Below, one piece after another: positions 1 to 64,000 of a stretch of 64,000 nt of DNA. Numbering within the stretch: the first letter of the stretch is position 1; the number at the start of each line of letters is the position of its first letter. The notes under the pieces were generated by a model, which worked only from the letters and a program-made list of their open reading frames with translations, was not told the DNA's origin and searched no databases. Source of the stretch: Aphelidium insulamus (lineage: Eukaryota; Aphelidiomycota; Aphelidea; Aphelidiaceae). The translations under genes and the position numbers were made by a program. The DNA is taken from NCBI GenBank assembly GCA_036784855.1, contig JAZDSV010000013.1:186001-250000 (forward strand), read 5' to 3'.

Positions 1-89
1 GGCATAATGTGCAGGTTCATTAGATAGTAGACGATGCGTGTCTACGTACATGTTGATAACACGCCACCGATATATACCATTCAGCACAC

Positions 90-938
90 CTGCAAATAGC
101 CCTGAATCTTGCTGGCCACGATGCGCTCACCAACATTGCGCGTCTGTATAAATGGGGCCTCGGTGTTGGCGGGCGAGAGCGAGGTATAGGTTGGGCGGTA
201 GGACTCGATGCGCTGCAAGAAATCCGCAACAGCCGCATCGGGCGCCACACCCACGTAGTCGGGACTGTTCAGTTTGACGGCGCGGATGTTCGCTGCGATC
301 ACCGCGTCCAGATCGCAAATGGCCTCCAGGAACAGCACTTGGATGCCCTCGCGGCGCAGGCGGTCGTGTATGTGCGCGCGCCTGGGTGCCTCGGTGTTGC
401 TGGCGTCGTAAATAGCCACTTGGCCATGTCGGGGTGTTGGCGGAGTACCACTGCCGCCACTTGCATCATCTGCGGTGGATGTCGCAGATAAATTGCTCGA
501 TGGCGTCGACGATGAGGCACTGTTAACACTACCACTACCACTGGTAGATGTTGACGCCGACTGCAAGTACTGCACAACATCATCCAGCGCTCTGTCGGCC
601 ACACGCAGCCGCTGCTCCGCAGTCGCCTCGCTGGAGAAGAAATCATGCGACAGCTTGCGACCAATGAGACGCCGCCGGTAGTCACCAACGCTGAATATGG
701 CCGTCTGGACGCCCAGCCAGCGGAGGTAGCGCGACAGCTTTTGTGCCAGATACGTCTTGCCGCGCGCCGGCAATCCCACCGTCACGATGGCTGCGTGCAT
801 GCATTGTAAATGGATAAGGAAGCGGAGACGTAGAAGTACTAGTTGGAGTACACGACAGAGAGAGACCACCACGAACTCACCAATGTGGCCAGCGTGGAAC
901 ATTTGCCCCGTGGAGGTCTTGTAGAGCTGGGCGGCCAT
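90..938 (-). CDS. 6-phosphofructo-2-kinase domain of a PFK2/FBPase2-type enzyme (3' end outside window)
   Basis: The 6-phosphofructo-2-kinase makes fructose 2,6-bisphosphate, the cytosolic regulator of glycolysis. Translation starts at 938 and a 90-bp intron (791-880, GTGAGT...CAG) joins GHI to AIVTVGLPARGKT. That stretch carries the P-loop (GLPARGKT) near residue 25. It is followed by family-typical blocks: SVGDYRR, an acidic/Ser-rich insert, YDASNTEAPRR and NIRAVKLNSPDYVG. The frame runs to GYLQ, where family members continue into the linker to the phosphatase domain. Here a GTGTGC donor follows at 89, so the gene very probably continues through an intron past the left edge. The roughly 30-residue Ser/Thr/Gly stretch in the kinase domain is unusual. 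Whether an active bisphosphatase domain is present cannot be seen. The family call is secure; the name of the isozyme is not. Confidence 0.88.
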
Positions 939-972
939 GGCGCTGTCTGCAATTACAATCGTGTTGAACAGT

Positions 973-1032
973 CACAGTACAACTACACAATATATTGTGT
1001 AGTTGTACTGTGGCGTGTGTATACACACGCCA
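973..1032. repeat. two abutting perfect palindromes upstream of the PFK2-type gene
   Basis: Positions 973-1012 form a perfect 40-bp palindrome with no spacer. Positions 1011-1032 form a second perfect 22-bp palindrome that overlaps it by two bases. Both lie 35-95 bp upstream of the start codon at 938, in the 939-1429 gap. That gap otherwise holds no convincing gene. The palindromes could extrude as cruciforms or bind a dimeric factor. Confidence 0.85.
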
Positions 1033-1429
1033 ATGCTGTCTCGTACAGTTTTGGCTACCATGACACTCACACTCTGTCCAGCAGGGCGTCTGAGTCACAA
1101 CTTAAACCCACAGCACACACTAGAGCTGTGGTAATGCAGCAGTTGCTCGTTGATAAAATTTTATAGCGTTGTGTAATTGGACACTGCTACTACCATTGCG
1201 CTTAAAGTGGCAGCCTACCCCGGTAAAACAGCGCATCAGCCCCGCAAGTCCAGCTCGGCCAGAGTTCAAAGGGGGCAGTTTTACGCGCATTCGACAGGAC
1301 AGCTATTCTCAATACGGAGACGCGAATGTCGGCGAATTTCTGCCGCGGATTTTTCCCAGTGGCACTTCGGTCATTGGCCAACGTATTGAACACTACGGCT
1401 AAATCGATTCACCCGACCCTTTCAACGAA

Positions 1430-4022
1430 ATGTCGAGCGACTATCTTCAAATTTGGTATTCGCTCATCCAGGCCGCCGATGGGAAGCCTTTCCGTACCTC
1501 CACCGCATTTCTCGCGATCCTTCCGCCCAACGCCGACGTTGCTGACCTGTGCAAGGAAGTTAAGGCCACAAATGCCCACAAACTCGCCAATGTTGATTCG
1601 AATGATCTGATGGTCTTGCGGAACAAGGCGGACTGGTATTGCAAGTCAGTCCGCTTGGCGACGCCGGTGGATGAAATTGGCGACAACTGTGATGGTAAGA
1701 GGGCGGGTAAAGGCAAATTTGAACCTCTATATGTTCTTGTGCCGTCTACAGCCGAGGATAGAGGTATGGTTCAATGTTTTTGTGGTGTGGCTGTCTGTCT
1801 GTGCGCCTCTCTATATGTTGTGTGTGTCTCTCTGTGTGTATGTGATATCCGAAGTCTTATTCAGCCCAGTGCCGCGCAACCTTGTTAGATCACCCATCTG
1901 GGGCTCGATTGCGCTTACCTTGGCCGATCCGGCCGCGTGCACTGCATATAATAGCTACCAGCGCGTCGCCAACCAGCTGAAGCACCACGCCGCTGTTACT
2001 CCAATTGTTGACAAAATTGAACAGATCGCCACTGCAGACAGCAAAACGTTACCCTTCATTTATCTCCAAGGCTCCTCCGGAATGGGCAAAACTCAGATGG
2101 CGCTGACTTTGGTCCAGGCTTTGCGGGACAAAAACTTTGAGTGCATTTACATGTTGGCGCCTTGTTATCAGGAAAATATTCAAGAGATATACCACGCGTA
2201 TTCGGGCAGCTCTCTACTCCTGATGATGTGCTTTAACGAGGATCGGGCAATCTTGGGCGATACTGGCGATATTTCTCTCCATACGATGACACTACTTGCG
2301 CACGAACTTTTCATCTGGGGAATGGTGGGCAAGTTAGCCGACTTGGCCAACGCAGCCCCGCTGAACGCAACGGTAATATCCACTTATCGCAAGTTGTCAG
2401 CTAATTATTGACCCAGAATCTAATTTGACAATAACTCCATGCTCGCGGGCGGTCGTCGCGGCAAAGGTAAAAAGCCTCAAGAAAAAGTTGTGTTTCTTCA
2501 TCGATGAGGTGTCGACGACTGCGTGTGGGGGTGTTTACTTGGTTCGCTTTCTTCAAAACACTCTTCGCGCCGTCGCGGTGCCTGTTGTTTTATCGGGCAC
2601 CGACATTTCTGTGGCCAACCTTCTCTCCCAGGCCGAAATAAACTCTCTGGGCGACACCGCGGTGCCTTGGTGCCACGTATTTTCCTCCTTTCCGCCAGTT
2701 ACTCTCCAGACGCTGGGATTCGATGACGGCGCTCCTCTACCTCCAAAGTGGTTGGAGTTTATTTTGCTGAATTCCCGGCCCCAGTTTGCCATGTTTATTG
2801 CAAACCGGGTGAGAGGTCAAAATATCAGCGTTGACATGTTCCAGACAATGTTGACAGAACTGACCCGAACGATATTTGATACGAAAAACCTATATTATTC
2901 ATCTAACTCAAATTTTTTTGGAATAGTTGGGCAGCTGCACCTTTTCCTGAACGCTTTTTCGACTCTAGACCATTTGTATCCAAGCAAAAAGCCTGGTACC
3001 ATGTCGACGGCACTAATTCACTCACATTTTGCCGTCTTGGTCGGCGATCCTGATTTTAAGATTATGTCTAATCGCAACGTGATTGTGGCTGACCGAATTG
3101 TACAAGATATATGGAAGCCCAAGGCGGCGTTTTCCGCTGCTAGAAAGGATTGCCTGCTGCATTTGACTCTTTTAGGAACTGCCACAATCGCGTCATTCAT
3201 ACTGCCCGCCCGCTTTGAACCAGATCAGTCCATTCGGCAGCATGGCGCAGATCTTTCTCCGTCCATTCGACCAAATAATTATACGGTCCCTTTTCGGCAT
3301 ACGTTTTCAGCAGCTGCAGGTGTCATTGGTGCGAGAAACCAGGGGTTAAACAAGCAAAACGCCGTACAGCCAAAAAACGACGGAACCAGAATGGAGACCC
3401 TCTTGGCGGCGGCAGTTTGTGCTGCTTCTCAATTGGGCGGACTTCGGGGTACAAAATTGAAGGATTTTCTCGCGAATGTGATCTACCACACGGTGCCTGC
3501 CAAGTCGACATGGCCGCAGTGAAAGTGGACTTTGGAGACTTCATGCCAGTTTGTGACCGCGACATAGTCATTCCGTACTTGACCACACCAAACGGCGAGT
3601 GGCCCCAGGAGATTGTAGGAATTGATGGCGCAGTGTTTGGCAAACTAGACTGCCCAAGAGAGAAAGGCTGCACTGAGATAAAGATCTTCCTGCAGACTGA
3701 AAACACGCCTCTGGAGCTTCTTGGCGCGGGCGAGGCGAAAGATTACGGAAAAAGGGTCGGTCAAGGTACAATGCAAAAAATCATCGAGCGTATTCCTGCA
3801 GAGGCGCAGTTCCACATTGTGTTCGTGCAGCGTTTGCTAGAGAGTTACTTTGCGACTGCAAAGACTAGAATGTATGATGAATGGTACTCGGACTGCGATT
3901 TGCCAAGCGATGAGCCTAAACTCAAGCGAAACCGACTAGTGTTGCCAGAAGCGACGTTGAAGAAAGCGACAAACACCCGGTGCCACAGGTCACACTTGCA
4001 GAAAAAGGCACGGGAGCGATGA
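1430..4022 (+). pseudogene. Crinkler-type gene: CR header, P-loop NTPase, nuclease-like C-terminus; frame broken twice
   Basis: Exon 1 (1430-1694) encodes a ubiquitin-like Crinkler header: IWYSLIQ, a PPNADVADLCKEVKA segment, and a degenerate form of the LxLFLAK motif (LMVLRNK). A 175-bp pyrimidine/TG-rich intron (1695-1869) follows. Next come a P-loop GSSGMGKTQ (about residue 155) and, in another frame from about 2400, a Walker-B-like LCFFIDEVS. The C-terminal part (frame change again near 3500) holds IDG...CTEIK, compatible with a PD-(D/E)xK nuclease fold. Crinklers combine a header, an NTPase and an effector or nuclease domain and are known from oomycetes and chytrids as secreted or host-directed proteins. 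No signal peptide is visible here. The breaks (net +1 near 2380-2425; frame 1 to 0 near 3490-3520) have no plausible intron explanation, apart from an implausible 28-bp GT-AG segment. A third shift may prolong the C-terminus to about 4170. It is either a young pseudogene or contains assembly indels. Confidence 0.72.
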
Positions 4023-5020
4023 TATCTCATGACGAACCGGACAAGAAACCAGACCTATCTCGGCATCTCATGTTCGCGCGAGTTGCTGGTCGGATTGCTC
4101 GCTCCGATTTGGATAGAAGGGTGTATGAGCTTAAACTGCGCCGTGTAACTGGCTTGCCACACAAACTTCCCAAAGGTAGGCTTGATAATATTTTATTCGT
4201 CTGGGCTGATAATTCGAACCCACAGACCCGGAAAACAAAAACTACTGCTTTGTATTGTTTGTGGAGTGTGGAGTGATGGAGCCACTTTGATCAAGCGCTA
4301 CGGCCATCAACAGGGTGAACATGTCAACCATCGCAATCAAGTCCACATGTCTCGTCCTCGTCCCAGTAGCAAGCTAACCAGCCGTGCAGACCGTTAGTTT
4401 TGATATCACTCGCACAATAAACAGACATCTTTGCACCGCACAAAACTGATCTCAAAACTGCTTTCACACCCTACTTTCTGTCAACGCAAGTAAAGAAAAT
4501 TTGACGAAAGTTCCCCTGGGAGCAATGCCAAAAATTTCTAATGATGGAAGCAGCGCCGTTTATTGGCCGCATTTACCAATTGGCAGCTTCACTAGCACGG
4601 TAGATACGGCGGTAAAGATTGAAAGCGGGTTGTACGCGGCATTGCAAAGGTCCACGGCCACGATCATTTGGAAAGAGCAGGAAGCACCGCACACACACAC
4701 ACACACACACACAATGCCCGCAACATGATAACGACAATGAACTGCCGTTTGGCAATTTCTTTGCCGGTACATTTCACACTTCCTCTACTCCGTGCTCATG
4801 CAGGTTCATTGCGCGGCTAAATTGCACCTACAGACTCTTCCGATTCCGAATTGCACCAGTACATACCAATTCTTTCCACGGGCAGCCGTGTCCATGTGCC
4901 CACTGTAAAACCGTTTAAGCACAGAGAACGTTGGGTAGTAGCCGGAGCGTAGCTGAGTACGAATGCTCGGCTGACATCTAGTGCGGCCAGCATGCAGACG
5001 TCGTACCCAAACAATCCAAT
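4023..5020. other. intergenic stretch with a (CA)12 microsatellite
   Basis: The first ~150 bp may be a frame-shifted tail of the preceding Crinkler-type gene. A (CA)12 run lies at 4690-4713. No other gene with recognisable content was seen. The last part is the presumptive promoter of the hydrolase-kinase fusion. Confidence 0.5.
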
Positions 5021-7246
5021 ATGGAATTTACAGTACCACAGCGTCGCCCACACAGCAATGCCACGCCGCCTGTGCACAGCGAGCATCACCACTTTCTGCT
5101 GCACGGCACCGTCCACCCAGCTTCTCTCACCCTGCTGCATCCCGCTGGTGTGGTGGTGGTGTGTCACGGTCTGCTGAGCAGCAGTCGCTCCGCCATCATT
5201 GTGCAACTGGCGCGCATACTCACGGCGGTCGGGGTGCATGTGTGCGCGTTCGACTTTCGTGGCTGTGGTCGCAGTGGTGGCCAGACGTCGTACGGCAACT
5301 ATGACATGGAGATGGAGGATCTGCACGCCGTCATGGAGTACTTGTACTCACGTCAAGGGTGCGTTTTCATTTGTTATAGTGGCATATGAGTGTATATGTC
5401 TGTAGATGTCTATAGCTTGTATTTAAGATCGATTATAACTGTTTGCAGTGACTTGGGGCCAGTGCGCGCAATTGTTGGCCACTCCAAGGCGGCCAGCGTA
5501 GTTCTCATGTGGTTAGAGAGATATGGAGCTTCGTGGCTCACAAAGGACAACAATGGCAGCACGGCAATGAATGTGTTGATGCTTAGCGGGCGGTGTGACA
5601 TGGCCCGGGAACCCACTGCACGCTTCAGTGCCGAGCAGCGGGAAGCACTCGCACGTGATGGACAATTTCTGTGGCGAAAACTCAAGTTTGCAATTAATGA
5701 CATAAGTGGCAGTGACGAGGATGCGTATGTGGACGGCTGCAGTAGCGACTACGTTATTACGGCCGCCGATTTGGACAGACGTCGCAATTTGGATATGCGT
5801 GCGGTGGCCTCGTCAGTGCGTCGGCAGTTTTGCGGCGATTGGCGTGTGGGTGTTTCCGTGGTCCATGGCGATGCTGACCGGGTTGTGCCGGTGGAGGATG
5901 CGGCCGAGTACGCGCGATTGCTGGGCGCCCTGGTGTGCAAGCTGGTGGTTGTGCCCGGTGCGTCACACGGCTGGCTGGAACAGCAAGCAGGAACTGATAC
6001 TCTCAACAAAGCACTGGGCGCTTCTCTATTGCCACTGCTCACCTCACCCCGCCATTCACTGGCTGTTCCGGGCCGATTGTGCATTGTCGGGGAACACAGT
6101 GACTGGGCGGCGGCGTACAACCACCAGTGTCACGGCTATGCAATCGTGGCACCCACACAGCAGGCCATTCACGGCAGTGTGTATGGGAGTGGACACACCT
6201 CTCCAACAGTTCAATGTCTGCCACATTGCTGGGCCGACCTGTACCTGCGGGTTCTGAATCGACCATTTGCCGCGCATGCCGATACTGGCAGAGCCACAAC
6301 AATCATGCGCCTGGATGCAGGTGAACTGCTGGAGTTGGCAAAGCAGGCCGGCTGGTGGAGCTACGTGGCAGGCACCGCACATCAAATCATCTCAACCTTT
6401 GCACTGCCACAGTCGCCAATGGTCGGCACTGAAGTGACCATCGACATACACAGCATGGACTTGCCGGTGCGCAAAGGCTGGTCGTCCAGCGCCGCCATGT
6501 GCGTACTGACTGCACGGGCACTCGGCCAGCACTTTGGACTGGGACTGTCGGCGCTGCAGGAAATGGATATGGCGTACCTCGGCGAGCGGCTCACTGGCTC
6601 TCAGTGCGGTCGCATGGACCAGGCCTGCGCTCTGTTTGGGAATGGAAAAGATGGCCGCGGAGAGGTGGTGCTGTTGGAGTTTGGGCCCAGCGGTGAACTG
6701 GCGCTTACACCAGAACATATTCTTGTCGGTGGTGCCAACGCAGATGTTCCAGCACACAGCGATCCTTCAGAAGCCATACAGCAGCAATCTACGTCCCTAC
6801 ACTTTGTGGTGGTGGACCTCAACGCCGACAAGGACACTCGGTGCATACTTGACTCGCTTCACACAGCGGCCGCCCATAGTGATACTGAGCAGGGAAGACG
6901 GTTGCTTGACTGTCTCGGCGTGGGAAACAAACAGATGGTCATGGCTGCTCGGACCGCGATACTGAACGGCGATGCCGAGGGACTGGGTGCTACCATGTCT
7001 GAATGTCATCGTCGATTCATGGCCAATGTGGCACCGGCCTGTCCACAACAATTGATGGCGCCGGTGCTACACTCGGTGTTGCTGCACCCTCCACTTCAGC
7101 AGCATATTCTCGGTGCCAAGGGCGTCGGTTCACAAGGTGACGGTGCCGCGCAGCTTCTGTGTCGGGATCATCAGGCACAACTGCTAGTGCTGGACGTGAT
7201 TGCCAAGGATTTCCCGGAAATGAGGGCCTTTCCGCTTTCCATCTGA
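5021..7246 (+). CDS. alpha/beta-hydrolase fused to a GHMP-family kinase
   Basis: A 711-residue protein is obtained after removing a 90-bp intron (5359-5448, GTGCGT...GCAG). The N-terminal ~280 residues are a serine-hydrolase fold: oxyanion region VVVVCHG, FDFRGCGRSGG, nucleophile elbow GHSKA, acid in VHGDADRVV and histidine in PGASHGW. From about residue 320 a GHMP kinase follows: PGRLCIVGEHSDW (motif 1), KGWSSSAAM (motif 2, about residue 455) and GAKGVGSQGDGAAQLL (motif 3, about residue 666). The GEHSDW form resembles uncharacterised sugar-kinase-like GHMP proteins more than classical galactokinase (GEHTDY) or mevalonate kinase. All key residues of both halves look intact. The substrate is unknown. 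An enzyme that releases an esterified sugar or polyol and then phosphorylates it would fit, but that is inference. The start at 5021 precedes the first beta strands and no upstream in-frame start looked better. Confidence 0.82.
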
Positions 7247-7650
7247 ACAGTTCTTCATACAATATATAAATCACCTCTAATTGTTAGTTTATGTGGCATA
7301 CGGTGCACTCTATGACAGCTGTGTTACTTGAAGAGATCGGTAAAAAGTAACAAGGTCACGCTCAAACTCAAAAAACTTCCTTTGACACAAAAATACACAT
7401 ATGGCTCTACCACTTGGCGCAGCTTCATACTAGGAAAAATGAAGAATTCATACATCTTCATACTTTATTATTACAAACCATACCAAAGATGACAAACCAG
7501 GAATCGACTGGCTGTCAGGACATAATCCATCAAGCAGATGCAAGCTGATTTTTCTGATGGCATATGATTGGCTGATCCAGATTTGCATACATTCATCGTT
7601 CCATCATTCTTCAAAATTCTGATAAACCTTCCAATTTTAGAATTCCGTCA
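7247..7650. other. intergenic, AT-rich
   Basis: No gene was seen. A TGATTGG (inverted CCAAT) box at 7565-7571 lies 80 bp before the ankyrin gene start. Confidence 0.5.
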
Positions 7651-8741
7651 TTGTGCAAGATGCTTTTCGGCGCAACCAACGTGATTGCTGCATTTTTCTC
7701 TCGCATCATTTACGGCGACCTTGTGCCGTCATCAACATCTGACTCCATGTCGCCGAGACTTAATAACGACGCACTTTCCGCAGTGTTGGCTTTTTGCTGT
7801 TTTTCTGATGGAGCACCATTGTGTGAATACCTGTTGAACTCTGGCGCCGATACGTCGGGTGAAATATTTGCTGTAGATCTGGACGCACGTACTATTGCTA
7901 GAGTTGCTCAAAAGGGTAATCTGCCTATCCTGCAATGGCTACGAATGAATGGATGTCCGTGGGACAAACGCACATGTGAAGAAGCTGCTGCTCACGGCTA
8001 CTTAGATGTTCTTCAGTGGGCGCGTGGACAAGGCTGTCCATGGGACAAATACACATGCGAAGTAGCTGCTGCAAACGGTCAAGTGAACGTTTTACAGTGG
8101 GCACGAGAAAATAGATGCCCATGGGACTGGTGCACGGGCGGTACTGCATTGTTAAATGGCCAACATCACACATTGGAGTACTTTCTGCAAAATGGTGGAA
8201 ATTGCGAACATCTTTCATGTGCCAGTGCGGCAGAGCATGGACGTATTGATACTTTAGAGTTGTTGTTAAGACATGGCATCGAGTGGGATCAGGAGGCATG
8301 CAATCGAGCTGCTGGTGCTGGAAAACTAGGTGTGCTGGTGTGGGCAAGAAAGAAGGAGTATGGGTGGGATGCCAGCACGTGTGCAGAGGCTGCTCTTCGC
8401 GGACAATTGGCCACACTGCAGTGGTTACGTGAGTTTGGCTGTCCGTGGAATGAACATCTTGTTCACACGCTGCTTCCGGTGGGCACTTGGCTGTTCTACA
8501 ATGGGCGCGTGCAAAAGGTTGCCCCTGGAATGCCAGTACTTGTTCAGAGGCGGCATTCAACGGACATTTGGCCGTTATCCAATGGGCGCGTGCAAATGGT
8601 TGTCCATGGGATGCACAAACTTGTTCTAAGGCTGCATTGTTGGGACATCTGACTGTTCTGAAATGGGCTCGTGACAATGGTTGTCCGTGCGATGCAAATG
8701 CTCATTTGAAAGCTGTTTTGGCTGAGATCGCAGATCAATAA
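7651..8741 (+). pseudogene. ankyrin-repeat protein of the 'GCPWD' type, one frameshift
   Basis: About ten ankyrin-type repeats share the signature LQWAR-x-x-GCPWD-x-x-TCE-x-AA-x-x-G. They follow a ~90-residue N-terminal region (LLNSGADTSGEIF). Such GCPW repeats are expanded in oomycetes, chytrids and large DNA viruses and are thought to be interaction scaffolds. The reading frame opened at 7651 is lost near 8467-8469. The remaining three repeats continue in another frame to the stop at 8741, so the data fit loss of a single nucleotide. Repeats 3' of the lesion are well preserved, which argues for a recent event or an assembly error. Two further relatives at 27.7 and 28.5 kb are also damaged. 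Confidence 0.75.
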
Positions 8742-9228
8742 TTTCCTAAAGCTCAATGGCGGGGTCAAATCATTATTTTACAGTTGGCGCGCAGTTACCG
8801 TGGTCAATCAAATATCGCTACTACTAGCATAAATGGCCTCTCCCGAGGATTTGGTAATAATACAGTTCTATTTAAAGTCCTAGTAAACCCGTAACAAGTG
8901 ATTCAACAACTACAGAGCCGGACAATTATTTTTCTCTATGTACCCAGTGGAGCTAGTACTGCTGCTTGTAAAAACGAGAGTGACATTCAATGCATAGCGA
9001 TTGAATACTGACGTGTTTTAGCCTTACAGACATACAGTTAATGCGGCTGAATGAGTGCAAGATAAGAAATGAATGAGAGCAAATGTGGCTGAGCTGAGAA
9101 TGGCGAAAACGGAAATCTGATCGAAGCGACGCCACTTTTCTTTCAACGGGTATAAAAGTACAGCGCCACATAGGCTTTTCATTTTGCATCTGCCCAGACT
9201 AAATTATCATCTCCGAGGCTATTTGAAT
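8742..9228 (+). promoter_or_regulatory. upstream region of secreted protein copy A with TATA box
   Basis: A clear TATAAAAG sits at 9151-9158, 71 bp before the start codon at 9229. The rest of the interval holds no gene that I can support. Confidence 0.55.
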
Positions 9229-9897
9229 ATGAAGTGCTACTCATACTTGGCCATCAGCATTGCCGCAGTGACATTGTTGTCCGTTGACGCGTCCGCTCCC
9301 ACCGCCGATCCGGCTGACAAGGTGGTGGACTTGCGGCGCGCGGCCCGCTCACGGCCCCACCACGCAAAGCCCGATGCGCACACGCCATCCCCCGCAAGCA
9401 AGCCGCCCCATGCTGCCCCGCCGCCGTACGTGCCGCCAGTGGCGCACACAACGGGCAGTAGCGCCAGCTCCCACACAAACGTGAACGTGAACCACAATAG
9501 CGGCGGCGGCGGTGGCGGCGATGGATTCTTTACCGGCTTTCTGCTGGGCGGCCTGACCAACCATCCGGCACCGGCACCCGCGCCAGCACCCGCGTCCAGT
9601 GTTGTGGTGGTGAACGGTGGTGGCCAGCCGCAAGCCGCCGCGAACGGTAGCGCACCGGCCCAGCCGCCAGCACCACCCGCGGACCCAGTGGACGCGAATG
9701 GAATGGTCACGGTCCTACCCAAGGAGATCCGCATAATACCGGAGCGCAGCCCAAAGTGGCTGGCAGACACCGTGGCGTGCGACTACTCCAAGGAGAAGAT
9801 CAAGGCGGCCGAGATCAAGTGCGAGAAAGAGCTCGGCCTGGATGACTGCGAGTTTGAGAAGGAGAAGTATTGCGCCGTGGTCTACGATCCAAAGTAG
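9229..9897 (+). CDS. secreted Pro/Gly-rich protein with four-Cys tail, copy A
   Basis: A 222-residue unspliced protein. MKCYSYLAISIAAVTLLSVDA is a signal peptide. It is followed by a basic Pro/His segment, PPPYVPP, THTNVNVNHN, a Gly run, GFFTGFLLGGL, an Ala-Pro repeat and VVVVNGGGQPQ. The C-terminal ~60 residues (VTVLPKEIRIIPE to CAVVYDPK) are ordered and carry four cysteines: C-x13-C-x8-C-x7-C-AVVY. A Gly codon present in copies B and D is missing after the first Cys. The last third and the 3' flank are nearly identical to copy B, while the N-terminal half differs, which suggests gene conversion. It is probably a cell-surface or wall-associated structural protein. I recognise no named family. 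Confidence 0.82.
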   Translation: MKCYSYLAISIAAVTLLSVDASAPTADPADKVVDLRRAARSRPHHAKPDAHTPSPASKPPHAAPPPYVPPVAHTTGSSASSHTNVNVNHNSGGGGGGDGFFTGFLLGGLTNHPAPAPAPAPASSVVVVNGGGQPQAAANGSAPAQPPAPPADPVDANGMVTVLPKEIRIIPERSPKWLADTVACDYSKEKIKAAEIKCEKELGLDDCEFEKEKYCAVVYDPK

Positions 9898-10302
9898 TAG
9901 TGTCGCCGCCAGATTCTGGTTCTTCATTCATACATCAATATCTTTAATCAAGTTCCTAAGCAATTTTTTTTTGTTTGATAATAGCGTGTATTAAAATGTA
10001 ATAAGTTTCCAAGCGGGTATAAGTGGAAAATCTACTACCATAACTAATACGTAATTTCCGTTCAAGTGTCTGGTAAAGTACACTACTGGGATGAACCAGA
10101 CTTAAGAACAGTTTGACGGCGTATAGTCCGAGAGTCTGAAAGAAGCCGTGAAGCTAGAGAAAAACGCCGCCTCACTTCTGGAAGTGGCGCAGCAATCGTG
10201 GCGTCCAATCAGCGCGCTTGCCTGAATGGACTTCGGCTTTGGCACTTTTCACAGGTTTTCACATTCTCGTATCGCGTCAGCGCGCTTCACAGCTTGGATA
10301 CC

Positions 10303-11487
10303 ATGAAGTGCGCGTCCCTGGCCATTTGTGCAGTGTTGACGGTGCTTGCTGCACGGGTGGACGCATCTGTCGGTGTGGCACCAATTGGCCAGGCGATTGA
10401 CGCTAGTGGGACTACCACTGCCACAAATCTGGCACGTGCACCAAGGGCATCACGCCCGGCTCACAAGTCTCCGGCCCGTGTATCTCACCCGGCAACGCGC
10501 AAATCTACGGCTTCAACTCCCACGCCCACACCAACTCCGGTATCCAAGCGTGCTGCAGTGTCGACCCCCAAACCTGCACCAGTCCCGGCAACCAAACCGG
10601 CAGTAACTGCGCCAAATCCTGTGGCTTCCACCCTCAAACCGGCTCCAGCTGCGGCACCAAAGCCGGCTCCAACTCCGACACCAAAGCCTGCTGCGGTATC
10701 CACGCCCAAACCCGCGCCAGCGCCAACTCCGGCACCCAAACCAGCTCCAGTACCGGCGCCGAAACCCGCATCGATAGCAAAGCCGCGCAGTGCACCAAAG
10801 CCAATGCAGAATCAAGTCGCGACCTCGCGCAGCCAAGCCGCGTCCACACGTGGCCAAGCCGAAAAAGTGGCGGCAAGCCGCGCAAGCAGAGTCAAGCCGA
10901 AACCACGGCCGCCTCCGTACGTGCCGCCAACGCGTTACGTACACGGCACCAGCGCCACCACGCATACAAACGTCAATGTGTACAACCATGGGGGCGGCGG
11001 TGGCGGCGGCGGAATGGACAGCGGGTTCTTCACGGGATATCTGCTGGGCGGCATGAACAACCATCCGGCGCCGGCACCGGTGGCCGCCGCAACACCCAGT
11101 GTCATTGTGGTGAACGGTGGTGGCCAGCCGCAGCCTGCCGCCACCGGACCGCAGCCACTGCAACCGGGTGCAAATGGGCAGCCACAGGCGGGGCCGGTCC
11201 CGACTACCGGCGCTGCACCCACGTCACAAACTCCGGCGCAACCGGGGCAGCCGCCAGCACCACCCGCGGACCCGGTGGACGCGAATGGAATGGTCACGGT
11301 CCTACCCAAGGAGATCCGCATAATACCGGAGCACAGCCCAAAGTGGCTGGCTGACACCGTGGCGTGCGGCGACTATTCCAAGGAAAAGATTAAGGCGGCC
11401 GAGATCAAGTGCGAGAAAGAGCTCGGCCTGGATGACTGCGAGTTTGAGAAGGAGAAGTATTGCGCCGTGGTCTACGATCCAAAGTAG
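10303..11487 (+). CDS. secreted Pro/Gly-rich protein with four-Cys tail, copy B
   Basis: The start is set at 10303 because the translation opens with a signal peptide (MKCASLAICAVLTVLAARVDA). An in-frame upstream extension to 10198 lacks any such feature. The mature part has a Lys/Thr/Pro-rich region of imperfect KPAPxPxP repeats (about residues 60-170) and a basic Arg/Lys patch. PPPYVPPTRYV, THTNVNVYNHGG and a Gly run, GFFTGYLLGGMNNHP, VIVVNGGGQPQ and another Pro/Gln stretch follow. The conserved tail is VTVLPKEIRIIPE...CAVVYDPK with spacing C-x14-C-x8-C-x7-C. A CCAATCA box (10205-10211) lies about 95 bp upstream. An extended Pro-rich stalk carrying a small disulphide-bonded module is the likely form; the function is unknown. 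Confidence 0.82.
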   Translation: MKCASLAICAVLTVLAARVDASVGVAPIGQAIDASGTTTATNLARAPRASRPAHKSPARVSHPATRKSTASTPTPTPTPVSKRAAVSTPKPAPVPATKPAVTAPNPVASTLKPAPAAAPKPAPTPTPKPAAVSTPKPAPAPTPAPKPAPVPAPKPASIAKPRSAPKPMQNQVATSRSQAASTRGQAEKVAASRASRVKPKPRPPPYVPPTRYVHGTSATTHTNVNVYNHGGGGGGGGMDSGFFTGYLLGGMNNHPAPAPVAAATPSVIVVNGGGQPQPAATGPQPLQPGANGQPQAGPVPTTGAAPTSQTPAQPGQPPAPPADPVDANGMVTVLPKEIRIIPEHSPKWLADTVACGDYSKEKIKAAEIKCEKELGLDDCEFEKEKYCAVVYDPK

Positions 11488-11890
11488 TAGTGTCGCCGCC
11501 AGATTCTGGTTCTTCATTCATACATCAATATCTTTAATCAAGTTCCTAAGCAATTTTTTTTTGTTTGATAATAGCGTGTATTAAAATGTAATAAGTTTCC
11601 AAGCGGGTATAAGTGGAAAATCTACTACCATAACTAATACGTAATTTCCGTTCAAGTGTCTGGTAAAGTACACTACTGGGATGAACCAGACTTAAGAGCA
11701 GTTTGACGGCGTATAGTCCGAGAGTCTGAAAGAAGCCGTGAAGCTAGAGAAAACGCCGCCTCACTTCTGGAAGTGGCGCAGCAATCGTGGCGTCCAATCA
11801 GCGCGCTTGCCTGAATGGACTTCGGCTTTGGCACTTTTCACAGGTTTCGCATTCTCGTATCGCGTCAGCGCGCTTCACAGCTTGGATACC

Positions 11891-13076
11891 ATGAAGTGCG
11901 CGTCCCTGGCCATTTGTGCAGTGTTGACGGTGCTTGCTGCACGGGTGGACGCATCTGTCGGTGTGGCACCAATTGGCCAGGCGATTGACGCTAGTGGGAC
12001 TACCACTGCCACAAATCTGGCACGTGCACCAAGGGCATCACGCCCGGCTCACAAGTCTCCGGCCCGTGTATCTCACCCGGCAACGCGCAAATCTACGGCT
12101 TCAACTCCACGCCCACACCAACTCCGGTATCAAGCGTGCTGCGAGTTGTCGACCCCCAAACCTGCACCAGTCCCGGCAACCAAACCGGCAGTAACTGCGC
12201 CAAATCCTGTGGCTTCCACCCCCAAACCGGCTCCAGCTGCGGCACCAAAGCCGGCTCCAACTCCGACACCAAAGCCTGCTGCGGTATCCACGCCCAAACC
12301 CGCGCCGGCGCCAACTCCGCGCACCCAAACCAGCTCCAGTACCGGCGCCGAAACCCGCATCGATAGCAAAGCCGCGCAGTGCACAAAGCCAATGCGAATC
12401 AAGTCGCGACCTCGCTAGCCAAGACCGCGTCCACGCGTGGCCAAGCCGAAAAAGTGGCGGCCAAGCCGCGCAAGCGAATCAAGCCGAAACCACGGCCGCC
12501 TCCGTACGTGCCGCCAACGGCGTACGCAGCGGCACCAGCGCCACCACGCATACAAACGTCGAATGTGTACAACCATAGGGGCGGCGGTGGCGGCGGCGAT
12601 GGACAGCGGGTTCTTCACGGGATATCTGCTGGGCGGCATGAACAACCATCCGGCGGCACCGGTGGCCGCCGCCAACACCAGTGTCATTGTGGTGAACGGT
12701 GGTGGCCAGCCGCAGCCTGCCGCCACCAGGACCGCAGCCACTGCAACCGGGTGCAAATGGGCAGCCACAGGCAGGCCGGATCCCGACTACCGGCGCTGCA
12801 CCCACGTCACAAACTCCGGCGCAACCGGGGCAGCCGCCAGCACCACCCGCGGACCCGGTGGACGCGAATGGAATGGTCACGGTCCTACCCAAGGAGATCC
12901 GCATAATACCGGAGTTGGTGTGGCCCAAAGTGGCTGGCAGACACCGTGGCGTGCGGCACTACTCCAAGGAGAAGATCAAGGCGGCCGAGATCAAGTGCGA
13001 GAAAGAGCTCGGCCTGGATGACTGCGAGTTTGAGAAGGAGAAGTATTGCGCCGTGGTCTACGATCCAAAGAAGTAG
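11891..13076 (+). pseudogene. secreted Pro/Gly-rich protein, copy C (several frame breaks)
   Basis: This unit lines up with copies B and D end to end, from the signal peptide at 11891 to the terminal YDPKK stop at 13076. It carries many single-base gains and losses, for example near 12110-12150, 12320, 12390-12420, 12580 and 12920-12960, so the reading frame changes at least four times. Several lesions shorten runs of identical bases. That pattern is equally expected from relaxed constraint after duplication or from poor consensus in a collapsed tandem array. Confidence 0.75.
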
Positions 13077-13479
13077 TGTCGCCGCCAGATTCTGGTTCTT
13101 CATTCATACATCAATATCTTTAATCAAGTCCTAAGCAATTTTTTTTTGTTTGATAATAGCGTGTATTAAAATGTAATAAGTTTCCAAGCGGGTATAAGTG
13201 GAAAATCTACTACCATAACTAATACGTAATTTCTGTTCAAATTCTCTGGTAAAGTACACTACTGGGATGAACCAGACTCAAGAACGGTTTGACGGCGTAT
13301 AGTCCGAGAGTCTGAAAGAAGCCGTGAAGCCAGAGAAGAAACGCCGCCTCACTTCTGGAAGTGGCGCAGCAATCGTGGCGTCCAATCAGCGCGCTTGCCT
13401 GAATGGACTTCGGCTTTGGCACTTTTCACAGGTTTTCACATTCTCGTATCGCGTCAGCGCGCTTCACAGCTTGGATACC

Positions 13480-14661
13480 ATGAAGTGCGCGTCCCTGGCC
13501 ATTTGTGCAGTGTTGACGGTGCTTGCTGCACGGGTGGACGCATCTGTCGGTGTGGCACCAATTGGCCAGGCGATTGACGCTAGTGGGACTACCACTGCCA
13601 CAAATCTGGCACGTGCACCAAGGGCATCACGCCCGGCTCACAAGTCTCCGGCCCGTGTATCTCACCCGGCAACGCGCAAATCTACGGCTTCAACTCCCAC
13701 GCCCACACCAACTCCGGTATCCAAGCGTGCTGCAGTGTCGACCCCCAAACCTGCACCAGTCCCGGCAACCAAACCGGCAGTAACTGCGCCAAATCCTGTG
13801 GCTTCCACCCCCAAACCGGCTCCAGCTGCGGCACCAAAGCCGGCTCCAACTCCGACACCAAAGCCTGCTGCAGTATCCACGCCCAAACCCGCGCCGGCGC
13901 CAACTCCGGCACCCAAACCAGCTCCAGTACCGGCGCCGAAACCCGCATCGATAGCAAAGCCGCGCAGTGCACCAAAGCCAATGCGAATCAAGTCGCGACC
14001 TCGCGCAGCCAAGCCGCGTCCACACGTGGCCAAGCCGAAAAAAGTGGCGGCCAAGCCGCGCAAGCAAGTCAAGCCGAAACCACGGCCGCCTCCGTACGTG
14101 CCGCCAACGCGTTACGTACACGGCACCAGCGCCACCACGCATACAAACGTCAATGTGTACAACCATGGGGGCGGCGGTGGCGGCGGCGGAATGGACAGCG
14201 GGTTCTTCACGGGATATCTGCTGGGCGGCATGAACAACCATCCGGCGCCAGCACCGGTGGCCGCCGCAACACCCAGTGTCATTGTGGTGAACGGTGGTGG
14301 ACAGCCGCAGCCTGTCGCCACCGGACCGCAGCCGCTGCAACCGGGTGCAAATGGGCAGCCACAGGCGGGGCCGGTCCCGACTACCGGCGCTGCACCCACG
14401 TCACAAACTCCGGCGCAACCGGGGCAGCCGCCAGCACCACCCGCGGACCCGGTGGACGCGAATGGAATGGTCACGGTCCTACCCAAGGAGATCCGCATAA
14501 TACCGGAGCACAGCCCAAAGTGGCTGGCTGACACCGTGGCGTGCGGCGACTATTCCAAGGAAAAGATCAAGGCAGCGGTAGTCAAGTGCAAGCGCCAGTT
14601 GAACCTGGATGACTGCGAGTTTGAGAAGAGACTGTGCGCCGTGGTCTACGATCCAAAGTAG
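13480..14661 (+). CDS. secreted Pro/Gly-rich protein with four-Cys tail, copy D
   Basis: The frame is intact and the domain order matches copy B: signal peptide, KPAP repeats, PPPYVPPTRYV, Gly run, GFFTGYLLGGM, VIVVNGGGQPQ and the Cys tail. The last 30 residues differ from B: AVVKCKRQLNLDDC and EFEKRLCAVVYDPK, giving spacing C-x14-C-x8-C-x6-C. The 3' flank also departs from the shared repeat right after the stop, so D marks the downstream edge of the homogenised array. The divergent tail shows which positions tolerate change: the four Cys and AVVYDP are kept. Confidence 0.82.
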   Translation: MKCASLAICAVLTVLAARVDASVGVAPIGQAIDASGTTTATNLARAPRASRPAHKSPARVSHPATRKSTASTPTPTPTPVSKRAAVSTPKPAPVPATKPAVTAPNPVASTPKPAPAAAPKPAPTPTPKPAAVSTPKPAPAPTPAPKPAPVPAPKPASIAKPRSAPKPMRIKSRPRAAKPRPHVAKPKKVAAKPRKQVKPKPRPPPYVPPTRYVHGTSATTHTNVNVYNHGGGGGGGGMDSGFFTGYLLGGMNNHPAPAPVAAATPSVIVVNGGGQPQPVATGPQPLQPGANGQPQAGPVPTTGAAPTSQTPAQPGQPPAPPADPVDANGMVTVLPKEIRIIPEHSPKWLADTVACGDYSKEKIKAAVVKCKRQLNLDDCEFEKRLCAVVYDPK

Positions 14662-14994
14662 GAGTGGTGTGCGTCACAGTCTGTGTGCCGGTGCCAAATC
14701 AACTGCAGCCAGCTCAATAATCAATAGACATCATCAATGCCAAAGTAATTTGTTGTCAAAGTCAGGACACGGATCAAGAGCACAGATCATCAAATCACGG
14801 GAACACAAAACAACACGGGAAACAGCTAGTGGGTAGGAAAAAAAAAGAAAAAAAAGAAAAAAAAGAAAAAGGAAAAAAGGGAGAAAAAAGAAAAAGGAAA
14901 CCTTCTCGGAGCGCGCGCCACATTTTGCACGTTTTCACATCATTGCTGCAATAAGGACGACGCGTATATATAATCTGCAAGTCAGAGTAGTCGA
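14662..14994 (+). promoter_or_regulatory. upstream region with long purine tract and TATA-like site
   Basis: A nearly uninterrupted A/G tract runs from about 14836 to 14899. A TATATATAA-like site lies near 14966, about 30 bp before the next start codon. No gene was seen. Confidence 0.5.
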
Positions 14995-16120
14995 ATGAAG
15001 GTTGCGCGCGTTGCTCTCATCGCCACGTTTGTCGTGCTGCTGCTGGCCACCGATATAGAAGCCAAGGGTGGTGGTGGTGTTCGCGTTGGTGGTGGAATGC
15101 GCGGTGGCAGTTTTCGCGGTGGCAGCGGCGGGCGCGGTGGCGGACGTGGTGCCGGAGCCGGTCGTGGTGCTCGGGTGACGCGCTCTGGCGGTGGACGCGT
15201 ATCGCGGACTTCCACCGGCAAGCCATTGTACGTGCAATGCTTAATCTGCAAATCATCGCGTCTAATTCATCGTCGTGTAGAGTTACCAAGCCGACTAGGC
15301 CCGGTTCGAGGACGCAGCCGGGCACCGCTCCCGTCAGGCCGGGTAGTGTGAAGCGACCGGGCGCTCCGGCGACTGGCAATTCCGGCACCACCAATCACGC
15401 TGCCGGGGCCGGTGCGGGAGCTGGTGCTGGTGCTGGCGTTACAGCTGGCGCTGGCACATCAGCCGCCACATCGGGCACTGGTGGTGGCGAATCATCTCCT
15501 GGCGGCACTTCAACTGCAAACCCCGGTGCCCCAGGTGCCAAGGCGGGTGATCCTTCATCTCCGGCGGCAAAGACAGGCGGCGCTGATTCTCCGGGTGCCA
15601 AGGCTGGCGCAGGCGAGACTACCGCGGCAAAGACCGGTACGCCAGCTACTGCAACTCGTGGGGCAGGTGCCGCCGGCGCAGCTGCCCCTCACAGCGGATC
15701 TGACGGACCGGACGCCGGCGATCTGCCCGGAGAGCTGATCGATTCGCTTGGTGGCATTGGGGGCGGCTCCGACGAGTCAGCCGGCGGCGTAACTGTCGCC
15801 GAGGCCCCATCGTTGAGCGTGCCACCACCGGCCGCTGCCCCACCGCCGGCTCCTCAAGAGCAGCAACCAGCTGCACCCCCGCCGCCACCGCCCAAACGAC
15901 CCGTGCCCATGTTCAAGAAGGGCGCCAAGGACTTTCCGGAACAGCAACCAGTGGGCAGCAAGTGCAACATGGCCGACGCAGACATCACCAATGCACTTCA
16001 GTACGTCTTCATTAATTGAAGTATTTGTAATGACTGACACTGCTATGTAGGCAATGTACTAACGACGGACACAACGGTTGTCGCTGGGATGTGTCCGTGT
16101 GCGCCGTCACCTATTGGTAG
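14995..16120 (+). CDS. secreted Gly/Ala-rich protein with related four-Cys tail
   Basis: A 340-residue protein is made from three exons (introns 15228-15280 and 16001-16050, both GTACGT...TAG). After a signal peptide (MKVARVALIATFVVLLLATDIEA) come a Gly/Arg-rich block, a Pro/Arg patch, Ala/Gly repeats and a Pro-rich segment. The last exon completes the C-terminus SKCNMADADITNALQQC, TNDGHNGC, RWDVSVCAVTYW. Its cysteine spacing C-x13-C-x7-C-x6-C-AVxY closely parallels the tail of the A-D proteins immediately upstream. Without splicing the second intron, two of the four cysteines would be lost, so the motif itself supports the gene model. Adjacent location and shared layout suggest a common surface role. 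No known family was recognised. Confidence 0.82.
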
Positions 16121-16252
16121 GAATGCGGCGAACAATTTAGACAGAAATATACATTTTCTATTAATGCATCCGTCTGTGCATTTACACAACACTTTATGAA
16201 CTCGAGCAGGCTTTATTTGACTGACATGGCATAGCATACCGCACCGCACCCC

Positions 16253-17191
16253 TCACATAATGTTGGTCAGATAGTCCTTGACCTCGGCGGGAGACAGTTT
16301 GCGGAATGTGGCAGCCTTGGCACGGCCCTCGGCGGTGGAGACATCACCCGCGCCCACAATGCCGATCTCGATATTGTGCTCCGTCATGGCGCCCTCAAAG
16401 CCCTCCTTCAACGTAAGAATGGCCGTATGCACCGCGTCATCCAACTCCAAGTCGTCATTGTACCTGAATTGGGTTTAATACAGACATTCACCTTACACAC
16501 ATGCACACAGCATACCGCTTCTCCAGAAAAGTCTTGGCATTCATGGTGTTCTTGCCGATAGCAGTGGCCTTCCACGCCCAGTATGAGCCAGACGGGTCTA
16601 CTTGATACAGCGAGCTGCCATGCGCCTCATCCCACCCCGCAACCAGCAACGAGACACCAAACGGCCGCACACCACTTTTTTATTATACAGATATACATAT
16701 GTCGTGAATGATTTAGATATGTAGTCAATGCAATATACAATATACAATATACAATATACAATATAACGCACCCGCTCTGGGTAAACTCTTGCATGACGGA
16801 TGCGACTTCCTTGACCAGCATGAATGCGGTCGGCTCCTCCATGTAGACCCGTTTGTAGGCCTGGGCGGACTTGCGCGCCTTGGCCAGCAGCACCCGCGAA
16901 TCGGGCCCCATGCCGCTGTACACGAACCCAATGTTGCGGCACACCGTGGACACCTTCTCGGTGGTGGTGTCGTCCATCAGCGGCGAGGTCACCTTCTTCT
17001 CCGTGGCAATGACGACGCCGTTGCGGGCTGCACTTGTGTGTGAGTGGCGGTACACATATACACACGGCGGACATACTCTTTATGCCCACCGAGGTGTGGC
17101 CCTGGGCGACGGCATTCAGCGCATACTCGATCTGGCCCAGCTTGCCCGAGGGCGAGAAGGTTGTCAGCGAGAATGAGTAGCGATCAGACAT
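16253..17191 (-). CDS. PSMA2: 20S proteasome subunit alpha type 2
   Basis: Four exons (17191-17077, 17027-16772, 16674-16516, 16463-16253) encode 246 residues, close to the usual ~235-250. The N-terminal alpha signature [26 protein letters not shown] is diagnostic for alpha subunits and closest to alpha2/Pre8. Further matches are [70 protein letters not shown] and the KDYL end. Alpha2 sits in the outer ring of the proteasome core and is not catalytic. A ~16-residue insert ([12 protein letters not shown]) near the C-terminus is longer than in animal orthologues. Intron 2 (16675-16771) contains a tandem TATACAATA-type array. Confidence 0.95.
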
Positions 17192-18061
17192 TGTTGAATG
17201 TGTTTTGCAGATGATTGTGATAGCAGCGCTAAATACGGTAAATTTTATGCTGCATAGCATTGTTATCAAGTGAGTCAATTACTGCGCGGGTGCCACCGTC
17301 TATGCGCCACAATAAAAGAGTCGTTGCCACACTCGCTGAATGCATGCTGATACGCATATCCGTACCGTAGCATTGTACCAACGCCGTATGCATTAATTTT
17401 TTTTGGCGAGACTTGCTCAAGTATTTAATAACAGCCTGCAGTTATTGATCGTATACGTTTCATCTGGTTCTGGTCTGGTTTCTTGTTATTGTGGGTGCAA
17501 TGTATTATCAATGTAGTATAATTCAAAGTCACCTTGTATGCTATTGTTTATCGACTTGCCTCAACACGTATAAAGCCTCGTGCAAGTTTCTAATGGCGAG
17601 CATGCTACATGTGTACGTGGAACAGAGCTGGGCACAACAATATGTTTGTTATTGCAGGTGCATGGTAGGCATATGGCTGGTCCTGAGGAACGCCTTAAGT
17701 CCGACTTGACCATCTTGACACGGTACCGGTGCAGTAGTTACGCCAGAACAGCTTGACCTCCCAGCAATGAAGATGTGCTATCCTGCTGCTGAAGATGTAT
17801 CGCCAAACGGATCATACGTGAATGGGTGCCTATTGTAGTAGTTTAACCACTACCCGATGGATATTACTAGCAGCGACGGTACCTTTTCCCGTGCACAATC
17901 TCCTAAAATACTCTCTTTCATTTTATATCTTTCACAAATTATATTACTTCAGCAACACTAGCACTAGCAGTCAGATCATCAAGGGAATGGCAGTGAGACA
18001 CATATTATGCTCTTTACGAAAGACAGTCGCTGTAGCGATTACAATATCTGACACATATACA
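17192..18061. other. intergenic between divergent PSMA2 and ADE1 genes
   Basis: No gene with supportable content was found. The two flanking genes are transcribed away from each other, so both promoters must lie here. In-frame ATGs upstream of 18062 (for example 17986) would add a basic N-terminal extension to the SAICAR synthetase, but nothing else supports their use. Confidence 0.45.
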
Positions 18062-19104
18062 ATGGACACGCTGATGCAGAGCGACTGCCCGGCGCTGCAG
18101 CTGGTGGCGCGCGGCAAGGTGCGCGACCTGTACGCGCTGCCTGACGCGCCCGACAAGCTGCTATTTGTAGCCACGGACCGGCTCTCCGCCTACGATGTAG
18201 TGATGAGTAATGTACGTGTATGCAGCACACCACATACATCTCCTCACCATCACTCTAACCACACGTCTGTAGGGAGTGCCGGGCAAGGGCAAGCTACTGA
18301 CACAGCTGAGCGCGTTCTGGTTCCGTCTGCCGGAGCTGGCGGCCACAATGCCCAACCACTTCATCACGGAGCGCGTGGAGGAGATGCCGGCGTCCGTGCA
18401 GCCATACGCCCAGCAGCTGCGCGGCCGCTCCATGCTGGTGCGACGTCTCCGCATCCTGCCCGTGGAGGCCATTGTGCGCGGCTACCTGGCCGGCAGCGGG
18501 TGGCGCGAGTACCAGCGCCACGGCACCGTGTGTGGCCTGCCGCTGCCGCCTGCACTGTCTGAAGGCGCCCGCCTGCCCCAGCCCCTATTCACACCCAGCA
18601 CCAAGGCCGGCCAGGGCGGCCACGACGAGAACATCCATCCGGACCGGGTGGCCGAGATGGTTGGCCAGGAGCGCGCCGCAGAGATTGCTATGAAGGCCGT
18701 GCAGTTGTACACGTGTGCGGCCAACTATGCCGCCAAGCGTGGCATCATCATTGCCGACACCAAGTTTGAGATGGGCGTGGATAAGGCGAGCGGCGAGTTG
18801 GTTCTGTGCGACGAGGTCCTCACGCCGGACTCGTCGCGCTTCTGGCCCATGGACGGCTACACTGTTGGTCAGGCGCAGGCCAGGTCAGTTGTAGTGATTA
18901 TAATACAATTATATAGTGTAAAAACTAATGTGGATGATGTCCATCAACAGCTATGACAAGCAGTATGTGCGCGACTATTTGGACAGTGTGGGCTTCCAGA
19001 AGGATCAGGTGGCCATCACGCTGCCGGATGACGTGGTCAAGCGCACTCGTGAAAAGTATCAGCAAGCATTCCGAGCCATAACCGGCACCGATGCCGTGCT
19101 ATAG
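18062..19104 (+). CDS. ADE1: phosphoribosylaminoimidazole-succinocarboxamide synthase
   Basis: SAICAR synthetase ligates aspartate to CAIR with ATP in purine synthesis. Three exons (18062-18211, 18273-18883, 18951-19104) give 304 residues, the size of the fungal/bacterial single-domain enzyme rather than the animal PAICS fusion. Characteristic blocks are [100 protein letters not shown] and [11 protein letters not shown]. Introns have GTACGT and GTCAGT donors. The N-terminus lacks an organelle signal from the chosen start, so it is probably cytosolic. Confidence 0.95.
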
Positions 19105-19261
19105 ATCAAATAAATACAATACACTATAACTATTGTTGTATATGTATTTTGGCATTGGATATTGCACTTGAAGTATTAATGCGTGGAAGCAATTAACGTT
19201 AACGTATCTCAAGATAGAAGCCGGAAATATCTATATTTTGCAGTTGATGAAGAAGGACGGT

Positions 19262-20458
19262 ATGAGTGGTGGCGAGACAGAGTTCGTGGACGCAATAAGA
19301 TCGGGCAGGGTTGGCTGCGGTGTGTTGGACGTGCGGTCCGTGGAGGAGTTTGGCGCGGCACACATTCCCGGATCCGTCAATATCCCGCTGAGCGCACTGA
19401 TATCGGGAGAGCGTGTGCACGAGATGCCTGCTCCGACGACTCGGCATCATAATACTATTGACGCGTCCAGTGGCCTGGCTGTCGTGGCTGGCAGTGATGC
19501 TGAACTGCGTACCGCGGTAGAGTTTTTGGGCGGCGGTGATCAAGTCATCGGTGATGACACTGGCAGAGGCGGACACGGATCTGCAGGGCGGCGTGGCTGG
19601 CATGTTCACGTGTCGTGTGTGGCCTCCCCGGAACTCTTTAACAAGCTGCTACTGGTGGCGACACATACAGCACTGACAGATGTGCCGGCACGCCTATGGC
19701 AGCCCAGCGAGATACTGAGTCAACACATATCAGTGATATGCTCACGCATACCCCAAACTGCCACCGTGATGGATTTGGGCTGCGGTGTGGGCCGCGATGC
19801 CGCGTTCCTTGCCGCCCATCTGCCATCACACACGCGATTCCTACTGCTGGACCAGCGACCGGAACTGTTGCACAAGGCCGGTCAGCTTGTCATGGGCACC
19901 TGTAGCAAGACTTTGTCACCACCCGCAGTCACGCTGCTGCACTGCCGACTCTACGAAGCAGATGGCGGCAACGGTGCCGTGTTTGCTCACTGTTGTTCTC
20001 ACGATGCATCACCAAGCCACACCATGCAATGTCCACGCGGCACTAGACGCTCATGGGCGGCGGTACCGCGATGTTCACCCACCGCTCTGGCTGCAACTGT
20101 CTCACTGCTGCTTATTGTGCGCTACCTGCCGCCCAGAAAGACATTACCGGCACTCGCGGACCTCATTGACCCGCACGGCGGCATCATTGTGTTTTGCACG
20201 TTTGTCGAGGATGGCAATGCCGACACGTGGGATCTTAGTAGTAGTGGTGGCGGTGCTGGCAATGCAAGTGATGGCCGTGTCCAGCCCCGATACAACAGTC
20301 CACGCGGCAGATCACACATTCTGGAGCGCGATGAACTGGCGCAACAGTGGTTCGGCCCGGAGCAGGGATTCCAAGTGCTGCTGGACCGTCTCCACCGCCT
20401 GCCCGAAGATGGCCGGCCGGTCCAGTGGTTCATTGCACAAAAGTGTGGCGAAAAGTAG
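19262..20458 (+). CDS. rhodanese-like domain fused to a SAM-dependent methyltransferase
   Basis: An unspliced ~398-residue frame (an alternative start at 19238 adds 8). Residues 1-95 match a rhodanese domain: VLDVRSVEEFGAAHIPGSVNIPL. The loop where the catalytic Cys would be reads LAVVAGSDAEL, so it is probably inactive as a sulfurtransferase. A class-I methyltransferase follows, with motif I MDLGCGVGRDAAFLA (about residue 170), LLLDQRPELL (acidic residue for the ribose) and a later GGIIVFCTFVED strand. An N-terminal inactive rhodanese next to a methyltransferase suggests a binding or regulatory module. The substrate is unknown. Confidence 0.75.
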   Translation: MSGGETEFVDAIRSGRVGCGVLDVRSVEEFGAAHIPGSVNIPLSALISGERVHEMPAPTTRHHNTIDASSGLAVVAGSDAELRTAVEFLGGGDQVIGDDTGRGGHGSAGRRGWHVHVSCVASPELFNKLLLVATHTALTDVPARLWQPSEILSQHISVICSRIPQTATVMDLGCGVGRDAAFLAAHLPSHTRFLLLDQRPELLHKAGQLVMGTCSKTLSPPAVTLLHCRLYEADGGNGAVFAHCCSHDASPSHTMQCPRGTRRSWAAVPRCSPTALAATVSLLLIVRYLPPRKTLPALADLIDPHGGIIVFCTFVEDGNADTWDLSSSGGGAGNASDGRVQPRYNSPRGRSHILERDELAQQWFGPEQGFQVLLDRLHRLPEDGRPVQWFIAQKCGEK

Positions 20459-20743
20459 TTTAACCCGTAAATAATATAGATATTATTACTATCTAACTAT
20501 ATAATAATATAGTTGTGATTTGCATTTCTCTGGCTGGCAATACGCTCTGAAGGTATAATACTATTACTAGCAATAAGATATAGTTAGAGGCAAGAAGTGA
20601 ACATATATATATTCAGATAGTTGTAGGAAGAAAGCAGGAAGACACAACAAAATTGAACACAATTGAGACGATCATTGCCTAACTGTCTTTGTATTTACAA
20701 TATGGGTAAATATGCCACAGAGCGACAATGTATTATTTACAAA

Positions 20744-22409
20744 ATGTCGCCGCGGTGTTTGCCCACGTTTCACCGCATCGCCACAGCCGGCATGAAATCG
20801 TCCACGTCCAGCGCCGCCGCCGTTTCTGCCACTGGCGCCAATGCCTCACGCTCGTTGCCACCCCGGCACACCGTGCGCGGCGGTGTGGCCGAGCTGGACG
20901 GCGATGAGATGACGCGCATCATGTGGCAATCCATCAAGGACAAGCTGATCATGCCGTTCCTGAGCATACCGCACCTGCAGTACTTTGACCTGTCCATCCA
21001 GTCGCGTGATGCCACGGATGACAAGGTCACTGTCGACGCCGCCGAGGCCATCAAACAGTGTGGTGTGGGCATCAAATGTGCCACCATCACCGCGGATCCT
21101 GCCCGTGTCAAGGGTGCATACATATATATATATATATATATATTTTATATCTTGCATTGATGTAATAGAGTTTGGACTGAAGCACATGCATCGCTCGCCC
21201 AATGGAACTATTCGACACATTCTGGACGGCACAGTGTTCCGTGAGCCCATATTGTTGGACAGGGTGCCGCGTCTGCTACCACACTGGAACAAGCCCATCA
21301 TTATCGGACGGCATGCCTTCGGTGACCAGGTACTGTCAATTGTTGATTATGTATTATCAGTTAATGACTTGCAGTACCGGGCTACGGAGATGGAGGTGAC
21401 TGGGCCAGGAAAGTTGGAGTTGGTGTTCACTCCTGCCGACGGAAAGGGCGAGCCCGTTCGCTCGCTGGTCAACACATTTACAGGTAACAATCTGAATAAA
21501 GCAATTTTATATACGAGACTACAATATTTTAGATCCCGGCGTGGCAATGAGCATGTTCAATGTGGATCACTCTATCGCCGGATTTGGTAAGAGCTGTTTC
21601 GAGATGGCGCTCAAGGTCGGCATGCCGCTCTATCTGAGCACAAAGAACACTATCCTGAAGAAATACGATGGCCGCTTCAAGGATATCTTTGAAGACATTT
21701 ACAAAAAGTGCGTGACTATATTAGAATATGCTAAAGCAAATATATCACTTTTTACAGGCACTATGAAGCCGCTTTTAAAGAGCGTGGAATCTGGTACGAA
21801 CACCGACTTATCGACGATATGGTTGCGCAGGCCGTCAAGTCGTCTGGAGGTTTTGTATGGGCATGCAAGAACTATGATGGTATGTTGCAGTTTTACTTTG
21901 GTTGCAGCATATTCATCATTAACTGGTTCGCAGGTGATGTGCAGTCCGACATTTTGGCACAGGGTTTCGGCTCTCTGGGACTGATGACCAGTGTGCTGAT
22001 GACTCCCGACGGAGATGTGATGGAGAGTGAGGCGGCGCACGGCACCGTCACACGCCATTACCGCCTGCACCAGCAGGGCAAGGAGACCAGCACTAATTCT
22101 ATTGCCTCAATCTTTGCGTGGACTCGCGGACTGGCACACCGTGCTAAACTGGACAATGACGCGGTGCTTGCTAATTTCGCCACCAGCCTCGAGCGAGCCA
22201 CCATTGACACGGTGGACATTGACGGTCTGATGACCAAAGATCTGGCACTGGCCATTCACGGTGACAAGTGGGTCCTGTCATTGTTGTATACTGTGTTGTC
22301 AACGCATTTTTGTAGGCTAAAGCGCGAACACTATCTGCTGACTGAAGAGTTTATCGACGCCGTGCGCAACCGTCTCGAGGCGTCCATGCAGCAAAAGGCC
22401 AAAGTATAG
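20744..22409 (+). CDS. IDP1: NADP-dependent isocitrate dehydrogenase, probably mitochondrial
   Basis: Seven exons (introns 21114-21168, 21330-21374, 21484-21532, 21708-21757, 21880-21933, 22268-22315) encode 454 residues. The enzyme converts isocitrate and NADP+ to 2-oxoglutarate, CO2 and NADPH. Diagnostic segments are [103 protein letters not shown] and [10 protein letters not shown]. The first ~45 residues after the chosen start ([16 protein letters not shown]...) are basic and hydroxylated and fit a mitochondrial targeting peptide. No C-terminal peroxisomal SKL-type signal is present (ends KAKV). Intron 1 contains an AT dinucleotide run. An upstream in-frame ATG at 20702 is possible. Confidence 0.94.
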
Positions 22410-22524
22410 CCTCGCTGAATACCTTGAAGTTGGATATAATATAAGTATATTCCACAGCTGTGTAATATGACCTTGCAGTCTCATACAGGACACACCACAC
22501 TGCAATACGCAATCACATTTCCAC

Positions 22525-23557
22525 ATGAGCCGCCGGCACATTGACTACGGCAAGTACAATGCGCAGCGCATATCGCACACCGTCAAGCAGCGCTACTTGA
22601 AGGGCGGTCTGCTGGCACGGCCGCTGTGGATGGACGTGGTGGACGCGCTGCCACCCGTGCCGTCGCCCACGCGTCTCCGCTCACACGATCTCACCAACTT
22701 TGCCGACCAGGCTGCCAACAGCACCAGCACCACCACCAGCCAGCAACAGCGCGACCAGCAGCTGACCGAGTACTGCCGCGGCCTGGGCACCTTCAAGTGG
22801 TTCAAGCTGTACAAGGGCAGCGGGCGGTACACGGCCGCATCGGGGCGCCGCAACCCGCGCACGGGCGCCGACGACAAGCAGTGGCGTGACGCGGTGCGCG
22901 AGGCCGACACGGTGTACGGGTTCCCGCGTGACATCGTCTACCCGGAGGACAAGTTGCGCGCGCGTTTCTACGCAGATCACCCGTTGGAGCGGTTCGCGGC
23001 CAAACCACTCGCCTCCGTGGACGACGAGCCGAGGGACGCGAGCGGGAGTAATGTGACGAGCGTGGGCGACTTGCTCACCTCCCTGTTTGGCAAGCAGGCG
23101 GCAGTAGCGAGCAAGTCGGTCACGAAAGATGCTGGCGGAACCACTGGACGGCGAGGCCGTGGTGCAGCACCAGATGCGCCTGATGAAACAAGGCGGCATG
23201 ACGGAGGATAGCGCCTATGCAGCCGCGTGCCACGCATTCTACAAGGCTCGAGCATCCGCCATGAAGCCGGTGGTAATGCCGCCAGCATCAGATGCTGCTC
23301 CTAATACTTCATCCGAGAGCACTGCGACTGACGCGGCATCGACGAGTCCAAAACCATCATCAGACAATGTCGCCGGTTCATCATCTACCACTATCACAGC
23401 AGATGCAAGCACGGCACAGCCCTCTACACTGTCTGCCGCTGAAGAGTGGCTGCGCATGGAAGAGGAGGCATTCGCAAAGGGCTGTGCACTCAAGCACCAG
23501 GAAGAGATCAACAGGCAGCTGGCGCGTGTCACTCGCCAACAGTCCACCGCCATTTAG
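22525..23557 (+). CDS. mitochondrial small ribosomal subunit protein mS23 (Rsm25-like), one frame break
   Basis: The N-terminal part matches mS23: VKQRYLKGGLLARPLWMDVVDALPP, then IVYPEDKLRARFYADHP. The C-terminal part, in a different frame from about 23110, reads LDGEAVVQHQMRLMKQGGM, EDSAYAAACHAFYKAR, as in fungal Rsm25. The two parts overlap near 23108-23210 and need one extra base to be discounted. I found no splice pair that connects them. Because mS23 is needed for mitochondrial translation and both halves are well conserved, a sequence error is more likely than a dead gene. A Gln/Ser/Thr-rich insert and a ~90-residue Ser/Thr/Ala-rich tail are extensions relative to other fungi. The start codon is only ~115 bp downstream of the IDH stop. 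Confidence 0.78.
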
Positions 23558-23967
23558 AGTGTGTTTGTGTGCGTGGTGGTGGTGGTTGTGTGCTAGCCAT
23601 TAATAATAGAAAGTGCGGCTTGAACCAGATTGAATTATATTACACTATATTTGTCATACGTGCTATAGGCAATTATGGCAACACTATCCTGTAGTTGCAA
23701 GAACAGAATTCAAACTGAACACAGAAAGACCAAAGAAATCCAAGTATAAACAAGTGTACAACAAAAATAAGCCGATGAAGGCGAAGCAACAAGTACAGGT
23801 GAAAGTATTAAAAAGGAAACAGAAGAAGCCAGTGTGAAGCAAGAATAAGAAGTGAGCAGATGAAGCAGCAATAAAGGATCGAAGACTTCCTATATATAAC
23901 AATTGTATAGTATGTCATTAAATATGGACGAAGGAAAAAGAAAAAAAAAAAAGAAAATCACATCGCG

Positions 23968-25029
23968 ATGCGTGTCGCCTGGAAAATGCTGGCTGCCATG
24001 GCGGCGACTATCTGCGCGCACATGGCGCACGCGTCGGTCCCGTCACAGCCACCACCGAGTGCAGTGACAACGTCGAGTCGATGCACGGCCGACACTGGTC
24101 CCGAGGTCAGCACCACGCTCGCGCAAGTGTTTGCCGATGATGGCGGCATGCCGGATTTCGCTGCCGATTTCGACGCCATGGACACCGACAATGATGGCCG
24201 CATCGGCGTCGGAGAGTCGCGACGGTACTTTAATAATGCAGTCTCGTACGCATCCACAATCAGGAGCCAGGTGCTGGTGGGCAATGTGCCCGATTTGGCC
24301 GATGAGAATGGTAAGCTACACACTATACAAGAATGGTGCATATTATCTGTATTCACACTGGCCATATGCATAGATGACGGCAAGGTGATCAAGAAGGAAT
24401 TTCTGGACGGCATGACCAGGCTGTGGAACACGTCGTTCACGTCGTGCGCCGGCCTGTGCGACTCCATCGACCGCAAGCTGACTGGATGCGGCTACGGCAC
24501 CTCCGTGCTCAGCGACACCGCCAACCCGCAGGCCATCTATATGATGCGCGGCTGTCGACTAGGCGCCCCGGCATTCGACCCGTTTGCCCAGTGTGTGCGC
24601 GCCCGCAGTTGTGATCTGCTGCGTACCTGCTTCGACATGGTGGCCAGGCAGCAGTGTGGCCAGCATATGGTGCAGGGATTTGCCGTGGCCTTCAAGTCTG
24701 TGGGCAAGGCCGCGGACCCATACGCATATCAAACTAACGGCACCACCACCACCAACGGCACCAGCACAGTAGGCAACAACGCGACGCTATTGCAGGCGGA
24801 ACGCGCCAAGCGCCAGTCCGACATCTACCGGTGGTTGGGACTGTCGTTGGTGGGAGTCGTGGCCACGCTGCTGTCAATGTTCCGCTCACTATCGCTGCTG
24901 TTGACGATGCTGGCACTGACCTATGCGGCCATGTTTATCACCGCGGTGAAGTCGTTCAGCACCGCGGGAGACCGGATAGCACTGCGCGGACCCATTGTAG
25001 ACGTGTGCAGCACACAGCCGCTCCAATAA
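23968..25029 (+). CDS. secreted EF-hand/Cys-rich protein with two C-terminal TM segments (diverged family member)
   Basis: Two exons (23968-24310, 24374-25029) give 332 residues. There is a signal peptide to AHAS, then SVPSQPPPSAVTTSSRC, shared with the four genes at 42.8-47.9 kb. An EF-hand loop follows (DTDNDGRIGVGE), and a second acidic loop starts at the exon junction (ENDDGKVIKKEF). Next is a Cys-rich domain: FTSCAGLCDS, KLTGCGYGTS, MMRGCRLG, FAQCVRARSC, CFDM and QQCGQH. An N-glycosylation-rich linker (NGT repeats) precedes two hydrophobic helices and an AGDRIALRGPIVDVC end. The phase-1 intron position matches the tandem relatives. The 63-bp intron is in frame and stop-free, so a retained form would also be readable. 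A calcium-responsive membrane protein of unknown role is a reasonable guess. Confidence 0.8.
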   Translation: MRVAWKMLAAMAATICAHMAHASVPSQPPPSAVTTSSRCTADTGPEVSTTLAQVFADDGGMPDFAADFDAMDTDNDGRIGVGESRRYFNNAVSYASTIRSQVLVGNVPDLADENGKLHTIQEWCILSVFTLAICIDDGKVIKKEFLDGMTRLWNTSFTSCAGLCDSIDRKLTGCGYGTSVLSDTANPQAIYMMRGCRLGAPAFDPFAQCVRARSCDLLRTCFDMVARQQCGQHMVQGFAVAFKSVGKAADPYAYQTNGTTTTNGTSTVGNNATLLQAERAKRQSDIYRWLGLSLVGVVATLLSMFRSLSLLLTMLALTYAAMFITAVKSFSTAGDRIALRGPIVDVCSTQPLQ

Positions 25030-25120
25030 TATTGGGATTCTCATATACATGGAAATAGATCATCGCATTACAACTTTCACAATTTTCTTCCATCAGCAAC
25101 AATATTTTTTGCGAGTTATA

Positions 25121-25933
25121 ATGGGACGCGTGTCCAAGTATCGATATTCCGCGCGGCAGGTGGCGCGTTCATCAGCTGCCCGCACCGCTGCAGATGATGC
25201 GCGCCATGATATGCCGCCATCGAGTGGACGACAGTTGGCCACCACCACAGATAATACGACAAATGTGGTGGATGAGGACGTGAACGACGCGCCCAAGGGA
25301 CTGCTGCGTCTGCTGGCGAATTCGGCACAGCTACAGAGTGGAATGAAGCGGCCACGGAAACGCGTACCCACGCATGCCGGTGGGGACAAGAAGGGGACAC
25401 CAGCTGGTGCATCGTCATCGCACGTCTCACGGCTGACGCCCATCCAACCCGGCGAGTCTCTGCGCGCCTTCAACCACCGCGTAAATGCCGCCAGTCAACT
25501 GGACATGGCCACCGCGGGCGCTGTGGATGCCTCTGCTGGCAATCGCCGTAAAGAGAGGTGGGCATACACATATGATAAGCGATATACTTTACACTTATAA
25601 TCAAATCAAATCAACTAATAATGATGTTAATGCAGATCCAAAGAGTTTACAAAGAAGCGCAATGAGAAGAAGAAGCGGAAACGGAACGATGCCAATAGTG
25701 ATGATGACAACGATGTGAAAGTCAAGGCACCGGCCGTTCCATTCGGAGACGTGGCACAGGCTCCACCCGCATCACTGGGACGTCTGTCGCGCAAATCCGA
25801 AAAGATTATCAGCGCAGGCAAGTGTCAGAGTGCTGGAAAGGGTGGAATGCGTGCGGAACAGTTGCTTGCCGCCACGCGGCAAACCGTCATTGACATGTAC
25901 CGCGAGCAGAAGCGCCTAAAGTCCCAGGGATGA
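25121..25933 (+). CDS. CCDC137-like nucleolar protein
   Basis: Two exons (25121-25557 and 25636-25933; 78-bp intron GTGGGC...GCAG) encode 244 residues. Similarity to CCDC137 lies in three blocks. One is the Pro/Gly-Glu-Ser motif and helix IQPGESLRAFNHRVNAAS. The second is a very basic stretch (EFTKKRNEKKKRKRND) followed by VPFGDVAQAPP. The third is a C-terminal helix, EQLLAATRQTVIDMYREQKR. CCDC137 is a small, basic, nuclear/nucleolar RNA-associated protein. Basic composition and nuclear-localisation-like clusters agree. The match was recognised from motif order, without any alignment, so the orthology is likely rather than certain. Confidence 0.68.
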
Positions 25934-26198
25934 AACAGAATGTTGAACTGTTATACTTGCTTACTTGTTTACTTGTTATACATGAATTTTTTTGAAGTTT
26001 GTATGTAGTACGTACAGGCCACCTGTCCCGGACAGCTTGACACCCAGCCAATCACGGCCGACAAAAATGTTGCCGCGGAATCACGGCGCGATGCCGGCGT
26101 ACCACCGCACCGATGCCGCCAATAGAAGTGCATAAAGAGCGCGCAATGCAGACTGGTTGATCTAGTTAGCATAAACATACCCACCAGTATTATAAACT

Positions 26199-27203
26199 AT
26201 GTCTACACCCGTGAGACCACCGCGCACGCTGCGCAAGTTCAACTCGGACGACAGTCTGCGCGATGCCGCGGCGCCCATGCCCCAGCCAGCGGCACCCAAC
26301 CGCCGCGACGATTTCGCCGCGTCGCACCGTCTGTCACAGCACGGCTTCACCGAGCCACCACGAGAATACGCGCGCCGCTATGTCACCAGTGATGACAATG
26401 ACGACGACGAGGACGACAGCAGCGACTACAAGCGCAAGGTGCGCGCGGCCGACGAGCGCCCGTCCCCCCTCGACTACATCAAACAGGTGTTCAAGTCGTC
26501 CAAGTCGCGCGGTGTCCGCTTCTGGGCCGCGGTTATATGCGGTGTCCTGGTGCTACTAATAGTGGCGCTGGCACTGGCCCTCTACTTTTACTTCTGGGTG
26601 GGCAACCCGCAGGTCAGTGTGCTGCGTGTCATCCCGCCCAGCGGCGACTTCAAGAACAATGCCGTCATAGATCTGGGTGACAAGTCGGCCGGCGTGGGTC
26701 CCTCAATGATTGTCAATGTGACGCTGGAAGTGCAAATAACCAACCCGAACCGCCTGCAGCTCGCCCTCAACCAGGTGGACATACGCGCCTACCACCCGCT
26801 GGTGCCCACGCTCCAGATCGCCTCCTCCTTCCTGGACTCACTGGTTCTGCCCGCCGAAGGTGTGGTGGTGCAGCAGATCCCGCTGTCACTGCGCTACAAG
26901 TTCTCTGACGACCCCACCTCCTCCATACCCAAGGATTTGGTGGCTGCGTGCACGATACCCGCGGGAAAAACGGCGCCCGAGAAACAGTTGCAGATCCTGG
27001 TGGCGGTGGACACGTTGTTGCGCATCACGTCGCTGATACGTCCTGCCGTGCCCACCATCCGCAGCGACCCGTCGTTCGACTGTCCGTTCACCGGGTCCTC
27101 GGCATTCACGATCGCCGGTGCACCGGTGGATCTGGCGCGCATTGACTGGCAGGCGCTGCAGGGCGGCACTCTCGGCTACCTGCCCGCTACCACCACTGCG
27201 TAA
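26199..27203 (+). CDS. single-pass membrane protein with LEA14/NDR1-like extracellular domain
   Basis: An unspliced 334-residue protein. Residues 1-105 are disordered, with an acidic run (DDNDDDEDD). A single TM follows (about 108-135: FWAAVICGVLVLLIVALALALYFYFW). The luminal domain has the LEA-2/WHy pattern: VNVTLEVQITNPNRLQLALNQVDIRAYHP, then VLPAEGVVVQQIPLSL and later strands to the C-terminus. Fungal relatives of plant NDR1/LEA14 proteins share this plan and localise to vacuolar or plasma membranes. Two later Cys/Pro strands end in GTLGYLPA. CCAATCA lies at 26048-26054, about 145 bp upstream. Confidence 0.7.
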   Translation: MSTPVRPPRTLRKFNSDDSLRDAAAPMPQPAAPNRRDDFAASHRLSQHGFTEPPREYARRYVTSDDNDDDEDDSSDYKRKVRAADERPSPLDYIKQVFKSSKSRGVRFWAAVICGVLVLLIVALALALYFYFWVGNPQVSVLRVIPPSGDFKNNAVIDLGDKSAGVGPSMIVNVTLEVQITNPNRLQLALNQVDIRAYHPLVPTLQIASSFLDSLVLPAEGVVVQQIPLSLRYKFSDDPTSSIPKDLVAACTIPAGKTAPEKQLQILVAVDTLLRITSLIRPAVPTIRSDPSFDCPFTGSSAFTIAGAPVDLARIDWQALQGGTLGYLPATTTA

Positions 27204-27360
27204 ATTCTCATTCTAACCCAGTTGCCAACCTACAATACAATACACATTGTGATATATGCACGTGCCTACTGGTTGCTATATATGTCTGTTTATGCATTGC
27301 ATTATATGCCAATACAACGTGACATATTCTGCGTCCAAAGCCTCAGCCGTGTTGTAACTT

Positions 27361-27608
27361 TGAATTATGCTCTGGTGGGACAAACTAGCGTATCATAAAT
27401 TATGCTCTGGTGGGACAAATTAGCGTATTATAAATTATGCTCTGGTGGGACAAATTAGCGTATCATAAATTATGCTCTGGTGGGACAAATTAGCGTATCA
27501 TAAATTATGCTCTGGTGGACAACCTAGCGTATTATAAATTATGCTCTGGTGGACAACCTAGCGTATTATAAATTATGCTCTGGTGGACAACCTAGCGTAT
27601 TATAAATT
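27361..27608. repeat. minisatellite, seven 34-35 bp units
   Basis: Seven head-to-tail copies of a unit containing TATGCTCTGGTGG and TAGCGTAT. The first four carry GGGACAAA (35 bp) and the last three GGACAACC (34 bp). A truncated eighth unit follows. The array lies 3' of the LEA-like gene. The 150 bp before it hold no gene. Confidence 0.9.
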
Positions 27609-27708
27609 ATGGACAAACTAGCGCGTAATATGCGTGCACATGCGCAATGTGATTGGTCCCGCTTCGCTTCTCCTTGCGCGCTTTCCATCTTGATTTCAAT
27701 TTTACAAA

Positions 27709-28230
27709 TGCTCAGTCACAGTACTATTACTGCGCTGTTGTGGACAACGCTGCACCTAGCCGTATTCGCTGCCACCGTGCCTGAATCTGCTCGACATCCC
27801 CAACGAACAGCTACGATGCATACTTGATTTCGTGGGCAAGGATAGCTACCTTCTGGTGGCGCCGGTGTCCAAGAAAATGCGCGCTGATTATCTGGCAGTG
27901 CCGGGCAACGAGATGATTTCTGCGCATCGTTGCTTCGTGTACTCCGTGGCATTGGCTCAGTGTGCCCTTGGTAGTGGTGCTGTTCCGTACCGGTTGGCAA
28001 GCGCGTGCGCCCTTCGAAGTGCTGACATGCTGAACTTGATGGTGTCCCGCAAAATAAAGTTGACGGATGGCGAGGATGTGCTTGCATGGGTGATGAAGCC
28101 TTGTCCTTTTTCCGACGCAAGCCAATGGGTGCCAGAGGATTTGTTACAACGCCACCGATTGAGCACGCAGGGTACAACGCCTGACTGCGAATACGCGAAG
28201 AAACGTGTCGGAGTGGATTATGATCCATAA
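27709..28230 (+). pseudogene. N-terminal fragment of an ankyrin-family gene
   Basis: The frame from about 27760 to 28230 reads LDIPNEQLRCILDFVG, KDSYLLVAPVSKKMRADYL, then LASACALRSADML. This is the F-box-like head that precedes GCPW ankyrin repeats in this type of protein. No ATG opens this frame. A nearby ATG at 27709 opens a signal-like hydrophobic stretch in another frame, implying a frameshift near 27775. The ankyrin repeats themselves are missing, and the frame ends in an unrelated tail (VGVDYDP). It is a decayed or truncated copy. TGATTGG at 27650-27656 lies ~55 bp upstream. Confidence 0.6.
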
Positions 28231-28541
28231 AGGTCCCTACCTCACAATAATTTCGCCTTCAATGGTCAGTATGGATTAATTGAAGTGCGCATAAGAAAAA
28301 GAAAAAGAAAACAATTAGCGCAGCGCATGCAGGTGACTGCATTTAGTAACGCTGAATACCATAGCGACTAATATGGTAGTAATCGCTTCAGGGCAGTATT
28401 CCGTAAACCATCGCAGTGAGGCTTCTATCACAGTGAGACGATATATTTCCGTAGCCCCTTGATGCCATCAGCCAATCAGCGCAGCGATAGGACAATGTGC
28501 AAAAACTTCACCTTTTGACTTTGACAAAATGACAAAAAAAA
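28231..28541. other. gap between two decayed ankyrin genes
   Basis: Only a short A/G tract near 28296-28313 and a CCAATCA box at 28472-28478 were seen. Confidence 0.45.
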
Positions 28542-29909
28542 ATGGTCTCGTCACTTGTTCGCCATGGGGTTATCATTGCATTAGCATGGTTTGCCGTCAT
28601 GCGAAGCAGTGAGCATTACGCAGACGCGTCTCCTGGTATTACATTATCATCATACACGGACATGCAATTCGAAGTGGATGCTGCTGTGGCGAATCCTAGC
28701 GAGCATGATCTCATCACTAATGACTGGATCGCCGATGCTATGCACCCAGACGCCAACCATCGTGCGCTTGTGGCCGAGGCAATCAAGGAGTGCTCAGTGA
28801 CAAAGTTGGAGTGGCTTCGCGATAACTACTTTATCGATTTCAAGCTGGAGCGCTGGATGGATGATGCGGCCGCCGTTGAATGCACGGAAGTGCTGCAATG
28901 GTTCAAGGATAATGACGCGCCGTGAGGTACATCTACGTGCGCCAGTGCTGCTCTTCACGGCCATGCGGAAGCACTGTGGTGGCTAATCAACAAGGGATGT
29001 CCACATGACGAGTCTGTCTGTTCGAGCGCTGCGGAAGGGGGTCACATGGGCTTGCTACAAGAAGCGCGCGCAAAGGGTATTTCGTGGGATGCAAATACTT
29101 GCTCGATGGCTGCTCGGAGTGGCAACTTGGAGTTGCTGAAATGGGCCGCAGAGAATGGTTGCCCGCTGGAAGGGTCAAGTGCTGCAGTTGATGCGGCAAA
29201 AAAGGGACACCAGAACGTACTGGAATGGTTAAAGGATGAAAAGGGGTTAAATATCAAGGGAAGTCATTGCGCAGGCGCCGCAATGGGAGGCCACTTTGAT
29301 CTGCTAGAGTGGATGTTGCAATTGGTGGGACAGTCAGTTGCTTTGTCTGCAAAGAAGCAGCCGGTAAAGCAACTCGCAAACAATTTGAAAAGTTGCAGCA
29401 AGCTTGTCGTTGCATTAATCGGGAATTTTGTGCCAGGGCGGCCGAAGGCATAATCTACCCGTACTGCAATGGCTAACGAATCACCATTGTCCAAAGATGT
29501 CATGGTTTGCCCCTGTGGCGGCCAAAGGAGGTAACGTGACACTTCTGCAGTGGGCAAGTCAAATGGATATCAGTTGAACACCATTGTCTGTCGATACGCT
29601 GCGAATAATGGCCACTTGCATGTGCTCAAATGGGCACATGCAAATGAGTGCGAATCGGATTCATCAACCTGCATCAGCGCTGCTGAGGGGGGCCACTTGG
29701 AAGTGTTACAGTGGTTACGTAAACAAGGCTGCCCGTGGAATAGTAATGTGCCCCGTATTGCTGCAGAGCAAGGTAACATCAAAATGTTGAGATGGGCTTT
29801 GGCAAATGGTTGTGAGTGCTACCTCCCTTGTATTTTGCCTCACGTCGAGTACAATCCGGAACTTTTACAGTGGATAAAAGCGGAATTGGCAACACATGGT
29901 ACTAAATAG
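28542..29909 (+). pseudogene. ankyrin-repeat gene with a nonsense codon and frameshifts
   Basis: It starts with a hydrophobic signal-like N-terminus (MVSSLVRHGVIIALAWFAV) and continues into ankyrin repeats. At 28923-28925 a TGA replaces the codon for the invariant Trp of the CPW motif (NDAP-stop-GTSTCASAA). The same frame then continues with good repeats (CPHDESVCSSAAEGGH, SWDANTCSMAARSGNL) until about 29320. Further repeats reappear in other frames (CARAAEG, PVAAKGGNVTLLQWA), and in the original frame from 29550 to the stop at 29909. One nonsense plus at least two frame changes over 1.4 kb indicate real decay. Confidence 0.8.
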
Positions 29910-29995
29910 TAGTTATCGGATAATTACACATACGCATTCTTTTAAAATTGAAGTTCATCACTGAGCAGCAAATAAATCTCTTGAATAGCAACAAA

Positions 29996-32666
<2,671 letters not shown>

Positions 32667-32753
32667 GTGTATTATGCTTTGTCCAGAAATTTTATCTCAC
32701 AGCTGCATTCCACAAAGCGCATCCAGTCTAACATCATCTATCTATTGAGTGGA

Positions 32754-33954
32754 CTACACCCACGCATACTTTTCATTGGCAATCCAGTGCACGTCCACCG
32801 GGCGTCCAGTCTCTGTGTCACGCACTAGCAGCGAAGGCAAGGAGTCTTCCGTGCGCGTATGCCACACGGAATCCCGCACGCCAATGGATTCCAGCGCCTT
32901 GTTCCAGCAAGTCTGCGCACCGCACGGATTCCATACGACAAATTTGTCGAATAGGCGGCCGTCCGGGTCACATTTGCGTAGCAGCTGAGCGATGGAAGCC
33001 AGCATCGGTGCCAGAGCACAATCTACCGTGACAGCGTGCCGTAGCGCGTAAACTATGCGCTCCTTGAAGTCGTAAAACAAGATGACAAAGGCTTCCCTTG
33101 CATGCTCTCCCACACGCACGCCGTACGGAAACAGAGCGTCGAATGTGGTGCGCTCCATGCCTCCCAGCGCTGTCTGTGCATAGAATGCCGACCTCTCACG
33201 AAACCATTTCACCGTGTCCACACCGAGGTTGAAATAGATGGCAGTGTGCGGGGAATCAGCATTGCATACTGCCTCCGTGGCCTGCTTGTGCATCAGGGCC
33301 GCGTCTGCCTCCACAATTGCCTCCAATTGCCGGCCGGTGTCAATGGCGACCACCGCAGCGTGCTTGTCCATGGGCTGTGCCAGCAAAAGAGACTTTCCAT
33401 TGAGTTGCAGCTCCAGCGGCGAATGCACCAGCCAGCCTTGACGCGCGTAAAAGTCTGGCCCAATGTCCGAGTACAGGTTGGACACAGTCCATGCGGGGAG
33501 TCTGCCATCTCTGCGCACAGCTTGCTCGTCGTGCAGCCACCCAGTCAAGTGTTGCACCATCGTGCGTCCATATCCGCGTGAACGGTGCTCAGGCGGCACA
33601 AACACGCTGGCTATGCCGTGTGCGGGAATATCGCGATGAGTGCACACATCTCCCGACGGCAGCCTCTGCACCGCCGTCACGTGTCGCGCATACGTCTCCA
33701 GCTGTCCCACCACGACCGACTCCTTGCCGTCTAGTTGCGCGCGGTTAGCAGACCAACTCATCATGTAACTTACCCGCACCCTCACGCGTTAGAAGCAGAG
33801 TTTGCCGCGAGTTCTGCGCGAACCGAGTGGCGGCCAGGGCGCGTTCACGCTGCACATACTGCGCCACGCTCAGTCGAGGCGCGCCCCATTCGCTGTAGTT
33901 TCGGTGCCACGAGGCCTCCAATTCGGCGTCATCGCGCGCTGCCCTCAACTTCAT
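32754..33954 (-). CDS. GNAT-fold acetyltransferase, LYC1-like
   Basis: Two exons (33954-33774, 33730-32754) separated by a 43-bp intron with a CTAAC branch-like site encode 385 residues. The acetyl-CoA motif is visible as IASVFVPPEHRSRGYGRTMVQHL. Features typical of fungal LYC1-like proteins flank it: NLYSDIGPDFYARQGW before a beta-rich C-terminal half, and DCALAPMLASIAQLL near the end. LYC1 acetylates lysine at N6 in lysine catabolism, but family members are diverse and the substrate here is unproven. It is transcribed in the same direction as the SNF2 gene, with only 87 bp between its stop and that gene's start codon. Confidence 0.75.
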
Positions 33955-34022
33955 GACTGTGAAATTCTGTCGAGTGTGGCTGCATTTTTGTGTTTTAATA
34001 TATGGGGGTTTATTATGGATGA

Positions 34023-34430
34023 TTATTGCCCACAACGCTCAAGCAAGCTGCAAGCGGTTGCCTTCATGACGGCCACAGACAAACGTGTCCTTAATCGACG
34101 AGAACTTTCGCACACCGCTATGTTGGACCTGGGAGCAGCAGTGCGCGCAAGCCGTAGAGTCACCAACTTGGTCAAAGCCCCAAAACCACCAAACGAGTCC
34201 AAAATGAAAGGAAGAAAGTCGACGCCAGCTTGCCGACATTGAGCAGCGTAACGACTACGCTTTTGGTCTTCGGCGTTGGACAGATGATCACTGTCGCCAC
34301 CACCCTGAGCAAAAGGCGAGACTACCGAAACACCAAACAACAACCACGACCATCTTTCCAATTTGGCAAGAACATATCCTAAAAAATGTCCAATCGCGGC
34401 CCCGAATGACAGTCGTACAGTGTGTGACAA
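34023..34430 (-). pseudogene. C-terminal remnant of a reverse-transcriptase-like ORF (non-LTR element)
   Basis: The minus strand reads AEDQKRSRYAAQCRQAGVDF followed by LPFILDSFGGFGALTKLV. This pattern (K/R-rich, C-x-x-x-G-x-x-F-x-P-F-x-x-D-x-F-G-G) is typical of the C-terminus of non-LTR reverse-transcriptase ORFs, and the LARTA...LL end fits too. No polymerase motifs precede it, so only a truncated fragment remains. The functional claim rests on this short pattern alone. Confidence 0.5.
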
Positions 34431-34449
34431 TTTTGTTCATTCACTTGAA

Positions 34450-35682
34450 ATGAAGTTTGCCATCACAGCGTGCATCCATGCTGTGATTTTTTTTGTCTGA
34501 TCGTCAATACAGTGGCTTTGCGTTCTGCTTTGGTGTTTGATGAGGTACCGGAGCAAACATTTCGTATGGGCGATATGGTGCAGAACGCTTCTGATCCGAC
34601 TGCTAAACATATGTGCATGAATGAACCGTGCAGCACAAAAAACAGTTTGCGACCTTTACGTGCGGAGAAAATGATTTATAGTACGGGGTGGTTTCTTTTT
34701 TCCACTGCGTCACTCAGTATTGAGAATGGAAATATGTCGTCTGATGATTCGAAAGCAGCCGATTTGACGCTAACGCCCGCAGTCCTTCAGTGGGATGAAT
34801 ACAATTCTACGCGCTTGCCATTCTACGAGTACATTGGTACGGGTACTACATCTGCAAGCGTTCCAGAACAAGCAATTGCCACTAAGGAAATTTTTTTGTT
34901 CATTGGGAGAAGCAACGAGAAGGTGACAAATCAATGGAATTCCTTCAGTGGACAGTTAGTGCGCCAATACTCAACCGGCCCTCCGGTCAGCATTGAGGTC
35001 TACGATGATAGTCTATTTGTTGAGACACCAGTTTTCCAGCTGGAAAACTCTAGGTCTTACTCAATCCAGCAGTGGAACATAACCACAGGGCAGCACATTC
35101 GTGATTTCGCAGCCAAAGGGCCTATGGTCGTCAAAGAAGGATTTCTTTTTGCGGCCATTATAAGTGGGACAATTTTGCAGTGGGACACCGGATCGGGGAA
35201 ATTTATCAGGTCATTTAACGCAGAATCGCCAAAGCAGCTAATCTATGAAAATAGTTTGCTATATATTGTTTCAGAATCGGGCACGGAGCAGCGGCATGTC
35301 AAGAATGGTATGCTATTAAGATTAAGATCATTTTCCGCAACTTCCAAGGGAACGGCTGATGATCTTGTTCATATTTTTCGCAGCAGCATGTTTAAACTAA
35401 CTTGTTAACTCCACGAATCTTCTACAATGGGATCTCGAAGGTGAACAGGAAACGCCATTTAATTTGCAGCAATTTTCATCATGGACTAATCGCTATGGCA
35501 CCATTATGTTCAACGATAGGTTGCTCTATCATGCGGAGAATGAAGTGTTACAATACCGAGTGCCAAATCTTGGAACTCCTACTATGTTGGAGACAAGTCA
35601 GGCTTCCGTTTCACTCGGTACCTTAGCAACAGCACAACTTCTAGGGTCCGCTCTTTTGGTATTAATTTTGTGGGATTTGTGA
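34450..35682 (+). pseudogene. secreted propeller-like repeat protein, damaged paralogue
   Basis: It aligns through most of its length with the intact gene at 36275: TFRMGDMV, CSTKNSLRPLRAEKM, LFIGRSNEKVT, IQQWNITTGQHIRDF, LQWDTGSGKFIRSF, YHAENEVLQYR and a hydrophobic C-terminus. Two frame problems are visible. A signal peptide starting at 34450 runs into a stop after a run of eight T, while the body frame starts at 34470. Near 35409 one extra T separates the body from the last ~90 residues. Each is a single-base change. Confidence 0.7.
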
Positions 35683-36274
35683 TTTTCGATGGGCAAAATC
35701 CGAGTAAAATAAAATATATTGGTCACCATCTATGTATATACTAAAGTTCGGCTCACCGATCATAGTATATACATAGATAACCCTAACCATCAAGCAGGCC
35801 GCATATATTTTGATAACGTTTCATGGGGTGAACACTTATATATGGTTCAATATACACCGAAAAGTCGTAACATTTCAACTTAATATCAAAAACTGTGTTC
35901 TATCTTGAAAATTATTATGTAACTTGAAATTTTATGCATTCTGACCGCCAACTAGCTTGTCGCTTTCAACGTGAAACTTGAAAATCTGCCGATTTTCCTG
36001 TGCAGGTACGGTAGGGCCCAACTTTGACCAGTTCCGTTGAATAGCAAATCAGGAATGTATATGAGTCCAAATACAGCATACACGTGGATTTCTGACTTGT
36101 GTGCTCGATGTGAAAACCATTATGACGGACGACACATAGTTTTACTCTGCCTTGCCATCTGCCGTCCGTCAGCACGATGAAACTGTTGTACCAATCACCA
36201 CGAAGTTCAGAGTTTCACAAATGGATTCGGTTAGAACTTAACAGAGTTTACAAACCTCTCGAGCACTTATTAAA
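35683..36274. repeat. intergenic with a 16-bp-arm inverted repeat
   Basis: Perfect arms at 35728-35743 and 35763-35778 flank a 19-base loop, about 45 bp after the end of the damaged paralogue. The remaining ~500 bp up to the next gene hold nothing recognised. Confidence 0.7.
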
Positions 36275-37456
36275 ATGATATTTTCTACCAGCTTAGCAGC
36301 GTGCGGCGCGTACGCATTGACTTTAGCTAGCTTATCCAGTGGCATTGACGCTACCAGTATGGCACAAGTTTACGACACTACACCGTGGAACACATATCGC
36401 ATGGGTGACATGGTGCGCGATGCAAATAACCCAAGCGCGGTGGCAGAGTGCACCACAGACGCGTGCATCAAGAAGAATCGCGCACGCGGATTACGTGCCG
36501 AGAAAATGGTGGGCTTGTATGAAGATATATTCTCCACCGCGACGCTCAGTTTTGGAACAAGTGGCGCGGGTTCAGTGATCCAACAGTGGAAGACATACAA
36601 ATCGAGTTTGCCAACACGCGAATACATTGATAACGGCATGGAAACTTCAAGCGACGTAATCACTGCAATTTGCACTGATGGGACTTACTTGTTTTTTGGT
36701 CGAGGTTCCGAAGATGTTACCAGTCAGTACCAAGCCACCTCTGGAAAGCTGGTGCGTCAGTTTGCAACCGGCCGTCCCAAAGACATGCAAGTCGACAGGG
36801 ACAACTTGTTTGTCTTTACGGATAACACCAACTCAAGCCCGTCATCCATTCAGCAGTGGAGCATTTCAACAGGAAAGCTGATTCGGATCTACGAAGCAAC
36901 AGGACCATTGGCTGCAGCAAACACCGCCTTATTCGCGCGTAATATCACCACTGGCGGCATTAACCAGTGGAACACAACAACCGGTAAACTAATTCAATCA
37001 TTTAACGTCCAGTCGGCTACTCAGTTATTTGTCAACTCAAACACCATCTACATTGTAACCGACACGCACACTGAACAATGGTCCGTTAGTACTGCCACAC
37101 GCCAAAGGTCCTTTACTGCTTCCTCGACAGGAACCCTTGGCGATCAGATCTACTTTTACGGTTTTTCTTTGTACAAAATAAGCAATACCACGGATTTGCT
37201 TCAGTGGGACGTGAATGGTGATCAAGAAACGCCGTTCAACATGCAGCGATTTCCCGAGTGGACCAACAAGTACGGCACATTATTGTTTGGTGGGTTGACA
37301 ATGTGTTACCACGCTGAGAACGAAATTTACCGCTATGGGCCTCCGCACTCTGCGTATCCCAACATGCTGGAGACCAAAAACTCAGAGTCTCCAGCTTCAA
37401 AGATATCTGTCGTGACAGCAATACTAATTGGAACACTACTATTTTCGATTCTTTGA
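36275..37456 (+). CDS. secreted, probably GPI-anchored propeller-like repeat protein
   Basis: 393 residues, unspliced. The signal peptide ends about SSGIDA. Repeats of the form IQQW...STGKLIRxF (residues ~110-310; for example IQQWSISTGKLIRIYEA, INQWNTTTGKLIQSFN, TEQWSVSTATRQRSF, LLQWDVNGDQ) resemble a beta-propeller of quinoprotein/WD type without catalytic motifs. The C-terminus (SKISVVTAILIGTLLFSIL), with a small-residue stretch before it and no basic tail, fits a GPI-anchor signal. Two Cys pairs lie in the N-terminal third. It is a paralogue of the broken gene 0.6 kb upstream. No named family was recognised; an adhesin or receptor-like surface role is inference. Confidence 0.72.
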   Translation: MIFSTSLAACGAYALTLASLSSGIDATSMAQVYDTTPWNTYRMGDMVRDANNPSAVAECTTDACIKKNRARGLRAEKMVGLYEDIFSTATLSFGTSGAGSVIQQWKTYKSSLPTREYIDNGMETSSDVITAICTDGTYLFFGRGSEDVTSQYQATSGKLVRQFATGRPKDMQVDRDNLFVFTDNTNSSPSSIQQWSISTGKLIRIYEATGPLAAANTALFARNITTGGINQWNTTTGKLIQSFNVQSATQLFVNSNTIYIVTDTHTEQWSVSTATRQRSFTASSTGTLGDQIYFYGFSLYKISNTTDLLQWDVNGDQETPFNMQRFPEWTNKYGTLLFGGLTMCYHAENEIYRYGPPHSAYPNMLETKNSESPASKISVVTAILIGTLLFSIL

Positions 37457-38558
37457 TCACAGGAGTAAAGAGTTAGCTCTTCATTAATAATCGGCCATTC
37501 AAATAGAGCTACTTCTTCGGCATGTTATTTCAATATACAGTTAAAGTCGTGTTCGTAGACCTTGCTTCGTAGTAGGACGAGGATAACACTACCTATATAA
37601 GTCTTTTACTCAAGTCATCTTCGCCATACTTGGTTATAACGTGTAAGTACAGGTATGAAAACAGTGTCGATTATATTGCCTATGTCTACGAAGAAATATT
37701 ATAGCTGCCCATCCAGAACGCGGTCGACCAGGTTGCTTATGAGCCGCGTGAGTTTTTCATTGCGGCCGGCTGATAAATATGACAGTGAAACGTATTTGGA
37801 TTTTACGGATAAATTCCAGCGGGGAGCAACGAGGGGTTTTGATATGAACCTCATTTGCACATGAGCGCACACGAGACAAGCATGTCGCGGAATGCACGAC
37901 GATAAAGTGTCACCACGCCATCGTTGCCGTTTGATTTGCCGGCACCGAAGAAACATGGTATCAGGTTGACAGCCATCGAAGAAGTATCGGACCTCTGACA
38001 CGCAATCACTGCGACTTCTGACATGGCACCGAGATATCGCGATTTGCATTCTACTTGGCGAAAATAAAATAATTAAGGTAAGGCCCATTGCATCACGCAT
38101 CTCGCAAATGAGATAAGACAAATTTCTCAGTATATCGCAAAACCTTCACGCATGAATGGTTGGATGGGTGCTGGATTACAAGTATGCCATTATTCAAGCT
38201 GGACTACGTCCGTCACAGCGATCAACCGATTATCAGTGCGGATAGCAGTTACTGCAATTGATGTTGCAGCTTGGGAACACGATTGTCGCCTGGCTCCATT
38301 GCTGCCGAAGGAGACAATATAGTGATGGTTTACTTTGTGTAATGCGTGATCCTGCAACTTTAAGCTCTGTTTGGCATGGAGGCCAGCCTAAACTGCAATA
38401 AGAACACCACTAAGCGATCCAAATAAATTGTCCCAGCGCTTTGAGCTTGATCTTTGCCTGTTACCCGTTTGGAGGGGAAACACAATGACCGCAGTATGTT
38501 GCGATACTTCTTGTGGGATAGCTGTCACGGATCCAAAAATAGACTGAGCAATTACAAT
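37457..38558. other. intergenic, nothing recognised
   Basis: Open frames here (for example minus strand 37699-38121) show no domain, signal or repeat and no similarity to other genes in the window. The last part is the presumptive promoter of the F-box gene. Confidence 0.4.
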
Positions 38559-40472
38559 ATGGACTCTGATAGCGAAGTGGAGACTGACCGGGACCAAGAC
38601 GCCCAGTTGAAGCACAAGCGGCCAGAGGCAACTGCCTTGCAAGCATATGCCGTAGAAGGCGCGCTTGCTGTATCTTCACGCCATGAGAACAAGTGGAGCG
38701 AAGTGGATGGCGCGCCTCAAAGCCACCGCATGTCGACCATGGTCGCCAAACTGCAAGAGCAACTGCCTGCCGCGGAACTGGCCGAGCTCGCGTTCCAAAT
38801 AGTGATGTTGATGCCGCTTGAGCAGGCCGCGCAGACCGTGCTCCGGTGCCAGCTTGCGCGACAGCAGTCCAATTTCTTGTCGCGTCTGCCCGCGGAGCTT
38901 GCCACCCAAACACTGGCACTGCTGGACGCGAGGTCACTGGCACGTGCGCGGTCCGTGTGTCGGCTTTGGCAGCCGCTGGTCACGGATGCAGTTCTGTGGC
39001 GCAGGCTTTATCACTGCGATTTCTTCTTGCCGGACATGCGGGCCGGTCTGTGTTTCAACGGCAATTCGTCACAGTCCTCGCTACCGACATTTGTGGAGGG
39101 CGTACGTGTTGCCAGCATTCGGAAACATCATTTGCTCCCAATTGACGTGGATGCGCCTCTTGATACTGCGGGTGACGAAGTTGCCAATGGCCGCGCCGAT
39201 GCTGCTGCCACGTCATCAACGGGCCTCTTTCCGCTCGTGATTAGTGCCGGCGCGGCCGCTGTTGCATCTGTGCAGAACCAGTTCTCGCGGCTCCAACTTC
39301 TGTCCCCACGCGCCTCACATCAAGCAGAAAATGATGGGACACCAGCCTCATCACTGCCCGCGCCAGCACTAGATATTGATCGTTTGAACTGGAGGTTGAT
39401 CTATGGCGAGAGAGCACACATTCGCCGCAACTGGCTCGTCGAAGAGTGTAGTCCACGCACACTGTTTGGACACACCGATGGCGTGTATGCTCTACAATTC
39501 GATCATGAGAAGCTAATCTCTGGCTCCCGCGATCACACCATGAAAGTGTGGGATATTGCCAGTGGAAAGTGCGTGCGCACACTCCACGGACACAGCCAGT
39601 CGGTGCTGTGTTTGCGATTCGACTCCACTCGTCTGATCTCCGGCTCCTCCGACTTCAGCATGCTCATTTGGAGCATGGAGACGTACGAGGTCCTGCATCG
39701 GTGCCTGGGCCATATTGATTCGGTGCTAAACATTTGCTACGACTCGACGCTCTCGGTGGATCTGCAAGAGTGGCCCGTGCATGTTCGACTCACCGCAGAC
39801 ACAGCTCGTATCAGCCGCCCCATATTTACCGCATCGAAAGATCAGACCATACGCTTGTGGGACTGCGACACTGGTATCTGTCACGGCATACTGCTTGGAC
39901 ACCGTGCCGCTGTCAACAGCGTTGTGCGACAGGGGAATTTCCTTATAACTGGCTCGGGAGACAGGTCGGTCAAGGTGTGGGATCTTGCCACAGGGACGTG
40001 TGTGCGCGATCTTCTGGGCCACGATAGGGGCATTGCGTGCGTTCAAGTTCACAGTATGTTTTTTTTTATTCAATCAACGCTGCCTGCTTAACATCTATAG
40101 ACAACATTGTTGTTTCTGGGTCTAGTGACAAGTCGATCAAGATCTGGAATTTGCTGACCGGCGAGCTAACTGGAACCATCAACGGGCACATGGATTTGAT
40201 ACGAACTTTACAATTCAATGGTATGCCTTGTGACATTTATAGTTAAAATACTTTATATTCCAGGTGAGTGGATCGTGTCTGGTTCATACGATACAAACAT
40301 CAACATTTGGGACGCCAAGACGTTGAGAAAAATTCGTGAATTCAAGTCCAGCCATAGTGGACGAGTTTACTCATTACAGCTAAGTCGTACCAGATTAATC
40401 AGCTGCAGTCAAGACCCCCATTTGAATGTCTGGGATTTCGCAATTGGACGCGACGGCTGCCTTTTTGAATAG
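38559..40472 (+). CDS. F-box/WD40 substrate receptor of an SCF ubiquitin ligase
   Basis: Three exons (introns 40054-40100 and 40221-40263) encode 607 residues. An F-box occupies about residues 106-152 (FLSRLPAELATQTLALL, ARARSVCRLW, LWRRLY) and should bind Skp1. Seven WD40 repeats begin about residue 300 (GHTDGVYALQFD, GHSQSVLCLRFD, GHIDSVLNICYD, GHRAAVNSVV, GHDRGIACVQ, GHMDLIRTLQF, SHSGRVYSLQL), each with VWD/IWD ends. The layout is like beta-TrCP, Met30 and Cdc4 proteins, which recruit phosphorylated targets. A ~100-residue low-complexity insert separates the F-box from the propeller. I cannot assign one specific orthologue. The start at 38559 was chosen because the acidic MDSDSEVETD N-terminus is typical; an in-frame upstream ATG is possible. 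Confidence 0.85.
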
Positions 40473-41682
<1,210 letters not shown>

Positions 41683-41811
41683 TGATCCTTGTGCGCGGTG
41701 TCAATACACTCATTAGTTTGCTGAATGTGTCTGTCTTTGCTGAAAGATGTCATAGAGTGTTACTGACGTTGCCATTGCCGACATAGACAGACAGAAGCAG
41801 AGCTCGGTTCT

Positions 41812-42542
41812 TTATTTACTAGTAGTGTGAAGAATGGCCTGCCTGGCAGCTTCTTGCATTTTACGAACTTCTTCGGCACATAGCAATGGCTTGTCCTTGT
41901 GCTCTCTTTAAATTTGAATACAGGAAAGTACTTTTATCTACAAGTGTCGGCACCTACATGTAGCAATTCAGTACGGCCGCCTCGGCAGCTCGATATTCCG
42001 GCAGCTCTGGTTTGACGGTGCTACAATAATATGGTTAAAAATTCTTGCATATATACATGATCTGTGAGTGCATGGTTACATACTTGAGTTCAGGGTACAT
42101 TTCCTGGAGTGCATTCACCCTGCGCAACTGTACTGCGGCGTGCAGCGGCTCGGCAAACTCGGCCACACTGCTCTCGGCATCCTGCTCCCTGACGCGGGCC
42201 AGGCGCCTCTCCACCTCGGCCTCGACGGCCGCGTCAAAAGCAGCACGATCCACAGCAGCGCTATGCTGAGGCTCTGTCGGTGCTTGATCAATGCTGGCCG
42301 CCGTAGGAGCCTCTTCCGACTGCTTCACAGCGCCGCCACCCAGTGTGAGAGGCGCGGACTGCAGCATCGCCAGAAAGTCATCAGAGAACTGCATGGGCCG
42401 TTCAGACAAGGTCAGTATAGAGGCGCACGCAATACGGAGCATCACTAGTAGTTGCCTGGATGTGCAGACTGGCCGACGGCGGGCTGTATGCCGGACCGTA
42501 AAAGTGCAGCGGTTCGCGCTCCGTCGACGCAGCTGATCCCAT
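41812..42542 (-). CDS. MICOS complex subunit Mic19-like (AIM13/CHCHD3 family)
   Basis: Four exons (42542-42456, 42388-42084, 42020-41958, 41905-41812) encode 182 residues. MGSAAS at the N-terminus is an N-myristoylation consensus, as in Mic19. IQFSDDFLAMLQS, then a charged coiled-coil (FDAAVEAEVERRLARVREQ), resemble the fungal AIM13 domain. The last exons form a CHCH-like end with two cysteines ten residues apart (VLNC...LLCAEEVRKMQ). Mic19 links inner and outer mitochondrial membranes at cristae junctions. To join exon 1 to exon 2 in frame the donor must be CAG|GCAACT, a GC-AG intron. The other two introns are standard GT-AG. Confidence 0.72.
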
Positions 42543-42797
42543 GTGTATTGTGTGTATTTGTGTGTACTGAGTCCAAATGGAAACTGATATTTTACTGACG
42601 GCGATTATGCGTAATTGTACATATCCTTCGTGAGTCCTCTCGAGTATGTTCGTAAATAACGTTTGCAAGTTATGGCGGTCATATCAAGCATTGGCTACAT
42701 ATGTACTACACTACACTACTGCACTACTATTACACTTAGCCGATACATATGTACTGGAAAACACATGGAAATTCTGTATTAGGTGGTACATAAGCAC

Positions 42798-43900
42798 TCA
42801 GTATTGCTGCACGAGACACGCGTCGTTTAGCGGACCCAGAAGCGCAATCAAATGGCCGGCACCATCCACATTAGCTCCAAGTGCAGCGAAGAAAGCACCG
42901 ACTGCCAACAAGACGAGTGGCATACCAATCCAAGGATTTCCCGCCGCCCAAACTATCGATCCAACAATGATGGCGGCAATGTCGGCAAAGATTGACAAAA
43001 CAATTCCCAATACTTTGGCTGTCGCTTTGTTGATAAGCCTTCTTTGCTCTGACATGATCAAAGTTGCATTTTGAGACACGTTCAGCGAGGTGGTGTTGGC
43101 TGTGTGCAAATTGTTTCCAGGCTTGCCATGCCCGGTGGCGGAAGTACTGCCGTGTGTAGCATTACCCCCGTGCACGGCCTTCATGGTCATGGCAATATTT
43201 GCGGAACTAAAGTGCCCACATTGACGCTCTGCCGCTAACTCAAAGCATTGGGACATTTGATCACAGGTGCGCTGGTTAACACACAACGCAAACGGCCGAA
43301 AGTCCGGAGAGCCCAAGTGACAGGAGCGCATCATGAAGACGGCATTTTCACTCCGGGTTTCTCCGAACCTTGATGTGTCGATGCCGCATCCATTCAGTTT
43401 GCGTTCGACCTTATCGCAAACCCCGATGCACACTGTAAAGGTCATATTCCACATCCGCTGCATGCCGGCCACAAATTCTGGCTTGGAGGTCTTTCCATCT
43501 CCTAATAATATCAATAAGTACATATATCATCGTATCATATCGTACCGTTGGAATCGCTAAGTTCTGGCACATCACCCACTGTAACCTTATCCTTGACTTT
43601 AGAATAGTTCTGAGGGTCAAGTACGCGCATGTAGTAGTTCCTCGACTCTTTTCTAGTAATCCTGCCATTCTTGTCCGTGTCAATTTCGTCATACACGGCG
43701 CCAAAGTCTGGGATTGCGTGCGGGTCATCGGAAAATTCGGCGGCCAGTGTGGTGACGCTTTCTGGACCAGTATCATCGGTGCAGCGACTGGACGCTGTCA
43801 CGGCACTCGGAGCCGGCTGCGCGGGCACAGACGCGTAAACAATAGGGGCATAGAGCGCAACTACTACTAATAGTGCGCAAGTCACTGCGCTGTAAAGCAT
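42798..43900 (-). CDS. EF-hand/Cys-rich two-TM secretory protein, tandem copy 1
   Basis: Two exons (43900-43546, 43501-42798) give 352 residues. A signal peptide (MLYSAVTCALLVVVALYAP) and SVPAQPAPSAVTASSRC open the protein. One EF-hand loop is clear (DTDKNGRITRKE); a second acidic loop (SNGDGKTSKPEF) spans the splice site. The Cys-rich domain runs CIGVCDKVERKLNGCGIDTS, MMRSCHLG, LCVNQRTCDQMSQC and RQCGHF. An N-glycosylated linker, two hydrophobic helices and GHLIALLGPLNDAC complete it. The order matches the 24-kb relative. The function is unknown; calcium-sensing in the secretory pathway or plasma membrane is a plausible inference. Confidence 0.82.
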
Positions 43901-44053
43901 TTTGGTGCCACCAACGCGAAAATATTGTGCAAATTGTATTCGTTTCTGGCGCTTTGCCTTCTTTTCAGAACGCTGATGCACGCGAGCCAATCATCGAACA
44001 GCAGGCAAGTTCATGGAAAAATGAAAATTCTATATCCTGGTCTATGTAAGAAA

Positions 44054-45143
44054 TTATCCAGACATTACACATGCGTCATTCAGCGGCCCCAAAAGCGCAA
44101 TCATATTTCCAGCACCGTCCACCTTGGATCGTAAAGTGGCAATAAATGCGCCAACCGCCAGTATCATCAAAGTAAGGCCTAGCCAATGCTTTTGCAGTGA
44201 CAAAAGAGTAATACCGACTGCAAGAACAAAATATTCAGCCAAAATGGACCAGACTTGGAGCGATACATGCAATCTCTTGTTGGCATTAATTCTTTTTTGC
44301 TCCTTCATGACCGCGGTGGCGTTTTGAGATACATTCGTCTGGTTTTCGGGCTTGGAATGGGCGGCGGTATGCGTGCTTTGTGTCTTATTTGACGAAGCTT
44401 TCTCCTCAAGCGCGGTGTTCACGGTAATCGCAATGTTTGCCGAACTGTAGCGTCCACATTGACGCGCTGCCGCCTCGTCAAAGCACTGATACATTTGATC
44501 GCACGTGCGCCGGTTGACGCAATTTGCAAACAGACTAAAGTCTGGGGAGCCAAGGCGGCAGGTGCGCATTAGGTAGACTGCATTTTCACTAGAGGTCTCT
44601 CCAAACTTTGATGTGTCAATGCCACACCCGTTCAGTTTGCGCTCCACTTTGTCGCATAATCCGATACAAGCTGTAAAGGTCATATTCCAAAGCCGCTGCA
44701 TTCCCGTCACATACTCGGTCTTGGAGGTCTTTCCATCTCCTGATAAAGGTTAAATTTTGTTTATCCGTAAATGTGTATGCACATGCATACCGTTAGAATC
44801 GCTTAGCCATGTCACATTAGCTACCGCCACTCTAATGACTTTGGTGTAGAACTCCGGAAACAGTACGCGCAAATAGTAATCCCTCGACTCTTGCCTGCTG
44901 ATACTGCTATCATTGTTTGCGTCAATAACATCGAACACGGCACCGAAATCCGGGATGGCCTGCGGATCATCCCGGAAACTCCGCGGCCAGTGTGGTGGCG
45001 CGTTCCGGTCCCGTCTCGTTGGTGCAGCGACTGGATGCTGTTACGGCACTCGGAGGCGGCTGCGCGGGCACTGACGCGTAAACAGCGTGAGAATTGTTTA
45101 CGCCAATTAATAATAGCGCGCAAGTCACTGCGCCCTGAAGCAT
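44054..45143 (-). pseudogene. EF-hand/Cys-rich two-TM protein, tandem copy 2 (one frameshift)
   Basis: Exon 1 (45143-44791) and exon 2 (44739-44054) carry all family parts: signal peptide, SVPAQPPPSAVTASSRC, Cys-rich domain and two helices ending in GNMIALLGPLNDAC. Near 44975, one extra base (relative to copies 3 and 4) shifts the frame inside the AAEFADDP segment. The summed exon length is one over a multiple of three, as that predicts. The EF loop is also atypical (DANNDSSISRQE, with Gly6 replaced by Ser). It is either a recent loss or a single-base sequence error. Confidence 0.75.
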
Positions 45144-45334
45144 CTTGGTGCCGCCAACTCGCAAAAGTCAATTATTGTGGCGTTCTGCCTTCTTTTTCAA
45201 TCCCTTTCCACGTGAGCCAATCATAGAGCGCAGATGTCTGGCAGTTGGTATCGCCTGACGCTTAGCAGTTTCCATAATGACTATTGTCGATTAACATGAT
45301 GTAAGTGCGTATGAGTTTATATAATGTGCGCTTC

Positions 45335-46435
45335 TCAGTATTGCGGTATAACACACGCATTATTCAACGGCCCCAAGAGCGAAATCATATGGCCAGCCCC
45401 GTCAGCATTGGTTCGGAACGAGGCAATGAAAGCTCCCAATGCCAAGATAAGTATGGGAATGCCGAGCCAAGCGTTTCCTCCTGCCGATATGAGTAAACCA
45501 GCCATAAAGACGAACGATTCCACTAGTATCGACAGTAAACCCAGTGATACGTGAGCGGCCGCTTTGTTGTTCAAGCTTTTTTGCTCCGCCTTGATCATGG
45601 TTGAATTTTGAGACACGTTCAGTGAGGGTTGGGAACTGTTTTCAGGCCTGGAATGGGCGTTAATGGGCAGGTTACTTTGTGTCGAATTTGTTGCAACTTT
45701 ACTGCCACGTAAGGCTTTCATGGTCACGGCAATATTTGCCGAGCTAAAATGTCCACACTGCCGCACTGCCGCCTCGTCAAAACATTCGTACATCTGATCG
45801 CACGTGCGCTGGTTGACGCACGAGGCAAAGAGATCAAAGTCGGGGGACCCGAGACGACAGGTGCGCATCATAAAGATGGCATTTTCACTCGAGGTCTCAC
45901 CGAATTTTGAAGTGTCAATGCCACATCCATTCAGCTTACGTTCAACCTTATCGCAAGCTCCAATACACGCCGTAAAGGTCATGTTCCACAGCCGCTGAAA
46001 GCCAGCCACGAATTCTGGCTTGGAAGTCATTCCATCTCCTAATTATGTTGTTAACGACCAGTGCACATTTCTTCATGATCATACCGTACCGTTGGAATCG
46101 CTGAGTTCGGGCACATTACCCACAGACACTTTGTCCTTGACATTGATGTAGGTATTGGGGAACAATGCGTGCATATAGTAGTTCCTCGACTCCTTTCGGC
46201 TGATTCTGCCGTCCTTGTCCGTGTCGATTTCGTCAAACACGTCGTCGAAATACGGGATGGCGTGCGGATCATCGGCAAATTCGGCGGCCAGGGTCGTGGC
46301 ACGTTCCGGTCCCGTCTCGTCAGTGCAGCGACTAGATGCCGTCACCGCACTCGGAGGCGGCTGCGCCGGCGCTGACGCGAAGGCATTCGTTGTAAATGCT
46401 GCTAGGATCAGGAACAATAGCGCGCCGAATCGCAT
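45335..46435 (-). CDS. EF-hand/Cys-rich two-TM secretory protein, tandem copy 3
   Basis: Exons 46435-46090 and 46038-45335 (51-bp intron) give 349 residues. The signal peptide (MRFGALLFLILAAFTTNAFA) differs in sequence from those of the neighbours, while SAPAQPPPSAVTASSRC is kept. The EF loop DTDKDGRISRKE has all ligands. In the second loop the splice gives NGDGMTSKPEF. The Cys-rich domain keeps all spacing (CIGACDKVERKLNGCGIDTS, MMRTCRLG, SCVNQRTCDQMYEC). The Asn/Ser-rich linker has several N-x-S/T sites. The tail GHMISLLGPLNNAC precedes VIPQY, as in copy 1 (VQQY). Confidence 0.82.
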
Positions 46436-46773
46436 TGTTATTTTCAGCGAGGCGACAATGTAATTTTGTGGCGTTTTCCCTTGCTATGGCCTCGGCCAAT
46501 CATGTACCGTTTGTAGCGATACACTGTTCAGCACGGTGGATTTTCCCATATATTCTACCAAAAGATCACTGAACAACAAATTTATTTTTGGGACTAGTCG
46601 CAGTCACCAGTGTGTGTATGTCATGCCAATTTTGCTTGAAAATACGCCTTTAAAGCGCTCTAGTCCAGAGAATTCAGATGCAGCATGAGTAATTTCAGCA
46701 TACAGCAAATTATATGCCGCTTCTCCTATACAACGTACGGAAGAGTGAACATCTTTCTGCATGTATTCTATGG

Positions 46774-47881
46774 TTACTGATAGACACAGGCGTCATTAAG
46801 CGGCCCCAGCAGCGCAATCATATTTCCAGCACCGTCGACCTTGGATCGCATGGTGGCAATAAATGCACCAAACGCCAATATTATTAAAGTAATGCCCACC
46901 CAAGGCACGACCTCTATCCAAAATAAAATTCCGATTGCAACGACTAGATATTCAGCCAAAACGGACCAGAGTTGGAGCGATCCATGTCTTCTCTTGTTGT
47001 CATTAATCCTTTTTTGCTCTCTCATCACCTCGGTAGCGTTTTGAGATACATTCAGAGTGGTGCTGGTTGATGTTTGGTTTCCAAGTTTGGTATGGGTGGC
47101 GGTAGACTTGCTTTGTGTCCCGTTGGATAATACTCTCTCCTGAAGCGTGGTGTTCATGGTAATCGCGATGTTAGCCGAACTGTAGCGTCCACACTGGCGC
47201 GCTGCCGCCTCGTCAAAGCACTGATACATTTGATCGCACGTGCGCTGGTTAACGCACTTTGCAAACTGACCAAAGTCTGGGGAGCCGAGGCGGCAGGTGC
47301 GCATTAGGTAGACTGTATTTTCACTGGTGGTCTCTCCAAACTTTGAGGTGTCAATGCCACACCCGTTCAGTTTGCGCTCCACTTTGTCACACAATCCAAT
47401 ACACGCTGTAAAGGTCATATTCCACAGTTGCTGCATGCCGGTCACAAATTCTAGCTTGGATGTCTTTCCATCTCCTGACAAAAGTTGTTTCTTGTCACAC
47501 AAACATAATATGCACGCGCTTACCGTTGGAATCGCTAAGCCCTGTCACGTTTACCACCGTCACTCTATCTTTGATTTTGGTATAGAAATCCGGAAACAGC
47601 ACGCGCATATAGTATTCCTTCGACTCTTGCCTGCTGATGTTACCATCGTTGTCCGTGTCAATAACGTCGAACACCGCACCGAAATCCGGGATGGCCTGCG
47701 GATCATCCGCAAACTCCGCGGCAAGTGTGGTGGCGCGCTCAGGTCCCGTCTCGTCGGTGCAGCGACTAGATGCCGTCACTGCACTCGGCGGAGGTCGCGC
47801 CGACGCCGATGCGGCGGCATTCGAAGAAAATGATGCTAGCAAAAGGAATATTGGCGCACACGTGGCCGCACCGAAATACAT
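46774..47881 (-). CDS. EF-hand/Cys-rich two-TM secretory protein, tandem copy 4
   Basis: Exons 47881-47524 and 47474-46774 (49-bp intron) give 352 residues. Signal peptide MYFGAATCAPIFLLLASFSS, then ASARPPPSAVTASSRC. The EF loop is DTDNDGNISRQE, the second loop NGDGKTSKLEF. The Cys-rich segment and linker are closest to copy 2 (LFPDFYTK/LFPEFYTK, YQCFDEAAARQCGRYSS, MREQKRINDNKR against MKEQKRINANKR). Copies 1+3 and 2+4 therefore look like sister pairs, which suggests duplication of a two-gene block. It ends in GNMIALLGPLNDAC. Confidence 0.82.
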
Positions 47882-47899
47882 TGCGATGCCGCGCCCGCA

Positions 47900-47956
47900 C
47901 GAATATTGTGGCGTTATGCCTCTCTGCTTTTTCGAACACGCAATAGCCAATCATTT
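47900..47956 (-). promoter_or_regulatory. shared promoter module of the tandem EF-hand genes
   Basis: Read on the minus strand: ATGATTGGC, a gap of about 20-30 bp, a purine-rich stretch, then AACGCCACAA about 25-40 bp before the start codon. Matching modules lie at 45175-45224 (copy 2) and 46466-46503 (copy 3). A variant for copy 1 lies at about 43943-43994 (AAGCGCCAGAA). ATTGG is an inverted CCAAT box. Confidence 0.6.
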
Positions 47957-48064
47957 GCATTATAGATTTCAGATTATAGAATCTTATTTTATTGTCATCC
48001 AACCGCGAACTGACTTCTGCGTTGTATGCGGGCAATGAATTGGCCCAAGCATTTTTGATGCACT

Positions 48065-50306
48065 TCAATTATGTTTCGGAGCAAAGAAGAAAACGTCATC
48101 CAAATCTCCCTGGTTGAGTTCACTCCACGACAACCAGTCTTCTTCTACTGCAATTTCCGATTCGGCTTCCACATACTCTGCTACACTACTCTTTCGTCGA
48201 GGCTGTGCTATGACTCGGTCACGGTGAAAGTCTGGAAACACCTGTAGGACATTGAGTTAGTTGCGCTTTGCATCAAATAAACCAGAAACCTTGGGACCAA
48301 GTTCATCTACGAGTTGGATTATGTTTGTCCGCAGCTTAGAGCGCATCTGGGCCAACCGCGCCGTGGTCTCGGAGTACTCGCGAGTAATCAGCGATCGCCA
48401 CAGCGGCTTCAGTGACCTGTTACTCAGTCAGTTCAAACAACATAATTTTTCACTCACCTGTAAATGTCAGCACCATTCTCCCCGAAGCGGATGGATGCGT
48501 ATGCAATGAACGGCAGACTGGTGAATGTGATAACGAATGCCTGCAGTGGATACTGCACTGGAAAGCCAGTCCATCCGGCCAGAAGTGCAGCGCCAACCGC
48601 ATATAGGCCGTATACAATCGGAGTCATAACCAGGGCAACCATTAACTTCCATGTGGCAAGCACGTCATTCCCAGCAATCTTTACCGTGGATGCTTTGAGT
48701 GCCTCTGCATTCACAATGAGATAACAACATATTGAAAGCAATGCAGTGAATTACCCTTGGCCTTCTTCTCGCTTATTTTGATGCATGTCACGGCTATTGG
48801 AGCGTTTAGCAGGAGTCCGGGTAGTGTCAGCAGTCCCCAGATGAGCAGCCGGACGGATCGTGCAACAAGCAGCCGCACAGCATCCACGCCACCGATAGTC
48901 TTGCGACCAACCTCGTGGTCACGAATGCCGTACGTGCACAGCGCGACATTGTACGCGTGCACCTCTTCCGCCAACCGCTGCACCTCTGGGTTCTCACGCA
49001 TCTTTGAGTATCCTTCGGCGAATCGGCGCGTGAGCCGCAGCGTAGTCTGAAGTGGCAATTGGCGGTCGGTGGGCTTGTACAGTCGCCGTGCCGCTTGTAT
49101 GACTTGCAGTGTTTCGTAGTCTGGGGCGTTGACCGTCACGGCGCGCAGTGCCTCGCCGACATTCTGCAGCAGCTGACCGATGGCTGAGCGTTTGGCATCT
49201 CCGCCACGCTTGTAATCTTCCACCAGCGCGCCGTCCAGAGTTATCGGCGTTCCAAACTCGATAACGGCGCGCGACCGAAATTCGTTCGGATGAAAGTAGT
49301 TTAGCCTGTTTCGACATTATAGCATATATATATATATATATATATATATGTGGTTAAGCAGTGCACTTACCCGCATGGAACAATCTTCAAGTCCATTGTG
49401 GGCTGGGCGGCGGCGGCAGACAAGGCCATAATGGCCACACCGGCCTTTAATGGAAGCATTTCCGCGCGATCATGCTATTTATGTGTATTATACTACATGC
49501 ACAAATTTGATACCACCAACAACCTACAGATCCGCCTTCCGGGAATATACCGATACACTCGCCGGCATCCAGCCGAGCATGGACGGCACTGTACACGGAT
49601 CCCTGATCCAAGTGGGGCACGTGTTTGAACTCTAATCCCTTCAACTCATCAGTGGTGACGGCATTAAAGGGTTTTGCCAGCAACATCGCCGTATCACTCT
49701 GCACCGTCTCCACGACGCCTATCTGGCCATTTGAGAGTTGAATGCTGTCGCCGGCGCGAAAGTGGCGAGTGAACTCTGTGCCAACACCAATCAAGTGTCG
49801 CGGGGAATCGACCGCGATGTGAACGGTACCGCTCTGACGCGACGCGTAATCCTTTACACACGATGCATATGTCAGCTTACGCCCCATATATATAACTGAA
49901 CTTGCCTGGGCCCTACGAAAAATAGTTAGGATAAGGTATACGGCACAGATACACTGAGAGTTCCCACGCACCGCGCCACCGGGATCGCATTGAGCGCGCG
50001 ACAAGCCTGGCCCACCCAGAACCGGTCACAAGACTTTTTGGCCACCAGGAAGCCGACGCGGCGCCCGCAGTGCTTCAGCAGTATCATCGGGTCCACGAAC
50101 TGGTTGGCGTGCGGCGCAATCACGAATATAACGGCGCCTGCATGGTATCGTTAGGTGGGCGTGTGTGCGTGTGACGGTGCGGCATGTTGTCAAGTGCCCG
50201 TACCCTTCTTGGGTATCAAGTGGGCACCGCGCTGGTTTATCTCGCGAAAAAATATGCTGACTGCCTGCGTGAAGAGCCATACCGCCACGTCGTACAGCGC
50301 GGGCAT
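48065..50306 (-). CDS. glycerol-3-phosphate/dihydroxyacetone-phosphate acyltransferase (Gpt2/Sct1 type)
   Basis: At least seven exons on the minus strand encode a protein of roughly 600 residues. It starts at 50306 (MPALYDVAVWLFTQAVSIFFREINQRG). The acyltransferase motifs are HANQFVD (motif I), the RVGFLVAKKS region, a fungal Gpt2-type insert (VGTEFTRHFRAGDSIQL), and FPEGGSHD (motif III). The enzyme acylates position sn-1 of G3P or DHAP, the first step of glycerolipid synthesis, in the ER. Downstream are two membrane regions (LLIWGLLTLPGLLLNAPIAV; MVALVMTPIVYGLYAVGAALLAG) and an acidic C-terminus. One intron contains a (TA) run at 49323-49349. It is divergent from the FHA/BRCT gene, sharing a 174-bp intergenic promoter. 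Some exon borders are approximate. Confidence 0.85.
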
Positions 50307-50480
50307 GATCCGCGTGCGTGAATGGGAGTGTCTCAGGCGTTGGACAATTATCTCTGCGAAAGCGAAACCCAGGGAAATTTTCCCGGGATTTGATTTCCAG
50401 TCAAAGCTGTCCCAGGCGTTCAACCCTGGTTGACCCAACACTTGTGCCCAGTCATAGATATTCAGCGACTGTTTCAGCGA

Positions 50481-52470
50481 ATGGACACTGAGCGCTCCGT
50501 GGTCGCCGAGCTGGTTGTGCCGGCCCAATTTGGCGTGGCTGAGCTGCGCCTACCAGTGCGGACTGGACTCAACCTCATCACCAGGCTGAAGGGCCAGACG
50601 GCACTGGGTGGCCACGAGTTTGTCTCCAGCACGCATGCGCAGATCGGTGGGTTCCATCACTGTAATGCATGTTGGTTGTGTACTGATGGCACACGACAGT
50701 CGTGGAGGACGGGGAGCATTGGCTGGTGGACTTGGAATCGACTAATGGGACGTATTTCGGGGACGGCGTGCATGCCATTCACCCGCACCGCTACTATCAG
50801 CTGTCGAGTGGCAAGCAGCTGCGATTCGGCCGCGTCATGGCCACATATCTGATTGCCGGTACTGCTGATGATGACGCCATGAGCGATTCGGAACATCGCC
50901 GTGCCGAGACTGGCTCTCCAAGAACCATGGGTCTGGCGTCTCCAGGTTCACCGACGCCGCCACCGCCTCCTCGCTGTGTGCCCCAAGCGGTGCAAGGTAT
51001 ATTGCCCGATATTGACAATAGCACAAACGAAGAACAAGTTCTGGTCCAAGCATCGCTCGGAGACCATTGTGACGAAATAGTCCCAGAAGAAGGCTTGGCG
51101 GCAAATCAGGCCGGTGCTGCAGTATCTGCCGAGCGTGAAGTTGTGGAAGCCTCACCACCGGACAGAGATGATTCTCCGGAACAGCCAACAGTCGATAATG
51201 CAAGATTTGTTCCTGTTCCGCAGACAGTCAAGTCCCCAGTTCTACCGTCGCGTGTTTCATTCGGGCGACCAAGCGCGGCTTCAGAGCAGATTCCCTACCA
51301 GGCACTGGCTGCGAAAATGGGCGATAAATCTCCGCAGAGTCAAGTGGCGGACGAAAATAAGCCGAGTGCGGACGTGAACAGCAATCTGCAGCCGGAGCCC
51401 GCAAAGATCGTACAGCCTGCCAAAGCCACCAAGAAACCAGCTGCAAAGAATACAAAACGAAAGCCAAAGGCGAACGAGAAATTCACAGTTATTCCGCAGT
51501 CTCAAGCTGTTGTTTCACCTACCACCGCAATGTCTCCTGCACCCTCTGTGCCTCCGCCATCGTCGCAGTATGTACTGTTGTGTCAAAGTTGAAATCGTAC
51601 CAAACAATTGTGTCCCAGGAGATCGGCAACCAAGCGTCAAGCAAGTTTGGCGGTGGATACACCAAAGAGAGCACGAGTCAGCTCTCCCGCACCAATTACT
51701 GTAATGTCGGTGCTGTTCACTGGCCTGGACTCACACTCGGACGCCAAGACTATTGCGCGCATAAAGGTGTTTATGGCGCATAATATATTCCTTTGTGACT
51801 CACAGTATTATTAGATGATCGAAGGACACGAAGGCCGCGTGGTGCACAGTTGGAAGGATTGCGTGTATCTGGTCACAGACAAGATTCGGCGCACAAACAA
51901 GTTTCTCTGTGCACTATCAGCCGGCAAAAAGATTGTATCTGTTCAATGGCTGGACGCCAGTCAGAAGGCGAAAAAGCTCTTGGGTACGCGATATCAAAAC
52001 ATATCAGAAGTACTTTAACATATCCAGAGCCGGCCGACTATCCTCTGGCAGACCCCGAGAGCGAAAAGAAATTTCACTTCTCACTGAGTGACGCAATGCA
52101 GCGGGTCCGTGAGCGAGGTCCGTGCCAGCTGATGGCCGATATCTGCTTCTTTATCACGCCGTCCACAACACCCGGATACGAAGACTTGATGGAGATTATT
52201 GAGGCATCGGGCGGCACAGTGCTGCCAAATCTGCCGATGCAACTCCGCCCCGGCCACTACATAATCTCCTGTGCGGAGGATGTGGAGCTGGCAACTCAGT
52301 ACGCGGACGCCGGCTGGAATAACCACATCTACACCCCGGAACTGATACTGGTGGGTGTGCTGCGACAAGAGATGGACTTTGAGCAGAACAGATTGTCACT
52401 GTCAAAGGCTGGGGCAGGCACTGCCACAACCACCAAGCGCGCGGCCAGGGGCGGTCGACGCAAGCATTAA
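50481..52470 (+). CDS. MDC1-like DNA-damage mediator (FHA + tandem BRCT)
   Basis: Five exons (introns 50647-50699, 51568-51618, 51767-51814, 51984-52027) encode 597 residues. An N-terminal FHA domain is visible: GHEFVSSTHAQI, EDGEHWLVDLESTNGTYFGDG, YQLSSGKQLRFG. A disordered Ser/Pro/Glu/Lys region (~residues 130-390) follows. The C-terminal tandem BRCT reads VLFTGLDSHSDAKTI, VYLVTDKIRRTNKFLCALS, IVSVQWLDASQKAKKLL, DPESEKKFHFSLSDAMQRVRE and VLRQE. The stretch LVTDKIRRT-x-KFLCAL and the DPE-x-EK-x-F-x-FSL-x-DA-x-x-R-x-RE linker are strikingly like animal MDC1, which binds gamma-H2AX. FHA domains of this class bind phospho-Thr partners. Orthology is inferred from architecture and motifs. Confidence 0.8.
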
Positions 52471-52737
52471 TATAATTTCACTGTTGCATCCAATATCGTT
52501 CATTGTTTGAGTACATGTACACTTCCAGCCGCTGCGTGGAGTATTGCCCACTCCACAAATGACATCACGACAAACCGAAAGTATCACCAGGTAGCCGTCT
52601 ATAATTAGAACAACTGTTATTATTATTTGTTATCCACACGGCGCCCAATACACACCACAGCCGCGAGTGCACCGCCAAGTATCCACACATACGCACACAT
52701 ACATACAGAAACATATATCATAGCTTAGTTGGAGAGT

Positions 52738-55700
52738 ATGTCGGCACAGAGACGACGCAGCTCCAGCGGTGATCGATATGTGGCGGTGCCGGCACCGTTT
52801 CGCGCGTCACAATCATCACAGCCGGGCACCAACAACGCGACACTGGTGTCCCCGACAGTGGCACTGTCCACCTCGCGCCAAAACATCGCGACACTGATCA
52901 AGACGGCGCTTGGTGAGGGCTACTCACTCAGCTCCACTACCATACAAAAGACGGCGCTGGACACCACCACCGCGTCACAGTCGCTGCGCTCACAGCCGCA
53001 CACGTCACGCAAAAAAGAGTCAATGGCCAACGCGTCGTTCCGCTCCGGCGAGTCATCGGCGTCACTGTCGGCGGCGAACGACGAGAACTTTCGAAAGTTT
53101 CGCCATGGCCACCGGCAGACGTGGAGTCTGGCGTTTACGGACGCCGAGGACGAGACGGGCTTTGAGCGCTTCTTCGCCACGCGCACCTTGAAGTCGTGGC
53201 GATGGACAATCGCGCTGGCCATGCTCGGATACCTGGTGGTGTACACGTACGCCCTGCTGAAGTACCCGGCCGATGCAACCATCTGGCGCAACACGTACCA
53301 TGACAAACTGGTCTCCACCAAGGATATGGTTGGCAATATGGCGCTGTATTGTCCCCAGGGGTGAGTGCTGTCTGTCTGTTTCAGTCTGTTTTGGTCTCTG
53401 TTGGAATCTGCGTCTGTCTGCCTGTCTGTCTCTTCTATCTCTGATAATGTGCAGATACTACTGTGCAAGCTGCCCGGAGAATATTATATGTCAAGACTAC
53501 TGGCAGTGGAAAGATGGAGTGTTCTTGGCCGTTATCTGCGCCCCGGGACTGATTGCCATTGCCGCAAGCTACTTGCAACCGACCGCGATATTCTATCGAT
53601 GGTGTGTGCAGTCTGCTCTAATCTTCTATTGCACATGATCTCATATTGATGCGTGTGCAGGTATCACGGCTTTGCATCCATATTTGTGTTTGTGGGCGCC
53701 AACGTGGGCATCACTCTGCGCTTCCACCTGATCGAGATCAACCACAATCCGCTCCTGCCCGGCATTTTGCTTCTCCTTCTACTCAACTCTACGTTTCACG
53801 GCCTGCAGGTATGCGCAAATATATCTATTCAGGTAATTTAATTTACAGATACGGTATATGCACTCGTTGGCTGTGCTACTGGGAACTTTGATCATCTGGC
53901 TGGTGGTGAATTTGGCGGATCCTCTGTCTGCTGAAGATGACGAGGCCTACTATGAGGGCACTTCGGTGAAGGGCAACAACAAGGTGGTGGTTGGTCTGGC
54001 GCTCATGTGCACCGCCACACTGATCGTGTTTGGCCTGCGGCGGAATGAAATGTTTTACCGCGACCAATTTCTGCGCGGACAATACTCCACCAAAGTCAAC
54101 AAGAAGCTGATTGACCAGCTGAAGGCGCTGCAGCAGTCGTACAACACCGGCGCCGTCGATTTCGAAACGCCGCTGGAGAAATCCATCTCGATTCTGCGCA
54201 GCATGATCTCGGATCCCAGTCTGGCGGCGGAGCAGTTCCACAGCCTGGAGCTAGTGATCCAATTGCTGAACAGTCCGTCTCTGCTCACACCCGACTTTGA
54301 GGGTCAGCTTGATATGCTGGAGAGCGCGTCCGTCAATGACGATAACAACAACCGTTCGCCGACTGCCGGCGGCCTCGGTCTGGACAGCGATCAGCGCGCC
54401 TGGCTCTTTTCGGAGATATCCAAGAAACGCGCCGGCTCCGGCAATGACAACATCCGACGCACCTCGGTTGCGATCAGCAAGCGGAAACGAAAAAGTGTGG
54501 CCAACTCTGTCACGTACAACACTGCAGCGTCGGGGGCTGATGTGCCGGCCATGCCAGCGCTGCCCACACTGGCACTCATTCTGGACTCGGACGAGGAGCA
54601 GCTGTCCCCAGACGGCACTGCAAACAATACCAGCAACAACACAAGCAACAAGATGACTGTCGCCACGATTCCCCGGTCAATTGGTAAGTGATATTGGTGC
54701 TGTGAGATATTTAAACACTTTGCTGACGCGATAAACCTCTAGACTCGGCACGCACCAGCCGCTCGGTTATCGTGGACTTGGGCAGTGCCGACTCCTCGCC
54801 CGCGCTCTACAATGATCCATTTGTGTACGCCACAAACAGGGAGGCGCGCAACAACGAGGCCTTGCTCGCGCGGGATCGCACATCACGACACAGTGTCGGC
54901 GACGTGGTTGCGCTGGGATTCGTGTCCGAGCTGATGCAGCTGCAGCGTCCCAAGGCGGACCGGCCACCGGTCCCAGGACCCAGTGCGTCCGTGGTGCAGC
55001 AGCTGTTGTCGCAGGTGAACGAGTGGAACTGGAAGCTGTTTGACTTTGCGGACGCGTGCCCCGGTGGCAAACCACTATTTGTGCTGGCGCATCATCTGTT
55101 TGACTCGGCGGGCCTGTTTGAGGAGTTTGACATACCCATGGAGCGGTTCAATGCCTTCATGTGGAAGATTCAGGAGGGCTACCGCAACCTGCCATGTACG
55201 TCAGTTGTTAGGTAGTTATTCACAGTCGAGATAATTAACTTTCGATGCAGACCATAATAGCATCCACGCGGCGGACGTGTTGCACGCAGTCAACTACTTT
55301 ACCCAGTATGACCAGATTGCCGCCATTGTGGCGCCGCTGGACTTGTTGTCGCTCTATTTTGCCGCCTCCATCCACGACTATGACCACCCGGGTGTGAACA
55401 ATAATTTCTTGTCCAGCACCAACAACGGCCTGGCGGTGCTGTACAATGACAAATCCGTGCTGGAGAGCTATCACCTATCATCGGCATTCTCGCTGCTGTT
55501 CCGCTCCGAGTACAACTTTCTCAGTCAACTGTCCAAGGCGGATATGCAGACTGTGCGCGAAAGCGTCATAGAGATGGTGCTTGCCACGGATCTGTCACAG
55601 CACTATGCCACTCTATCCCAATTCAAGACCAGGGTATGTTGCGTACTCTATATACAATATTTATCTCACCTCTCGTGCAGTTGCAAAATGCATTCAGCCC

Positions 55701-56451
55701 CGGCGAGTCCAAGGAGGACCGGTTACTGCTGTACAAGATGATGATCAAGTGTGCCGATGTGTCCAACCCCACCAAAGAGTTCTCGCTGTACTCGCGGTGG
55801 ACCGGTCTGGTGCTGGAGGAGTGGCGGACACAAGGCGACCTGGAGAAGAAGATGTCCATCCCCGTCTCGCCGTTCATGGACCGTGACAACCCGAATGTAC
55901 TGCTGAGTTCACAGTGCGGCTTCATCGACTTTATCATTGTGCCCATGTTCGAGTCGGTGCACAACGGGTTCCTGCGCCTGCCCAAGATCATGGAAGAGCT
56001 GGAGCGCAACCGCAACCACTGGTCCAAGCTCAAGGAGCAGAAGGAGGAGATTGAGCGCAAGCTGCGTCAAAATGTGGGCGATCCGTCCGCCGCGCACTCT
56101 GTCAGCAACACCGGCGCAAACAACCAGCACAACTCACTGTCACGCACGACGGTGCGGAGACCGAACCCGGACGCGCATGCCGTGGCCACATCGCGGTCCG
56201 CCACGGTGCCAGTGAAGGCGGTGGTGCGTCTGGCGGACGACGACCATCAACCAGGCGGCGTGGGCAACCGACGGTCTAGTATCGGCAATGTGACAGTGGC
56301 GCAGAGCAGTGTGGCGGTGTCGGCGAAATCCGCAGCATCACTCGGCAATGATATCATCAAGACGGGGCCACTGCCGTCGCAGTCACAGTCTACGCGCGGT
56401 AGTAGCCACGACCAGGGAAGCAGCGGTGGCTCATCAGCTGCGCGTATTTAG
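52738..56451 (+). CDS. six-TM class-I cyclic nucleotide phosphodiesterase
   Basis: Seven exons (introns 53361-53454, 53602-53660, 53809-53848, 54684-54742, 55196-55250, 55634-55680) encode 1119 residues. After a ~155-residue Ser/Thr-rich cytosolic N-terminus there are six TM helices (about residues 160-440: WTIALAMLGYLVVYTYALL; GVFLAVICAPGLIAIAASYL; ASIFVFVGANVGI; LLPGILLLLLLN; LAVLLGTLIIWLVVNLA; VVVGLALMCTATLIVFGL). A Cys-rich loop (YCPQGYYCASCPENIIC) separates TM1 and TM2. A linker (ETPLEKSISILRSM) precedes the PDEase domain with all metal ligands: YHNSIHAADV, HDYDHPGVNNNF, and the Asp in MIKCADVSNPTKEF. It should hydrolyse cAMP and/or cGMP at a membrane. Six-TM PDEs are known from Plasmodium and other protists. 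The long Ser/Thr-rich tail may be regulatory. Confidence 0.88.
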
Positions 56452-56810
56452 TACATCTAATGCATTCAATTCCTACATACTGTTTGTCCAACTATATATA
56501 TTTCTATATATATCTATATATGCTTGAAGAACGTAATATATGTATGTACAACCTTCTTCTATGCATAGAGTGATCTATATAGTGCATACTGCGTCCAACT
56601 ATGTACAAGTAAATTGTGCAGATAATTTGTGCATACATAGAGTCAAGCAGTAAGTAGTAGAGTAGTCAGATCTGAAAGCACCGTGAGCCCTCATGCAGTC
56701 TTGTAATTCTATCTAATTGTACTGGACACATATACAACCTGTCTCTATACAAGTGGTCTCACGGACAGAAACGGAAATGTTACACTAAACAACACAACAC
56801 AACATAACAG
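56452..56810. other. intergenic, AT-repeat rich
   Basis: TATATA-type runs lie near 56492-56521. The rest is the presumptive promoter of the signal peptide peptidase gene. Confidence 0.45.
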
Positions 56811-58370
56811 ATGGACTTGAAGTTGCTGGCGGCGTACTTGGCGCTGGGTGCCGGCGCGGTGGTGCCCATAGTGCTCGGCTCCGAGAGCTCGCTCAAGTAC
56901 CCCAAGGTGCACGGGGTGGCCAAGAAGGAGGTGGGTGCTGGCTCCTTCTCTGATGATGTCTCACCCCTTCTCACGTACCGCACTGGCAGGGCGATGCCGA
57001 CGACTCTGACTCGGACGATGAGGAAGAGGAGGAGCAGACCGAGTCGCTCTCCTCCGAAGACGCACTAATGTTCCCCATCATGGGCTCCGGTGTGCTGTTT
57101 GGCCTGTACCTGCTCTTCCGCTTCTTCTCCAAAGAGTACATCAACTACCTGTTGACGGCCTACTTTGCACTGCTGGGCACCGGCGCCCTCACCAAGCTGG
57201 TGGACACGGCTCTCAAAACTGTGCACTACTTCAAGACTGCGTCCTGGAATGAAAAGTATCGCGTGAAGCTCTTCAAGCGTCGGCACTCGCACGGTCAGTT
57301 GTGGTCTGTCTGTGTATATATATTTTGGGTATGTCTATATATATGTCTATATATATGTATGCGTGTGTGTCTGCAGCTGTACATACGTATCCGTGTGTGG
57401 GTGTATTAATTCTCATCATGAGTGTGCAAGCTCACTTGAATATGTATGGACAATTGTGGGTATGTGTGCGTCTCTAGGTGTATTTACTATACTCTTTTGT
57501 GGAGTGCGCATGTTCACTTGAATGTGTATGGATATTTGTATGTCAATGTTGACCCTTTTCTTTGTTATTAGAACCAGTGTGGTCGCTCAAGTTTGACTAC
57601 GTGACGGTGGCGGCGCTGGCCGTGTCGATTGTATTCACGGGATACTACGTGCTGACCAAGAACTGGATCGCGAGCAATGTGTACGCTGAAGCGTTTGCCA
57701 CGTCCGCCATCCAGCTGCTGGACTTGGACGACTTCAAGACGGGCATGTTTCTGCTGTCGGGCCTGTTTGTCTACGACATATTCTGGGTGTTTGGCACCGA
57801 GGTCATGGTGTCGGTGGCCAAGAACTTTGACGCGCCCATCAAGCTGCTGTTTCCCCGTGATCTGCTGGCCGAGAAGCTTCAGTTCACCATGCTGGGCCTG
57901 GGTGACATTGTTATTCCGGGTATGGCATGTATCTATCTAATTGATCGTGTAATATTTATGAATTAGGTATATTCGTGGCATTGTGCCTGCGGTTTGACCA
58001 GAGCTTGTCGACGGACAAGAAGGCCTTCAAGCGGCCGTACTTCACCGCATGCATGACGGCGTATGTTATCGGTCTGGCAGTTACGGTGTTTGTCATGCAC
58101 ACGTTCAAGGCCGCGCAGGTATTTAATTTGTGCAAGTGACAGAGGCAAGCCTAACTTACACTTATAATATTTGTACAGCCCGCCCTTCTCTACCTGTCTC
58201 CGGCGTGCATACTCTCAGTTTTGATTACTGCGGCCGTGCGCGGTGAACTGAAACAAGTGTTTGCGTACAAGTCGGACAACAGCACCAAGAAGGAGGCAGC
58301 CACCGCCGCCGCCGCTGTGAAGACCGCTACCGCTGCCACCCCAAAGAAGGAGTCCAAAAAGGTCAAGTAG
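56811..58370 (+). CDS. signal peptide peptidase (intramembrane aspartyl protease)
   Basis: Five exons (introns 56931-56989, 57294-57571, 57920-57966, 58119-58178) encode 371 residues, the usual size. Catalytic aspartates are in FVYDIFWVFG and GLGDIVIPG, and the PAL motif in QPALLYLS. Multiple TM helices surround them. The C-terminus is KKVK, a KKxx dilysine ER-retrieval signal, as in other SPPs. SPP cleaves leftover signal peptides in the ER membrane. An acidic loop (DADDSDSDDEEEEE) follows the first TM. Intron 2, at 278 bp, is by far the longest found in the window. It holds TG/TA-rich sequence plus two diverged copies of a TTCACTTGAATRTGTATGG-like unit. Confidence 0.93.
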
Positions 58371-58659
58371 TGGCGTAATGCACCGCTTCAAAATGATGTG
58401 GTAAGCAGACAGATGACAGACAGACAACAAAACAGCCCCGCAATAGACCTTAACATTGCTGCTGATTGTAACACTAGATGTTGTTTTCGCATTGTGGTGG
58501 ACCAGTTTACCCGGCATAACCGAATTGAGACACCTTGCGAGTTACGTTTTGAATTAAACGCGCCGATTTCTTTCTTCCACTGACACATTCTTATCTCCGG
58601 CCATTCGTGACATTTGTTGCACCGAATTCCTTGTACTCGGGGAATGGGGTTTCTTTTCT

Positions 58660-58778
58660 GAAAGTGAAAAAATTGAACAGATCGCCACTGCACACAGCAA
58701 AACGATCCCCTTCATTTTTCTCGCCGGCTCCTCGGGAATGGGCAAAACTCAGATGGTGCTGACTTTGGTCCAGGCGAG
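58660..58778 (+). pseudogene. isolated Crinkler P-loop fragment
   Basis: About 107 bp (58669-58775) match the P-loop region of the Crinkler-type gene at 2014-2120 at roughly nine bases in ten, including GSSGMGKTQM and LTLVQA. The match stops abruptly on both sides, and neither a header nor downstream domains are present. It lies between the SPP and Dpy-30 genes. Confidence 0.8.
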
Positions 58779-58952
58779 TCGCCGAGGGCTATGTCATCGT
58801 CGTGCGTGTGAAGGTCGGAAAAAGCCTTAAGCCACGCCAATTTGTCAGGATCAGTATTGCTGGATGTTGGACTTGTCCTAACCTTGACAACAGTAAACAG
58901 CGACACACACCTAGAAAACTCTGTCTGTACGAACACAACACAACGCGGCAAG

Positions 58953-59171
58953 ATGGACGCCGACTATCTGAAGCAGAATGTGGGCGCAGCGTTGGCGGAA
59001 GCGCTTGCAGACTGCGTGGCTGTGAATCCGCGAGACCCCATCGAGTACGTGGCGCAACACCTGCTCCATCGAACCTCCGCCACCGCCACTCAGTCAACGA
59101 CTTCGAGTGCGGCAAAGTACGCGTCAAATGTTGCCAGTTCAACCGCGTCACCAACGCCCGCGTCCACGTAG
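58953..59171 (+). CDS. Dpy-30-motif protein
   Basis: A 72-residue protein. MDADYLKQNVGAALAEALA followed by VNPRDPIEYVAQHLLH is a complete Dpy-30 motif: a helical hairpin with the DPIEY/F turn that dimerises and binds amphipathic helices. It occurs in COMPASS H3K4 methyltransferase subunits, adenylate kinases and ciliary dynein-associated proteins. The remaining ~30 residues are Ser/Thr/Ala-rich and differ from Sdc1/DPY30, so a chromatin role cannot be preferred over a flagellar one. The start was chosen at 58953 because the longer in-frame extension to 58842 is not conserved-looking. Confidence 0.78.
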   Translation: MDADYLKQNVGAALAEALADCVAVNPRDPIEYVAQHLLHRTSATATQSTTSSAAKYASNVASSTASPTPAST

Positions 59172-59413
59172 CGTCGCCTACACTTGCACACACAGCAATA
59201 GAGGTGGTTTGCACATGGATAGTGCCACCGTTATGGGACCACGTCACAGGCGCCGTGGATGGCACCGTCCACGGGCGCAGTGTTCCACTCCACAGCCGCG
59301 AGTGTGACGCTGCATGTGCGCCTACATATCGCGCACACAGGTCGCCTATAAAGGCCGCGGTAATTTCACCGTGGCCCGGTGGAAGATACTGACTACTGGA
59401 CTAGGTCTCCACC

Positions 59414-60981
59414 ATGAGGTTCATTGGCCACTTCGCAGTGTTTAGCATCTGCGCGGCACTGTTTCAGGGTGTTGACGCGCTGCCACGTCCGCAGGGAGTT
59501 CGTGTTGCATGCCTATGTCCACACGTTCCTACATACACTGATACACATGCGAGCTTTAGCCTCCCCCTGGAATCACTACTGGACCACCACAGGGACAGCA
59601 GACCCGCACAACTACTGCGACCACTGTGCCTGCCACCACGACAGTGGTGCCAACCACGCTGACCACGCAAATCAGCACACAGATAGTCACGACAACTTCC
59701 GCTCCGTCCACCGCCACGATTATCACCAGCATTTCGTCCACACCTATCGCCACCACCACCGCGACTTCGGTGACATCAGCTACCACACCTACAACGAGTA
59801 CTACTGCTCCACCAAGTACCACTTCCACAGTAACCTCGACAACGACGGCAACTCCTACAAGTACCGCCACTACGACGCCTACGACAAGCTTAACTCCGAC
59901 GACAACGTCTACGCCTACGACAAGTAGTACCGTCCCACCGACCACCATCACGCAGACGGCCACGCAGACGGCCACACAAACCGCCACCGCTACGCAGACG
60001 GCCACGCCGACAACGACAAGCACGGCGTTAAGCACTCCTACCACCGCTACAACCACAATTGTCACCACGGCAATCACCACGATCCCCATCAACACCACGC
60101 TGCCGGTTAACACGACCACTAGCATCGTCACCACCACCACGGTGCCAGTCAACACCACGACCACGGTGCCGGTGCTGACTACTACAACCGTGCCGTTAAA
60201 CACCACCAGCATTGTCTCGACGACAACCGTGCCGGTAAACACCACAATCACGGTGCCCGTAGTCACCACTACCACCATTCCGATCAACACGACGGTGCCG
60301 GTAAACACCACGACTTCTGTGCCAGTAATCACCACCACGACATTGCCTGTGAACACTACGTTGCCGTCCAATGCCACAACAGCAACCACTGGCGGAATTG
60401 TAACACGGGTGTCCACCGCAGTTATCACCACCACGGGATCTGTGGCCATTAGCACCACGGTGCCCTTAGTGATCACAACCGTCACGCCACCAATCACCGT
60501 CCAAGTGCCGACATCCCTGGTGGAGTCGACAGAGGTATCGGCACTGTCCACGGCTATTACCGAGACCTTCTCGGCAAGTACATCATGAAATTTCTGTACG
60601 TGTGGTAATGCATCACAGGCAGTGACAAAGAGCACCGTGCTGCCGGTGACACGCGTGACTACCGGCCAGCTGGGCACCACCACGGTAATTGCACCCGAAG
60701 CCACAACGGTGGTGGAAGCAGCCGGAGCAGGCGCCGGCGCAACCACCACCTTATTGCCGGAGCAGACTCCATGCGCCACCGCCACCATCACCGCCACGCA
60801 GACCGTGGTGCCGCCAGCGGTGCTGATTAAAAAGTGTCGCATTATCAACGGAGGTGACGGGGAGGCAATGCGCAGGCACGCGGCCAGTGAGACCGGCACC
60901 TACTTTACGCAGCACGGCATGAACAACCGTACTGTCCACCTGAACTGCACGCTGGAGGCTGTCCCCGACACTGCCGTCTAG
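59414..60981 (+). CDS. secreted Thr-rich mucin-like protein
   Basis: Three exons (introns 59498-59559 and 60578-60622) encode 486 residues. A signal peptide (MRFIGHFAVFSICAALFQGVDA) leads into a ~350-residue domain of Thr/Ser/Pro/Val with frequent TTT-VPVNTT repeats, offering dense O-glycosylation and many N-x-T sites. The C-terminal ~80 residues are more ordered (TPCATATITATQTVVPPAVL, KKCRIINGG, FTQHGMNNRTVHLNC) with three Cys. No TM or GPI signal is seen, so it is probably secreted or wall-bound. The 60578 donor/60622 acceptor pair (GT-AG) gives a continuous frame; a GC-AG alternative at 60574 would give nearly the same protein. Confidence 0.75.
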
Positions 60982-61147
60982 TCGTTGCTGTTATGTGTTG
61001 ATTGCAGGGCATTTTCATGTAATAGATCCTACTATCATAGGTGTACTCGCTGGCAAAAGGATATACAGATGGACCAGACATGAAGTCTATTGAATCGAAC
61101 AATCATTCCATGGGATAGGTAAATGTATCAAACTCCACATCGCTTGC

Positions 61148-62726
61148 CTAATCAAAGCGACCACAGTACTCTTGGGCCGCCTTCAGATACTCCCAATCCT
61201 CCACCGAAAACATCCTACTAACCATGTCACCGCTGATGGCCATGTGAAACGGCTCATCGTGTTGAACTTGTGAAATTCTCGTTGGTTGATCAGAAGAAAT
61301 AACGGAGGGCCTAGTGATAACTAATTTCAAGTACTCTGGGCCCAAATACTTCACTAGACTTTCGACCGTAGCAACTCGTGTCTGTGCCGAGTATTCAGCG
61401 TTCCCCTTGCCAACATTCTCAACCGCCAGAGACTCCATACAGTCTGACAATGTAGCAGATGTTCGTAGTTTGTACTGTGCTGCACAGGCCAGCTGAGTAA
61501 CCTCCTTACGAACTTCAAGCTTAAATACCGCGTCGGAGCCGAGCCATTTCTGCGGATGACGTACAGGGCGCTGTAAATCAGACCAAGCGGTGAATTCACC
61601 TTAAAATATCTTTTCCGCATGATCGGCACTATACATCTTCACCTCGCAGCCTTTCAACTGAATTGGCACATCCAGGCCTCAATATCATCTAATTTGACCC
61701 AGTCTGAAAGCCATTTGCACAAAGTCTCGGAAAACAATTTTTCTGCAACCATGCCTACATAGATTGAGCTTGTATGGCTCGGAACAGCATGCCGCTTCAC
61801 AAGTTCAGTTTGCAACATAGCATCCACCATAAAGGTTCGGTAATCGTCAACTTGTACCGAAAATGATAGTTTTTGACCGTCTTGTCCATAATAGCTAATC
61901 CGGATGTCAATAGATCCAAAAGATTTTCTTCCGAAGGTGGAATGGTTATAGAAACTGGGCGATCAGTGCATTTGAAAGCCAAAACCGAGTTTGCAAACAG
62001 TGTCAGAATGCGGTGATGAAGAAGACCTTGACGTTCCATTTTATCCAAAGCTCTATATATCATGTCATGGAAAATCTGGCATAGCATCGGCGTTGCTGTC
62101 TCCGAGTCACGTTTTAAATCACTTCTTTCATCATAGTTCGAATCACGTATGTAAATCTGTATGAGCATTGCAATGAGCATATGTCTTCCGTACCAAGAAT
62201 AGCCAACGTTTGAGGGGCACCGTGAAAATCAACCTACAATCCAGACCTATCGCCAGTACCGAACACGGTTTCCAAAAGCATGGACAAACCTCTTTCATTC
62301 GGGAAGGAGAGGATCGTGCCAACTTCACCATTTACCTTGCGATAGGTCGTATTCGGCAAAGTGGGAGTAAAGTCGAAAAGTAACGTGCCATATCGCGTGC
62401 AAACCTCGTTCAAGAAACTGCTAGAGTCAGAAGCATTCAACATATCTTTACTCCACAGATTCATGCTTTGATGCTGCCAGCCTCTGCGTTGTTAGTTATA
62501 ATCACATAATGCACGCAGCTTACCGTCTGTGGCATGTAGTGCGTTGTAAATAGCGTCACCGTCAACTACGCGATGCTCAACCAGTCCTCTTTTGTATAGC
62601 TCACCATGCTGTCATCTTTTTCACAAGCGCATCTCCCGCCACATCGGTTAGCTCTTTAATCAAATCTTCTGGTAGCGGGTCGACGGTGTTAAGTGCCGTA
62701 AGAATTCTGGCTTTCTCATCGGCCAT
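61148..62726 (-). pseudogene. unidentified, heavily decayed gene
   Basis: A coherent protein-like signal runs down the minus strand but changes frame repeatedly: MADEKARILTALNTVDPLPE (from 62726), ELYKRGLVEHRVVDGDAIY, a likely intron (~62481-62526), NLWSKDMLNASDSSSFLNEV, SNVGYSWYGRHMLIAMLIQI, PSEENLLDLLTSGLA, LQTELVKRHAVPSHTSSIYV, WLSDWVKLDDIEAWM, VPIQLKGCEVKMYSADHAEK with a stop, then FTAWSDLQRPVRHPQKW and the last open part to the stop at 61148. At least five lesions are needed. I do not recognise the family. A transposon-related or Crinkler-associated origin is possible but unsupported. Confidence 0.55.
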
Positions 62727-63392
62727 TATCACTCAGTATGAAGTTGATCTGTCTTCTTCTATCGTCTCAGTTTGTTGTGATCTTCTTCACACGCAACGCT
62801 TACTCGAGTGCTGACCTTGACCGAAGGCGCGTCGCGTAAACGATTCTGAGAATCTCAGTGTCTTAGTTAGGGTTTGGACGGTCGTATCATCATGCGCACT
62901 GTGGCGCGGTTATGATGATCGAGGCCCACCGATGATTCCACTTTATGGGATCAGCGTAAGTACAGTTTCACCATATTACCTGACATAACTAAAGGTAACT
63001 GTCAAGGCCGCTTTCGATATTTTCCAGCGACGCTTTGAAGGTGACATGAACATCGGCGCTGCTTCCCATATCGATAAGACTCCAGATGAGCGTGCGCTGC
63101 CCAAACTGCTTGAAGATTACACCGAAGGTTGCCAGTCACGTCGGAGTGAACAGATTTTCTATTTTTCCACCCGGAGGAGCGGGGTCAAGCATGTTGGTCG
63201 CCACCATCTTGTAATATATTTTACGTATTTTAGCGCCGTAGTATTCTATTGTGATGGCCCCTTATTGCAGCAAATGTGGGCCATGGTCGGAACATAATTT
63301 GCACTGCAAATGCGGCGACGCCGCTGTACTACATGAGAGCTGCGATTGTTTTAAGTCGATGTTTTTAATGAAACAATATTGAAAAATTTATG
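62727..63392. other. intergenic, nothing firm
   Basis: An open frame at 63046-63297 (+) shows no domain or signal. A short TTAGTTAGGGTTT near 62861 is a single occurrence, not a telomeric array. Confidence 0.4.
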
Positions 63393-64000
63393 TTAGATGG
63401 CCCCGATATCCCACTGCGAATTGTCCAGACTAGCCACCGACTCTGACACGGGCATCGTCGAGTCCAGACTTGGTCCTGAGGCTGCAGGATGCACCTGCCC
63501 ACTGTTGGCGGCCACCAGTCGTTTTTTGCGCGCCTTCGCCACCCCAAACACTGCACCGGCCAACAATACGGCGCCACCGGCTGCGATCAGTACATACAGC
63601 CAGATACTTCGGCCGGAATTCTCGGCGCCGCTGGCGTTGGCACTATTCGCTGGATTAATTGACGGGGTGGCGGATGCGACCAGTGCTGCGGTGCCATTCA
63701 ACGACGTGGTGCTGGAGGATATATAGGTTGTTGACAACAGGCTTGTCTCGATAGCGGATACAAAAAAGGTCGATTTGGTGCCATCACTCTGCGTCAAAGT
63801 CGGTGTTGGCAATAGATTCTCGGTGCTGGACATTATGCTAGAGGCTCCACCTCCCATGTCTGTTTCCGTTACGGTGACAGTGACAACCGTAGAGTCTCCG
63901 GCCGCTGTCGTAGTTACTGTACTAGTTTCACGCACTGTCGATTCCTCTGTTGTTGTGGCGGTGGTCACTGTGACTGACGGTACCGTGACGGTGGTTGTGG
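63393..64000 (-). CDS. single-pass membrane protein with mucin-like ectodomain (5' end outside window)
   Basis: The frame is open from the right edge (5' end beyond 64000) to the stop at 63393. The visible ectodomain is Thr/Val/Ser-rich (VTVTTATTTEES, TVVTVTVTETD) with N-glycosylation sites. One TM follows (IWLYVLIAAGGAVLLAGAVFGVA) with a basic stop-transfer (KARKKR) and a ~40-residue cytoplasmic tail rich in Ser. This is the layout of fungal Wsc/Mid2-type wall sensors, but no WSC Cys domain can be seen in the available part. It is oriented toward the mucin-like gene at 59.4 kb. Confidence 0.72.
   Translation of the reverse strand, partial: TTTVTVPSVTVTTATTTEESTVRETSTVTTTAAGDSTVVTVTVTETDMGGGASSIMSSTENLLPTPTLTQSDGTKSTFFVSAIETSLLSTTYISSSTTSLNGTAALVASATPSINPANSANASGAENSGRSIWLYVLIAAGGAVLLAGAVFGVAKARKKRLVAANSGQVHPAASGPSLDSTMPVSESVASLDNSQWDIGAI

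Follow-up and report, generated by a model that had tools for sequence, protein, structure and literature searches.

The cell exterior and the ER lumen are rich in calcium, and EF-hand loops there would be filled, stabilising the fold. SPARC/osteonectin has an extracellular calcium-binding domain in which an EF-hand pair lies within a disulfide-bearing ectodomain, and the CREC proteins carry six or so EF-hands. A passage of PMC7016017 reports that STIM1/2 emerged around the base of animals.

We describe here a family of genes found in a window of Aphelidium insulamus DNA, the whole stretch of 64,000 nucleotides that was analysed. The two loops of the family resemble a calmodulin-type EF-hand pair in having D at position 1, D, N or S at positions 3 and 5, and E or D at position 12. 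Unlike calmodulin-type proteins, however, the family has a signal-peptide-like start and a membrane segment, its EF pair has an N-terminal cysteine on one side and a seven-cysteine domain on the other, a common phase-1 intron divides loop 2, and the loops of g4 lie 42 residues apart, start to start. As in SPARC/osteonectin, a pair of EF-hands lies within what is predicted to be an extracellular, disulfide-bearing ectodomain, although the family has no Pfam match at E≤0.001 except to EF-hands and has hydrophobic C-terminal segments.

Gene array and genomic copies

Four minus-strand genes in tandem occupy exactly positions 42798-47881 of the window and a fifth paralog, the distant d24, lies at 23968-25029 on the plus strand, in agreement with the preliminary description. 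Gene g1 (42798..43900; 352 aa) consists of exon 1 at 43546-43900 and exon 2 at 42798-43501, separated by an intron of 44 nt (43502-43545); g3 (45335..46435; 349 aa) of exons at 46090-46435 and 45335-46038 with an intron of 51 nt (46039-46089); and g4 (46774..47881; 352 aa) of exons at 47524-47881 and 46774-47474 with an intron of 49 nt (47475-47523). In d24 (332 aa) the exons lie at 23968-24310 and 24374-25029, and the intron of 63 nt (24311-24373) has no in-frame stop. The minus-strand gene g2 (44054..45143) has an intron of 51 nt (44740-44790) and an open exon 2 (44054-44739, the end being set by the open reading frame), but its exon 1 (44791-45143) is frame-broken; the ATG frame stops after 58 aa, and the EF1 part is open in another frame. 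All five of the proposed family genes are thus present as loci, but four are intact as read. The intron is single, short, GT..AG and of phase 1 in all five genes and falls within EF loop 2, bearing out the conserved split of the second loop that had been proposed. A signal-peptide-like start, a PSAVTASSRC-like motif, a first EF loop, a Cys-rich domain and C-terminal hydrophobic segments were likewise seen in g1, g3, g4 and d24; the linker, which had been called glycosylated, bears sequons in these same genes and may be glycosylated. We note that a polyubiquitin gene at 40708-41682 of the window has no residue between monomers; for Rhizaria, a passage of PMC3014934 gives 1-2 residues between monomers, and the difference speaks against a rhizarian source of the DNA, plasmodiophorids included.

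The copies had been described as pairing 1+3 and 2+4. The second pairing is strongly supported (99/96), but the first just moderately (91/73), and the single block duplication [g1 g2] to [g3 g4] suggested on this basis is unsupported by dS. In exon 2, the 2/4 pair has a dS of 0.40 and the 1/3 pair one of 1.21, the latter being near saturation and inside the range of unpaired copies, and with values this unequal one block duplication would need later gene conversion. Among g1-g4, dN/dS is 0.056-0.124 in the Cys domain and 0.40-0.70 in the linker. A rapidly diversifying antigen is unsupported, since no pair or segment for which dN/dS was obtained reaches 1; one pair, g2/d24, was not computable owing to saturation.

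The Cys core was found at 43 places in the genome beyond the window, which with the five in the window and a fragment at a contig end gives ∼49, a count that takes in near-identical contig pairs. There are tandem arrays, several of them on short contigs (C41, 16 kb; C49, 15 kb; C80, 10 kb; C17, 25 kb). Modelling of genes around 40 anchors left three with no stop-free model, and 11 of the 37 models obtained are partial, perhaps due in part to the simple modelling procedure. Feature counts given below rest on the 30 full-length models, which include identical and near-identical pairs, and are not independent. By a simple rule, 26 of these 30 have a signal-peptide-like start.

EF-hands, cysteines and hydrophobic hairpin

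An EF-hand was taken to be a 12-residue loop in which positions 1, 3 and 5 supply oxygen ligands and position 12 is acidic. In g4, loop 1 is DTDNDGNISRQE (47624..47659, minus strand; residues 75-86) and loop 2, interrupted by the intron, is DSNGDGKTSKLE (47449..47533, minus strand; residues 117-128); these window positions, like those of the Cys core and hairpin below, were calculated from the g4 gene model. One good EF-hand and a second loop had been described, and EF1 is indeed good, but EF2 is better than that description, since its ligands make it a canonical loop in g1 (DSNGDGKTSKPE), g3, g4 and d24. All four EF1 ligands are present in 27 of 30 models, 25 of them as uninterrupted 12-residue loops and two (C92_2932 and C49_1503) one residue short. 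EF2 ligands are complete in 22 of the 30; among the eight rows left unscored, three look mis-spliced by the modelling (C41_9205, C49_1503 and C49_7476) and five deviate (three C42 copies, C82 and C49_6205). The loss of EF ligands in most homologues, which the preliminary description had named as telling against it, did not occur; the ligands are kept in most models. The loops have the form of the EF-hand superfamily and stand as a pair. The Pfam pair model EF-hand_7 matches nine of 11 members at E≤0.1, with the scores of g1, g3, g4 and d24 below the curated cut-off, and a profile of the 11-member family, searched against the PDB, aligns over both loops with EF pairs that bind calcium, among them 2m7n (single-domain E 3.8e-5) and calmodulins.

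The Cys-domain core of g4 (47218..47403, minus strand; residues 144-205) contains seven cysteines, each conserved in all 30 models and encoded in exon 2. Eight cysteines are conserved, as in the eight-Cys domain described earlier, but the eighth is encoded in exon 1 and precedes the EF pair (29 of 30); a further cysteine that the window copies carry in the domain (C214 in g4) occurs in eight of 30.

In Pfam scans of g1, g3, g4, d24 and the 11-member set, EF-hands were the sole matches at E≤0.001. Weak Cys-domain matches, to LDLRAD3 (E 0.17) and, in one of 15 members each, to Cx9C, Toxin_32, vanabin-2 and three others, were ascribed to chance likeness in cysteine spacing, and DUF4062, Toxin_32, DUF2207_C, DUF1554 and DUF7133 (E 0.0059-0.065, one member each of the 11-member set) were also put down to chance. 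Like CHCH/Cx9C proteins (PF16860), the family has one C-x9-C in its Cys domain (C148-C158 of g4), and one of the 15 members matched PF16860 weakly (E 0.0033) while the other 14 did not; unlike the two-helix twin Cx9C proteins, it shows no second Cx9C in its conserved pattern and has a signal-peptide-like start. Two structures predicted from five sequences for exon 2, whose start falls within loop 2, were of low confidence (mean pLDDT 45.9 and 54.5), and a Foldseek search of the PDB with the low-confidence model of pLDDT 54.5 returned nothing at E≤0.001. In a set of 5.8 billion proteins, no g4 homolog was found at E≤10 among 3127 candidates, and the 11-member alignment had no match at E≤1 among 7999 candidates scored. 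A control gene, the window's GHMP-kinase fusion, gave in the same set a best match with 42% identity over 62%, and the names of organisms given among the 120 of its 1204 matches listed were bacterial. Because the control gene found no close kin either, the lack of family matches speaks weakly for novelty. Two stretches of viral contigs fit the one pattern, neither encoding a relative, and none of the titles and abstract openings listed by literature searches describes such a family. The Cys domain matches no known family in Pfam and PDB sequence searches, the known-family hit named earlier as grounds for refutation being absent there, and the family's parts are ordinary. That no described family has this order of parts is supported as far as the libraries searched reach, the protein set being without close kin of the control gene.

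The hydrophobic hairpin of g4 (46855..46971, minus strand; residues 288-326) comprises two 19-residue windows of mean hydropathy 2.10 and 2.38. Two TM helices had been described; by a hydropathy threshold, two C-terminal segments are seen in 22 of 30 models, but seven, d24 included, have one and a single model has none, so that at least one is present in 29. Between 2 and 35 residues follow the second hydrophobic window. The GPLNDAC end proposed for the family is present in a close subgroup but marks that subgroup only, a C-terminal Cys being found in 7 of 30. The K+R fraction is 0.180 before the hairpin, 0.138 after it and 0.064 in its loop, and, compared with the loop, the outer flanks are more basic in 25 models, equally so in three and less so in two. 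The positive-inside rule predicts where basic residues flank membrane segments, and this charge pattern is opposite to its prediction for a luminal N-domain followed by an ordinary spanning hairpin, which counts against the explanation that we favour below.

Candidate roles of the family

We see about an even chance that these secreted proteins with a membrane anchor, as predicted from sequence, form a family that is specific to its lineage and has expanded there, and whose calcium-stabilised, disulfide-locked ectodomains probably function at the surface. The signal peptide would direct the chain into the secretory pathway, and the ectodomain would consist of the EF-hand pair followed by the seven-cysteine domain. 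Because one conserved cysteine precedes the EF pair and the seven that follow it make an odd number, a disulfide very probably spans the pair, locking both modules into one unit. Both loops would be calcium-filled in the exterior or the ER lumen, stabilising the fold, and the variable, sequon-bearing linker and short-looped hydrophobic hairpin would anchor the ectodomain in the membrane. Copies arising by tandem duplication, some of them since lost, and kept under purifying selection in the ectodomain, would have given a diversified calcium-dependent surface set, perhaps with a role in adhesion, recognition or wall or coat attachment, the weakest step of the proposal. The ectodomain is strongly constrained, which speaks against a fast-varying surface antigen and counts against this explanation.

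The evidence appears alike compatible with calcium sensing and structural calcium binding, and a STIM-like sensor, in which calcium loss from a luminal EF pair in the store alters the Cys domain or hairpin and signals across the membrane, as the preliminary description had it, is an unlikely but possible reading. The likeness to STIM1/2 is at most one of working, namely a presumably luminal EF pair that adjoins another domain and has a membrane segment in the same chain. To this comes a weak match to EF-hand_STIM1 in g1 (E 0.28; 11.8 bits, the cut-off being 32.2). The Pfam scans described above contain no SAM domain, the few residues beyond the second hydrophobic window leave no long cytosolic part, and there are usually two hydrophobic segments instead of a single TM helix with a long cytosolic coiled-coil. 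The ∼49 Cys-domain places are more in keeping with surface proteins than with a store sensor, and the emergence of STIM1/2 reported in the passage of PMC7016017 also speaks against this reading. Searches for Orai and RYDR_ITPR gave no match, but the controls had no match anywhere either, hence these carry no weight.

Less probable still are secreted factors for interaction with host, prey or symbiont, an exported and expanding set with a membrane-active tail. The tandem arrays, several on short contigs, and at least one broken copy (g2) would suit such factors, as would the other secreted-looking families without Pfam matches that share the window, albeit with ectodomain purifying selection in the pairs tested and a hydrophobic tail in nearly all models on the other side. 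We think it quite improbable that these are convergent, multi-copy calcium switches facing the lumen or the exterior and built around a Cys domain whose fold is new. In such switches, calcium binding and release by the disulfide-clamped EF pair would set the position of the basic-flanked hairpin in, or its entry to, the exoplasmic leaflet. Hardest to credit are ER-resident folding or calcium-buffering proteins, calumenin/reticulocalbin-like in working but membrane-anchored, since although the EF pair, sequons and cysteines suit the ER lumen, there are two EF-hands against the six or so of CREC proteins and many copies for a housekeeping buffer, and unlike calumenin and reticulocalbin none of the 30 models has an ER retention signal (KDEL/HDEL) as its C-terminal end, YNEL in C41_10947 coming closest.

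Should the surface reading hold, an 18-Mb eukaryotic genome would encode some dozens of calcium-dependent ectodomains belonging to a family that has no name. The family would then offer a test bed for the origin of calcium-stabilised adhesive or receptor modules, and a hydrophobic-hairpin charge arrangement that departs from the usual topology rule.

Family genes in the window

The preliminary description reported a tandem family at 42798–47881 with a distant member at 24 kb, and we confirm this array, which consists of four minus-strand genes and one gene at 23968–25029 on the plus strand. Each tandem gene (g1–g4) has two exons separated by a GT..AG, phase 1 intron of 44–51 nt; the distant paralog, d24, has a 63-nt intron at the same position. 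The predicted proteins are 352 aa (g1), 349 aa (g3), 352 aa (g4) and 332 aa (d24). The layout of g2 is the same, but its ATG frame stops after 58 aa and the stretch encoding the first EF-hand (EF1) is open in another frame, so that either the gene was disrupted recently or the assembly is wrong here. In the window genes the intron interrupts codon 4 of the second EF loop (EF2), a loop already described as spanning the intron but underrated; after splicing, that of g1 reads DSNGDGKTSKPE, with canonical ligands. The d24 intron (24311–24373, plus strand) has a length divisible by three and no in-frame stop, and its retention would place 21 extra residues within EF loop 2; one other intron, in model C42_63290, was flagged in this way, and the feature in d24 is probably due to chance.

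Conserved architecture and census

Forty anchors yielded 37 stop-free models, of which 26 are full-length, and with g1, g3, g4 and d24 these make up the 30 models scored together. EF1 ligands (D at position 1, D/N/S at 3 and 5, E/D at 12) are present in 27 models, two of these loops being one residue short, and EF2 ligands at the same positions in 22. Among the remaining eight, three resemble splice errors of the simple modelling, three copies on contig C42 and one on C82 have lost ligands, and C49_6205 as modelled has one extra residue. The eight-cysteine domain proposed earlier stands in number, although one conserved cysteine precedes the EF pair (29/30) and seven follow it (each in 30/30); an additional Cys-domain cysteine of the window copies, C214, is found in 8/30 models and is not general. 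Nor is the C-terminal cysteine, formerly taken as a family feature, which is restricted to 7/30. By a simple rule, 26 of the 30 have a signal-peptide-like start.

Among 34 introns in models of fetched loci, 25 are phase 1 at the identical EF loop 2 codon (19 placed by alignment column and six, in partial models, by eye), a count biased towards the shared site by model choice on profile score; the five window genes have their introns at this site too. Three introns, on C42, lie one codon upstream and six lie elsewhere. Because the intron and the cysteines are common to members, shared ancestry is the only reading that makes sense.

At a mean hydropathy of at least 1.6, two hydrophobic segments follow the linker in 22/30 models; seven models have one and one has none. 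The K+R fraction is 0.180 in the 15 residues N-terminal to this hairpin and 0.138 in up to 15 C-terminal to it, against 0.064 in the hairpin loop and 0.098 in the ectodomain. A comparison of two flanks with one, often very short, loop among non-independent paralogs puts the outer flanks ahead in basic content in 25/30 models, level with the loop in three and behind it in two. Given a luminal N-domain, basic outer flanks conflict with the positive-inside rule, and we report them as a regularity without explanation.

Searches of the genome that contains the window (17.95 Mb in 169 contigs) with five protein queries gave 36, 67, 47, 53 and 43 matching stretches, each exon of a gene being taken separately. 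The family profile places 43 Cys cores in fetched loci, weak and partial ones counted, and with five in the window and a contig-end fragment (C72) the total is ∼49. The last query added C72 alone, so the census looks near complete at this sensitivity. The real gene number is lower, since some contigs near-copy each other: C49 matches the start of C92, and C17 and C155 each carry one of an identical protein pair. Such contig pairs, with near-identical or identical family members, suggest that the assembly retains both haplotypes or includes a recent duplication.

At E≤0.001, Pfam matched EF-hands alone in family members; EF-hand_5 exceeds its curated cut-off in g3 (28.7 vs 25.9 bits), and the EF-hand matches of g1, g4 and d24 fall under theirs. 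An 11-member family profile matches calcium-binding EF pairs in PDB, where g4 as a single sequence gives weak matches (best E 0.023). With the Cys domain alone, neither four PDB sequences at E≤10 (best 0.17) nor six weak Pfam families, each in one of 15 members, were convincing. No family homologs were found in the protein database, where a control gene of the window also has nothing closer than 42% identity; close relatives of the source organism are therefore probably lacking there, and this silence does not establish that the family is novel. A gene at 5390–7246 (plus strand) has a GHMP/galactokinase domain C-terminal to a half that reads by eye as alpha/beta-hydrolase-like; its top match is 42% identical, and organism names shown among the matches listed are all bacterial, many cyanobacterial.

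Selection and duplication history

Nei-Gojobori dN/dS values (own script) among g1–g4 are 0.056–0.124 for the Cys domain, 0.18–0.50 for hairpin plus tail and 0.40–0.70 for the linker, with 0.12–0.19 for exon 1 of g1, g3 and g4. The EF1 exon, like the Cys domain, is constrained. The tree bears out the pairing suggested earlier, joining g2 with g4 (support 99/96) and g1 with g3 (91/73); the C32 copy at 171 kb joins g1–g4 next, and all of these fall, together with C41 and d24, into a group of eight rows (92/91). Values of dN agree, being lowest for g2/g4 (0.127) and next for g1/g3 (0.228); exon-2 dS for g1/g3 (1.21) is near saturation and inside the range of unpaired copies (1.14–1.37). One block duplication, the origin first suggested, predicts equal dS for both pairs and, unless gene conversion followed, does not fit the 0.40 for g2/g4 against 1.21 for g1/g3.

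Genome context and a proposed mechanism

The genome has 20 stretches matching chitin synthase 2 (PF03142; up to E 8.2e-235), the weak ones being weaker evidence as controls also match in four bacteria, and nine matching the dynein heavy-chain lid domain PF18198, with silent controls. No chlorophyll a/b-binding domain was matched in the genome, while the control matched in Synechococcus. These traits would fit a chitin-making, possibly flagellate eukaryote without this light-harvesting protein. A polyubiquitin gene at 40708–41682 (plus strand), with about four units and no residues between them, is useful as a lineage marker; the absence of a junction insertion speaks against Rhizaria, according to a passage of PMC3014934.

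Two other plus-strand groups look secreted. Pro/Gly-rich proteins at 9121–14661 have similar C-terminal ends (CEFEKEKYCAVVYDPK or close), except for the frame at 11717–12418, and those at 10117, 11717 and 13303 start alike with MKCASLAICAVLTVL; in the copy at 9121, a Pfam match to SARAF falls below threshold, lies in low-complexity sequence and is probably meaningless. Two similar proteins at 34449–37456 with repeated QWN/QWS stretches are beta-propeller-like by eye and have no Pfam match at E≤0.001; the second has a C-terminal hydrophobic, GPI-signal-like stretch.

The sequences themselves show an EF pair, conserved cysteines and hydrophobic segments at the C terminus, together with expansion of the family and constraint among window copies. 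A STIM-like sensor would work on a principle resembling that of the mechanism proposed below, but of two STIM-defining features looked for the family has neither; this lowers the case for its being a STIM, and only mildly that for luminal calcium sensing. Passages of PMC7016017 describe lineage-specific expansions of calcium-store proteins and cite, as unpublished observations, cyanobacterial cysteine-rich domains adjoining calmodulin homologs, and thus give the general idea a precedent. We propose that the family proteins are secreted, with calcium filling both EF loops outside the cytosol, a disulfide clamp (one cysteine before, seven after) formed round the EF pair, and the hairpin anchoring the protein in the membrane. 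At a guess, their role could be surface adhesion or recognition.
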